This document shows positions 1 to 40,919 of a stretch of DNA of 40,919 bases, in pieces. The notes under the pieces were generated by a model, which did not search any database, was not told where the DNA came from, and was given only the letters and a program-made list of their open reading frames with translations. The stretch is from an uncultured Bacteroidales bacterium (lineage in GTDB: Bacteria > Bacteroidota > Bacteroidia > Bacteroidales > WCHB1-69). The position numbers were made by a program, and so were the translations under genes. The first letter of the stretch is position 1. Every line of letters begins with the position of its first letter. The stretch covers positions 1 to 40,919 of the forward strand of contig CAJOQK010000095.1 of assembly GCA_905236885.1 (NCBI GenBank), in the 5' to 3' direction.

Positions 1-261
1 AATAACTTGTCAATTAGACTTGGTTTTCTGAAAACTATTACTGCTGTATTTGACCCCTATAAGTATTCTAGTGAAGATATTTTTGAGAAGTTAGTACAAT
101 TAGTCTCAGATATGCCTAGCATTGAAAAATACATATTAAAATGGAGAGAAGGTAACATTAACCTATACAATACCGAATCCTATCAAAATCTTAAGAATAA
201 GATTGAGAACTATGCCTATTCGGTTAAAGGATTATATCAATACACTACTGGGGACCTCTAA
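1..261 (+). CDS. 3' end of an unrecognised CDS, cut by the window edge
   Basis: The reading frame is open from the first base, so the gene begins upstream of the window; the first possible internal start is TTG at 7. The visible 86 or so residues are hydrophilic, rich in Lys, Tyr and Asn, probably helical, with no motif I recognise and no signal peptide or membrane segment. Base composition is AT-rich, unlike the sugar genes that follow. The last codons (Gly-Asp-Leu-stop) are read from the edge of the repeat at 250-296, so the protein may have been truncated when that element inserted. Function unknown. It could be the end of a glycan-locus gene or accessory cargo; I cannot tell which. Confidence 0.5.
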   Translation, partial: NNLSIRLGFLKTITAVFDPYKYSSEDIFEKLVQLVSDMPSIEKYILKWREGNINLYNTESYQNLKNKIENYAYSVKGLYQYTTGDL

Positions 262-296
262 AAATTACTTTGCGAACAATTTTGAATTTATTTCAC
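250..296. repeat. Repeat A, left copy, inverted relative to right-end copies
   Basis: Positions 250-294 match the reverse complement of 40234-40278 over 45 bases with about two mismatches. The core reads GGGGAC(C/T)TCTAAAAATT followed by ACTTTGCGAACAATTTTGA. A diverged third copy, in the same orientation as the right copy, is at 40275-40314, and a 17-base piece is at 18611-18627. The GGGGA end looks like the tip of a mobile element (IS or MITE), but no transposase is present. Confidence 0.75.
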
Positions 297-336
297 AATC
301 TTTTGCTTTTAGTGTCAATCACATAGCATAGCTACA

Positions 337-373
337 CCCATCCCACAAAAAGAAAAATCTTTCTGAAATAAAC
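337..373. repeat. Repeat B, left copy
   Basis: Matches 40205-40242 in the same orientation, with one substitution and a one-base difference in an A-run. It reads CCCATCCCACAAAAAGAAAA and ends TCTTTCTGAAATAAAC. At the right end, B runs straight into A with GAAATAAAC shared. Here A is inverted and separated from B by about 40 bases, suggesting rearrangement of a composite element. Confidence 0.7.
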
Positions 374-437
374 AGGACACGTAACTATTATAATGTTAAA
401 GCGTGAAGTTGTTAATGCATAATCTTCACACCTTCAC

Positions 438-476
438 ATATTAACCCCCTTAAACCCTTAAACTTTTATACTCTGA
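438..476. repeat. AT-rich CTTAAAC repeat upstream of the capE-like gene
   Basis: Contains short iterations of the type CCCTTAAACCCTTAAACTTT. A longer version lies at 2738-2836 before the capF-like gene. The rest of 262-516 holds repeats A and B and no convincing ORF. I see no clear TAnnTTTG promoter, so this leader may carry the operon's regulation or simply be repeat material. Confidence 0.45.
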
Positions 477-516
477 AACTCTTTAGCATGAAACAATAAT
501 TAAACAAACATAAACT

Positions 517-1566
517 ATGAGCGTTTTTAAAGACAAAACCCTCCTGATTACCGGAGGTACCGGCAGTTTCGGCAATGCCGTGTTGAACCGTTTCCTCAGA
601 ACGGATATTGGAGAAATCCGCATTTTTTCGCGTGATGAAAAGAAACAGGACGATATGCGCCACGATTTTCAGGCACGTATGCCCGAAGTGGCCAACAAAA
701 TAAAGTTCTACATAGGCGATGTGCGCAATAAGAGCACATTGAAATATGCCATGAAAGGTGTTGATTATGTGTTTCATGCCGCTGCGTTGAAGCAGGTTCC
801 GTCGTGCGAGTTCTTTCCTATGGAAGCGGTGAAGACCAATGTGATTGGCACTGACAACACTCTGGATGCTGCCATTGATGCGGGCGTGAAGTGTGTCATC
901 TGTTTAAGCACAGATAAGGCCGCCTATCCAATCAATGCAATGGGCATCACAAAAGCTGTTGAAGAGAAGGTGGCTGTGGCAAAGAGCCGTTTAAGCGGCA
1001 ACACCAAGATATGCTGTACCAGCTATGGTAACGTGATGTGCAGTCGTGGCTCTGTGATACCTTTGTGGATTGACCAGATTCGTAAGGGCAACCCCATCAC
1101 ATTGACCGAACCCAAGATGACCCGTTTCATCATGAGCCTTGAAGAGGCTGTGGATTTGGTTTTGTTTGCTTTTGAGCATGGTCAGAACGGTGATATTCTC
1201 GTGCAGAAGGCTCCCGCATGTACCATCCAGACCCAGGCGGAGGCGGTGTGTGAGTTGTTTGGTGGAAAGAAAGAGGAGATTAAGGTTATTGGTATCCGTC
1301 ATGGCGAGAAGATGTACGAGACGCTGCTCACCAAGGAGGAGTGTGCCAAGGCTGAGGATATGGGCAATTTCTACCGTGTGCCAGCTGACAACCGCGACCT
1401 CAACTACGACAAGTATTTCAAGGAAGGTGACGTGAAACAGGTGACCATTGAGGAGTTTAACTCGGACAATACGCGCCGTCTCAACCTTGAAGAGACCAAG
1501 GCGAAGATTGCCTCACTGGAGTACATTCAGAATGAGTTGAACGGAATACCCAATATTGTAAAATAA
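517..1566 (+). CDS. capE: UDP-GlcNAc 4,6-dehydratase/5-epimerase, CapE/FnlA/WbjB type
   Basis: Extended SDR enzyme that starts UDP-N-acetyl-L-fucosamine synthesis from UDP-GlcNAc by 4,6-dehydration and C5 epimerisation in the cytoplasm. A Rossmann Gly motif GGTGSFG lies at residues 13-19. The STDKAAYP segment follows at 131-138. Met142-x3-Lys146 stands where classical SDRs have YxxxK, a feature I associate with CapE-type enzymes. The length of 349 aa is normal for the family. The next two genes (2-epimerase and CapF-like reductase/cupin) complete the pathway, which strongly supports this assignment over the inverting FlaA1/PseB dehydratases. The next gene starts 7 bases after the stop, so they are co-transcribed. 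The start is the only good ATG before the Rossmann motif. Confidence 0.9.
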   Translation: MSVFKDKTLLITGGTGSFGNAVLNRFLRTDIGEIRIFSRDEKKQDDMRHDFQARMPEVANKIKFYIGDVRNKSTLKYAMKGVDYVFHAAALKQVPSCEFFPMEAVKTNVIGTDNTLDAAIDAGVKCVICLSTDKAAYPINAMGITKAVEEKVAVAKSRLSGNTKICCTSYGNVMCSRGSVIPLWIDQIRKGNPITLTEPKMTRFIMSLEEAVDLVLFAFEHGQNGDILVQKAPACTIQTQAEAVCELFGGKKEEIKVIGIRHGEKMYETLLTKEECAKAEDMGNFYRVPADNRDLNYDKYFKEGDVKQVTIEEFNSDNTRRLNLEETKAKIASLEYIQNELNGIPNIVK

Positions 1567-1573
1567 TAGAATT

Positions 1574-2737
1574 ATGGCAGCATTTAAGAATAACGGGAAG
1601 CTGAAGCTTCTCATCATTGTTGGAACAAGACCGGAGATCATACGTCTTGCCGCAGTCATCAACAAATGTCGTCAGTATTTTGACTGCTTGCTGGCGCATA
1701 CAGGTCAGAACTACGATTACAATTTGAATGGGGTGTTTTTCAAGGACCTCAAGTTGGCCGACCCTGACATTTATATGGAGGCCGTGGGCGCCGACCTTGG
1801 CGAAACCATGGGAAACATCATCGCGAAGAGCTATCAGCTTATGGTGGAGGTGCAGCCCGATGCGGTGCTGGTATTGGGTGACACCAATAGCTGTTTGTCG
1901 GTGATTGGAGCCAAGCGCCTGCACATCCCTATTTTCCATATGGAGGCTGGTAACCGCTGCAAGGATGAATGCTTGCCCGAGGAGACCAACCGCCGTATTG
2001 AGGATATCATCAGCGATGTGAATATGGCTTATTCCGAACATGCCCGCCGTTATCTGGCCGATTGCGGTCTGCCGAAGGAAAGGACGTATGTCACAGGTTC
2101 GCCGATGGCGGAGGTTTTGCACAGCAATTTGGCAGAGATTGAGGCAAGCGACATCCACAAACGTCTTGGTCTTGAAAAAGGCAAATACATTTTGCTTTCA
2201 GCGCATCGGGAGGAAAACATCGACACTGAGAAAAATTTCATGAGTCTTTTCAACGCCATTAACGAAATGGCTGTAAAGTATGACATGCCGATTTTGTATA
2301 GTTGTCATCCGCGTAGCCGCAAACGTTTGGAACAGTCTGGTTTCAAGTTGGATAAGAGAGTGATTCAGCATGAGCCGCTGGGTTTCCATGATTACAATTG
2401 TTTGCAGATGAATGCTTTCGCGGTAGTTTCTGACAGTGGTACTCTGCCCGAGGAGAGTTCATTTTTTACTTCCGTTGGACATCCATTCCCGGCTGTTTGC
2501 ATCCGCACCTCAACTGAGCGTCCGGAGGCGTTGGACAAAGGTTGTTTCGTGTTAAGTGGAATTGACGCCAAAGGCCTTTTGCAGAGTGTTGACATCGCTG
2601 TTGAACTTATTAAAGACGGTCACCACGGCATCCCTGTGCCCGACTATGTGGATGAGAACGTCAGCACCAAAGTGGTGAGAATTATTCAGAGCTATGTGGG
2701 TGTGGTGAATAAGATGGTCTGGAGGAAAGAGATATAG
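1574..2737 (+). CDS. capG: UDP-GlcNAc 2-epimerase family, CapG/FnlC/WbjD type
   Basis: Non-hydrolysing UDP-HexNAc 2-epimerase with GT-B fold, 387 aa. N-terminal VGTRPEIIRLA (about residues 16-26), HTGQNYDYNLN, LVLGDTNSCLS, FHMEAGNRC and the C-terminal SDSGTLPEESSF are all visible and are typical of the WbjD/FnlC group. In the FucNAc pathway it converts the 2-acetamido-2,6-dideoxy-L-talose intermediate to UDP-L-FucNAc. Its position between the capE- and capF-like genes supports that role. Because a Wbp-type pathway is encoded further on with no WbpI in view, a second role as the 2-epimerase for UDP-GlcNAc(3NAc)A cannot be excluded. In most species the order is E-F-G; here it is E-G-F. Confidence 0.87.
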   Translation: MAAFKNNGKLKLLIIVGTRPEIIRLAAVINKCRQYFDCLLAHTGQNYDYNLNGVFFKDLKLADPDIYMEAVGADLGETMGNIIAKSYQLMVEVQPDAVLVLGDTNSCLSVIGAKRLHIPIFHMEAGNRCKDECLPEETNRRIEDIISDVNMAYSEHARRYLADCGLPKERTYVTGSPMAEVLHSNLAEIEASDIHKRLGLEKGKYILLSAHREENIDTEKNFMSLFNAINEMAVKYDMPILYSCHPRSRKRLEQSGFKLDKRVIQHEPLGFHDYNCLQMNAFAVVSDSGTLPEESSFFTSVGHPFPAVCIRTSTERPEALDKGCFVLSGIDAKGLLQSVDIAVELIKDGHHGIPVPDYVDENVSTKVVRIIQSYVGVVNKMVWRKEI

Positions 2738-2840
2738 AGTTTAAAGGTTTAAATGGTTTAAGAATGAGCTGTAATTTAACCCCTTAAACTCTTAAACTTT
2801 TTTACTCCTTAAACTCTTAAACTTTTAAACTTTTTCATTT
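2738..2840. repeat. TTTAAA-rich repeat and possible stem between capG- and capF-like genes
   Basis: Begins GAGTTTAAAGGTTTAAATGG and continues with repeated CTTAAACTCTTAAACTTTT units up to the capF-like start. The left GTTTAAAG and right CTTTTAAAC stretches are complementary, so a weak AT-rich stem could form in the mRNA. It is related to the shorter array at 438-476. It separates two genes that should otherwise be tightly coupled. Confidence 0.5.
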
Positions 2841-4121
2841 ATGAATATTTTAGTGACAGGTGCAAAGGGTTTCGTTGGGAAGAATCTTTGTGCGGCATTG
2901 AACAACATTAAGGATGGCAAGGACAAGACCCATCCGGGGCTGGCCATTGAGGCAGTTTATGAATATGACATTGACAGCAAGCCCGAAGAACTTGACGCTT
3001 GGTGCAAAGACTGTGATTTTGTTTTCAACCTTGCTGGCGTGAATCGTCCGCAGAATCAGGAGGAGTTCATGCAGGGCAATTTCGGCTTTGCCTCAACTCT
3101 GTTGGATACACTGAAGAGGCATGACAACCGTTGTCCGGTAATGTTGAGCAGCAGCCAGCAGGCCTCTTTGACCGGGCGTTTCGGTAACAGTGAGTATGGT
3201 CGCTCGAAAAAGGCTGGAGAGGAACTATTCTTGAAATTCGAGGACGAGTTTCTGCGAAGTGCAGATAATGCAGATGGGGCAGAGAGCGCAAATCAACGAA
3301 ATCAAAATGAATCAGCGAAATCAGCGGGATTAGTACCCCGAGTACTAATTTATCGTTTCCCGAACCTTTTTGGCAAATGGTGCCGTCCTAATTACAACAG
3401 TGCAGTGGCAACGTTCTGCAATGCTTTTGCCAATGATTTGCCTTATACGGTGAACGACCCGTCGGTGGAATTGGAGCTGCTTTACATTGATGACTTGGTT
3501 GACGAGATGATGGCTTGCCTCGAAGGGCGTGAACACCGCTGCGAGTTTGATGGGCTGGAGGTGCTACCGAAGGAAGACGGCAAATATTGCTTCTGTCCGG
3601 TAACCAACAAGATTACCCTTGGCGGTATCGTTGAGCTGCTGAAGAGTTTTGCCGAGCAGCCCAAGACCTTGATGATACCCGAAATTCCAGCCGGCAGCTT
3701 CGCTAAGAAGCTCTACAGCACCTATTTGAGCTATCTGCCAAAAGAGAAAGTTGCGTTCCCACTAAAAATGAATGTGGACAACCGGGGTTCCTTTACGGAA
3801 CTGGTTCATACTTTGAATTGCGGCCAGGTGTCAATCAATATTTCAAAACCCGGCATCACCAAGGGACAGCACTGGCACAACACCAAATGGGAGTTCTTCA
3901 TCGTGGTCAGCGGCCACGGCCTTATTCAGGAGCGCAAACTCGGCACGGATGAGGTCATGGAGTTTGAAGTCACCGGCGACAATATCCAGTGCATCCACAT
4001 GCTTCCCGGCTATACGCACAACATCATAAACCTTTCCGATACTGAGAACCTTGTTACCGTCATGTACTGCAACGAGATTTTCAACCCCGAAAAGCCGGAC
4101 ACCTTTTTTGAGGTGGTGTAA
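2841..4121 (+). CDS. capF: Bifunctional SDR reductase/cupin epimerase, CapF/FnlB/WbjC type
   Basis: In the family, the N-terminal SDR domain reduces the C4 keto group with NADPH and the C-terminal cupin epimerises C3, giving UDP-2-acetamido-2,6-dideoxy-L-talose for the 2-epimerase. Seen here: TGAKGFVGKNL at residues 6-16, NLAGVNRP near 63-70, EYGRSKKAGEE (YxxxK), and a metal-cupin motif GQHWHNTKWEFF followed by PGYTHNIINL in the last third. At 426 aa it is somewhat longer than usual. The excess is a low-complexity Asn/Ser/Ala/Glu insertion at about residues 139-167, encoded by repeat DNA (3256-3348). The frame is kept, so the enzyme is probably active if this loop is on the surface. A strong hairpin 55 bases downstream ends the operon. 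Confidence 0.88.
   Translation: MNILVTGAKGFVGKNLCAALNNIKDGKDKTHPGLAIEAVYEYDIDSKPEELDAWCKDCDFVFNLAGVNRPQNQEEFMQGNFGFASTLLDTLKRHDNRCPVMLSSSQQASLTGRFGNSEYGRSKKAGEELFLKFEDEFLRSADNADGAESANQRNQNESAKSAGLVPRVLIYRFPNLFGKWCRPNYNSAVATFCNAFANDLPYTVNDPSVELELLYIDDLVDEMMACLEGREHRCEFDGLEVLPKEDGKYCFCPVTNKITLGGIVELLKSFAEQPKTLMIPEIPAGSFAKKLYSTYLSYLPKEKVAFPLKMNVDNRGSFTELVHTLNCGQVSINISKPGITKGQHWHNTKWEFFIVVSGHGLIQERKLGTDEVMEFEVTGDNIQCIHMLPGYTHNIINLSDTENLVTVMYCNEIFNPEKPDTFFEVV
3256..3348. repeat. Palindromic repeat translated in frame within the capF-like gene
   Basis: Contains AATCAACGAAATC and AATCAGCGAAATCAGCGGGA units, then a 7-bp hairpin TTAGTAC/GTACTAA (3330-3336 with 3342-3348, loop CCCGA). This looks like a dispersed intergenic repeat that entered the gene in a multiple of three. 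It adds roughly 28 residues between two conserved SDR segments. Confidence 0.65.
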
Positions 4122-4175
4122 AACGAATCTCTTTGACATAACAAACCGACAACGATTCAACGGGATGAAATTTAA

Positions 4176-4217
4176 AACAAGGAGATTGGGAAGCATTCGC
4201 TTCCCAATCTCCTTGTT
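4176..4217 (+). terminator. Perfect 19-bp hairpin closing the FucNAc operon
   Basis: Arms 4176-4194 (AACAAGGAGATTGGGAAGC) and 4199-4217 pair perfectly around the loop ATTC. It stands 55 bases after the capF-like stop codon. No long T-tract follows the stem, so it may act as an RNA-stabilising hairpin as well as a terminator. Confidence 0.7.
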
Positions 4218-4265
4218 GGTTGAAAGCGTTGAGAGCGATTTCTTTTTTTTGAAAGGCATTTTTTG

Positions 4266-4383
4266 AGCGACTATGCAGCGGTTTTGCATAGTTGGTTTTG
4301 GGTGTTCTGCTGTGAGCTGGATAGGAAGGAGGGGGGATTTTGCGAGAGACGTGATTTTTTTGGGTGGTGGATGAATTTGTGTC
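4266..4383. repeat. Boundary repeat H1 with ACTATGCA hairpin
   Basis: About 118 bases, matching 9696-9801 with an 11-base and a 3-base gap. It begins AGCGACTATGCAGCGG and contains an 8-bp hairpin (4270-4277 with 4285-4292, loop GCGGTTT). It continues GTGAGCTGGATAGGAAGGAG and ends GGTGGATGAATTTGTGTC. It opens the AT-rich accessory block; the first cargo gene starts 46 bases later. Shorter relatives are at 10825-10856 and 10931-10955. Confidence 0.8.
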
Positions 4384-4429
4384 CGTTTTTTTTGGATATT
4401 TGCAAATTGAAAACAAAAGCAGAAAAGGT

Positions 4430-4639
4430 ATGTGCACAGTTAATATAAAAGTTGATGAAGCTATAATGCGGCGTATCAATCCAAGTCTCACCACTACCGA
4501 AAGTATCGGTCAGTGGGTTCAGCATCAAGTCAATTTGATGATTCAAGAACTTGACGTGGATGCTTCCGATACTATGGATGTCGAAGAATTGCGTGCCATG
4601 TTGCACGAGACCGTAAGAAAAGAATACTCACGGCCATGA
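4430..4639 (+). CDS. Small putative antitoxin (69 aa)
   Basis: Start chosen at ATG 4430. An upstream in-frame ATG at 4364 lies inside the boundary repeat, and an AT-rich TATTTGC promoter-like stretch at 4387-4394 lies between the two. The N-terminus (VNIKVDEAIMRRINP) resembles the strand-helix start of ribbon-helix-helix or similar DNA-binding antitoxins. The rest is acidic and helical, ending in a basic tail. The stop overlaps the start of the next gene by ATGA, the usual arrangement for type II antitoxin-toxin pairs, where the antitoxin neutralises the toxin and represses the operon. Family membership is inferred from size, order and partner, not from a definite motif. Confidence 0.6.
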   Translation: MCTVNIKVDEAIMRRINPSLTTTESIGQWVQHQVNLMIQELDVDASDTMDVEELRAMLHETVRKEYSRP

Positions 4640-4932
4640 AATATCATGTAAAGAAAAAATGCGCAAGAAAGATTAACACGTTTTATCGCAATGTAGCTAA
4701 GAAGTATAAGCATACCTATTCTGAGCAATTGATGCATCAGAATATTGATGAGGCTTTAGATTCCATTTGCCAGATTGAACGTTCCCTGCTCAGGCGAAAG
4801 CCAACGCTTGACCGTTGGAAAGGATATTACATGGCCAACACCGACAAGTGGTATTTCGCCTACATCTTTGACGGTGAAACTGTAACTGTGGTTGATGTTT
4901 GCCATGCGCAGAACATGCACAACAGGAAATAA
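4636..4932 (+). CDS. Putative RelE/ParE-superfamily toxin
   Basis: A 98-aa basic protein with helical N-terminal half and beta-rich C-terminal half. The pattern W-KGYYMA...WYFAYIFDGETVTVVDVCHA, with antiparallel strands carrying aromatic residues, fits the RelE/ParE fold. RelE-type members cleave mRNA on the ribosome; ParE-type members inhibit gyrase. I cannot decide between these from the residues. It overlaps the 69-aa partner by ATGA. It sits immediately before the 497-aa protein and the ABC-3C genes, so it may be an independent addiction module or may help stabilise the accessory block. Confidence 0.6.
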   Translation: MKYHVKKKCARKINTFYRNVAKKYKHTYSEQLMHQNIDEALDSICQIERSLLRRKPTLDRWKGYYMANTDKWYFAYIFDGETVTVVDVCHAQNMHNRK

Positions 4933-5071
4933 CCTAAATATGGCTACAATGAACCCCAAAAATTTGTACAGTGTTTATAAATAAATAATTGTAATTTGCA
5001 AATAATAAACCAACAAATGAGAATTACCTTAAGTCAAGGTAAAAATGGTCTAAAGAATAGGGAGTACAATA

Positions 5072-6565
5072 ATGCAAGCTGCGGAAGATTCCATTGAAAA
5101 GTTGATAAAAAACACATCGCTCGCGGTAAATGATTTGTATCCTGCGCTGAAGCGTGATACTGTTGTTGCAAATGAGTGTAAGGGGAAGGTCTCTCCATTG
5201 CTTGAACTTGTTCCGGAAATGAGGATGAATGTAAAGTTTGTCCTTGTCAATTTGGCAACAGCTATTAACGCTCTTTTTTCTGTGATTAGTGCGGTTGAAA
5301 AACGGTTGCATCTGATAAATCTACGGGCGGATATGCATGAGTGCTATAAATTGCTGCTTGGCTTTGAAAACGTACGGAAATATACCACTTGGTCCAAGAT
5401 TGGGAAAGTATTGCATGAGATGGTATTTGAAGGGAGAGGAGAATTGTATAAAACACTCTTGGGATTATATGATGCTATAACAAGTAAACTGGAGGTGATA
5501 GCAAATGCTGCATTGGAAAAAGATAATCGGGATTTGGCTTATCACTATGATGATGACTTATTGAAAGTTTATCAGAACCTTCTTGATACGAGCAATGAGG
5601 AAGAGGTGATGAAACGGCTTATTCCGTTGTGTGATTTGCTGCAATGCGTTTTGATTTTTTGCAATCAGATTGAATCGGTTGAGAAGTTAAACGGTGAGAT
5701 TCTACCTGACGTAGAAGCGCCAAACGACATTTTATTCTTTGAACAAGGGTTGTTGGCAGAATACTTAAAGAAAAATGAAAAAATTGATGAGGCTTTAACT
5801 AATATTTTGCAAAGAGCTTCACAGATTGATGTTGAGGCTAGAGTGCAAAGAGGTTTAGTCCGTATTAAAAAGTTTGCTGAGGAAAAACAAATGGGTTTTC
5901 CTGAGGCAAACGATATGGATAAAATGGGTAATACACGATTGTTAATAAGGATAATGCTCGTTGATATTGCTACCTCGATTCATGCCTATATTCAATCGAA
6001 TAGCGGTCCGGAGTATGCGTTTAATCTCCGTCGATTGACAATTACAATTGTTTCTACACTTGAAAGACTGTATGGATATGATGAGGGTTATAGAGAGGAT
6101 AAGTTATGGGCATATATCTTCAAGATGATTCCAGTGGAAGATAAATCGCTTATAGAAGAAGCAAAGGAAATTGAGAAAAATCTCAATGCGCAGATAAATG
6201 ACAAGGAAAAGGCTGATAGAGTTTTGTTTGTTCATCCGATGAACAAAAAGATTAACAACGTGCAGACTATTCTTTCAACAATTGAAAAAGTGAAACCTGT
6301 TTCTGCATTGAATAGGGCGGAATCTTTGGTAAAAGTTTCAATTCGGGTGCAGGGATTTCTTAAAGTTTTGATGGATAAACTTGCCGCAGATGCTCATAGA
6401 AAGAGTATGGAATCAACGGCAGTGTGTTTGGCAAATCTACAATCATTTCGCGACATAATAAATCAAATGCAGTCTTCAGAATCAGTAAAGGCTGGATTGA
6501 TCGAGCAGATGGATAAACTTGAGGGATTTATTAAAGGAGACTGGCTACATTTAGAACAGAACTGA
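5072..6565 (+). CDS. Unrecognised all-helical protein with internal duplication (497 aa)
   Basis: No family recognised. The protein is soluble, without signal peptide or membrane segments, and almost entirely alpha-helical with coiled-coil tendency. Two halves resemble each other: residues about 50-205 and 286-438. In each there is VNLATAINA or VDIATSIHA, then INLR or FNLRR, then a Trp/Tyr-rich helix (KYTTWSKIGKVLHEM, EDKLWAYIFKMI), and later a long helix pair. This suggests tandem domain duplication of a scaffold or sensor domain. It lies 140 bases after the toxin and about 106 bases before the ABC-3C nuclease-like gene, on the same strand. Composition is AT-rich like the rest of the block. 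It might be a defence component, or an independent cargo gene. An overlapping 26-codon ORF at 5017-5097 is probably not a gene. Confidence 0.6.
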   Translation: MQAAEDSIEKLIKNTSLAVNDLYPALKRDTVVANECKGKVSPLLELVPEMRMNVKFVLVNLATAINALFSVISAVEKRLHLINLRADMHECYKLLLGFENVRKYTTWSKIGKVLHEMVFEGRGELYKTLLGLYDAITSKLEVIANAALEKDNRDLAYHYDDDLLKVYQNLLDTSNEEEVMKRLIPLCDLLQCVLIFCNQIESVEKLNGEILPDVEAPNDILFFEQGLLAEYLKKNEKIDEALTNILQRASQIDVEARVQRGLVRIKKFAEEKQMGFPEANDMDKMGNTRLLIRIMLVDIATSIHAYIQSNSGPEYAFNLRRLTITIVSTLERLYGYDEGYREDKLWAYIFKMIPVEDKSLIEEAKEIEKNLNAQINDKEKADRVLFVHPMNKKINNVQTILSTIEKVKPVSALNRAESLVKVSIRVQGFLKVLMDKLAADAHRKSMESTAVCLANLQSFRDIINQMQSSESVKAGLIEQMDKLEGFIKGDWLHLEQN

Positions 6566-6638
6566 TTCAATCTGCTGGCGAGAGTCGAGTAGATGAGAAA
6601 AAAATTGCATGGAAATACTTTTATTGAAAAAAATTCGT

Positions 6639-6646
6639 TATCTTTG
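6639..6646 (+). promoter_or_regulatory. Promoter -7 element (TATCTTTG) for the ABC-3C operon
   Basis: TATCTTTG matches the Bacteroidota -7 consensus TAnnTTTG, 26 bases before the chosen ATG at 6672. No good TTTG -33 box is seen at the expected distance (TTTTA at 6619-6623 only). It argues for starting the nuclease-like gene at 6672 rather than at the upstream ATG 6609. Confidence 0.5.
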
Positions 6647-6671
6647 CAAATCTAAAAAAAGAACAAATGCA

Positions 6672-7622
6672 ATGATATCATATGCCTTCAATTATATTAG
6701 TGAAGATGACTTTGAAAAACTGATTGTTGACCTGTGTAACAATCTACTGGGAATTGGAGTCCATTCTTTTGCTAAGGGTCCGGATGGCGGTAAAGACGGC
6801 TTCTTTGAAGGAACGGCACAGTCTTATCCGTCCTCAAATGCCCCGTGGAGTGGAAGGTTTATCATTCAGGCAAAGCATACTTCAGCCATTGAAGCCAGTT
6901 GTGCTGACAATACTTTTTTTTCTAATCAGTCAAGTATTGTCAACCATGAGATAGAACGATTGCTACATATGCGTACTGAAAAGGGTCAGGCCTTTGATTG
7001 CTATTTACTTTTCACAAATCGCAAACTTCCTGGATGTGTACATAACTCATTGCGTCAGCACTTGCAAAATGGATTAGGTATACAGAATGCTGATGTAATC
7101 GGATTGGAAGATTTAATCCGTTATGTTGAAAAGTGTCCCGAGTTGATTAAGAAGTATTCATTAATACGTTATATCCTTCCAGACCAATTCTATGAATCTG
7201 ACATCCGCGACGTAATTGTGCTTTTTAGTAATAACACAGGTTGGATAGATACGGCACCGATAGAAGATGCCGCACCTTTTGAATATGCCGATAAAGGGCG
7301 TAAGAACATCTTGAATAATATTGACGAAGCTTATTTCAGCGACATCAAAAGTCATTCACTGCAGTTTTTCCGCTCAATTGAGTGCTTTCTACAGGATCCA
7401 AGAAACGTCCAGTATCTTGCAAAGTATAAAAACACAACCTCGGATTTGAGAGGATATATTCAAAAACATTCGGATCAGTATAGTTTCAAAGAGATTCTGG
7501 AAACCATCATTGATGCTATCACAGGTGCAGATACAAGTTCAGACATATTCCGCATACGTGCCTTGGTAAGGGTGTTTGTACACTATATGTATTGGAATTG
7601 CGATATAGGCAGAAAAGAATAG
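6672..7622 (+). CDS. ABC-3C system component with PD-(D/E)XK nuclease-like N-terminus
   Basis: The N-terminal 70 residues carry an Mrr-like restriction-endonuclease pattern: a helix with SEDDFEKLIVDL, then GPDGGKDGFF (Asp38, Asp42), then FIIQAKH (Gln66-x-Lys68). That matches the motif of PD-(D/E)XK enzymes that cleave DNA. The remaining 240 residues are helical and have no motif I know. Together with the small middle protein and the DUF2326-type ATPase that follow, this is the three-gene layout of ABC-three-component conflict systems described by Aravind and colleagues. In these the ATPase is thought to sense invading nucleic acid and the nuclease to act as effector. The start at 6672 follows a TATCTTTG element; the longer frame from 6609 would add 21 basic residues. 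316 aa. Confidence 0.75.
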   Translation: MISYAFNYISEDDFEKLIVDLCNNLLGIGVHSFAKGPDGGKDGFFEGTAQSYPSSNAPWSGRFIIQAKHTSAIEASCADNTFFSNQSSIVNHEIERLLHMRTEKGQAFDCYLLFTNRKLPGCVHNSLRQHLQNGLGIQNADVIGLEDLIRYVEKCPELIKKYSLIRYILPDQFYESDIRDVIVLFSNNTGWIDTAPIEDAAPFEYADKGRKNILNNIDEAYFSDIKSHSLQFFRSIECFLQDPRNVQYLAKYKNTTSDLRGYIQKHSDQYSFKEILETIIDAITGADTSSDIFRIRALVRVFVHYMYWNCDIGRKE

Positions 7623-7632
7623 GAGAGATAAT

Positions 7633-7872
7633 ATGATAATGCCTGATAAATATACAAATCTGAACCTTTCATTAGTAAATATTGGCGGTGTGATACTTAA
7701 GTCATTATACAACTGTCCTATTCAGAAGTATGACGACTTGGAGAATTATGTTTCTGCTTCACTTGGCGACAATGCGAGGTTGCTTTTTGTTCAGGCATTG
7801 AGTTTTCTCTACGCTCTTGGCAAGATTAGCTATCAAATAAATTCTGACTCTATAAATCTTGTGCAATTATGA
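7633..7872 (+). CDS. ABC-3C middle component (79 aa)
   Basis: A small protein in the position and size of the ABC-3C middle components, which are winged-helix-like adaptors linking the effector to the ATPase. The start MIMPDKYTNLNLSLVNIGG, the following hydrophobic helix and the C-terminal LSFLYALGKI stretch resemble the middle-component 6 type as I remember it (a KxxxLxxSLxxxGxxIL start and a final L-x-LG-I segment). The exact subtype is uncertain. The gene begins 10 bases after the nuclease-like gene, and its stop overlaps the ATPase start by 4 bases, so the three are translationally coupled. A second ATG two codons on is an equally possible start. Confidence 0.7.
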   Translation: MIMPDKYTNLNLSLVNIGGVILKSLYNCPIQKYDDLENYVSASLGDNARLLFVQALSFLYALGKISYQINSDSINLVQL

Positions 7873-9638
7873 GACTGAGCAAATTATATTCAAACGACAG
7901 CCGTTTCCATAACATGACCTTTAATGAGGGATTAAACGTTGTGTTGGGAAAAGTGAGTAAGCGCGATGATGTGCAGAAAGATTCCCACAACTTGGGGAAG
8001 TCAACTCTCATTGATGTGCTTGACTTCATGTTACTGAAGAATATTGACAAGAATCATATCTTCAAAAAATACAGCCCACTGTTTGACAAGCATGTCTTCT
8101 ATCTTGAAATAGCATTGAACGATGGCTCTTATTTAACTATCCGCCGTTCGGTAATTCAGGCTACACGTATCTGTTTCAAAAGTAGTGAATCCGCGATAAT
8201 ATGTACGGAAGATATCGAATGGAACGAAACGAATGTCCCTTTGGAAAAGGCTCGTGAATATCTCAATGCACAACTTGCTTTTGATGTCATTCCTGACTGG
8301 CCGTATCGCAAGACGGTCTCTTTCTTTCTGCGAACCCAGAAAGACTACATTAATGTTTTCCAGTTGGGTAAGTTCCTCAATGGTAAACATAAGGATTGGA
8401 AGCCGGTGGTTTTTGAACTTTTGGGCTATGACAGTGATGCACTGAAACGCAAATATGAGCTTGATGACCAACTTGAGAATTTGCGGGCAAAAAGCAACGC
8501 TATCAGTGTTGAGATGTCGGTGAATGCCGATGATTACGACAAGGTGAAAAGTACTCTTGAACTGCGTATGAGCGAGCGTGATGAAATGCAGAAGCGTGTG
8601 GATGCATTTAGTTTCTATTCGGAAGAGCAGCATATCAGCCAGAACTTGGTTGACGAAATAGAACGCAACATTTCCGAACTCAACACTCGCGAGTATGCTT
8701 TGAGCTATGATTTGGAACGCGTAAAATCTTCAATAGCCAATCTGCCATCGTTTGACTTGGAACAATTGAAACAGATTTATGAAGAGGTGAATGTGTATTT
8801 CCCTGACAATTTAGCCCATAGTTTTGATGATTTGTATCAGTTCAATGTCAAGGTGACACGTGAGCGAAATCACTATCTTCGTGAGCAGGCTCAGACAATG
8901 GAAGATAATCTGCGTTCTTTACGTCATCGCCTACAGGAGCTTGACGGTCAGCGTCGTGATGCTCTTGACGCATTACAGGATCGAGACACTTTCCATAAGT
9001 TCAAGGTTTATCAGAAAAAACTGGCTCAACTTGAGGGCGAAGTAAATCGCCTTGAGATTCAATTGCGCAATGTGGATGTTATATCTACGCTTAATGATGA
9101 GATTGAAAATGTTCAACAAGAGCAGAAGGAGATTAGTAAAGAGATAACTACCCAATTGAAACGCCAGGATGGAGATGTTCCATCTACGATTAAGCGTTGC
9201 TTCAATGAGATATTTCGCACGGTATTTGGTGTTAGTGCTCTTCTTTATGTGCGAACCAATAAGACGGGCAATGTGGACTTCAATACCGATGTTGCACCAG
9301 ATGAGACTGCAGAGGCAACAGCAGAAGGATATGGAAATACTTATAATAAGATGTTGTGCGTAGCATTTGATTTGTCAGTTCTGGCGACTTATAGTTCAAA
9401 GTCGTTCTTCCGCTTTGTTTATCACGATGGTGTTTTTGAAGGATTGGACAACCGCAAGAAAGAACTGTTTGTCCAAGTTGCACGTGATTATTGTCAAAGA
9501 TACAACTTGCAATATATTTTTTCTTCCATAGAGGATGATGTACCACAGAATATTCTTCTATCATTTACAAATGCAGAACAATTCTTGACGTTGAATGACC
9601 AAAATGATAGCGGTAAACTATTTGGTTTCAGTTTTTAA
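7869..9638 (+). CDS. ABC-3C ATPase with SMC-like architecture, DUF2326 type
   Basis: 589 aa. The N-terminal half-ATPase has a degenerate Walker A loop, HNLGKSTLID, at residues 40-49, preceded by the strand GLNVVLGKV typical of this group. Long coiled coils occupy about 200-420. The C-terminal half carries the DUF2326-like end, including FVYHDGVFEGLD and a Walker-B-like region before IFSSIEDD. ABC ATPases of this group resemble SMC/RecN/RecF proteins and are proposed to recognise DNA structures during phage or plasmid invasion. It is the last gene of the three-gene operon, and 57 bases after its stop the second boundary repeat begins. It appears full-length and intact. Confidence 0.85.
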   Translation: MRLSKLYSNDSRFHNMTFNEGLNVVLGKVSKRDDVQKDSHNLGKSTLIDVLDFMLLKNIDKNHIFKKYSPLFDKHVFYLEIALNDGSYLTIRRSVIQATRICFKSSESAIICTEDIEWNETNVPLEKAREYLNAQLAFDVIPDWPYRKTVSFFLRTQKDYINVFQLGKFLNGKHKDWKPVVFELLGYDSDALKRKYELDDQLENLRAKSNAISVEMSVNADDYDKVKSTLELRMSERDEMQKRVDAFSFYSEEQHISQNLVDEIERNISELNTREYALSYDLERVKSSIANLPSFDLEQLKQIYEEVNVYFPDNLAHSFDDLYQFNVKVTRERNHYLREQAQTMEDNLRSLRHRLQELDGQRRDALDALQDRDTFHKFKVYQKKLAQLEGEVNRLEIQLRNVDVISTLNDEIENVQQEQKEISKEITTQLKRQDGDVPSTIKRCFNEIFRTVFGVSALLYVRTNKTGNVDFNTDVAPDETAEATAEGYGNTYNKMLCVAFDLSVLATYSSKSFFRFVYHDGVFEGLDNRKKELFVQVARDYCQRYNLQYIFSSIEDDVPQNILLSFTNAEQFLTLNDQNDSGKLFGFSF

Positions 9639-9695
9639 GTAATAATAGAAGTATAATGTCCCCCGTCAATCCGTCCATCAGCTTAAACATGAAAT

Positions 9696-9801
9696 AGCGA
9701 CTATGCAGCGGTTTTGCATAGTTGGTTGTTGTGAGCTGGATAGGAAGGAGGGATTTTGCGAGAGGTGTGAAATATTTTTTGAGGGTGGATGAATTTGTGT
9801 C
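9696..9801. repeat. Boundary repeat H2, direct copy of H1
   Basis: About 106 bases in the same orientation as 4266-4383, with near-identical ends. The hairpin pairs 9700-9707 with 9715-9722 around GCGGTTT. It lies between the ABC-3C ATPase and the next accessory operon, 95 bases before that operon's start. As at H1, the repeat ends at GGATGAATTTGTGTC, and a promoter and genes follow on the same strand. Confidence 0.8.
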
Positions 9802-9862
9802 TGAAAATTGACTAATTTTGCATTCAAAAAAATTAGAAGACCCTTCATATTGATAATTTTTG

Positions 9863-9870
9863 TATTTTTG
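9863..9870 (+). promoter_or_regulatory. Promoter -7 element (TATTTTTG)
   Basis: TATTTTTG fits TAnnTTTG and is followed by GCAGC, 26 bases before the ATG at 9897. This is the same spacing as the element before the ABC-3C operon. A clear -33 TTTG is not visible. Confidence 0.5.
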
Positions 9871-9896
9871 CAGCAATTTTTGAAAAGGAAAGAAAA

Positions 9897-10151
9897 ATGA
9901 CACAAAATTCTTATAGTCTGAGTAATACGGCAAAGAGCAATATCGTAAGAAATTTACGGTTATCATCTTTTGATGACATTATGGAAATGGATGCTATGTC
10001 GTTGGACGGTCATATTGAGAAAAACATAGGAAAAAAACTTCGTTTGTCCACAGTAATCGGAAGGCTGATAAGCAGAGGTTCATTATATACTTTCTTCAAC
10101 AGATTACTGACTCGCGAATGGATTGACAGAGAAATTAAGAAAATTGGATGA
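9897..10151 (+). CDS. Unrecognised 84-aa protein, first gene of a coupled pair
   Basis: No family recognised. A small basic helical protein starting MTQNSYSLSNTAKSNIVRNL; the middle is acidic (DDIMEMDAMSLDGHIEKNIG) and the C-terminus is basic (TREWIDREIKKIG). There are no membrane segments. It could be a DNA- or protein-binding regulator of the next gene. Its last bases overlap the 210-aa gene by ATGA, so the two proteins are made together, as in toxin-antitoxin or effector-inhibitor pairs. It has its own TATTTTTG promoter element and lies just after boundary repeat H2. AT-rich composition matches the rest of the accessory block. Confidence 0.6.
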   Translation: MTQNSYSLSNTAKSNIVRNLRLSSFDDIMEMDAMSLDGHIEKNIGKKLRLSTVIGRLISRGSLYTFFNRLLTREWIDREIKKIG

Positions 10152-10780
10152 TAAACCCATTATTTGAAGCCAGATCAAACGAACTATTTTCCCAGTACAA
10201 CCAAGTTATAAAGCCACTTATTGCTGAAATTGAGGCTCGTAGCGAAACTATGCCTCAACCTTTGTTCAATGAGATACGTGCATTTACCGACCATATAGCA
10301 AGATGCTATTTTCCTGATATGCCAGACGAGAGAATGAAAGACGAATTGCAAAAGGCAAGCCGTCATATCGTTAGAATCACATTGGATTGTTTCAAATGCC
10401 TCAATATACTGCTTTTTAAGAATGTGGAAAATTTTGAGAGGCAGACTCAGAATGTTGACTTGAAGGTTTTGGACAATGGTGAGTTTTATCCGAAATATAA
10501 GAAACTGAAGCGTGAAGCAGCGGATACGGTCAAGCAGGCAAAATTGGTTGAAAGCACAGATAGCACGCAAGCCTTACAGTTATACGATGCAGCATACAAC
10601 AAATATGTTGAATTGGAGGATTTGCTAAAAGTATGCGCAGAGGATGTGAGGTGGGCGCGTGTACATTTTACAACAAAACGAATACTTAAAATTGTTGCAT
10701 GGACGGTTTCTGTTATTGTAACAGGTCTTTTGTCACTATTTATTTCATGTGATTTAATTAGAGAATTGCTGATAAAGTAG
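10148..10780 (+). CDS. Unrecognised helical protein with C-terminal membrane anchor (210 aa)
   Basis: No family recognised. Residues 1-175 are soluble and helical, with many charged residues and coiled-coil tendency around 110-165. Residues about 178-202 (KIVAWTVSVIVTGLLSLFIS and following) form one hydrophobic segment, leaving a short tail. The protein is therefore probably a tail-anchored inner-membrane protein with a cytoplasmic body. The overlap with the 84-aa gene and the position between boundary hairpins suggest a two-gene module. A membrane-acting effector held in check by the small partner is one reading; this is inference only. It is not related in any obvious way to the ABC-3C genes. 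Confidence 0.6.
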   Translation: MINPLFEARSNELFSQYNQVIKPLIAEIEARSETMPQPLFNEIRAFTDHIARCYFPDMPDERMKDELQKASRHIVRITLDCFKCLNILLFKNVENFERQTQNVDLKVLDNGEFYPKYKKLKREAADTVKQAKLVESTDSTQALQLYDAAYNKYVELEDLLKVCAEDVRWARVHFTTKRILKIVAWTVSVIVTGLLSLFISCDLIRELLIK

Positions 10781-10824
10781 CTCTTTCAAAAAAATAAATT
10801 TTTGATATTCAAAGCGTTAACAGA

Positions 10825-10856
10825 AAATAGCAACTATGCAGTCGTTTTGCATAGTT
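10825..10856. repeat. Hairpin H3 of the boundary family
   Basis: AAATAGCAACTATGCAGTCG continues to TTTTGCATAGTT and matches the first 30 or so bases of H1 and H2 with few changes. A 9-bp stem joins 10832-10840 with 10848-10856 around GTCGTTT. The long tail of H1/H2 is missing. It closes the second accessory module. Confidence 0.75.
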
Positions 10857-10930
10857 CCAAATTCTACTTACCTCAACTTTCATTGTAAAATACCCTTTCT
10901 ATCAGATTTTTTATAGTAAAAACACCTCGA

Positions 10931-10955
10931 GACTATGCAATTTTATGGCATAGTC
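10931..10955. repeat. Hairpin H4, diverged member of the boundary family
   Basis: GACTATGC (10931-10938) pairs with GCATAGTC (10948-10955) around a 9-base loop. The stem sequence is the same as in H1-H3, the loop differs. H3 and H4 share the 263-base gene-free gap before the aminotransferase gene; no other feature was found in that gap. Confidence 0.6.
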
Positions 10956-11043
10956 CCTTTAATTCCCTATATATCGGAAAAAACAGGTGAAATAGCTTCA
11001 CCTCAAACTGTAACAGATATAAACAATTAAAAATAAAAAAGAT

Positions 11044-12327
11044 ATGAACAAACGTATTTACCTCTGCCTGGCCCACATGTCGGATACAGGCATGGAACAG
11101 AAGTATATCAAGGAGGCCTTTGACACCAATTGGGTGGTGCCGTTGGGCCCGAATGTGAACGGGTTCGAAAAGGACCTGGAACAATTCGTGAATGAAATTA
11201 AGGTCGTTGAGCCTGTCGAAACGACCTTGTTGGACAAACGTGTGGTAGCCCTCTCGGCGGGAACCGCCGCCGTGCATCTGGCGTTGATTGCCTGCGGCGT
11301 GCAGCCTGGGGATGAGGTGCTGGTGCAGTCGTTCACCTTTTGCGCTTCGTCGCATCCCATCACCTATTTGGGTGCGACACCGGTGTTCATTGACAGCGAG
11401 GCGGATTCCTGGAACATGGATCCGGAGCTGCTTGAAAAGGCCATCAGGGAACGCATTGAAAAAACGGGTCGCAAGCCCAAGGCCATTGTCCCCGTCGCGC
11501 TTTATGGTATGCCTTACGACATTGACCGGATAATGGAGATTGCCGACCGCTACGGAATTCCTGTCATTGAGGATGCTGCGGAAGGTTTCGGCAGCCGTTG
11601 GAAGGGACAGGTGCTGGGCACTTTCGGCAAATACGGGGTGCTGAGTTTCAATGGGAACAAAATGATTACCACCTCTGGCGGCGGTGCGTTGGTTTGCCCG
11701 GACGATGCTGAGTGGCAGCGCATAATGTGGTTGGCCACGCAGGCGCGGGAGGCCTATCCCTATTACCAGCATGAGGCTATCGGCTACAACTACCGGATGA
11801 GCAACATCTGCGCCGGTATAGGTCGCGGTCAGATGACTGTGGCCGCCGACCACATCGCCCATCACAGGCACATCCAGCAGATGTACGAGGAGGCTTTTGA
11901 AAAGGTGGAGGGCATTACTGTGCACATGGCACCGGACAGCCGCTATGAGAGCAATTTCTGGCTCTGCACGCTTCTGCTTGATGAAAAGCTGCATGTGAAG
12001 GGAGAGGAGAATGCCTACGGGGCTGCCGTTTCTGGAGCTGTTGGCGGCGCAGGCGGCGTGGTGCATGCCAGCGAAAGCCTGCACACCGATTGCGAGCCAA
12101 ACGCCAATGTGGAGGCGATGCGGGTTTTTCTGGACCAGAAGGGCATAGAGGCGCGTCCGTTGTGGAAACCGATGCACATGCAGCCGGTCTACAAAAATGC
12201 CCCCGCCTACACCAACGGCATCAGCGAGAACCTGTTCAAACGCGGTATTTGCCTGCCCAGCGGCCCGATGGTCACCGACGAGGAGGTGAATTACATCGTG
12301 GACAACATCAAAATGGCCCTCCTGTAG
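11044..12327 (+). CDS. wbpE: DegT/DnrJ/EryC1/StrS aminotransferase, WbpE/PorR-like
   Basis: PLP enzyme expected to aminate the 3-keto group of UDP-3-keto-GlcNAcA using glutamate, giving UDP-GlcNAc(3NH2)A. PLP-site features are visible: SAGTAAVHLAL (71-81), EDAAEGFGS (176-184, Asp177), and SFNGNKMITTSGGG with Schiff-base Lys206. The presence of wbpB-, wbpD- and dehydrogenase-like genes nearby supports a WbpE role; the P. gingivalis homologue is PorR. At 427 aa it is longer than the usual 360-390. One extra piece, around KVVEPVETT (53-61), is encoded by a dispersed palindromic repeat. A second Gly/Ala-rich insertion lies near 318-355. The stop codon is supplied by another palindrome. No TAnnTTTG promoter is apparent in front. 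Confidence 0.82.
   Translation: MNKRIYLCLAHMSDTGMEQKYIKEAFDTNWVVPLGPNVNGFEKDLEQFVNEIKVVEPVETTLLDKRVVALSAGTAAVHLALIACGVQPGDEVLVQSFTFCASSHPITYLGATPVFIDSEADSWNMDPELLEKAIRERIEKTGRKPKAIVPVALYGMPYDIDRIMEIADRYGIPVIEDAAEGFGSRWKGQVLGTFGKYGVLSFNGNKMITTSGGGALVCPDDAEWQRIMWLATQAREAYPYYQHEAIGYNYRMSNICAGIGRGQMTVAADHIAHHRHIQQMYEEAFEKVEGITVHMAPDSRYESNFWLCTLLLDEKLHVKGEENAYGAAVSGAVGGAGGVVHASESLHTDCEPNANVEAMRVFLDQKGIEARPLWKPMHMQPVYKNAPAYTNGISENLFKRGICLPSGPMVTDEEVNYIVDNIKMALL
11200..11228. repeat. In-frame palindromic repeat in the aminotransferase gene
   Basis: AAGGTCGTT (11200-11208) pairs with AACGACCTT (11220-11228) around GAGCCTGTCGA. The sequence GGTCGTTGAGCCTGTCGAAA is a repeat I recognise from many bacterial genomes, where it is normally intergenic. 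Here it is read as VVEPVETT and lengthens the N-terminal region without breaking the frame. Confidence 0.75.
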
Positions 12328-12351
12328 AGACGCGGCATGCCGCGTCTCTAC
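12324..12351. repeat. Perfect 28-base palindrome, copy 1
   Basis: GTAGAGACGCGGCA followed by its exact reverse complement. The TAG at 12325-12327 is the stop codon of the aminotransferase, so the gene's 3' end has been set by the repeat. Related copies are at 12371-12398 and 39135-39162. It may also help terminate transcription. Confidence 0.8.
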
Positions 12352-12370
12352 AATTCGGCAAATCATATTC

Positions 12371-12398
12371 GTACAGACGCGGCATGCCGAGTCTGTAC
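12371..12398. repeat. 28-base palindrome, copy 2 (one mismatch)
   Basis: GTACAGACGCGGCA followed by TGCCGAGTCTGTAC. It differs from copy 1 in both arms in a compensating way (GTAGAG to GTACAG, CTCTAC to CTGTAC), which keeps the stem. One internal mismatch remains. Paired changes suggest selection on structure or independent insertion of a variant. Confidence 0.75.
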
Positions 12399-12401
12399 AA
12401 A

Positions 12402-12438
12402 AACAAAAGGGATGCCACATTGTGGCATCCCTTTTGTT
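12402..12438. terminator. Bidirectional hairpin between aminotransferase and wbuC genes
   Basis: 18-bp perfect stem (12402-12419 with 12421-12438, one central T) containing AAAAGGGATGCCACA. The arms end in A-run and T-run, so an RNA from either strand would have a U-rich 3' flank. It lies between convergent genes ending at 12327 (+) and 12501 (-), as expected for a shared terminator. Confidence 0.75.
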
Positions 12439-12500
12439 ATACCCATTTTGATTATTATATATTGATATTCAATATATTAAATCCGCATGACCTATCTCCG

Positions 12501-12902
12501 TCACCTCACGGGCAATTCAAGGGTGTCCTCCGCAGTCAGCGGCTCATAGCTTCCCTCTTTCATCTCGGAAATAACCGAAGGTTCAATCACTTCAATTGTA
12601 TGCCACTGCCCTTTGGGGACACACAGCCCCACACAGGGGCTGGCGGGGGCGAGCAGGTGCTCCTCTGTGACTTCGCCGCGTTCGTTGTAATAGATTTCCT
12701 TCAGTTTGCCATAAAGGATAATCACCGTCTCCGAACTTTTTTGGTGACGGTGTATGGGCAGCTGTGTGCCGGGAAGCAGCGCATTCAGCATCCGTTGGGA
12801 GCGGTCGTCGGGAGAGTTCCGCATGTCGCGGTTCATCCGGAGGCGGGGCGATTTTGCCGCCTCTGCAAGCAGTTCTTTCAAAAGGGATTCGTCAATGACC
12901 AT
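12501..12902 (-). CDS. wbuC: WbuC-family cupin
   Basis: 133-aa single-domain cupin. Cupin motif 1 is recognisable as HRHQKSSETVIILYGKL (about residues 51-67), with a second segment PKGQWHTIEV (about 96-105) giving the last His ligand. WbuC-like genes are found in O-antigen and capsule loci, often next to FucNAc genes as in E. coli O26, but to my knowledge their reaction is not settled; sugar epimerisation or isomerisation is a guess from the fold. The gene is transcribed opposite to all other sugar genes here and has its own TACTTTTG promoter element. It ends 62 bases from the shared terminator hairpin. Confidence 0.8.
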   Translation of the reverse strand: MVIDESLLKELLAEAAKSPRLRMNRDMRNSPDDRSQRMLNALLPGTQLPIHRHQKSSETVIILYGKLKEIYYNERGEVTEEHLLAPASPCVGLCVPKGQWHTIEVIEPSVISEMKEGSYEPLTAEDTLELPVR

Positions 12903-12937
12903 ATTTTTTCTTTATTTTCTATTCTTTTACTGTTTTG

Positions 12938-12945
12938 CAAAAGTA
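12938..12945 (-). promoter_or_regulatory. Promoter -7 element (TACTTTTG) for wbuC
   Basis: On the minus strand this reads TACTTTTG followed by GC, 36 bases before the ATG at 12902. It fits TAnnTTTG. No TTTG -33 box at the expected position. The divergent wbpB-like gene starts at 13149; the gap of 246 bases between them shows no other clear signal. Confidence 0.5.
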
Positions 12946-13148
12946 GCACTTTTTCAGATATCATGCGGTGTTTGGGCAAAAAAAGTCCCCAAAAGCTCTC
13001 ACGACCATGCCGCATTCTTGTCAGAACTCCCCCTTTGATTTCTTCACCTCAAGGGGACTTCTCAAAATTTTTTGTGTATATGTGAAAATCATATCGGAAT
13101 TTTGTGGAAATTTGCAAATTCTTTAGACTAAAGATGATTTTGTAGAGA

Positions 13149-14120
13149 ATGAAGAATTTTATCATGTATGGCTTAGCGGGTTATGTTGCTCCAAGGCATT
13201 TGAAGGCCATTAGGGATACAGGCAACAATTTGGTATCCGCATGCGATATTTCCGATTCGGTGGGGATTATTGACCAATATTTTCCCAAAGCCGCCTTTTT
13301 TACGGAGAGGGAGCTTTTTGACCGTCATAACACACTTTTGGTGGGCAAGGGCATCCCCATTGACTATTTGACAGTCTGCTCACCCAATTACCTGCACGAT
13401 TCCCATGTCCGTTACGGACTCCGTTTGGGCTGCAATGTGATTTGTGAGAAACCTTTGGTGCTGAACCCGTGGAACATTGACACGTTGCAGCAGATGGAAA
13501 AGGCCTGTGCGCATCATGTCTACACCATTCTGCAGTTGCGTTTGCATGAGTCTGTCATCGCTTTGTACAACAAGATAAAGGCTTGTCCGGAAAACAAGGT
13601 TTATGATGTGGATCTGACCTACATCACTTCGCGGGGCAACTGGTATTACGCTTCGTGGAAGGGTGACGACAGCAAAAGCGGAGGTCTGGCCACCAACATA
13701 GGGGTGCATTTTTACGACATGCTGCTCTGGATATTCGGCCCGCTGCAAAGGAGTGTGGTGCATGTGCGCTCCCATGACCGCGTGGCCGGTTTTTTGGAAT
13801 TGGAAAAGGCGAGGGTGCGCTATTTTTTGAGCATCAATGAGAACCATCTTCCGAAAGAGGTGAAGGAGGCCGGAAAAACAACATTCCGCTCCATTAAGGT
13901 GGACGGGGAGGAGTTTGAGTTCAGCGAGGGATTTACCGAACTTCACACCCGCAGTTATGAGAAGATTTTGGCGGGAGAGGGCTTCACCATGGAGGATGCA
14001 CGCCCCAGTATCGAACTGGTAAGCGGCATACGCCGGGCGGAAGCCATCGGCCTTAGAGGCGACTACCATCCCATGGCGCGCTATCCGCTTACGACGCATC
14101 CGTTTCACTGGAACAATTAA
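13149..14120 (+). CDS. wbpB: UDP-GlcNAcA 3-dehydrogenase, WbpB/WlbA type
   Basis: Gfo/Idh/MocA-family NAD enzyme of 323 aa. In the Wbp/Wlb pathway it oxidises C3 of UDP-GlcNAc uronic acid, coupled to the WbpE aminotransferase. The start MKNFIMYGLAGYVAPRHLKA and the SVGIIDQYFPKAAFF segment are characteristic of WlbA/WbpB and separate it from general MocA proteins. CEKPLVLN near residues 105-112 contains the family's EKP motif. It is followed after 12 bases by the acetyltransferase, so they form one operon. The aminotransferase partner is not adjacent but 0.8 kb upstream, separated by wbuC in the opposite direction. Confidence 0.9.
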   Translation: MKNFIMYGLAGYVAPRHLKAIRDTGNNLVSACDISDSVGIIDQYFPKAAFFTERELFDRHNTLLVGKGIPIDYLTVCSPNYLHDSHVRYGLRLGCNVICEKPLVLNPWNIDTLQQMEKACAHHVYTILQLRLHESVIALYNKIKACPENKVYDVDLTYITSRGNWYYASWKGDDSKSGGLATNIGVHFYDMLLWIFGPLQRSVVHVRSHDRVAGFLELEKARVRYFLSINENHLPKEVKEAGKTTFRSIKVDGEEFEFSEGFTELHTRSYEKILAGEGFTMEDARPSIELVSGIRRAEAIGLRGDYHPMARYPLTTHPFHWNN

Positions 14121-14132
14121 ATCGGAGGGAAC

Positions 14133-14732
14133 ATGCCGGAAGAGAATTCTTATTTCGTACACGAAAGCAGTTATATAGACGAGGGTGTGCAGATTGGTGA
14201 AGGCACAAAGATATGGCATTTCTGCCATATCCAGAAAGGGGCTGTGATTGGAAGGAACTGTTCCATGGGTCAGAATGTGAACATTGGCAGCGGCGTGCGT
14301 ATCGGGAACGGTGTCCGTCTGCAGAACAATGTGTCGGTATACGAGGGCGTGGAACTGGCCGACAATGTGTTTTGCGGTCCGAGCTGCGTGTTCACAAATG
14401 TGAAGACACCGAGAGCGCATTTTCCGGTGCATGGTATCTATACCAAAACCTATGTGGCCGAGGGGGCCTCGCTTGGCGCCAATTGTACCGTTGTTTGCGG
14501 CAACCGTATCGGAAAGAGTGCCTTGGTGGCTGCAGGTGCGGTGGTTACGGAGGCGGTGAAGGACTTCGCCTTGGTGGCGGGGGTTCCGGCGCGGCAAATC
14601 GGCTGGGTGTGCGAATGCGGCAAACGGCTTCCCGAAACCCTGCGGTGCAGCTGCGGACGGCAGTACCGTGAGGAGGAGGGCCTTTTACATAAGGAGACAA
14701 CGTCATTGTCACAGGAAAATAAAACAGAATAA
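14133..14732 (+). CDS. wbpD: UDP-GlcNAc3NA N-acetyltransferase, WbpD/WlbB type
   Basis: Left-handed beta-helix acetyltransferase that adds an acetyl group to the 3-amino group made by WbpE, giving UDP-GlcNAc(3NAc)A. Hexapeptide repeats run from about residue 15 to 155 ([40 protein letters not shown]). The signature [13 protein letters not shown] before the active-site loop is shared with WbpD. The C-terminus carries a small Cys cluster (CECGKRL...CSCGRQY, about 171-190) seen in this group, possibly metal-binding. Length 199 aa is normal. The preceding gene ends 12 bases before it, the next coding start is 19 bases after its stop. Confidence 0.9.
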
Positions 14733-14751
14733 CCATAAAAACAGAAAAAGC

Positions 14752-15642
14752 ATGAAAGGAATCGTTTTGGCAGGCGGCAGTGGAACCCGCTTGTATCCAA
14801 TCACCAAGGGGGTGAGCAAGCAGATGCTGCCCATCTATGACAAACCCATGGTATATTACCCAATTTCGGTATTGATGCTGGCCGGTATCCGTGAGATACT
14901 GATCATTTCCACACCGCAGGATCTGCCCGGTTTCCAGCGGCTGCTGGGTGACGGCTCCGATTACGGTGTCCGGTTCGAGTATGCGGAGCAGCCCTCTCCC
15001 GACGGACTGGCCCAGGCATTCATCATCGGGGAGAAGTTCATCGGAAACGACTGCGCCTGTTTGGTGCTGGGTGACAACATATTCTACGGCAACGGCTTCA
15101 CTAAGATGCTGAAGGAGGCGGTGCGTACCGCCGAGGAGGAGGGGAAAGCCTCCGTATTCGGTTATTGGGTGAATGATCCGGAGCGTTACGGCGTTGCGGA
15201 ATTCGACAAGCAGGGGAACTGCCTTTCCATTGAGGAGAAGCCGCAGCATCCCAAGTCGAATTATGCGGTGGTGGGGCTCTATTTCTATCCGAACAAGGTG
15301 GTCAATGTGGCCAAAACTATCAAGCCGTCGGCGCGGGGAGAGCTGGAAATAACCACTGTAAACCAGCGCTTTTTGGAAGATGGGGAGCTGAAGGTGCAAA
15401 CCCTCGGGCGCGGGTTCGCCTGGCTGGACACCGGCACGCACGACAGCCTTTCGGAGGCTTCAACTTTTGTGGAGGTCATCGAGAAGCGTACCGGATTGAA
15501 AATCGCCTGCCTGGAGGGTATCGCCTATAGGAGCGGATGGATTTCTGAGGAAAAAATGCGTCAAAACGCACAGCCCATGCTGAAAAACCAGTACGGACAA
15601 TATCTGCTGAAGGTGATTGACGAACTGAAGGGAGGAAAATGA
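14752..15642 (+). CDS. rfbA: Glucose-1-phosphate thymidylyltransferase
   Basis: Makes dTDP-glucose from dTTP and glucose-1-phosphate. Start chosen at ATG 14752, because the protein then begins [20 protein letters not shown], the classical nucleotide-binding N-terminus; the frame extends upstream to 14668 only by overlapping the previous gene. Further motifs: [64 protein letters not shown]. 296 aa, normal. Followed by rfbB. In most O-antigen loci rfbA and rfbB are joined by rmlC and rmlD for dTDP-L-rhamnose; those are absent from this window. Confidence 0.95.
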
Positions 15643-15700
15643 AGCGCTGAGGCAAAGTGTTTGAATGTCAAATAGTCTGTTCAATATAAAAAGATCGGAA

Positions 15701-16834
15701 ATGAAAAATATCATCATCACAGGAGGAGCCGGTTTCATCGGAAGCCATGTAGTGCGCCTTTTTGTCAATAAATATCCCGAGTATCGGATCATCAATCTGG
15801 ACAAGCTCACTTATGCGGGCAATCTGGCCAATTTGAAGGATATCGAGAACAAGCCAAATTACAGTTTTGAGAAATGCGACATCTGCGATTTTGAGAAGGT
15901 GCTGGAAATCTTCAGGAAATATCAGGTGGACGGCATCATCCATCTGGCGGCGGAAAGCCATGTGGACCGCTCCATCAAGGATCCCTTCACCTTTGCCAAG
16001 ACCAATGTGATGGGCACCCTTTCGCTGCTGCAGGCGGCAAAGCTCTATTGGGAGTCCCTGCCGGAGAAGTTCGAGGGCAAACGGTTCTACCACATCTCCA
16101 CCGATGAGGTGTACGGGGCGTTGGAACTGACGCATCCCCAGGGAATCGAGCCTCTATTCACCACCAAGGCCTCCAGCGGTGAGCACCATCTGGCCTACGG
16201 CGACCATTTCTTTACCGAGGATTTGAAATATCAGCCGCACAGTCCCTACAGCGCGGCAAAAGCCAGCAGCGACCACTTTGTGAGGGCTTTCCATGACACT
16301 TACGGCCTGCCCGCCATCGTGACCAACTGCTCCAACAATTATGGTCCATACCAGTTCCCCGAGAAACTTATTCCTCTGTTCATCAATAATATCCGTCATC
16401 GGAAGCCGCTTCCTGTCTACGGCAAGGGCGAGAATGTGCGCGACTGGCTCTATGTGGAGGATCATGCCCGCGCCATCGATGTGATTTTCCATAAGGGAAA
16501 GATTGCTGAGACCTACAACATCGGCGGGTTCAACGAGTGGAAGAACATTGACATCATCAAAGTGCTGATCAACACGGTTGACCGTCTGTTGGGCAGAAAA
16601 GAGGGCGAGGATATGGATCTGATCACATACGTGACCGACCGTGCCGGACACGACTTGCGCTATGCCATCGATTCCTCCAAGCTGCAGCGCGAGCTGGGTT
16701 GGGAGCCCTCCCTGCAGTTTGAGGAGGGTATTGAAAAGACGGTCCGTTGGTATTTGGACAACCAGGAGTGGATGGACAATGTCACCAGCGGTGATTACCA
16801 AAGGTATTACGAGGATATGTATAAAGGAAGATAA
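15701..16834 (+). CDS. rfbB: dTDP-glucose 4,6-dehydratase
   Basis: Extended SDR producing dTDP-4-keto-6-deoxyglucose. GGAGFIGSHVV lies at residues 8-18, HLAAESHVDRSI follows, then HISTDEVYG (catalytic T-D-E) and YSAAKASSDHF (YxxxK). The Bacteroidota-type insertion between the DEVYG and YxxxK segments (FTTKASSGEHHLAYGDHF) makes it 377 aa, longer than the roughly 350-aa enterobacterial form but normal for this phylum. ATG 15701 is used rather than 15665, which would add 12 unconserved residues. The stop overlaps the next start by one base (TAATG). Confidence 0.95.
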   Translation: MKNIIITGGAGFIGSHVVRLFVNKYPEYRIINLDKLTYAGNLANLKDIENKPNYSFEKCDICDFEKVLEIFRKYQVDGIIHLAAESHVDRSIKDPFTFAKTNVMGTLSLLQAAKLYWESLPEKFEGKRFYHISTDEVYGALELTHPQGIEPLFTTKASSGEHHLAYGDHFFTEDLKYQPHSPYSAAKASSDHFVRAFHDTYGLPAIVTNCSNNYGPYQFPEKLIPLFINNIRHRKPLPVYGKGENVRDWLYVEDHARAIDVIFHKGKIAETYNIGGFNEWKNIDIIKVLINTVDRLLGRKEGEDMDLITYVTDRAGHDLRYAIDSSKLQRELGWEPSLQFEEGIEKTVRWYLDNQEWMDNVTSGDYQRYYEDMYKGR

Positions 16835-18099
16835 TGAAGCAGATACGCATTGCTGTCGTCGGATTGGGCTATGTGGGTCTGCCTTTGGCCAGGCTCTTTT
16901 CCACGAAATATGAAACCATTGGCTATGACATGAATGAGGCGCGCGTGGCCACACTGAATGCCGGTCACGACACAACCCTGGAGGTGGAGGACGGTTTGCT
17001 GCAGGAGGCGTTGCGTAACGGTTTCCGCTGCACCTCCTGCCTGGAGGAGATCCGTGACTGTAACTTTTATGTGGTTGCGGTTCCCACGCCGGTTGACAAG
17101 AACAACCATCCGGACCTGACGCCGCTGTTAGGCGCTTCGGAGAGTGTGGGGAAGGTGATTTCCAAAGGCGATGTGGTTGTTTATGAATCAACTGTCTACC
17201 CGGGTGTGACGGAGGAGGAGTGTTTGCCGGTAGTGGCCCGCGTGAGCGGTTTGGTCTACAACCTCGACTTTTTCGCCGGTTATTCTCCGGAGCGCATCAA
17301 TCCGGGCGACAAGGAGCATACGGTGGAGAAAATCAAGAAGGTGACTTCGGGTTCCACTCCTGAAATCGCCGATTTGATCGACAGCGTATACCGTTCCGTT
17401 CTGGTAAACGGCACGCACAAGGCTCCCTCCATCAAGGTGGCGGAGGCCTCCAAAATTATTGAAAACTCCCAGCGGGATGTCAATATCGCCTTCATGAACG
17501 AGCTGGCCAAGATATTCAACGCCATGGGAATCGATACGCATGATGTGTTGGATGCCGCCGCAAGCAAGTGGAATTTCATCCGTTTGAGCCCCGGTCTGGT
17601 GGGCGGGCACTGCATCAGTGTGGATCCCTATTATCTTATACAGAAAGCCCAGGTTTACGGTGTGTTGCCGCGAATCATGCACACTTCACGCCGCCTCAAT
17701 GACGGCATGGGGGCCTATGTGGCCAACCAGGTCATCAGGTGCATGAACAAAAAGGGGGTCATGGTCAAGGATGCCAAGATTCTGATTTTGGGCTTCACCT
17801 TCAAGGAGAATTGTCCGGATACGCGGAACACCAAGGTGATGGACATCATCCAAACCCTTTCGGAATATACTGCCGACATCACGGTGTGTGACCCTTGGGC
17901 GGATGTGGATGCGGTGAAACGTCATTATGGGCTGCAAATTCAACGGCAGCTTCCGGAAACTGCGTTCGATGCGGTGATTCTGGCCGTGGCCCATAAGGAG
18001 TTTTTGCAGGCCGACCTAAAAGCATTGTTGAAACCGGTCAGCGTCCTGTATGATGTCAAAGGCTTTCTGCCCCGTGAAATGGTAGACGCTAGGCTATGA
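16834..18099 (+). CDS. UDP-N-acetylhexosamine 6-dehydrogenase (WbpA/WbpO/TviB/UgdA group)
   Basis: NAD-dependent four-electron oxidation of UDP-GlcNAc (or UDP-GalNAc) to the uronic acid, the first step for the WbpB/E/D genes upstream. Seen: IAVVGLGYVGLPLA (6-19), VAVPTPVD (81-88), YESTVYPGVTEE, SPERINPGD, and the catalytic Cys260 in GGHCISVDPYYL. The C-terminal domain has GFTFKENCPDTRNTKV. 421 aa, normal. The sequence sits with the TviB/WbpO/VipA branch, but substrate (GlcNAc or GalNAc) cannot be read from it; pathway context favours UDP-GlcNAc. It overlaps rfbB by one base and the UpxY-like gene by four, so translation is coupled. Confidence 0.88.
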   Translation: MKQIRIAVVGLGYVGLPLARLFSTKYETIGYDMNEARVATLNAGHDTTLEVEDGLLQEALRNGFRCTSCLEEIRDCNFYVVAVPTPVDKNNHPDLTPLLGASESVGKVISKGDVVVYESTVYPGVTEEECLPVVARVSGLVYNLDFFAGYSPERINPGDKEHTVEKIKKVTSGSTPEIADLIDSVYRSVLVNGTHKAPSIKVAEASKIIENSQRDVNIAFMNELAKIFNAMGIDTHDVLDAAASKWNFIRLSPGLVGGHCISVDPYYLIQKAQVYGVLPRIMHTSRRLNDGMGAYVANQVIRCMNKKGVMVKDAKILILGFTFKENCPDTRNTKVMDIIQTLSEYTADITVCDPWADVDAVKRHYGLQIQRQLPETAFDAVILAVAHKEFLQADLKALLKPVSVLYDVKGFLPREMVDARL

Positions 18100-18611
18100 G
18101 CGCGGAAAAGTTCTGGTATGTGGGCTTTGTGAAATCCTGTCAGGAGAAGCGTGCGGCTGAAGCCTTGCGGGAAAAGGGGGAGGAGTATTTTTTGCCGGTG
18201 CAGCGGGTGCACAAGCGTTGGAGCGACCGCATGAAATGGGTGGACGTGCTTGTCATGCGGGGCATGATTTTTTTGTATATCACCGAAAAACGCCGTATTC
18301 CCCTGTTGAGTGAGATTTACGGTCTATATGGCTATATGACGGAGGGGGGGACATATCATCCGGTCACTGTGCCGCCTGATGAGATGGAAACCTTCAAGTT
18401 CATGCTTTCCCAAAGCGCAATGCCGGTCTCTGTCACCCAGCAGCCCTTGCATAAAGGGGAGAAGGTGATGGTGGTCAGGGGGCCGCTCTGCGGCTTGAAA
18501 GGGGAGCTGATCGATGTTGGCAAAAGGAAAAGGGTCATTGTCCGTTTCCCACTGCTTGGCACCGCCTCCGTGGAGGTTCCGTTGGAGAATGTGGAACGGA
18601 TAGAGCTTTAG
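18096..18611 (+). CDS. UpxY-like NusG paralogue (transcription antiterminator)
   Basis: 171 aa. The N-terminal NGN domain is seen in FWYVGFVKSCQEKRAAEALR and YFLPVQRVHKRWSDRMKWVD. The C-terminal KOW domain is seen in LHKGEKVMVVRGPLCGLKG, ending VEVPLENVERIEL. In Bacteroides, UpxY proteins load on RNA polymerase and prevent early termination in their own capsule operon; they are normally the first gene. Here the gene is last, overlaps the dehydrogenase by ATGA, and is followed by a terminator. It could act on this operon by feedback, on the sugar genes elsewhere, or be a relic of locus rearrangement. No UpxZ-type partner was seen. Confidence 0.85.
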   Translation: MSAEKFWYVGFVKSCQEKRAAEALREKGEEYFLPVQRVHKRWSDRMKWVDVLVMRGMIFLYITEKRRIPLLSEIYGLYGYMTEGGTYHPVTVPPDEMETFKFMLSQSAMPVSVTQQPLHKGEKVMVVRGPLCGLKGELIDVGKRKRVIVRFPLLGTASVEVPLENVERIEL

Positions 18612-18627
18612 GGAACTTCTAAAAATT
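18611..18627. repeat. Short match to the tip of repeat A
   Basis: GGGAACTTCTAAAAATT resembles the GGGGACTTCTAAAAATT tip of repeat A (250-266 and 40262-40278 reversed). It overlaps the last base of the UpxY-like stop codon. Only the tip is shared, so this may be a remnant or chance. Confidence 0.4.
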
Positions 18628-18660
18628 CCCTTAATTCCCAATTTGATGAGTGTGTGAAAG

Positions 18661-18688
18661 AAGAATCCCGCATTTTTGCGGGATTCTT
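18661..18688. terminator. Convergent terminator hairpin
   Basis: AAGAATCCCGCA (18661-18672) pairs with TGCGGGATTCTT (18677-18688), loop TTTT, followed by GTTATTTTG. It lies between the plus-strand sugar operon and the minus-strand gene ending at 18707, and can serve both. Confidence 0.8.
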
Positions 18689-18706
18689 GTTATTTTGAAG
18701 TCTCCT

Positions 18707-19564
18707 TTAGTGCCGAAGAATCAGGAAATTTCCCTGTCGGCTGTACCTTTTGCCGTTTTTGTCGGTGCAGAGGAGCTGGTAGATGTAGACGCCGTGCGGC
18801 TGCGCGGTTCCCTTGAAAGTGCCGTCCCAGGCCTCTTCGGGACGGGTGGTCTGGAACATCAGCTGCCGCGAAGGGTTGTATATTCGCAGCAGGTATTGTG
18901 TGGTCTCTCCTTCAATGTCAGGGCGGTATGTGTCATTCAAGCCGTCCCCGTTGGGGGTGAAGGCCGAAGGGAAGATGATCTGCAGGCTGTCAGCCGTTTC
19001 CTCCGGCGCAGTTTCGGAGAGATTTGTCATGGCTGGGGGCTGCGGTTGTGAAATGATGGGATCAGCCTTTTTTTCAGGTGCTTTCCGCTGCGGTTCCGTC
19101 AATTTTTTGGTGGGGGCCGCCTTTTCTTCCGGAATAGGCGCTGTTACCATGGCAGGCGCTTCACTTTCCACCGTTTCGCGGATGGGGGCTTGGCTGTCAT
19201 CCGGAACAGCAATAATGGTTTCTTCCTCCTGATGCGAGGGCTCATTCACGCCAATTTTTTCCTCTTTGGAGGATCTGTTCATGGTCTGTAGGGCAAAAGT
19301 CTGTTCCTCCGCAGGTTGTTGCGCGGGTTGTTGTAGGAGGGCGGTCTCTGTGGCAACCGTAGTCTCCTTGGTTTGTTTGCCAATTATCCATGCGATGGCG
19401 GCCACGCCGAGCAATGCCGTGCCAGCCCATATCCATCTGCTGCTCCGCCAAAAGTCGCGGATTCTCATTCTTTTCTGAATCTGCTCCCAGATTGCGGGGT
19501 CGGGTTCCGGTCCCTTGGACAGCCCTGTCCGGAAAATTTCTCCTATCTGCTGAGAATCATTCAT
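18707..19564 (-). CDS. Membrane protein with anti-sigma-like layout and T9SS type B (CHU_C) domain
   Basis: 285 aa. Residues 1-42 are cytoplasmic and include PEPDPAIWEQIQKRMR. One transmembrane helix follows (about 43-62, WIWAGTALLGVAAIAWIIG). Then a Pro/Glu/Ala-rich linker (about 65-190), then a C-terminal gliding-motility/CHU_C domain (about 193-285: FPSAFTPNGDGLND, YLLRIYNPSRQLMF, AWDGTFKG, HGVYIYQL). CHU_C domains usually direct proteins to the type IX secretion system after Sec export. Here there is no cleavable signal peptide, so the domain should hang in the periplasm. The gene overlaps the upstream ECF sigma gene by eight bases, the position of an anti-sigma factor. A role as membrane-bound sensor for the sigma factor is inferred; a true T9SS cargo is the alternative. 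Confidence 0.8.
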   Translation of the reverse strand: MNDSQQIGEIFRTGLSKGPEPDPAIWEQIQKRMRIRDFWRSSRWIWAGTALLGVAAIAWIIGKQTKETTVATETALLQQPAQQPAEEQTFALQTMNRSSKEEKIGVNEPSHQEEETIIAVPDDSQAPIRETVESEAPAMVTAPIPEEKAAPTKKLTEPQRKAPEKKADPIISQPQPPAMTNLSETAPEETADSLQIIFPSAFTPNGDGLNDTYRPDIEGETTQYLLRIYNPSRQLMFQTTRPEEAWDGTFKGTAQPHGVYIYQLLCTDKNGKRYSRQGNFLILRH

Positions 19565-20132
19565 CTTGAAGTTTTTTTTGTTTGATGCTGTTAATAATCT
19601 CCCTCAATTGTTTCTTTGCACGCGACAGCTGCGAGCGGCAGTTTTCCGGAGAGCAGTGCAGCAGTTTTGCCGCCTCCTCTGAAGAGTATCCGTCCATTTC
19701 GCAGAGGTTGAACATCATCCTGTATCCGTCGGGAAGCTGCTGTATGATTTCCAGCAGGGTGTTGTAGCTGAAGAGTCTTTTCATACTAATCTCCTCTTCA
19801 TCCGCTTTCTCTTCCGGCTGCTGCCTCATCTTCTTCTCCACGGAGGTCTCCCCCAGCAGGTATCTGTCCTTTATTTTGTAAAAGGCAGCCACCTCATGGA
19901 TTGCAATGCTATGTATCCAGGTTCCCAGGCCGCTCTTTTTTTTGAACTGGCCGATATGGCTGAACACATGGATGAACGTCTCCTGCATAATGTCATCCGC
20001 ATCCGCTTTGTTGCGTGTATACCGTAAAATCCGCGCGTATATCTCTCCGGAATATTTATGGTACAGCGCTTCCCGAAAGAGATTATCTCTCTTCAGGCAT
20101 CCCTCAATAATTTTCTCATCCGAAAAGTCCAT
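19557..20132 (-). CDS. ECF-type RNA polymerase sigma factor
   Basis: 191 aa with sigma region 2 (LYHKYSGEIYARILRYTRNK and ADADDIMQETFIHVFSHIG), a charged variable linker (about 95-118), and region 4 as a helix-turn-helix (QLPDGYRMMFNLCEMDGYSS, then EEAAKLLHCSPENCRSQLSR). These recognise the -10 and -35 parts of target promoters. The ATGAATGA overlap with the downstream membrane protein suggests that protein controls it. It begins 75 bases after the stop of the beta-CASP gene on the same strand, so it may be read from the same transcript. Target genes cannot be told from the window. Confidence 0.9.
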   Translation of the reverse strand: MDFSDEKIIEGCLKRDNLFREALYHKYSGEIYARILRYTRNKADADDIMQETFIHVFSHIGQFKKKSGLGTWIHSIAIHEVAAFYKIKDRYLLGETSVEKKMRQQPEEKADEEEISMKRLFSYNTLLEIIQQLPDGYRMMFNLCEMDGYSSEEAAKLLHCSPENCRSQLSRAKKQLREIINSIKQKKLQDE

Positions 20133-20207
20133 ACGGCGTTTCCGATATTTCTTATCTGTTTAGATGAAGAAAAAGCCGATTTGTTGCATCAAATTTGAAA
20201 AAAATTT

Positions 20208-21611
20208 TCACAAAATTACATTTTCCCGGAATTCGGGAATGGAGATATTTTTGAAACCATTGGTATTCAGGTAGTCACGATATTTGTATTGCACGGGCCT
20301 CTCGCCGTGGATCAGGAAAATTTGTTTCACCTTGTTCTTGTCCTGGCAGGAGAGGTAGCGGTGCATCTCCTCGTAGTCGGCATGTCCGGACAAGGCGTCG
20401 ATTTGGCGGATTTGTGCATTGACCTGGTATTTGTTGCCGTAGATGGAGACAATTTTTTCCCCGGAGGCGATTTTGTGGCCTAAGGTGTTGGGGGAGCAGT
20501 AGCCGACAACAAGCACGGTGGTGCGCCGGTTTTCAATGTTGTTGGCCAGATGGTGCTTGATACGTCCCGCCTCCATCATGCCCGAAGCCGAAATGATGAT
20601 GCAGGGGCGGTTGTGGGTGTTCAGCCGTTTGGAATCCTCCTTGGTCCGGACATATATCAGGTTGTCGAAACCGAAGGGGTCCTTCTGGGTGCGGATCACG
20701 TCTAAAATGTCATCCTTGAAGCACTCGGTATGAAGCCGGTAAATATCTGTGGCTGAAACGGAAAGAGGGCTGTCCACGAAAATCGGCACATCGGGCAGCC
20801 GGTTCTTCTTTTTCAACAGGTTCAGTATGTAAATTATTTCCTGACAGCGTCCTATGGCAAATGACGGAATCAGCAGCTTGCCCAGATTCTTCACACAGGT
20901 CTCCTGCACCACCTGCGCCAGTTTCTCCTCCGCCTTGGGAATTGGCTCGTGCCTGCGGTCGCCGTAGGTCGATTCTGTGATGATGTAGTCCACTTGGGGG
21001 AACGGGTCGGGGTTTTTGAGCAGATGCTTGTTGTACCGGCCTATGTCGCCCGTGTAGCAGAGGCTCTTCTCCTCACCGTTCTCCTGGAAATAGAGCACGA
21101 TGGCGGAGCCGCCCAAAATGTGTCCGGTTCCGTAAAAGGCCACTTGCACGCCCTCTTCAATGGTGATTTTCAAGTCAGTGGGCATGCTGATAAAGTAGCG
21201 CAGCGAAGCGAAGGCGTCACGTGCGGTGTAGAGGGGTTCTCCGGGCGGAAGTCCCAGTTTCGCCTGTTTTTTGTTAAAGTCGATAATATCGCTCTCCTGT
21301 ATTTTTCCCGCATCGGGAAGCATGATGGAGCAGAGGTCGCGGGTGGCGTGGGTGCAGTATATTTTTCCCTTGAAACCCTGTTTGCAGATGTAGGGAATGA
21401 GGCCTGAATGGTCAATGTGTGCGTGGGAAAGAAGCAGAATGTCAATCTCTTCCGGATTAAAACCCAAATCCCTGTTCATGGAGTCGGTCTCCAGACCCTT
21501 GCCCTGGTAGGTGCCGCAATCCAACAATATTTTTTTCCCTGTTATCGTGGTGACCAGAACCTTGCTGCCTGTCACCTCTCCTCCTGTCGCTCCTAAAAAC
21601 TGTATGTTCAT
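20208..21611 (-). CDS. Metallo-beta-lactamase-fold/beta-CASP RNase (CPSF73/Ysh1-like)
   Basis: 467 aa, cytoplasmic. Motif 1 is LLDCGTYQG. The zinc motif 2 SHAHIDHSG lies at about residues 60-68. Motif 3 is GTGHILGGSAIV, motif 4 is YTGDIG. Beta-CASP motifs are ESTYGDR, SASGMMEAGRIKHHL, and the final GHADYEE and LIHGE. This is the bacterial CPSF73-like group, expected to be an endo- or exoribonuclease. It is shorter than RNase J and lacks its C-terminal domain, so it is not RNase J. ATG 21611 precedes the conserved start MNIQFLGATGGEVTGS. The neighbouring gene upstream is another metallo-beta-lactamase-fold protein, 57 bases away. Confidence 0.92.
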   Translation of the reverse strand: MNIQFLGATGGEVTGSKVLVTTITGKKILLDCGTYQGKGLETDSMNRDLGFNPEEIDILLLSHAHIDHSGLIPYICKQGFKGKIYCTHATRDLCSIMLPDAGKIQESDIIDFNKKQAKLGLPPGEPLYTARDAFASLRYFISMPTDLKITIEEGVQVAFYGTGHILGGSAIVLYFQENGEEKSLCYTGDIGRYNKHLLKNPDPFPQVDYIITESTYGDRRHEPIPKAEEKLAQVVQETCVKNLGKLLIPSFAIGRCQEIIYILNLLKKKNRLPDVPIFVDSPLSVSATDIYRLHTECFKDDILDVIRTQKDPFGFDNLIYVRTKEDSKRLNTHNRPCIIISASGMMEAGRIKHHLANNIENRRTTVLVVGYCSPNTLGHKIASGEKIVSIYGNKYQVNAQIRQIDALSGHADYEEMHRYLSCQDKNKVKQIFLIHGERPVQYKYRDYLNTNGFKNISIPEFRENVIL

Positions 21612-21668
21612 GGTTATATGCTGCTGTTTGGTGTTAGATTCAATAGATAAAACGTTTTTTTCCCAATT

Positions 21669-22499
21669 TCATTGTATGAGGCCGCCATTAAATTCCATTC
21701 CCCCTTTTCCGGCCTCCTCCTGCGGGGTGTCAGGGTCATCGATGTGGATGCGCAAACCGTCGTAGGCCAGCTGTACGTTGGACGGAAGTGTTTTGTTTAC
21801 AGCGGCATGCAGTCCCATTCCGTGGCCGATGTGGGTGAACAGGGCCTTGCGGGGATGCAGCCGCCCCACCATATCAAGGGCTTCCGCCAGATTGAAGTGG
21901 GAATAGTGTTTCTCCATGCGCAGCGCATCCAATATGAGCAGCTCCAAATCCTGCAGTTTTTCCTGCTCCTCCTCCGCAATGTGGCTGGCATCTGTGATGT
22001 AGGCCATTTTCCCGATGCGGTAGCCCAAAATTGGCAGGTTCAGATGCATCACCTGTATGGGTTGTATCTTTATGCCCTGTACGGTAAAGGCTCTGTTATC
22101 CACGGTGTGCAGGCTGAAGGCGGGAACGCCCGGATATTTGTGCTCCTCGAACACGTAGGCATATTCCCTCTTCACGGCTGCGCAGGTGCGTGCGTTGGCA
22201 TAAATGGGCATGCTCATGTGCTGTGCGAAGTTGAAGGAGCGGATATCGTCCATGCCGGCAATGTGGTCCTTGTGCTCATGGGTCAGCAGTACAAAGTCCA
22301 GATGTTCAATTTTTTCCCGCAGCATCTGTTGGCGGAAGTCGGGGCCTGCGTCAATGGTGAAGCATTTCCCTGCCTCTTCCACCAGAATGGCGGAGCGCAG
22401 GCGGCGGTCTCTGCTGTCAGATGATGTGCAGACATCGCAGTGGCAGGCGATTACAGGCACGCCCTGTGAAGTTCCCGTTCCCAAAAAACGTATTTCCAT
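21669..22499 (-). CDS. Metallo-beta-lactamase-fold hydrolase, PhnP-like
   Basis: 276 aa from ATG 22499; the longer frame to 22514 begins with TTG. Start MEIRFLGTGTSQGVP, then a Cys-rich segment CHCDVC typical of PhnP/YycJ-like phosphodiesterases, FTIDAGPDFRQQM, zinc motif THEHKDHIAGMDD, VMHLNLPILGYRIG, YITDAS and THIGHGMG. PhnP cleaves cyclic phosphodiesters of ribose; the substrate here is unknown. Genes of this type are widespread and conserved in Bacteroidota. It lies between the ABC ATPase (117-base gap) and the beta-CASP gene. Confidence 0.85.
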   Translation of the reverse strand: MEIRFLGTGTSQGVPVIACHCDVCTSSDSRDRRLRSAILVEEAGKCFTIDAGPDFRQQMLREKIEHLDFVLLTHEHKDHIAGMDDIRSFNFAQHMSMPIYANARTCAAVKREYAYVFEEHKYPGVPAFSLHTVDNRAFTVQGIKIQPIQVMHLNLPILGYRIGKMAYITDASHIAEEEQEKLQDLELLILDALRMEKHYSHFNLAEALDMVGRLHPRKALFTHIGHGMGLHAAVNKTLPSNVQLAYDGLRIHIDDPDTPQEEAGKGGMEFNGGLIQ

Positions 22500-22616
22500 C
22501 TTTACCGGATTCAAAAGTGCAAATGTAATAAAATATGGGATACAGATGATGTTACTTCTGAAATAATTTTTTTGGAGAGTTTTTTATCCCCCTGAATTTC
22601 CCTTTTTGAACTCCAC

Positions 22617-24488
22617 TTACGGAATTGCATCCAGTAGCGTGCGGGTGTAGGGCGATTGCGGCTGGCGGTAGAGACTGTCCGCATATTGCAGCTCCTCCAT
22701 GCGTCCGTTTTTCATGACCATAATGCGGTGGGACATGAATTTCACCACTGAAAGGTCATGGGAGATAAAGAGATAGGTGAAATTATACCGCTCTTTCAGG
22801 GAGAGCAGCAAGTTGAGGATTTGGGCCTGGATTGAAACATCCAATGCTGAAACCGACTCGTCGCAGATTATGATTTTCGGATGGAGCGCCAGGGCGCGGG
22901 CAATGCAGATACGTTGCCGCTGACCTCCGGAAAACTCATGCGGATAGCGGTAAAAATCAGTGGCTTTCAATTGAACCTGCTCCAACAGTTCCATCACCGT
23001 CTCCCTTCCTTCCTTGTCGTTGGCGCAGCAGCGGTGCAGTTTCATGGGCTCCAAAATGGCCCTGCCTGCGGTGAATCGCGGATTTAGCGACGAATAGGGG
23101 TCCTGGAAAATGATTTGCAGTTCTTTGCGGAGGTGGCGCAAGGCCGTTCTGGAGAGTTGGCATACATCTTGCCCGTTGTACAGGATTTCCCCACGGGTGG
23201 GTTCCACTAATCGGAGAAGGCTGCGCCCCAAGGTGGTTTTTCCGCAGCCGGATTCCCCCACCAAGCCCAAGGTCTCCCCCTGGTGCAGCTCAAAACTGAC
23301 ATCATCCACCGCATGGTGGTAGCTGCGTTTTTCCCACAGTTTGTGCGGCAGCGGATAGAGTTTGCTCAAATGTTTGACTTCCAGCAGCGGAGGTGTGTCG
23401 CATATCCGTTTGGTCTCCTGCAGCCATTCGGCTTCGCTGATGATTTGGATATGGAGAGAGTTTTCCCTGTTGTCAGGATTCCCGTCTGGAATTTGGCCTT
23501 TTTGGGGCTGCATTCCGGTCAGGAAGTCCTGCACGGTCGGCAGCCGCCGGTAGCGTTTGTCCAAAGGGACGCGGCAGGCCAGAAGCCCCTTCGTATAAGG
23601 GTGTTGCGGGTTGTGGAACAGGTTTTGCACCGCTCCTTCCTCCACCTTTTCGCCCCGGTACATCACAACGGCACGGTCGGCAATGTGGGCGATGACCCCA
23701 AGGTCGTGGGAGATGAAAATTATGCTGATACCATGTTTTTTCCGCAACTCCAGCAGCAGTGAGAGGATTGTTTTCTGCACAGTAACATCCAGGGCGGTGG
23801 TGGGTTCGTCCGCAATGAGCAGGCGAGGCTTGCAGGCAATGGCCATGGCAATCATCACGCGCTGTTTTTGTCCGCCGGAAATTTCGTGCGGATAGGCACG
23901 GTAGGTTTTTTCAGGATGGGGCAGCTGCACCTCCCGCAGCAGCCGGATAACCTCCTCTTTGGCCGCTTTGCGCGAGCAGGCGGTGTGCAGCCTCAGGTTT
24001 TCCGCAATCTGTTCACCGCAGCGCATGGAAGGGTTGAGTGAGGTCATGGGTTCCTGGAACACCATGCCCATTTCCCCGCCACGGAAGGCGCACATCTGTT
24101 TGTTGTTGCAGGACAGGAGGTCAATTGTCTCCCCGTTTTTGCCGGAAAATAGGATTTTGCCCTGATATTGTGCCTTTTGTAACAGACGCATAACGCTCAA
24201 GGCTGTGACCGATTTTCCGGAGCCGGATTCCCCCACAATGCCCACAATTTCGCCTTCCGCCACATTGAACGAGAGGTTTTTCACCGCTTCGGTGGCCGGT
24301 TGTCCGTTTTTGGAGGGGAAGGTGATGCTGAGCTTTTCTACGGAGAGCAGCAGGTTCGCTTCCGGTTCGCCCGTTGCCGGATTCACTTTCATGGCGCATT
24401 CTCCCATTGCGGGATTTGCCTCATTCGTGGCGCACGCTTCCTGAAGGGGCTGTTGCCTACTCATTATACTTTCTTCCGGCTTACTCAT
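22617..24488 (-). CDS. Fused dipeptide/oligopeptide-type ABC transporter ATPase
   Basis: 623 aa with two complete ATPase domains in tandem, as in GsiA or a DppD-DppF fusion. Domain 1: GESGSGKSVTA (Walker A), FQEPMTSLNP, SGGQKQRVMIAMA, LLIADEPTTALD, then the peptide-importer C-terminal segment NPQHPYTKGLL. Domain 2: GESGCGKTTLGRS, FQDPYSSLNPR, SGGQRQRICIARAL, IICDESVSALD, ending QSPYTRTLLDAIP. It energises uptake (or export) of peptides or similar solutes at the inner membrane. No permease or binding-protein gene is near, so partners must be elsewhere. ATG 24488 gives an 8-base ATGAGTAA overlap with the OstA-like gene; the TTG at 24512 is less likely, and 24461 is another possible ATG. Confidence 0.92.
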   Translation of the reverse strand: MSKPEESIMSRQQPLQEACATNEANPAMGECAMKVNPATGEPEANLLLSVEKLSITFPSKNGQPATEAVKNLSFNVAEGEIVGIVGESGSGKSVTALSVMRLLQKAQYQGKILFSGKNGETIDLLSCNNKQMCAFRGGEMGMVFQEPMTSLNPSMRCGEQIAENLRLHTACSRKAAKEEVIRLLREVQLPHPEKTYRAYPHEISGGQKQRVMIAMAIACKPRLLIADEPTTALDVTVQKTILSLLLELRKKHGISIIFISHDLGVIAHIADRAVVMYRGEKVEEGAVQNLFHNPQHPYTKGLLACRVPLDKRYRRLPTVQDFLTGMQPQKGQIPDGNPDNRENSLHIQIISEAEWLQETKRICDTPPLLEVKHLSKLYPLPHKLWEKRSYHHAVDDVSFELHQGETLGLVGESGCGKTTLGRSLLRLVEPTRGEILYNGQDVCQLSRTALRHLRKELQIIFQDPYSSLNPRFTAGRAILEPMKLHRCCANDKEGRETVMELLEQVQLKATDFYRYPHEFSGGQRQRICIARALALHPKIIICDESVSALDVSIQAQILNLLLSLKERYNFTYLFISHDLSVVKFMSHRIMVMKNGRMEELQYADSLYRQPQSPYTRTLLDAIP

Positions 24489-26022
24489 CCTCTTCTGTAG
24501 TTTCTGTGACAATGGCCCGTTCGTGGTGGTCCGGCACGAAAATGGATTGTTTCTCCTTTGGTCGGATTTGCCCTAACCAGAGAAAATCGGGCAGGTAGCG
24601 TTTGTCCGACATGGGGTCGGGACCGAACTCCCCTTTGATTTGCCGGTAGAAAGTAATGGTTTGCAGTTCGTTGCGTTCAAACCGCAGGCGCATCCGCTCC
24701 GCCTGGGCCTGATGGATGCCCACCAGTTCCGTATCATTTTCCAAAATGTAGTAGAGGCATTCGGCATGGGGCTCCGCAATGGCGTAGTCCAATTGGTTCT
24801 CCTTGAAATAAACCTGCATCTGCGGGCTTTTCACCTGGTTGAAGTGAATGTCGGCCAGCACATTTTCACTCACAAAGGCGTGGCCGGTCAGATGCACCTC
24901 GCGGATGGCCTCCCCTGTCATGAAAACGAATACCGTGTCCGCCAGAAACTGGTTGGAGTCGCTCCACAGGACTGGCGATTGCAGCATTTTGACCAGCGAA
25001 TCCTCCGCAAAGTATTCCATCCGTCCGCATCGGCCCTGGAAATCCTTCCGGAAAAAGCGGGTTTCAGGATAGGAACTGGCCTTTTGCACCTTGTCGTTGC
25101 TGTCCAAATCAATCCAAAGTGTGTCGGCGTGCAAAAAGAGGCTGTCGCCGTGGTCAATGTAGGTCACCATGGCAGAATCGGTGGCGAAGGCGTAACGGGC
25201 ATGCCGGTCAAATTCCAGGTAGTTGCCCTGCAGACAGTTCCGCGACTGGGTGTCTATCAGGACGATGTTCCCGCAGGCATTCCCCTTCTCCTTCAGGTTT
25301 TCGTAATGGACGGAGTCCGCCACCAGCAGCAGGCTGTCCGTGTAAATGAGGCTCCGTTGGTAGAAGGCCGCCGCTTCGCTCCCTGTCCGGTACCAGCCGT
25401 CCCTGCTCCAAATGCGGTGGCTGCCCGAAATCATTTCAGTGGGGCCTATAAAATAGACGGTTTCGGAAGCCGTGTTGTACCGGAGCGTGTCGGCGGAGAG
25501 GGTGAAATCGGGATGTTGCACCTCCACCTGCCTGCGGAAAAAGACATCATGGCTGCGGGTGTGGTAATAGCCAATCACACTTGTCAGGGTGGCGCTGTCG
25601 CTCTCAATTCTCCCTCCTGTGAGGTAGCAGCCGTAGTCCTCGTTGCGGTAATAGGTCATTTCATCGGTGTAGAGCGTGCCACGGTTATCCGAGAGCATCA
25701 CATCCCTGTAAATGGTAGCGATGCGGGTCTCCCCGTCGTAATGCAGATTTTTTCCATACAGATGGACTGAATCGTTGATGTGGATGATGATCTCTTTTCC
25801 GAAGGCCTCCAGACTGTTTTTTTCAGGATAGTAGAGCACGGTGTCGGCATAGCCGGTGCTCCCTTCATGCCGGAATTCCACATTGCCTGTGAAAATCTGC
25901 ACGTTGCCAATGTTCTCGTCAAATTTCAGCAGGTCGGCGGAACATTGTATGGGAGAACCCTTTTGCGCAAACCCTTGTGCGGCAAACAGCAGACATAATA
26001 TGAAGAGACCTGTTTTTTTCAT
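24481..26022 (-). CDS. OstA-like protein (LptA/LptD N-domain family)
   Basis: 513 aa exported protein. The signal peptide is MKKTGLFILCLLFAAQGFAQ, with probable cleavage after FAQ. The mature part is a long series of short beta strands with DTVLYYPEKNSLEAFG, GNAHYD-like and LSADTLRYN segments, the repeating pattern of the OstA/LptA beta-jellyroll used for lipopolysaccharide transport through the periplasm. Bacteroidota have this long OstA-like form of less certain role. Nearby kdsB, the enzyme for LPS-core Kdo activation, fits an envelope role. The acidic C-terminus (TETTEEDE) overlaps the ABC ATPase start by eight bases. The gene lies 3 bases after the preceding gene's stop. Confidence 0.85.
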   Translation of the reverse strand: MKKTGLFILCLLFAAQGFAQKGSPIQCSADLLKFDENIGNVQIFTGNVEFRHEGSTGYADTVLYYPEKNSLEAFGKEIIIHINDSVHLYGKNLHYDGETRIATIYRDVMLSDNRGTLYTDEMTYYRNEDYGCYLTGGRIESDSATLTSVIGYYHTRSHDVFFRRQVEVQHPDFTLSADTLRYNTASETVYFIGPTEMISGSHRIWSRDGWYRTGSEAAAFYQRSLIYTDSLLLVADSVHYENLKEKGNACGNIVLIDTQSRNCLQGNYLEFDRHARYAFATDSAMVTYIDHGDSLFLHADTLWIDLDSNDKVQKASSYPETRFFRKDFQGRCGRMEYFAEDSLVKMLQSPVLWSDSNQFLADTVFVFMTGEAIREVHLTGHAFVSENVLADIHFNQVKSPQMQVYFKENQLDYAIAEPHAECLYYILENDTELVGIHQAQAERMRLRFERNELQTITFYRQIKGEFGPDPMSDKRYLPDFLWLGQIRPKEKQSIFVPDHHERAIVTETTEEDE

Positions 26023-26025
26023 GTG

Positions 26026-26787
26026 TCAGTTGTAAAAACGCTTGCCAAAATGCAGATTGATATAAATGCTTAAAAGACAGTATTCCGGTTTCTGTCCGGC
26101 CATATACTCGATGGGGATGGCATACAGCTCCCCGCTCATGCCGATGGAGAGTGCCATAATGTTCTTATCCTTGTTGCTGAAATCGAAAAGCAGCCCGCCC
26201 TGCAGGTTGAGGCCCGGATGAAGAGTCGGTCCGCTAATTCCCTTGAAATAGCGATCTCCGTCGTAAATGTTTGACAAGGTGTGAACTTCGGGGTCGTAGG
26301 CTTCCGAAACGGTCCGGAACATGTTCTGGTCATCCTTGTACCACCTTTTGACGTATGCAGGCCATGTGACACCAAGTGCACCGCCTCCATACACATAATA
26401 GGCTGTGCTGATGCCGCCCCAATAGGGTTTTGTGTTCAAAACGCGGGTTAAACCGTAATCGGCTTTCACATGCCATACATGGTTCAGCTTGCCGTAAACG
26501 AAACCCCGTTTGGCATCCCCATAGGAGGAGTGGATTTTCCGCTCCTTCGATTGCCGGCTGTAGCTCCATTCCATACGCCAGCCTCTGCCTTTGTGCAGGG
26601 AAAGCTGCCGTTCCATTTGAAAACCGATGCCACCTCCATTGCTCCTGAAAGAGATGTAGGCGTTGGCCGCTTTGGAGGAGACCATCTGTTTTTCAGGTTC
26701 GCCCAAACGGATTCTCTGGGCGGACATATTTGGGAGGAAACTCCACAGTAAAGCAATGCAAAACAAGGTTTTCAGCCCCTGTCGCAT
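26026..26787 (-). CDS. Exported beta-rich protein, probable outer-membrane barrel
   Basis: 253 aa, start set at ATG 26787 because it gives a signal peptide (MRQGLKTLFCIALLWSFLPN...SAQ). The frame stays open to 26904, but that part overlaps the lipoprotein gene in another frame. The mature protein is made of alternating amphipathic strands rich in Tyr, Gly and Trp (GGISTAYYVYGGGALGV, LNLQGGLLFDFSNKD) and ends with YINLHFGKRFYN, a terminal aromatic typical of outer-membrane barrels. No named family recognised. It overlaps the small lipoprotein gene by 16 bases and lies directly before the OstA-like gene, suggesting a shared envelope function. Confidence 0.7.
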   Translation of the reverse strand: MRQGLKTLFCIALLWSFLPNMSAQRIRLGEPEKQMVSSKAANAYISFRSNGGGIGFQMERQLSLHKGRGWRMEWSYSRQSKERKIHSSYGDAKRGFVYGKLNHVWHVKADYGLTRVLNTKPYWGGISTAYYVYGGGALGVTWPAYVKRWYKDDQNMFRTVSEAYDPEVHTLSNIYDGDRYFKGISGPTLHPGLNLQGGLLFDFSNKDKNIMALSIGMSGELYAIPIEYMAGQKPEYCLLSIYINLHFGKRFYN

Positions 26788-26897
26788 GCTGTTTCGGTAA
26801 GTACATCCGTGTAGGCGGGGCAACGCTGGTAGGTGTTGCAGGCGCTGATGCCAATCACTGTGATGGCGAACAATGCAATGATGATGATTTTTTTCAT
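26772..26897 (-). CDS. Small lipoprotein (41 aa)
   Basis: Short gene read directly from the sequence. Begins ATG AAA AAA ATC and encodes a basic start, a hydrophobic stretch (IIIIALFAITVIG) and a lipobox ISAC, with the lipidated Cys near residue 20. About 21 residues follow, including YQRCPAYTD. Lipidation by Lgt and cleavage by LspA (whose gene is at 34790) would yield a very short anchored peptide. Small lipoproteins with a CPAY-like tail occur in Bacteroidota. It overlaps the next gene by 16 bases and starts 13 bases after the stop of the SPOR gene, so it belongs to the same operon. Confidence 0.7.
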   Translation of the reverse strand: MKKIIIIALFAITVIGISACNTYQRCPAYTDVLTETACDRG

Positions 26898-26910
26898 ACG
26901 TCACAATATT

Positions 26911-28035
26911 TTATTTGGTTAAAATCCAGCAGTCATTATAGGTCGCTGATAAAATCTCTTTTTGGTTTTCCGCTTCCTGTTCCGTGTAGGGGCCCGCACC
27001 AACCATGTAGAGCGTCCCTTTTTCGTTCAGGCCAAGGTTCTTCATTTCCGGATATTGGGATTGGAGCTTGAGCACCAGGTTGTCGGCGTTGCTGTTTTTG
27101 CTGAATCCGCCGATGATGACATAGCAGTGTGCCTCCTCTGCCGGATTGCTCTCCAAAAGGCTGTCCGCCTCCCCAATGGTTTCTGTGCTGTCGGCCAGCA
27201 GGGCGGTTTCGGTTTCAATTTCCACAGGTTGTGTCTCTTCAGGAGGTGTCGCCACCGCTTCTTTGGGGTGGATGAAGTTTTGGATTTGTGCTATGCACTG
27301 CTCTTTTTTGCTTTCGAAATCCGCCGGACGGAGGAATGCGTAAACACCGATGGCAATGACACACAGCAAAAAGAGGATGCAGAGGGTGTAGAAGATTTTT
27401 CGTCCGACATGCCTTTTGGAACGTGGATACTCCTCTGTTTCAGCAATTTCTGAATCATCGGTTGTGGAGGATATTTCTGTTGTCACCTCCTTTTCAACGG
27501 TTTCAGGTTCCGTCGTTTCTGTCGGGATGCTGCCGGTTACCGCCTTCTCTATCCGGATGCTGTTATCGGCAGCGGCCTTTCCGGTTCCGTCTGGCTGTTC
27601 CTTCGGCTCAGCCTTTTCCTCTGTGCGGTTAGGCTGTTGCAGCGTGAATTCCGGAAGGGCGAATGATTTGGGCGAAATGTCCGGATCAAGGGCGGGCGTG
27701 AATTCCGGATTGATGACACCTTGGGTGAAGGTGCCCAAGCTCCCCATTTCATATTTTTTTTCGGTTTGCAGGCTTTGGTGAAGAGTCTCCACCCATTCGG
27801 CAATCTTTTTGCGGGCGCTTTCCACATCACAATTCTCCTTGCGTGCCACGTAATTGACGAAATCCATATCCGTTTCCTGCGGGTCGGGGGTGAACTGCAC
27901 ATAGTTTCCCGGCGGGGTGAAGGTGTGCAGGATGGGATGTATGCCGGCTTCCTTGTACTGTATGCTGAAACTCCCCAGTTGGGGAATTTTGGCAAATTGG
28001 TTCTCTATCAGGTATGCTTTTATTAGTGCAATCAT
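26911..28035 (-). CDS. HU-CCDC81-type and SPOR domain membrane protein
   Basis: 374 aa. Residues about 1-130 resemble the paired HU-like CCDC81-type domains of Bacteroidota (IPQLGSFSIQYKEA, PGNYVQFTPDP, YEMGSLGTFTQ). A Glu/Thr/Pro-rich linker follows, then one transmembrane helix (about 213-235, FYTLCILFLLCVIAIGVYAF). A second linker leads to a SPOR domain (about 300-372: CYVIIGGFSKNSNADNLVLK, YMVGAGPYTEQEAE). SPOR domains bind denuded septal peptidoglycan. The protein probably links the cell interior to the division site, with SPOR in the periplasm. Its start overlaps the kdsB stop by ATGA. Confidence 0.85.
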   Translation of the reverse strand: MIALIKAYLIENQFAKIPQLGSFSIQYKEAGIHPILHTFTPPGNYVQFTPDPQETDMDFVNYVARKENCDVESARKKIAEWVETLHQSLQTEKKYEMGSLGTFTQGVINPEFTPALDPDISPKSFALPEFTLQQPNRTEEKAEPKEQPDGTGKAAADNSIRIEKAVTGSIPTETTEPETVEKEVTTEISSTTDDSEIAETEEYPRSKRHVGRKIFYTLCILFLLCVIAIGVYAFLRPADFESKKEQCIAQIQNFIHPKEAVATPPEETQPVEIETETALLADSTETIGEADSLLESNPAEEAHCYVIIGGFSKNSNADNLVLKLQSQYPEMKNLGLNEKGTLYMVGAGPYTEQEAENQKEILSATYNDCWILTK

Positions 28036-28793
28036 TCCGTTGGGTTTATCTGTTGGTAATAGGCTATCGCTTTTTGCAGGTCTGCGGGCGTGTCGATGGA
28101 AATGTTGCCAGGGTGTCGGGTGATTTCCGTGGCAATCGTGCAGCCGTTGGAGAGCCAGCGCAGCTGCTCCAGGCTTTCCGCCTGCTCCAAGGCGGAGGCT
28201 GGCAGTTTGACGATGTGCAGGAGCGTATCCCCACGGTAGGCGTACATTCCGATATGCTGGTAGACTGGAATCTCGCCAAAGGGTAAATTGCGCATGTATG
28301 GAATAGGTGAACGGCTGAAATACAAGGCTTTCCCATCTTCTCCGCGAACCGCTTTCACCACATTCGGGTCGGCAAAGTCGCGCTCGTTGCGCAAGGGGAG
28401 GAGGAGGGTCGCAATTTCGGCCCGTTGTCTCTCCATACAGGTGATGATTTCTCCAATCTGTTCAGGACGGATAAAAGGCTCGTCCCCCTGGATGTTTATG
28501 ACGACTGTCCCTTCCGGTTCGAATTCAGGCATGAGTTTGCGAAGCACTTCAGCGCAACGTTCTGTGCCGGAGCGGTGTGTGGATGCGGTCATGCAAACTT
28601 CCCCTCCAAAGGAGCGCACGCAGGCGGCAATCTCCTCATGGTCGGTGGCAACCAGCACTTTTTCAAGGCGTTTCACCTTGCACGCCTGGCTATAGACATG
28701 CTCAATCATGGTTTTGTCCCCGATTTTGCACAGTGGTTTGCCTGGAAATCGGGATGACTGGTACCGGGAAGGGATTATGCCGATGTATCTCAT
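28032..28793 (-). CDS. kdsB: 3-deoxy-manno-octulosonate cytidylyltransferase
   Basis: 253 aa, the usual length. Activates Kdo as CMP-Kdo for attachment to lipid A. The start MRYIGIIPSRYQSSRFPGKP has the nucleotide-binding signature with catalytic Arg and Lys. ATDHEEIAACV, TASTHRSGTERCAE and INIQGDEPFI (magnesium-binding Asp) complete the family pattern, with LRWLSNG and SIDTPADLQK at the end. It overlaps genes on both sides by four bases (ATGA), so it is translationally coupled to the deoxynucleoside kinase before it and the SPOR gene after it. Confidence 0.96.
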   Translation of the reverse strand: MRYIGIIPSRYQSSRFPGKPLCKIGDKTMIEHVYSQACKVKRLEKVLVATDHEEIAACVRSFGGEVCMTASTHRSGTERCAEVLRKLMPEFEPEGTVVINIQGDEPFIRPEQIGEIITCMERQRAEIATLLLPLRNERDFADPNVVKAVRGEDGKALYFSRSPIPYMRNLPFGEIPVYQHIGMYAYRGDTLLHIVKLPASALEQAESLEQLRWLSNGCTIATEITRHPGNISIDTPADLQKAIAYYQQINPTE

Positions 28794-29470
28794 TGGACTC
28801 TTTTTTTGCCGGTTTTACCTTTTTTCCCTGTTTCCTCCCTGTTTTCCTCCTGGTCGGTGAACAATCCGAACAGCTCCGCATCTACACAGTTGATGATGTA
28901 GCCCAAATCATCCTTGTTCTCGGAGAATTTGATTTCATCCACGTTGATGACCAGAATTTTGCCTTTATTGTAGCTTTCCGCCCATTTGTTGTACCTCTCG
29001 TTCAGGTTTTTCAGGTAGTCCAGACGGATAAGGTCCTCGTAGGGGCGTCCCCTTTTCTGTATTTGTGCCACTAAGGTGGAGATGTCCGCCTTCAGGTAAA
29101 TCAGCAGGTCCGGTGCCTGGATGAAGGAGTCGATCATTTCAAACAGGGAGAAGTAGTTGTTGAAGTCCCGTGAGGACATCAGTCCCATTTCCAGCAGGTT
29201 GGGCGCGAAGATGTAGGCATCTTCATAAATGGTCCTGTCCTGCACCACCGATTTTTTCTGGTTACGTATGTCAATAATGTGTTTGAAACGGGTGTTCAGA
29301 AAGAAAACCTGCAGATTGAAAGACCATCTTTGCATGTCTTCGTAAAAACTGGTCAGATAGGGGTTGGTGTCCGCATCCTCAAATTGCGGCAGCCAGTTGT
29401 AATGTTTGGCCAGCAATTGGGTGAGGGTGGTTTTTCCCGAACCTATGTTTCCTGCAATGGCAATATGCAT
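28790..29470 (-). CDS. Deoxynucleoside kinase
   Basis: 226 aa. P-loop GNIGSGKTTL at residues 7-16, FEDADTNPYLTSFYED (substrate-binding Glu region), the DRTIYEDAYIFA motif corresponding to the DRS segment, and a LID region with KRGRPYE. It phosphorylates deoxynucleosides with ATP for nucleotide salvage. A basic tail (EETGKKGKTGKKRVQ) extends past the conserved part and is compositionally simple. Specificity (dA/dG or dC/dT) cannot be read safely. It is the first gene of the coupled kinase-kdsB-SPOR-lipoprotein run and has a good promoter upstream. Confidence 0.88.
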   Translation of the reverse strand: MHIAIAGNIGSGKTTLTQLLAKHYNWLPQFEDADTNPYLTSFYEDMQRWSFNLQVFFLNTRFKHIIDIRNQKKSVVQDRTIYEDAYIFAPNLLEMGLMSSRDFNNYFSLFEMIDSFIQAPDLLIYLKADISTLVAQIQKRGRPYEDLIRLDYLKNLNERYNKWAESYNKGKILVINVDEIKFSENKDDLGYIINCVDAELFGLFTDQEENREETGKKGKTGKKRVQ

Positions 29471-29605
29471 GCTCTTTTGGTTTTAATGATGCGAAATCAG
29501 TTTCTGTTATCCCCAAAGGAATGTTTTTCCATAGAGATAAAATCCTGCATTTCTGCAAGTAAAAATATCCGGATGGGTTCACGCCTTCCTTTGTGCTATA
29601 ATTTG

Positions 29606-29632
29606 CAAAACTAAACAAATTTTCAATACAAA
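29606..29632 (-). promoter_or_regulatory. Promoter (TTTG-N15-TAGTTTTG) for the deoxynucleoside kinase operon
   Basis: On the minus strand: TTTG at 29629-29632, a 15-base spacer, TAGTTTTG at 29606-29613. This matches the Bacteroidota -33/-7 pattern with the same spacer as two other promoters in the window. The leader to ATG 29470 would be about 130 bases long. Confidence 0.65.
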
Positions 29633-29676
29633 GGAGCGGTTTTTTCAAAAAATCCTATGGTAAGGCGGAAAAACGG

Positions 29677-30096
29677 TTATTCGGCTTTCGCCTCCTGGCT
29701 TTCCTCCTCGTCTTCTATCTCCAGAAGGTCATGGTCATGCAGGATGTTGTACCACATGAACAGTCGCTTCATGTCGGAAAAATGCACTTTTTCACGGTCA
29801 TATTCCGGAAGAACCTCCTCCATGTACTTGCGGATTTCCGCTTCGGGAGCCTTGTGGTCGATTGCATTTCCTCCGTTGGTGTAGGTGTGTATGCGTTTCA
29901 GAACCTCTTTCAATGGGAGGGTGCCGTCTTGGGTGAAGAGATAGATTTCCTCCAAAGAACTGGCCTTATGTGATATGAATAGCGGCATGCAGGTATGCTC
30001 CGTGATAGACTCTACAATGGCGTTGTTTTTCGCCTGTGAAACCAACTTAAACAATCCGCTTTTGCCGGAAATGGTCAATATTTTTTTGTAACTCAT
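29677..30096 (-). CDS. DUF5606 protein
   Basis: 139 aa. The start MSYKKILTISGKSGLFKLVS and the following ITEHTCMPLFISHKASSLEE match the Bacteroidota-restricted DUF5606 family. The N-terminal half looks like a small beta-barrel domain, the second half is helical with the acidic end IEDEEESQEAKAE. Function unknown. No membrane segment or signal peptide, so cytoplasmic. It is transcribed alone from its own TTTG/TACTTTTG promoter. Confidence 0.85.
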   Translation of the reverse strand: MSYKKILTISGKSGLFKLVSQAKNNAIVESITEHTCMPLFISHKASSLEEIYLFTQDGTLPLKEVLKRIHTYTNGGNAIDHKAPEAEIRKYMEEVLPEYDREKVHFSDMKRLFMWYNILHDHDLLEIEDEEESQEAKAE

Positions 30097-30145
30097 TAGT
30101 TTTTAAAAATTTAGTAATGTTTATCCGTTGCATTTAAAAAGCGTG

Positions 30146-30172
30146 CAAAAGTAAAAAAAATCCCAACACAAA
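30146..30172 (-). promoter_or_regulatory. Promoter (TTTG-N15-TACTTTTG) for the DUF5606 gene
   Basis: Minus strand: TTTG at 30169-30172, 15-base spacer, TACTTTTG at 30146-30153, then GC. It lies 50 bases before the ATG at 30096 and just after the pcm stop. Strong match to the Bacteroidota pattern. Confidence 0.7.
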
Positions 30173-30185
30173 ACAGGGATGTCCT

Positions 30186-30839
30186 CTATTTTTTATTAAA
30201 GCCGGTCTCTTTTTCCAGCATGGGGACAAAACGGCAGCTCCCGAAGGTTTCGCTTTGGAAATCGTTTTCCGCGTTCCGGACAATCCGGGTCATGGTCTGC
30301 TCCCCCGTCCCGATGGGGGCCACCATGATGCCGCCGGTTTTCAGCTGTGCCAGCAGTTTTTGCGGTGGTTCGGCTGCGCCGCAGGTGAGCAGGATTCGGT
30401 CGAAAGGGGCCAGTTCGGGCCAGCCTGCGTAGCCGTCCCCGTGCCTGATGGGGATGGGGAGCTTGAGCTGTTGGAAACGCTGTTCCGCCTCATGGTACAG
30501 GTCGGCCTGCCGTTCAATGGTGTAGACGTAGGCGCCCATGGATTTCAGAAGGGCCGCCTGAAAGCCGGATCCGGTGCCGATTTCCAGTATTTTCTGTTTT
30601 GGTTGCAGCTCCAGCAGCTGCATCTGCATGGCCACGGTAAAGGGTTGGGAGATGGTCTGGCCGCAGGCGATGGGCAGCGCATCCTCCCCGTAGGCGTGCG
30701 CATGCAGGAATCCCGGAACGAAATAATGGCGCGGAACCTCCATGAAAGCCTGCAGCACCCGTTCGTCCCTGATTCCCTTTTCGCGCAGCCGTTCCACCAG
30801 CCGCCGCCGTTGCCCCTGATCCAATAAACTGTCCTTCAT
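30186..30839 (-). CDS. pcm: Protein-L-isoaspartate O-methyltransferase
   Basis: 217 aa. SAM-dependent methyltransferase that starts repair of isoaspartyl residues in damaged proteins. PRHYFVPGF and DALPIACGQTISQPFTVAMQ form the substrate part; ILEIGTGSGFQAALL (motif I) and VYTIERQADL bind SAM; the post-I and motif II segments FDRILLTCGAAEPP and GGIMVAPIG follow. Length and order are standard. A TAATTTTG -7-like element is at 30894-30901 on the minus strand. Divergent from the oxidoreductase gene at 31019. Confidence 0.94.
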   Translation of the reverse strand: MKDSLLDQGQRRRLVERLREKGIRDERVLQAFMEVPRHYFVPGFLHAHAYGEDALPIACGQTISQPFTVAMQMQLLELQPKQKILEIGTGSGFQAALLKSMGAYVYTIERQADLYHEAEQRFQQLKLPIPIRHGDGYAGWPELAPFDRILLTCGAAEPPQKLLAQLKTGGIMVAPIGTGEQTMTRIVRNAENDFQSETFGSCRFVPMLEKETGFNKK

Positions 30840-30893
30840 TATGCTTCACAAATTTTTTCTACTGTCCGATTTTACGTGGAGGGAGAAATTATG

Positions 30894-30901
30894 CAAAATT
30901 A
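30894..30901 (-). promoter_or_regulatory. Possible promoter -7 element for pcm
   Basis: Reads TAATTTTG on the minus strand, 54 bases before the pcm ATG. Fits TAnnTTTG; no matching TTTG box upstream. The remaining divergent gap up to 31018 shows no clear plus-strand promoter. Confidence 0.35.
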
Positions 30902-31018
30902 CTTGAAATGCCGATACGGATTATAGGCGGCCTGTAAATTTTTTCAACAACTTTTCAGAGGAAAACACAACAAAAGGCGGGTAATGCCGTTAATGTCATT
31001 GCTAATATTAAAATAGAG

Positions 31019-32002
31019 ATGTTAAAAATAGGCGTATTGGGTGCAGGTCACCTTGGAAAGATTCATATCAAATGTTGGAAAGAGGTTGAAAATGCGGAGC
31101 TTGTAGGGTTTTATGACCCTGATGCCGACAATGCGGCGGATGTGGCCGAAACGCTCGGCATCCGTTTTTTCGCGCATAAGGAGGAACTGATTGCCTCGTG
31201 TGATGCAATTGACATTGTCACCCCAACGCTTAACCACCACGAGTCGGCAATGCTGGCTTTGCGTGCGGGCAAGCATGTCTTTATTGAAAAGCCCATCACC
31301 GCAACACTGCCGGAGGCGCAGGAGATTCTGCAATATTCCCGCGACCATCGGCTGAAGGTGCAGATAGGGCATGTGGAACGTTTTAACGATGCCTATTTGG
31401 AGGCTGCAAAATACATTGACAATCCGCTGTTTATCGAGTGCCACCGTTTGGCGGAGTTCAATCCGCGCGGCACTGATGTGTCGGTGGTGTTGGATTTGAT
31501 GATTCATGACATCGACATTGTGCTGCATACCGTAAAATCACCGGTCAGGAGCATTCATGCCAGTGGTGTGGCGGTCATCACGGAAACACCTGACATTGCC
31601 AACGCCCGAATTGAGTTTGAAAACGGCTGTACCGCCAATTTGACAGCCAGCCGCGTCTCCATGAAGAAGATGCGCCGCGCCCGTTTTTTCCAGAAAAACG
31701 CATATATCACGGTCGATTACCAGCAAAAGGAGGCCAATATCATCCGTTTGAGGGATTATGTGCCTGAAGATGACCAGGATCTGATGCCGCTTATTTTGGA
31801 TTTGGGCAACGGCAGGGGCAAAAAGCGCATCTTTGTTGAAAAGCCTGCGGAAATTCATGTGAATGCCATCCAGACGGAACTCAGCCTGTTCGTGCAGAGC
31901 ATTTTGGAGAACAGGGAGTGTGAGGTCTCGGTGTATGACGGTTACAATGCGTTGGAGGTTGCCTACCAAATCATGGACAAATTTCAGAAAATCCCTTTCT
32001 GA
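31019..32002 (+). CDS. Gfo/Idh/MocA-family oxidoreductase
   Basis: 327 aa. N-terminal Rossmann fold (MLKIGVLGAGHLGKIHIKCW), DIVTPTLNHHESAM, and HVFIEKPI with the family's EKP motif near residues 92-99. The C-terminal half is the alpha/beta substrate domain; MIHDIDIVLHTV contains the catalytic His. Members oxidise or reduce sugars or related compounds with NAD(P). Substrate unknown; its sequence is clearly distinct from the WbpB-type gene at 13149. It stands alone, 18 bases from the convergent T9SS gene, with no visible terminator between the two. Confidence 0.85.
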   Translation: MLKIGVLGAGHLGKIHIKCWKEVENAELVGFYDPDADNAADVAETLGIRFFAHKEELIASCDAIDIVTPTLNHHESAMLALRAGKHVFIEKPITATLPEAQEILQYSRDHRLKVQIGHVERFNDAYLEAAKYIDNPLFIECHRLAEFNPRGTDVSVVLDLMIHDIDIVLHTVKSPVRSIHASGVAVITETPDIANARIEFENGCTANLTASRVSMKKMRRARFFQKNAYITVDYQQKEANIIRLRDYVPEDDQDLMPLILDLGNGRGKKRIFVEKPAEIHVNAIQTELSLFVQSILENRECEVSVYDGYNALEVAYQIMDKFQKIPF

Positions 32003-32020
32003 GCGTAGGCTGTCACCACT

Positions 32021-33598
32021 CTATTGTTTGATAATCATTTGTGTCCGCATCCCTTTGGCGGTTTGGCAGCGGAGGTAATAGCATCCTTCCGGCCAATCCT
32101 TCAATGAGATGACGACTTCCGTCTGGTGAGGCTGCTGTTCCGACAGCAGTCGGCCTGAGGCGTCCCATATCTGGTAGCGTAAAATCACCTCCCCTTTCGG
32201 TGTGCTGACGTTGATATTAGCTTGGGTAGGGTTCGGATAGCAGCGCAGTTCGGGGGCGGATGCTTCCCTGATGCCCGTGGTGTCGGGGTAGAGGCGGTAG
32301 TGGAGGCTCACTTTTGAGGTGTGGAATCCGCCGAGGGTATCCGTCTGGTTGTAGGTCACGTAAAGGTTCGTTTCAAACGGGTACCATCCCTTGCGGCTGT
32401 CATACATCTCGTAACGGCAGGTGTCGCCGTTTCCTTGCCCGTTGAAGTGGTTCAGGCTGCGGTAAACCCCCATCCAGTTTTTCTTCTGGGCATCCCAGGT
32501 GTAATAGGTGTTCTCCAAAAGGTTGCCTGCAGGGTCATAATCCCAGGTGTACCAGATGCTGTTGTCCCAACACTGGTCGGTAGTGTTCCAAAAGGCCTCT
32601 GTCTTGGAGACCATGTTGTCCGCTTCGTCATAGATGTAGGTGCAGGTCTGGTGGTTGATCCATTCGTTGTTGTAGGGTGTCTGTGTCACACTTTGGACAA
32701 GATTGTTGTTCCCGTCATATTCATAGGTGCTGTATTCTTTTTTCACCCATTCGTGCTTGCTCCGGCTCCAGGCCATAAACAGCTTGGATTCAATGCGTTT
32801 TAGAGTGTCATAAGTATAATAGAAATGTTTTTCGTTAATCCATTCCTCTTCCACGCATAACCAAATCCATGTCTGTAGCTCCGTGTTGTTGCCGAGCGAG
32901 TCATAAGTGTAGGCGTAATGCAGCCATGGTTCCCATTCTAACTTGGGAGGCCCTCCGTGTGTGTGGTTCCAGTTCTCTTCCAGATAGTCCACCAGCTGGT
33001 CGTTATTGTTATAGATGGAGGTGGCGCGGAAGATGTCCGTCCAGGCGGTGTCCCATAATTGCCATTGTTCCAGAATGCGGTTGCCATGGTTGTCGTAGCG
33101 GTAGAAAATGTGGGCCAGATAGTCGGAATCGTTGTCCTCCCTGGAAAAGGTGTCCAGCTCTCCCTTTGCCGTGTAGCTGTAATGGAAACGGTGCTGGTCG
33201 AACCAGCGTCCGAGAGTGTCGTCCCAAATTTGGTAGAGTTCAAAGGTCTTCTGACGCTTCGCATTGTATGCGTAGCTGTTTTGGAATTTGTTTTTCCATT
33301 GCCCCTCTTCCAAAGCCTGCTGGAGGTCGTTCAGCAGGTTGCCGTCGGAGTCGTAGGTGTAGAAACGGCGGATGCGCTCCACCCATTTCCCCTCTTCGGA
33401 AACATAGTAATGCTCTTCGGTACGTTGGGCATGCTCGTTATAAATGTAATGGTAGAAGCCATATACCGTGCCGTTTGTGAGATGGATGAAGGCGGTGTCA
33501 GGCTGCCAGGAGGGCAGGTTTTTGGGATGGTTGGGTTGTGCGAAGCTGTTCGCGACATACAACAGCAATGCTGCAAGTAGCAGATGTTTGAATTTCAT
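32021..33598 (-). CDS. Secreted repeat protein with T9SS type A sorting domain
   Basis: 525 aa. Signal peptide MKFKHLLLAALLLYVANSFA. The body (about 45-430) holds eight or so repeats of about 45 residues of the pattern YxYDxxGN-(L/N)xxxxxxxWxxxxWxxxxxxxYxY, e.g. YTYDSDGNLLNDLQ, YRYDNHGNRILEQ, YEYDGNNNLVQS, WDYDPAGNLLEN. They are YD/RHS-like in appearance, but resemble Bacteroidota DUF3836-type repeats more. The end (about 455-525) is a T9SS type A sorting domain: CYPNPTQANINVS, YQIWDASGRLL, WPEGCYYLR, MIIKQ. The protein is exported by Sec, passed through the T9SS, and probably anchored to the surface glycan. Role unknown; ligand binding is likely. Confidence 0.88.
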   Translation of the reverse strand: MKFKHLLLAALLLYVANSFAQPNHPKNLPSWQPDTAFIHLTNGTVYGFYHYIYNEHAQRTEEHYYVSEEGKWVERIRRFYTYDSDGNLLNDLQQALEEGQWKNKFQNSYAYNAKRQKTFELYQIWDDTLGRWFDQHRFHYSYTAKGELDTFSREDNDSDYLAHIFYRYDNHGNRILEQWQLWDTAWTDIFRATSIYNNNDQLVDYLEENWNHTHGGPPKLEWEPWLHYAYTYDSLGNNTELQTWIWLCVEEEWINEKHFYYTYDTLKRIESKLFMAWSRSKHEWVKKEYSTYEYDGNNNLVQSVTQTPYNNEWINHQTCTYIYDEADNMVSKTEAFWNTTDQCWDNSIWYTWDYDPAGNLLENTYYTWDAQKKNWMGVYRSLNHFNGQGNGDTCRYEMYDSRKGWYPFETNLYVTYNQTDTLGGFHTSKVSLHYRLYPDTTGIREASAPELRCYPNPTQANINVSTPKGEVILRYQIWDASGRLLSEQQPHQTEVVISLKDWPEGCYYLRCQTAKGMRTQMIIKQ

Positions 33599-33747
33599 AT
33601 TTATTTTATTTTAAATACATTACAACTATATGTAGTTTGAACGGACGCACCGCTCATGTTTTACCTATTATGAGAACTCCCTTTTTGTTATTAGAGAAGG
33701 ATAATGTGAAAATGTTGCATCATTTTTGAAATATTTTTATATCAAAT

Positions 33748-33755
33748 CAAATATA
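33748..33755 (-). promoter_or_regulatory. Possible promoter -7 element for the T9SS repeat protein
   Basis: TATATTTG on the minus strand, about 150 bases before the ATG at 33598, in the very AT-rich 183-base gap between tsaE and this gene. It matches TAnnTTTG but the surrounding AT-richness makes chance likely. No TTTG -33 box. Confidence 0.35.
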
Positions 33756-33781
33756 TTGAAAATAAATATGTTATACGTATA

Positions 33782-34204
33782 TTAAAACCGGAATATGCGT
33801 CTGCCGCCTGCGTATGGGTTTTCGGTTTCGATGTGGACATGCACGCAGTCTTCCGGAAGCAGTTCCTCTATTATTTCCGGCCATTCCACAAAGCAGTAGC
33901 GGTTTTCGTAGAGATAGTTCTCCAAACCTGCCTCTTCCGCTTCGCGAAGACTGTTCAGCCGGTAGCAGTCCATGTGGTACATTTTTTCACCTCCTGGGAG
34001 CGGATACTCATTGACAATGGAGAAGGTTGGGCTGGTGGCGTGTCCCTCGCTGTGCAGGCAGCGGCATACCGCCTGAAGAAAGGTGGTTTTCCCAGTCCCC
34101 ATTTCGGCATGAAGGGCGAAAACCCGTTTGTCCGGAAAGGTACGAAGCAATTTTTCAGCTACTTGAACAAGATCCTCCAGTTTTTCACAAATTATGGTTT
34201 GCAT
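33782..34204 (-). CDS. tsaE: tRNA N6-threonylcarbamoyladenosine biosynthesis ATPase
   Basis: 140 aa. P-loop ATPase needed with TsaB, TsaC and TsaD to modify adenosine 37 of ANN-reading tRNAs. LHAEMGTGKTTFLQAVCR has the Walker A motif, TSPTFSIVNEYP and YHMDCYRLNSLREAEEAG follow, and FVEWPEIIEELLP is the family end. Standard length. Encoded alone, divergent from the DksA-like gene. Confidence 0.95.
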   Translation of the reverse strand: MQTIICEKLEDLVQVAEKLLRTFPDKRVFALHAEMGTGKTTFLQAVCRCLHSEGHATSPTFSIVNEYPLPGGEKMYHMDCYRLNSLREAEEAGLENYLYENRYCFVEWPEIIEELLPEDCVHVHIETENPYAGGRRIFRF

Positions 34205-34282
34205 GTGACTTATTTTTTAGGGATTAACGGAAAAAACGATGAATTATTTCGATAAAAAGAATTTAGTTGTTGTTTTTTTTAT

Positions 34283-34290
34283 TACTTTTG
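34283..34290 (+). promoter_or_regulatory. Possible promoter -7 element for the DksA-like/lspA operon
   Basis: TACTTTTG fits TAnnTTTG, 90 bases before the ATG at 34380, in an AT-rich divergent region. A TTTG -33 box is not present at the right distance. Confidence 0.45.
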
Positions 34291-34379
34291 TAAATTATAA
34301 TGTATAGGGATTTTATTTTTTTATAAGTCTCATATATAATTGTTTGTAAAATGAGTAATGTGTAAAACGGAGACAATCT

Positions 34380-34793
34380 ATGGAAAAAGAGACTTTGTCG
34401 GAAGAACAGCCCGCCCTCCGCTATTCGGATGAGGAATTGCAGGAATTCAAGGAACTGATTCTTGAAAAATTGGCGAAAGCACGCAGTGACATGGAAAATT
34501 TCAGAAGTGCCATGAACGGTTCTTCCGGAAACGACATCACGGACACAGCACCCACGTTCAAGATTTTGGAGGAGGGGCAGCAGACACTTTTCAAGGAGGA
34601 GAATGCGCAGCTGGCCTCCCGTCTGGAGAAATACATCAAAAACCTTGAGGCCGCGTTGGTGCGCATTGAAAACAAAACCTATGGAATTTGCCGTGCCACC
34701 GGAAAGCTGATTCCCAAGGAGCGTTTGAGAAGCGTCCCTCATGCCACTTTGTCCGTGGAGGCGAAAATGGACGAGAAAAGAAGAAAACAATGA
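34380..34793 (+). CDS. TraR/DksA-family protein
   Basis: 137 aa. The N-terminal two-thirds is a helical hairpin (EELQEFKELILEKLAKARSD, then a second long helix around 80-105). This is followed by the DksA-type end YGICRATGKLIPKERLRSVP. Only one of the four zinc-binding cysteines remains (Cys in YGIC), so the finger is degenerate, as in many Bacteroidota members. DksA-like proteins enter the secondary channel of RNA polymerase and alter initiation, often with ppGpp. The stop overlaps the lspA start by ATGA. Confidence 0.88.
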   Translation: MEKETLSEEQPALRYSDEELQEFKELILEKLAKARSDMENFRSAMNGSSGNDITDTAPTFKILEEGQQTLFKEENAQLASRLEKYIKNLEAALVRIENKTYGICRATGKLIPKERLRSVPHATLSVEAKMDEKRRKQ

Positions 34794-35434
34794 ACAAAAG
34801 GGGACTGGCAGTTTCTCTGATCATTGTATTATTGCTGGTGTTGGACCAGTGGCTGAAAATATATGTGAAGACCGGCATGTCGCTGGGCGAGCAGATACCT
34901 GTGTTAGGCCATTGGTTCAGCTTACATTATATAGAGAATAACGGCATCGCGTTCGGCATGGTCTTTTGGACACGTCCCATCGGAAAGGTTCTGCTGACCC
35001 TGTTTCGCATGCTGGCCGCAGCGGGCATCCTTTGGGTCATCCACCGCATGATTCACCACCCTCAAAAGGTTCCTTTCGGATTGATTTTCTGTACTACTTT
35101 GATTTTCACCGGTGCTGTCGGCAATGTGTTGGACTGTGTCTTTTACGGACGGATTTTTTCACCGTCGGAATATTTCGGAGCCGTTTCCCAAATTTTCAGC
35201 GGTGAGGGCTATGCACCATGGTTTCAGGGCAGGGTGGTGGATATGCTTCAGTTCGATTTGTTTGACATACCATTGGGTGCCAGCCGCTGTTTCCATTTTT
35301 TCCCCGCCATTTTCAATCTGGCCGACTCCTATATCACGGCAGGCCTGCTGGTGCTGCTGCTTTTTTACTACCGTCCGCTTTCGCTTTTCATTGCCTCCTT
35401 TGAAAAAAAGAAATCCTCTGAGGAACAAGGCTGA
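34790..35434 (+). CDS. lspA: Lipoprotein signal peptidase (signal peptidase II)
   Basis: 214 aa from ATG 34790, where the first membrane helix begins (LAVSLIIVLLLVLDQ). The longer frame to 34688 overlaps the previous gene. Aspartyl protease of the inner membrane that cleaves prolipoproteins. It has four membrane helices; catalytic aspartates are Asp115 in AVGNVLDCVFYG and Asp179 in AIFNLADS. NGIAFGM near 51-57 is also conserved. The extended loop between the two Asp motifs (about 122-170) and the length fit Bacteroidota LspA. Co-translated with the DksA-like gene. Confidence 0.94.
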   Translation: MNKRGLAVSLIIVLLLVLDQWLKIYVKTGMSLGEQIPVLGHWFSLHYIENNGIAFGMVFWTRPIGKVLLTLFRMLAAAGILWVIHRMIHHPQKVPFGLIFCTTLIFTGAVGNVLDCVFYGRIFSPSEYFGAVSQIFSGEGYAPWFQGRVVDMLQFDLFDIPLGASRCFHFFPAIFNLADSYITAGLLVLLLFYYRPLSLFIASFEKKKSSEEQG

Positions 35435-35742
35435 AAACAATTTTATGCCATAAACATTCCATTTCATTCTCTTTTGGGGAGAAAAAACACAAATCAGTGA
35501 AAGTTAGTGAAAGGTTGTGATTTATGTTTATATAACTAATAATCAATGATTTAAACAAAAGCAGCCGAGGAAGTGACATTTTCTTCAATAGTGTTGTAAT
35601 TAATTAAAATACAAATAAATACAAATTATTTATAAAAAAAAGAGAAAAAAATAACTTTTTGTATGTAAATATGTTATACCTTTGCAAAATCCCGATTGAG
35701 GGAAAGTAACAAATAATTATTCATTATTAAAAACATAGAAAA
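35435..35742. other. 308-base gene-free region upstream of the HU gene
   Basis: No convincing ORF. The first part has a short tandem (GTGAAAGTTAGTGAAAGGTT at about 35497), then an AT-rich tract with AAATACAAATAAATACAAAT near 35608. The last part carries the HU promoter. No terminator hairpin is evident after lspA. The tandem short repeats might be protein-binding sites but nothing definite can be said. Confidence 0.5.
35658..35684 (+). promoter_or_regulatory. Promoter (TTTG-N15-TACCTTTG) for the HU gene
   Basis: TTTG at 35658-35661, spacer of 15, TACCTTTG at 35677-35684 followed by CAAAA. Good match to the Bacteroidota -33/-7 promoter; the leader to ATG 35743 is about 50 bases. Confidence 0.75.
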
Positions 35743-36027
35743 ATGACAAAAGCAGAAGTCGTAGCTGAAATCGCTAACAAAACTGGTGTGGAAAAAGCCA
35801 CTGTCCAACAAGTAGTTGAAACTTTCATGACTACCGTGAAAAATTCTTTATTGAAAAAAAATAATGTGTATTTGAGAGGTTTTGGCAGCTTTGTGATCAA
35901 AGAGAGAGCCCAGAAGACCGGCAGAAACATTTCCAAGAACACCACTCTGGTGATTCCTGCCCACAATATTCCCGCTTTCAAACCGGCCAAATCTTTCACC
36001 ACTACAATCAAAACGAAAGTCAAATAA
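35743..36027 (+). CDS. HU-family DNA-binding protein
   Basis: 94 aa. Begins MTKAEVVAEIANKTGVEKAT, the standard HU/IHF helical start; the central LRGFGSFVIKERAQKTGRN forms the beta-arm base, and NPA-type arm residues are replaced by NTTLVIPAHNIPAFKPAKSF. Dimers bend and wrap DNA in the nucleoid. It has a strong promoter of its own and is followed after 17 bases by the small basic protein gene. Confidence 0.95.
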   Translation: MTKAEVVAEIANKTGVEKATVQQVVETFMTTVKNSLLKKNNVYLRGFGSFVIKERAQKTGRNISKNTTLVIPAHNIPAFKPAKSFTTTIKTKVK

Positions 36028-36044
36028 TTTAAAGGAAAATAGTT

Positions 36045-36134
36045 ATGCCAAGCGGTAAGAAAAGAAAAAGACACAAAATGGCAACCCACAAAAGGAAAAA
36101 GCGTCTGAGAAAGAACAGACATAAGAAGAAATAG
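36045..36134 (+). CDS. 29-aa highly basic protein, COX24/AURKAIP1 (mS38)-like
   Basis: ATG CCA AGC GGT AAG opens a 29-codon frame ending TAG. More than half the residues are Lys, Arg or His (MPSGKKRKRHKMATHKRKKR and a similar end). The KRKRHKMxxHKRKKRLRKxR pattern is that of the C-terminal domain of mitochondrial ribosomal protein mS38 (AURKAIP1/COX24), also annotated in Bacteroidota genomes. A role as small-subunit ribosomal protein is likely by homology but not shown here. It is 17 bases after the HU stop and is closed by a strong terminator, so HU and this gene form one transcript. Confidence 0.8.
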   Translation: MPSGKKRKRHKMATHKRKKRLRKNRHKKK

Positions 36135-36161
36135 TTTCTTTTTGTGGGACAAACAACTATT

Positions 36162-36202
36162 AAAAACTAAAATACACCATATTGTGGTGTATTTTAGTTT
36201 TT
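36162..36202 (+). terminator. Strong terminator after the HU/small basic protein operon
   Basis: AAAAACTAAAATACACCA (36162-36179) pairs perfectly with 36185-36202 around TATTG, with a run of seven Ts at the 3' edge. An 18-bp stem with a T-tract is a clear intrinsic terminator. Confidence 0.85.
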
Positions 36203-36230
36203 TTGTTATTAAAGTGACAACAGTATTCAA

Positions 36231-37826
36231 ATGAGTGAGAAAGGAAAGAGAGAACTATTTGTCAGTGTAGGGGATAAGGAGATTGAAACCGCCCTTCTGG
36301 AGGATGATGTACTTGTAGAGCTTCACAAGGAGAAAATCAACCGGAAATTTTCTGTCGGGGATATTTATCTGGGAAGGGTCAAGCGGATTGTTGAGGGACT
36401 TAATGCCGCTTTTGTGGATATCGGACATGAGAAGGATGGTTTCCTGCATCTCTTGGATACAGGGCCTCATGTGCTGACATTCAACAAGTATGTGAAGGAT
36501 AAGTTGCAGGGCCGCAGAACGGACATTCTCCGAACAGCCTATCCATTGGAGCCTGTCGTCAATAAAAAGAACAGCATCAAGGAGGTGTTTGAGCATGGCC
36601 AGCTGGTGATGGTCCAAATTGTGAAGGAGGCCATCTCCACAAAGGGGCCGCGCCTTTCCTGTGAAATTTCCTATGCGGGCAGGTTTTTGGTGCTTGTGCC
36701 TTTTGCCAACCAGATAATGATTTCGCAGAAAATCAGGAATCACAAGGAACGGAAGCGCCTGCAGGATTTGGTTGCTTCCATAATTCCTGAAAATGTGGGA
36801 ATTATCATCAGAACTGTAGCTGAAAACCAGGGAAAGGAGGAGTTGCTGGCCGATTTGAAGCAGCTGTTGGAGAAATGGCGTTCAACCCTCGACAACATCA
36901 GCGGTACACGTTTCCCGAAAAAACTGTGCAGCGAATTGAACCATACCTCCTCGCTGTTGCGTGACATTCTCAACGAGCGTTTTACGGGCATCTACACCAA
37001 CAGCAAACTGCAGTTTGAGGAGATTTATTCGTTTGTGCGCCAGATTGCGCCCAATCAGCTGGACATTGTGAAGTATCACACCCACGTCACTCCATTGTTC
37101 GAGTATTATGGCATTGACCGGCAGATTAAAAGCGGTTTTGGGAAAATCGTTGCCATAAAAAATGGTGTCTACCTGATTATTGAGCAGACGGAAGCCATGT
37201 ATGTGATTGATGTGAACAGCGGTCACAAGATGGATGCCAAAACGCCGCAGGAGGATAACATTCTCCGTGTCAATACGGAGGCTGCAATAGAGATTGCTCG
37301 GCAGCTGCGCTTGCGGGACATCGGGGGAATCATCATCATTGATTTCATTGACATGCAGAAGCAGGAACATCGCAAAGCGTTGTACCAGTGTATGGTGGAT
37401 GAAATGAAAAAGGACAGGGCCAGCCATACCATTTTGCCGGTGAACAAGTTCGGGCTGATTCAGGTGACAAGGCACCGCGTGCGTCCCGAAACCCATACGG
37501 ATTTGTTGGAAAAATGCCCTTCATGTCACGGCAGCGGCAAAGTCAAGCCCGCCGTGCTGATTGTGGACGAGATTTATAACAATTTGGAATTCCTGCTGCA
37601 GAATTACAGGCGTGACAGACTCACGCTGATGGTGCATCCATTCCTGTACGCCTATCTGAAAAGGGGCTTCCCCAACCTATATTGGCGCTGGCAGTTGAGA
37701 TGCAGGCGGAGGTTCCGGATAAAGGCCGAACCGCAATATCAGTTCTTGGAATATAAATTTAACAACAATCATCTGGGAGATATAGACTTATGGGCGAAAG
37801 CAGAGGAGGCCGCCTATGAGGAATAG
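36231..37826 (+). CDS. rng: Ribonuclease E/G family endoribonuclease
   Basis: 531 aa. S1 RNA-binding domain near the N-terminus (VGDIYLGRVKRIVEGLNAAF and FVDIGHEKDGFLHL). RNase-H-like catalytic core with VIDVNSGHK and GGIIIIDFIDM providing the two metal-binding aspartates. The zinc-link/CPxC-type motif KCPSCHGSGKVKP lies near residues 427-439. It lacks the long disordered C-terminal scaffold of E. coli RNase E, so the RNase G-like form typical of this phylum. Cleaves single-stranded AU-rich RNA in rRNA maturation and mRNA decay. No clear promoter between it and the terminator 28 bases upstream. Confidence 0.93.
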   Translation: MSEKGKRELFVSVGDKEIETALLEDDVLVELHKEKINRKFSVGDIYLGRVKRIVEGLNAAFVDIGHEKDGFLHLLDTGPHVLTFNKYVKDKLQGRRTDILRTAYPLEPVVNKKNSIKEVFEHGQLVMVQIVKEAISTKGPRLSCEISYAGRFLVLVPFANQIMISQKIRNHKERKRLQDLVASIIPENVGIIIRTVAENQGKEELLADLKQLLEKWRSTLDNISGTRFPKKLCSELNHTSSLLRDILNERFTGIYTNSKLQFEEIYSFVRQIAPNQLDIVKYHTHVTPLFEYYGIDRQIKSGFGKIVAIKNGVYLIIEQTEAMYVIDVNSGHKMDAKTPQEDNILRVNTEAAIEIARQLRLRDIGGIIIIDFIDMQKQEHRKALYQCMVDEMKKDRASHTILPVNKFGLIQVTRHRVRPETHTDLLEKCPSCHGSGKVKPAVLIVDEIYNNLEFLLQNYRRDRLTLMVHPFLYAYLKRGFPNLYWRWQLRCRRRFRIKAEPQYQFLEYKFNNNHLGDIDLWAKAEEAAYEE

Positions 37827-37879
37827 CATTCTTTTTGAAAAAAAAGCGGCTCTTTATACATTAATATTTATAAATGTTA

Positions 37880-37887
37880 TATCTTTG
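37880..37887 (+). promoter_or_regulatory. Promoter -7 element (TATCTTTG) for kbl
   Basis: TATCTTTG followed by CAGG, 43 bases before the kbl ATG at 37931, fits TAnnTTTG. The -33 box is not evident. Confidence 0.55.
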
Positions 37888-37930
37888 CAGGTTTGAATTA
37901 TTTTTGTAAAAATTATTAAATTTAATAGTT

Positions 37931-39118
37931 ATGTATACGGATTTTCAAGAATATTTAAAAAAGGAACTGGCTCAGATTGAAGCCGATGGATTGTATAAAC
38001 GCGAGCGTATCATCGAGAGTGCGCAGGGTGCCGAAATCATGGTGGCCGGAAAAAAATGTCTGAATTTTTGCGCCAACAACTATCTGGGATTGGCAGACAA
38101 TCCTGAATTGATCCAGGCTGCCAAGGAGGGTATGGATGCCCGCGGCTTCGGCATGGCCTCTGTCCGTTTTATCTGCGGATGCCAGGATTTGCATAAAAAA
38201 TTGGAAGCCAAGATTGCCGAGTTCTTCGGAACAGAAGATACAATTCTTTACGCCGCCTGCTTCGACGCCAATGGCGGTGTGTTCGAGCCTCTGTTGGGAC
38301 CGGAGGATGCCATCATCTCCGATGCGCTGAACCATGCCTCCATCATCGACGGCGTGCGTTTGTGCAAGGCCCAGCGTTTCCGCTATGCCAATGCTGACAT
38401 GGCCGATTTGGAGCATCAGCTGAAGGATGCGCAGAAATGCCGCTTCCGCCTGATTGTGACCGACGGTGTCTTCTCCATGGACGGCAATGTCTGCCCGTTG
38501 GACAAGATTTATGAGCTGGCACAGAAATACAACGCCATGGTCATGGTGGACGAGAGTCATTCCGCCGGTGTGGTCGGCAAGACCGGACGCGGTGTGACCG
38601 AGCACTACAATTTGAGGGGAAAAATTGAAATCCTGACCGGAACCCTCGGCAAGGCCTTCGGCGGCGCCATGGGCGGATTCACCACCGGTCGTAGGGAGGT
38701 GATTGACATGCTGCGTCAGCGTTCACGTCCCTATTTGTTCTCCAATTCCATGGCTCCGGGTCTGGTTGCTGCCGGTATCCGTATGTTTGAGATGATGAGC
38801 GAAACCAACGAGCTGCAGGACAAGCTGCATGCCAACACCGCCTATTTCATTGAGAAGATGGTGGCCGCCGGTTTCGACTGCAAACCGTCCCAGTCAGCCA
38901 TTTGCGCTGTGATGCTGTACGATGCGCCGCTTTCCCAGAAATTCGCCGCCAAACTGCAGGAAGAGGGTATTTTTGTGACCGGTTTCTACTATCCGGTGGT
39001 TCCGAAGGGACAGGCCCGTATTCGTGTGCAGGTTTCCGCCGCGCATGAAAAGGAGCATCTTGACCGCTGCATTGCCGCGTTCGTGAAGATTGGTAAGGAA
39101 TTAGGTATTTTGAAATAA
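37931..39118 (+). CDS. kbl: Glycine C-acetyltransferase (2-amino-3-ketobutyrate CoA ligase)
   Basis: 395 aa alpha-oxoamine synthase, PLP-dependent. Cleaves 2-amino-3-ketobutyrate with CoA into glycine and acetyl-CoA. CANNYLGLADNPEL (48-61), SVRFICGCQDLHKKLE (77-92), DALNHASIIDG (131-141), DESHSAGVVG (207-216) and the Schiff-base Lys241 in GTLGKAFGGAMGG are all present. The end RIRVQVSAAHEKEHLD is also family-typical. The next gene encodes the enzyme that makes its substrate; a palindromic repeat lies between them. Confidence 0.96.
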   Translation: MYTDFQEYLKKELAQIEADGLYKRERIIESAQGAEIMVAGKKCLNFCANNYLGLADNPELIQAAKEGMDARGFGMASVRFICGCQDLHKKLEAKIAEFFGTEDTILYAACFDANGGVFEPLLGPEDAIISDALNHASIIDGVRLCKAQRFRYANADMADLEHQLKDAQKCRFRLIVTDGVFSMDGNVCPLDKIYELAQKYNAMVMVDESHSAGVVGKTGRGVTEHYNLRGKIEILTGTLGKAFGGAMGGFTTGRREVIDMLRQRSRPYLFSNSMAPGLVAAGIRMFEMMSETNELQDKLHANTAYFIEKMVAAGFDCKPSQSAICAVMLYDAPLSQKFAAKLQEEGIFVTGFYYPVVPKGQARIRVQVSAAHEKEHLDRCIAAFVKIGKELGILK

Positions 39119-39134
39119 TTAATCTGTTTTTTCT

Positions 39135-39162
39135 GTAGAGACGCGGCGCGCCGCGTCTCTAC
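39135..39162. repeat. Perfect 28-base palindrome, copy 3
   Basis: GTAGAGACGCGGCG followed by its exact reverse complement, the same family as 12324-12351; the central two base pairs differ (GCGC for CATG) and stay self-complementary. It sits 17 bases after the kbl stop and 27 bases before the tdh start. Confidence 0.8.
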
Positions 39163-39188
39163 ATGAAATCATGAATAACAAGCATTGT

Positions 39189-40136
39189 ATGAAAAAGATA
39201 TTGATTGTTGGAGCCGGCGGACAGATCGGTTCCGAACTGACCAGAACCCTGCGTGACATTTATGGCGACAGCAATGTCGTCTGCTCCGACCTCCGTCCCC
39301 TGAAGGGTGAAATTTATGAAAGGGGTCCGATTGAGCGCATCGATTCCACGCAAATCATGCAGATTGCGACAGCGGTCAAGAACTATAACATCGACACCAT
39401 CTATAACCTGGCCGCCATACTTTCTGCCACGGCGGAACTCAACCCCATGTTGGGTTGGAATGTGGGTATCGGAAGTCTGGTGAACTGCCTGGAGGTGGCC
39501 CGCCTGTTTAACTGCGCGGTCTTCACTCCGAGTTCCATCGGTGCATTCGGGCCGAGCACGCCGCATGACGAAACTCCGCAGGACACCATCCAGAGGCCCA
39601 ACACCATCTACGGTGTGACCAAGGTGACTGGCGAGCTGTTGAGCGACTATTATTTCACCCGTTTCGGTGTGGACACCCGTTCCGTCCGTTTCCCGGGACT
39701 GATTTCCCACCTCACGCTGCCTGGTGGCGGCACCACTGACTATGCGGTGGAAATCTACTATGCGGCAGTGAAAGGGGAGAAGTTTGTCTGCCCGTTGAAG
39801 AAAGGTACCTTCATGGACATGATGTACATGCCGGACGCACAAAAGGCGATGGTGGACATCATGGAGGCCGATCCGACCAAATTGGTGCATCGTAACAGTT
39901 TCAACGTGACGGCTATGAGCTTCGATCCCGAAATCATCTACAACGCTATCAAAAAGCATTATCCCCAGTTCGAAATGGTGTACGAACCGGAGCCTATCAA
40001 GCAGTCCATTGCCGACAGCTGGCCCAATCACATGGATGACAGCTGCGCCCGCAACGAATGGGGCTGGAACCCGCAGTACGACCTGGAGCGCATGACCGAG
40101 GATATGATTCTGAATTTGAAGAAGAAACTTTTGTAA
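39189..40136 (+). CDS. L-threonine 3-dehydrogenase, SDR type
   Basis: 315 aa from ATG 39189, preferred over 39171 because KKILIVGAGGQIGSELTRTL is the conserved NAD-binding start. Catalytic features: YNLAAILSATAELNP, STPSSIGAFGP-like segment (FTPSSIGAFGPS) and YGVTKVTGELLSDYY (YxxxK). RFPGLIS and YAVEIYYAAVKG are shared with the short-chain threonine dehydrogenases of trypanosomes and Bacteroidota. Oxidises threonine to 2-amino-3-ketobutyrate, which Kbl then cleaves. Followed by a good terminator. Confidence 0.93.
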   Translation: MKKILIVGAGGQIGSELTRTLRDIYGDSNVVCSDLRPLKGEIYERGPIERIDSTQIMQIATAVKNYNIDTIYNLAAILSATAELNPMLGWNVGIGSLVNCLEVARLFNCAVFTPSSIGAFGPSTPHDETPQDTIQRPNTIYGVTKVTGELLSDYYFTRFGVDTRSVRFPGLISHLTLPGGGTTDYAVEIYYAAVKGEKFVCPLKKGTFMDMMYMPDAQKAMVDIMEADPTKLVHRNSFNVTAMSFDPEIIYNAIKKHYPQFEMVYEPEPIKQSIADSWPNHMDDSCARNEWGWNPQYDLERMTEDMILNLKKKLL

Positions 40137-40170
40137 AATGTGTTTTTTATAGTTAAAAATTTATTTTTGG

Positions 40171-40196
40171 GGCCGGCAATTTTGCCGGCCTTTTTT
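40171..40196 (+). terminator. Intrinsic terminator after the threonine dehydrogenase gene
   Basis: GGCCGGCAA (40171-40179) pairs with TTGCCGGCC (40182-40190), loop TT, followed by TTTTTT. Textbook GC-rich stem and T-tract. Confidence 0.9.
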
Positions 40197-40204
40197 GATC
40201 TATG

Positions 40205-40278
40205 CCCATTCCACAAAAAGAAAAAATCTTTCTGAAATAAACTCAAAATTGTTCGCAAAGTAATTTTTAGAAGTCCCC
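40205..40278. repeat. Composite repeat B+A, right copy
   Basis: B (40205-40242) matches 337-373; A (40234-40278) matches the reverse complement of 250-294. They share GAAATAAAC. Ends in TTTTTAGAAGTCCCC. The 396-base gene-free gap 40137-40532 consists of the terminator, these repeats and an AT-rich promoter region. Confidence 0.75.
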
Positions 40279-40314
40279 TTAAAATTGTTCGCAAAATATT
40301 TTTTGGAACTCCCC
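40275..40314. repeat. Repeat A, second and diverged right-hand copy
   Basis: AAAATTGTTCGCAAAATATT, then TTTTGGAACTCCCC, is the same layout as A with changes; it starts from the CCCC that ends the previous copy, giving a head-to-tail pair. Confidence 0.65.
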
Positions 40315-40497
40315 ATTTGCTATTTCATATTAAAGTCATCTGCCATTCGTTTTTGCATGATATGTTTGAAAAATATGCCAACTATTTCCAAAAAAAACTA
40401 AAAAAACTAAATAATTTTTATATAAATATAGGCAAGAAAAAGATTATCAATTAAATAAAATTATGAAAATAATTCATTGAGCAATTGCATTTATGCA

Positions 40498-40505
40498 TAT
40501 ATTTG
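40498..40505 (+). promoter_or_regulatory. Promoter -7 element (TATATTTG)
   Basis: TATATTTG followed by CAAATTG, 27 bases before the ATG at 40533. An ATTGA that could serve as -33 lies at 40476-40480. Fits the Bacteroidota pattern. Confidence 0.5.
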
Positions 40506-40532
40506 CAAATTGAATTTTTAAAATTTATTTAT

Positions 40533-40919
40533 ATGAGGTATTTTAAAAACTTTTTCAAAGTACAGCTGTTTGCGCTGATGATGATTGCCGCCATAGGCGG
40601 AGTCTTTGCGCAGGCGACCTACCTTGCAAATGAGCAGTTTTCCGCTGTTCTGCCGCAGGGCTGGTCCGTACAGCCCGCTTCCACCAGCACGGCGCCCACT
40701 TGGGCGAGCAATACGTCGCTGGCCACAAGCGGCAGTTATTCCATGCATGGTTATGTGCCCTACAGCACGGGCGATACCATCGAGTTGATAACCCCTTATT
40801 ACGACTGTTCCAACTACAGGTATGTGATGCTGAAGTTCAGCCATATCTGTAAGGTCTTGCAGAGCGACCTCTGCCAGGTGATGTATCAGGAACAGGGAAT
40901 CGGCCAGTACTACAAATGG
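40533..40919 (+). CDS. Secreted protein, N-terminal part, cut by the window edge
   Basis: 129 codons are visible and the frame is open at the edge. The start MRYFKNFFKVQLFALMMIAA continues to a signal-peptide cleavage site near VFAQ-ATY (about residue 26). The mature part begins with EQFSAVLPQGWSVQPAS, then a Ser/Thr-rich stretch and strands with CSNYRYVMLKFSHIC. This resembles the beta-sandwich (jellyroll or lamin-G/MAM-like) domain that opens many T9SS-exported adhesins and proteases in Bacteroidales. Its C-terminal sorting domain, if any, is outside the window. Function unknown. Confidence 0.8.
   Translation, partial: MRYFKNFFKVQLFALMMIAAIGGVFAQATYLANEQFSAVLPQGWSVQPASTSTAPTWASNTSLATSGSYSMHGYVPYSTGDTIELITPYYDCSNYRYVMLKFSHICKVLQSDLCQVMYQEQGIGQYYKW

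Follow-up and report, generated by a model that had tools for sequence, protein, structure and literature searches.

Dma anti-sigma factors follow a plan that consists of a sigma-binding N-terminal segment, one membrane helix, a long disordered tether and an outer-membrane barrel (PMC13088901). They are described as influencing vesiculation and genes for polysaccharide utilisation. In the PorA/PorXY-SigP system of Porphyromonas gingivalis, an ECF sigma factor is affected by a protein with a C-terminal domain (CTD) of the type IX secretion system (T9SS) (PMC7712824). PorA, a surface protein, signals by way of a two-component system and controls genes for the T9SS machinery; its gene lies away from the sigma gene, and it is found only in Porphyromonas (PMC7712824). 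Type B CTDs (family PF13585/TIGR04131) are carried by cargo proteins such as SprB of Flavobacterium johnsoniae and PG1035 of P. gingivalis. PorP/SprF barrels bind and shuttle these domains, which can stay uncleaved at the surface (PMC9143113, PMC12618676). An SprB CTD fusion is secreted only if it has each of the five conserved motifs of type B (PMC12618676).

The sigma factor and membrane protein described here resemble each of these systems in part. As in Dma, the membrane protein is encoded beside an ECF sigma factor gene and combines a predicted sigma-binding N-terminal segment, one helix and a disordered tether with a C-terminal domain suited to the outer membrane. However, that domain is a type B T9SS CTD and not a beta-barrel, and the sigma factor has a T9SS adhesin as its candidate target. 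The CTD is of the same family as those of type B cargo, but such cargo begins with a signal peptide and in most cases contains an RWG motif, whereas the present protein has a cytoplasmic N-terminus and a membrane anchor and lacks RWG. With PorA it would share a T9SS CTD and an influence on an ECF sigma factor. No CTD-bearing anti-sigma factor is described in the literature searched; subscription papers were largely outside its reach, and the novelty of the protein is therefore provisional.

The sigma factor gene and its membrane-anchored partner

The window, the whole stretch of DNA that was analysed, comprises 40,919 nucleotides from an uncultured Bacteroidales bacterium whose genome is a 2.2-Mb draft (98% complete, 188 contigs). 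An ECF sigma factor gene occupies 19557..20132 on the minus strand and encodes 191 aa with Sigma70_r2 (E 2e-12) and Sigma70_r4_2 (E 2e-15) domains in Pfam. These matches are to general ECF models, and no ECF21 model was seen in the libraries searched. The gene of the predicted anti-sigma factor (18707..19564, minus strand, 285 aa) overlaps the sigma gene by 8 nt (ATGAATGA, 19557..19564, minus strand). The initial annotation had described an ECF sigma factor with an eight-base overlap to a membrane partner built of a short N-terminus, one helix, a linker and a CHU_C end typical of type B secretion, and both open reading frames lie exactly where it had placed them.

The domain layout of the partner also agrees with that description. 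Residues 1-43 (19436..19564, minus strand) form the cytoplasmic N-terminal segment, the putative anti-sigma segment, with a conserved W26 motif. The one hydrophobic segment, residues 44-62 (19379..19435, minus strand), is the single transmembrane segment. A Pro/Glu/Thr-rich periplasmic linker follows (residues 63-189; 18998..19378, minus strand) and leads to the type B CTD (residues 190-285; 18710..18997, minus strand), which matches CHU_C PF13585 (E 2.2e-12, 47 bits, cut-off 27) and the TIGR04131 type B sorting domain (E 8e-13, 48, cut-off 35). In the AlphaFold model, residues 3-16 and 23-72 are helical, residues 69-189 are disordered (pLDDT <50) and residues ~195-285 are folded with a pLDDT of about 90 or more. 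A Pfam scan (E<=1) finds no FecR domain in the partner. The predicted fold of natural sigma-anti-sigma fusions (A4) is of low confidence (pTM 0.28). The linker between helix and CTD measures 123-369 residues in 80 relatives (median 151) and could in principle span the periplasm, so that the CTD would reach the outer membrane. It is also the most variable of the parts compared in two congeners (L005 and L006), with 64% identity as opposed to 90-91% in the N-terminus and CTD.

A protein with a T9SS sorting domain could be an ordinary cargo that is cleaved and secreted and merely adjoins a sigma gene. The CTD scores above curated cut-offs for such domains, and 23 of 87 relatives have an A-x-A near the end of the helix. 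Real cargos in these genomes, however, begin with short signal peptides, whereas the partner family has a conserved N-terminus of 40-50 residues before the helix, which is homologous to the N-termini of barrel-ended partners, and it is strictly adjacent to sigma genes across genera. The ordinary-cargo explanation is extremely improbable. A cleaved, secreted cargo, which the initial annotation had named as one finding that would overturn its reading, is unlikely in view of the conserved 43-residue N-terminus before the helix and the lack of a signal peptide.

The surroundings of the pair are partly conserved. A gene for a beta-CASP protein with a metallo-beta-lactamase fold (20208..21611, minus strand) lies directly 5' of the sigma gene in the window, a position that it shares with its counterparts in two congeners and two further genera (L252, L253, L322, L323, L327-L331). 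A 12-bp hairpin (18661..18688; -19.1 kcal/mol, z -5.5) separates the anti-sigma gene, which it directly follows, from a convergent gene and is a possible two-way terminator. The convergent gene (18096-18611, plus strand) is NusG-like and stands at the end of a polysaccharide-synthesis cluster. By eye, we take it to be of the UpxY type; UpxY-type genes usually stand at the head of their own clusters.

Recurrence of the pair and its relation to barrel-ended partners

The pairing was followed through the family, whose traceable members are uncultured Bacteroidales. Of 41 genomes searched with the partner, 38 give matches, most of which cover the CTD alone; the checked matches with small open frames are mostly sigma-linked. 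When loci are ranked by a sigma alignment search, a CTD partner follows at all of the best 30 in the family: 28 were assigned by script, L119 was read by hand, and L116 is interrupted by N, its CTD being visible in L329. The following 70 loci include 52 with a CTD partner; the rest include contig-cut partners, nine short partners without a CTD and one partner with a barrel-like end. The window genome itself contains a second sigma/CTD-partner pair (L004). The pairing is found at about a hundred related loci, and the survey of related genomes proposed in the initial annotation bears out the sigma/CHU_C combination. Because all of the best 30 family loci carry it and a second pair is present in the same genome, the pair is more than a chance neighbourhood. 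The short partners (L182, L183, L192, L204, L207-L211) have 162-182 aa, one helix and no CTD, and several have a DTI motif near the end.

Outside the family, 78 loci were collected from named records, and the script finds a downstream partner for 75 sigma genes. Pfam on 73 of these partners gives OMP_b-brl_2 in 31, OMP_b-brl in 12 (counts that may overlap) and CHU_C in 5. An HMM built solely from the N-termini of CTD partners recognises 85 of 159 other partners by their N-termini (E<1e-3), and many of these end in a barrel. Among background ORFs it matches 2 of 881 at the same threshold, and one of the two is L119, itself a partner that the script had missed. On the sigma tree, the CTD label changes 17 times over several clades, at least 10 of the changes being forced by well-supported branches and some of the 17 reflecting contig-cut partners labelled 'open'. 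Given these label changes, C-termini have probably been swapped repeatedly.

Since the same N-terminal domain outside the family mostly precedes an outer-membrane beta-barrel, the partner is, on sequence grounds, a Dma-like variant in which the barrel appears to have been exchanged for a T9SS tag several times. The protein is termed Dma-like, and not Dma, because the barrel is absent and because the likeness is to the described layout of Dma rather than to Dma sequences. A different arrangement occurs in related genomes (L194-L203), where an ECF sigma domain and a membrane helix are parts of one protein. Several of these fusions precede a separate gene for an outer-membrane-protein-like product, which recalls the reported Dma3.

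The recurrence of the pair, the tight gene overlap and the N-terminal domain common to partners of the Dma layout argue well for an anti-sigma role, and from its sequence the partner is very probably an anti-sigma factor. The opposite role is conceivable, that is, activation or stabilisation of the sigma factor, for example as a membrane platform, and the direction of control is not readable from sequence. The effects of a dma2 deletion in B. thetaiotaomicron nevertheless need the sigma factor das2, as expected for an inhibitor (PMC13088901), and a sigma gene directly followed by an anti-sigma gene is a common arrangement (PMC7712824). An activating partner is very unlikely. The anti-sigma part of the initial annotation therefore stands, on recurrence, overlap and N-terminal homology; its link to the T9SS has gained indirect evidence from T9SS genes, from a promoter-like motif before a type B adhesin and from the neighbours of some pairs. 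Its particular idea, that occupancy at the secretion machinery alters sigma release, is a hypothesis.

Possible links to type IX secretion and a candidate regulon

The window genome encodes SprA, GldM and three PorP/SprF proteins. Genes that bear type B CTDs recur near the pairs: cargo genes of the FN3-CHU_C type adjoin the pair or lie one gene away at 6 of 20 family loci. In L324 and L326, a type B CTD gene directly follows the anti-sigma gene; in L332, L333, L335 and L336 another gene intervenes, and in L327 the type B CTD gene is convergent. In two genomes of one lineage, the anti-sigma gene is followed by a PorP/SprF gene (L036, E 3e-63; L085, E 1e-61). Neither in the window nor in the 20 family loci inspected in wider context does a separate PorP/SprF gene stand beside the pair; in those loci, the sole match to the PorP model is an ORF that lies several genes off, at the edge of L332.

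A gene of the M16 peptidase family is another recurrent neighbour. It lies directly 3' of the anti-sigma gene in L328 (7365-8633), L332 (7494-8771) and L333 (7263-8543), and likewise in L331 and L334-L336. Outside the family, an M16-family gene with a strong catalytic-domain match follows the anti-sigma gene in L040 (6094-7314). The M16-family protein could take part in turnover of the anti-sigma factor.

The CTDs of the anti-sigma proteins can be compared with those of cargo. PNxFTPNGDGxND, WDG, GxYxY and the final G and R are retained in most of 86 anti-sigma CTDs. The tryptophan of RWG is present in 42 of 49 sampled cargo CTDs, a sample picked by similarity to the window CTD, and the RWG motif in 39 of the 49; both are absent from all 86 anti-sigma CTDs. 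Since this residue is missing throughout, anti-sigma CTDs may differ from ordinary cargo in their handling. The FN3-type cargos that adjoin some pairs also lack the RWG tryptophan, and the reading of its absence as a mark of proteins that are not exported was not kept as firm. Judged from these motifs, the missing tryptophan may mark a shuttle subclass and not a loss of export.

The same comparison bears on an alternative in which the protein is an inner-membrane anti-sigma factor that has recruited the CTD as an Ig-like periplasmic domain for sensing or stress, makes no contact with the T9SS and is controlled by ordinary regulated proteolysis. The systematic difference from sampled cargo at RWG fits this alternative, and so do the short partners, because their existence in the same family implies that a sigma/anti-sigma pair can work without a CTD. 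The fold is also a common Ig-like sandwich. A comparison with PDB structures finds the T9SS CTD 8glk_D (Z 8.9, rmsd 1.9, 73 aligned), 8gl8_D and PorU; since unrelated Ig-like domains match as highly, these matches are supportive only. A purely periplasmic domain does not, however, account readily for the other type B positions retained in most CTDs, for linkers of which every measured one has at least 123 residues, or for the repeated linkage to type B cargo, joined in one lineage by PorP/SprF. The candidate target, a type B cargo, speaks against it as well, and the periplasmic-sensor explanation is rather unlikely. Sensing of the T9SS by the CTD is plausible from the sequence features.

The candidate target was identified through a promoter-like motif. 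Most sigma genes of the group are preceded by GCAAC and, after about 17 nt, by [AG]TC. The candidate sigma autopromoter of the window, GCAACAAA-N14-ATCT, is at 20162..20187 on the minus strand, 30 nt 5' of the sigma ATG. The strict pattern GCAACAAA-N14/15-[AC]TCT, which was derived from the sigma promoter itself, yields few sites: 4 in G000, 3 in G001, 1 in G002 and 3 in G003, all congeneric genomes, as against 0-3 per genome for the reversed control. It precedes the sigma operon in G000, G001 and G003 and the gene of a related adhesin in all four genomes. Beside the adhesin gene in G000, G001 and G003 is a gene that, named by eye, is presumably lpxB. The adhesin is full-length only in G002, where it comprises a signal peptide, SprB repeats, PKD and a type B CTD; the adhesin gene of the window genome is cut by a contig end, so that the part where a CTD would be encoded is missing. 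In G003, the strict motif also precedes a gene whose LRR product has a type A CTD; G001 retains this site but not the gene, which is replaced there. A promoter-like site is kept in two congeners (L216 and L217, 1501-1527 in both), with one downstream gene swapped for an unrelated stretch. The sites of G000 at C149 and C127 were judged to be chance occurrences, that at C127 being inside a gene. The relaxed pattern GCAACN{16,17}CATCT was dropped because, beyond the strict sites, nearly all examined places were intragenic.

Since strict sites precede the sigma operon and the adhesin and LRR genes, the candidate regulon predicted within the window's genus consists of the sigma factor's own operon and T9SS cargo. 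The claim is limited to this genus because the same pattern in genus g5 gives almost only autopromoters. T9SS machinery genes are not found among the strict-motif sites of the four congeneric genomes. The possibility raised in the initial annotation that the sigma factor controls T9SS components finds no support in the candidate targets, which are cargo genes.

A proposed coupling of outer-membrane docking to transcription

On balance, the preferred reading is that the pair is a sigma/anti-sigma module of the Dma layout in which a type B T9SS domain takes the place of the barrel, although its full mechanism is put forward with moderate confidence. By homology, residues 1-43 would tether the sigma factor to the inner membrane. 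The single helix would anchor the anti-sigma protein, and the flexible linker would let the CTD reach the outer membrane. There, the CTD would dock on a PorP/SprF-type barrel or another outer-membrane component of the T9SS, and the protein would bridge both membranes. The state of the docking site may shift through competition by cargo, absence of the barrel or engagement of the translocon. Such a change would affect the anti-sigma factor in its tension, conformation or proteolysis and thereby release the sigma factor, a direction of signalling that we infer. The freed sigma factor would transcribe from the shared motif its own operon and, in the window's genus, the T9SS-exported adhesin. Docking of the CTD on a T9SS-linked site, which would tie sigma activity to type B export or docking, is somewhat favoured by the evidence at hand.

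A more specific version is offered tentatively and is rather less secure. The CTD may plug a PorP/SprF barrel or the translocon itself, and free capacity or cargo occupancy would then set the sigma-driven production of cargo. Such a secretion-coupled switch would perhaps be a counterpart in Bacteroidota, in its logic, to the export-coupled control by flagellar FlgM.

In the literature surveyed, PorXY-SigP is the only system described by which Bacteroidota match the production of surface adhesins to export capacity. Because the pairing of sigma factor and CTD partner recurs, the tag may report export or docking at the outer membrane to gene expression. If this is correct, a widespread class of anti-sigma factors carries the export tag of the cargo itself, which would provide a direct and testable link from type B secretion to transcription. 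The Dma plan would then be modular, with a built-in barrel and a docking tag as interchangeable outer-membrane ends.
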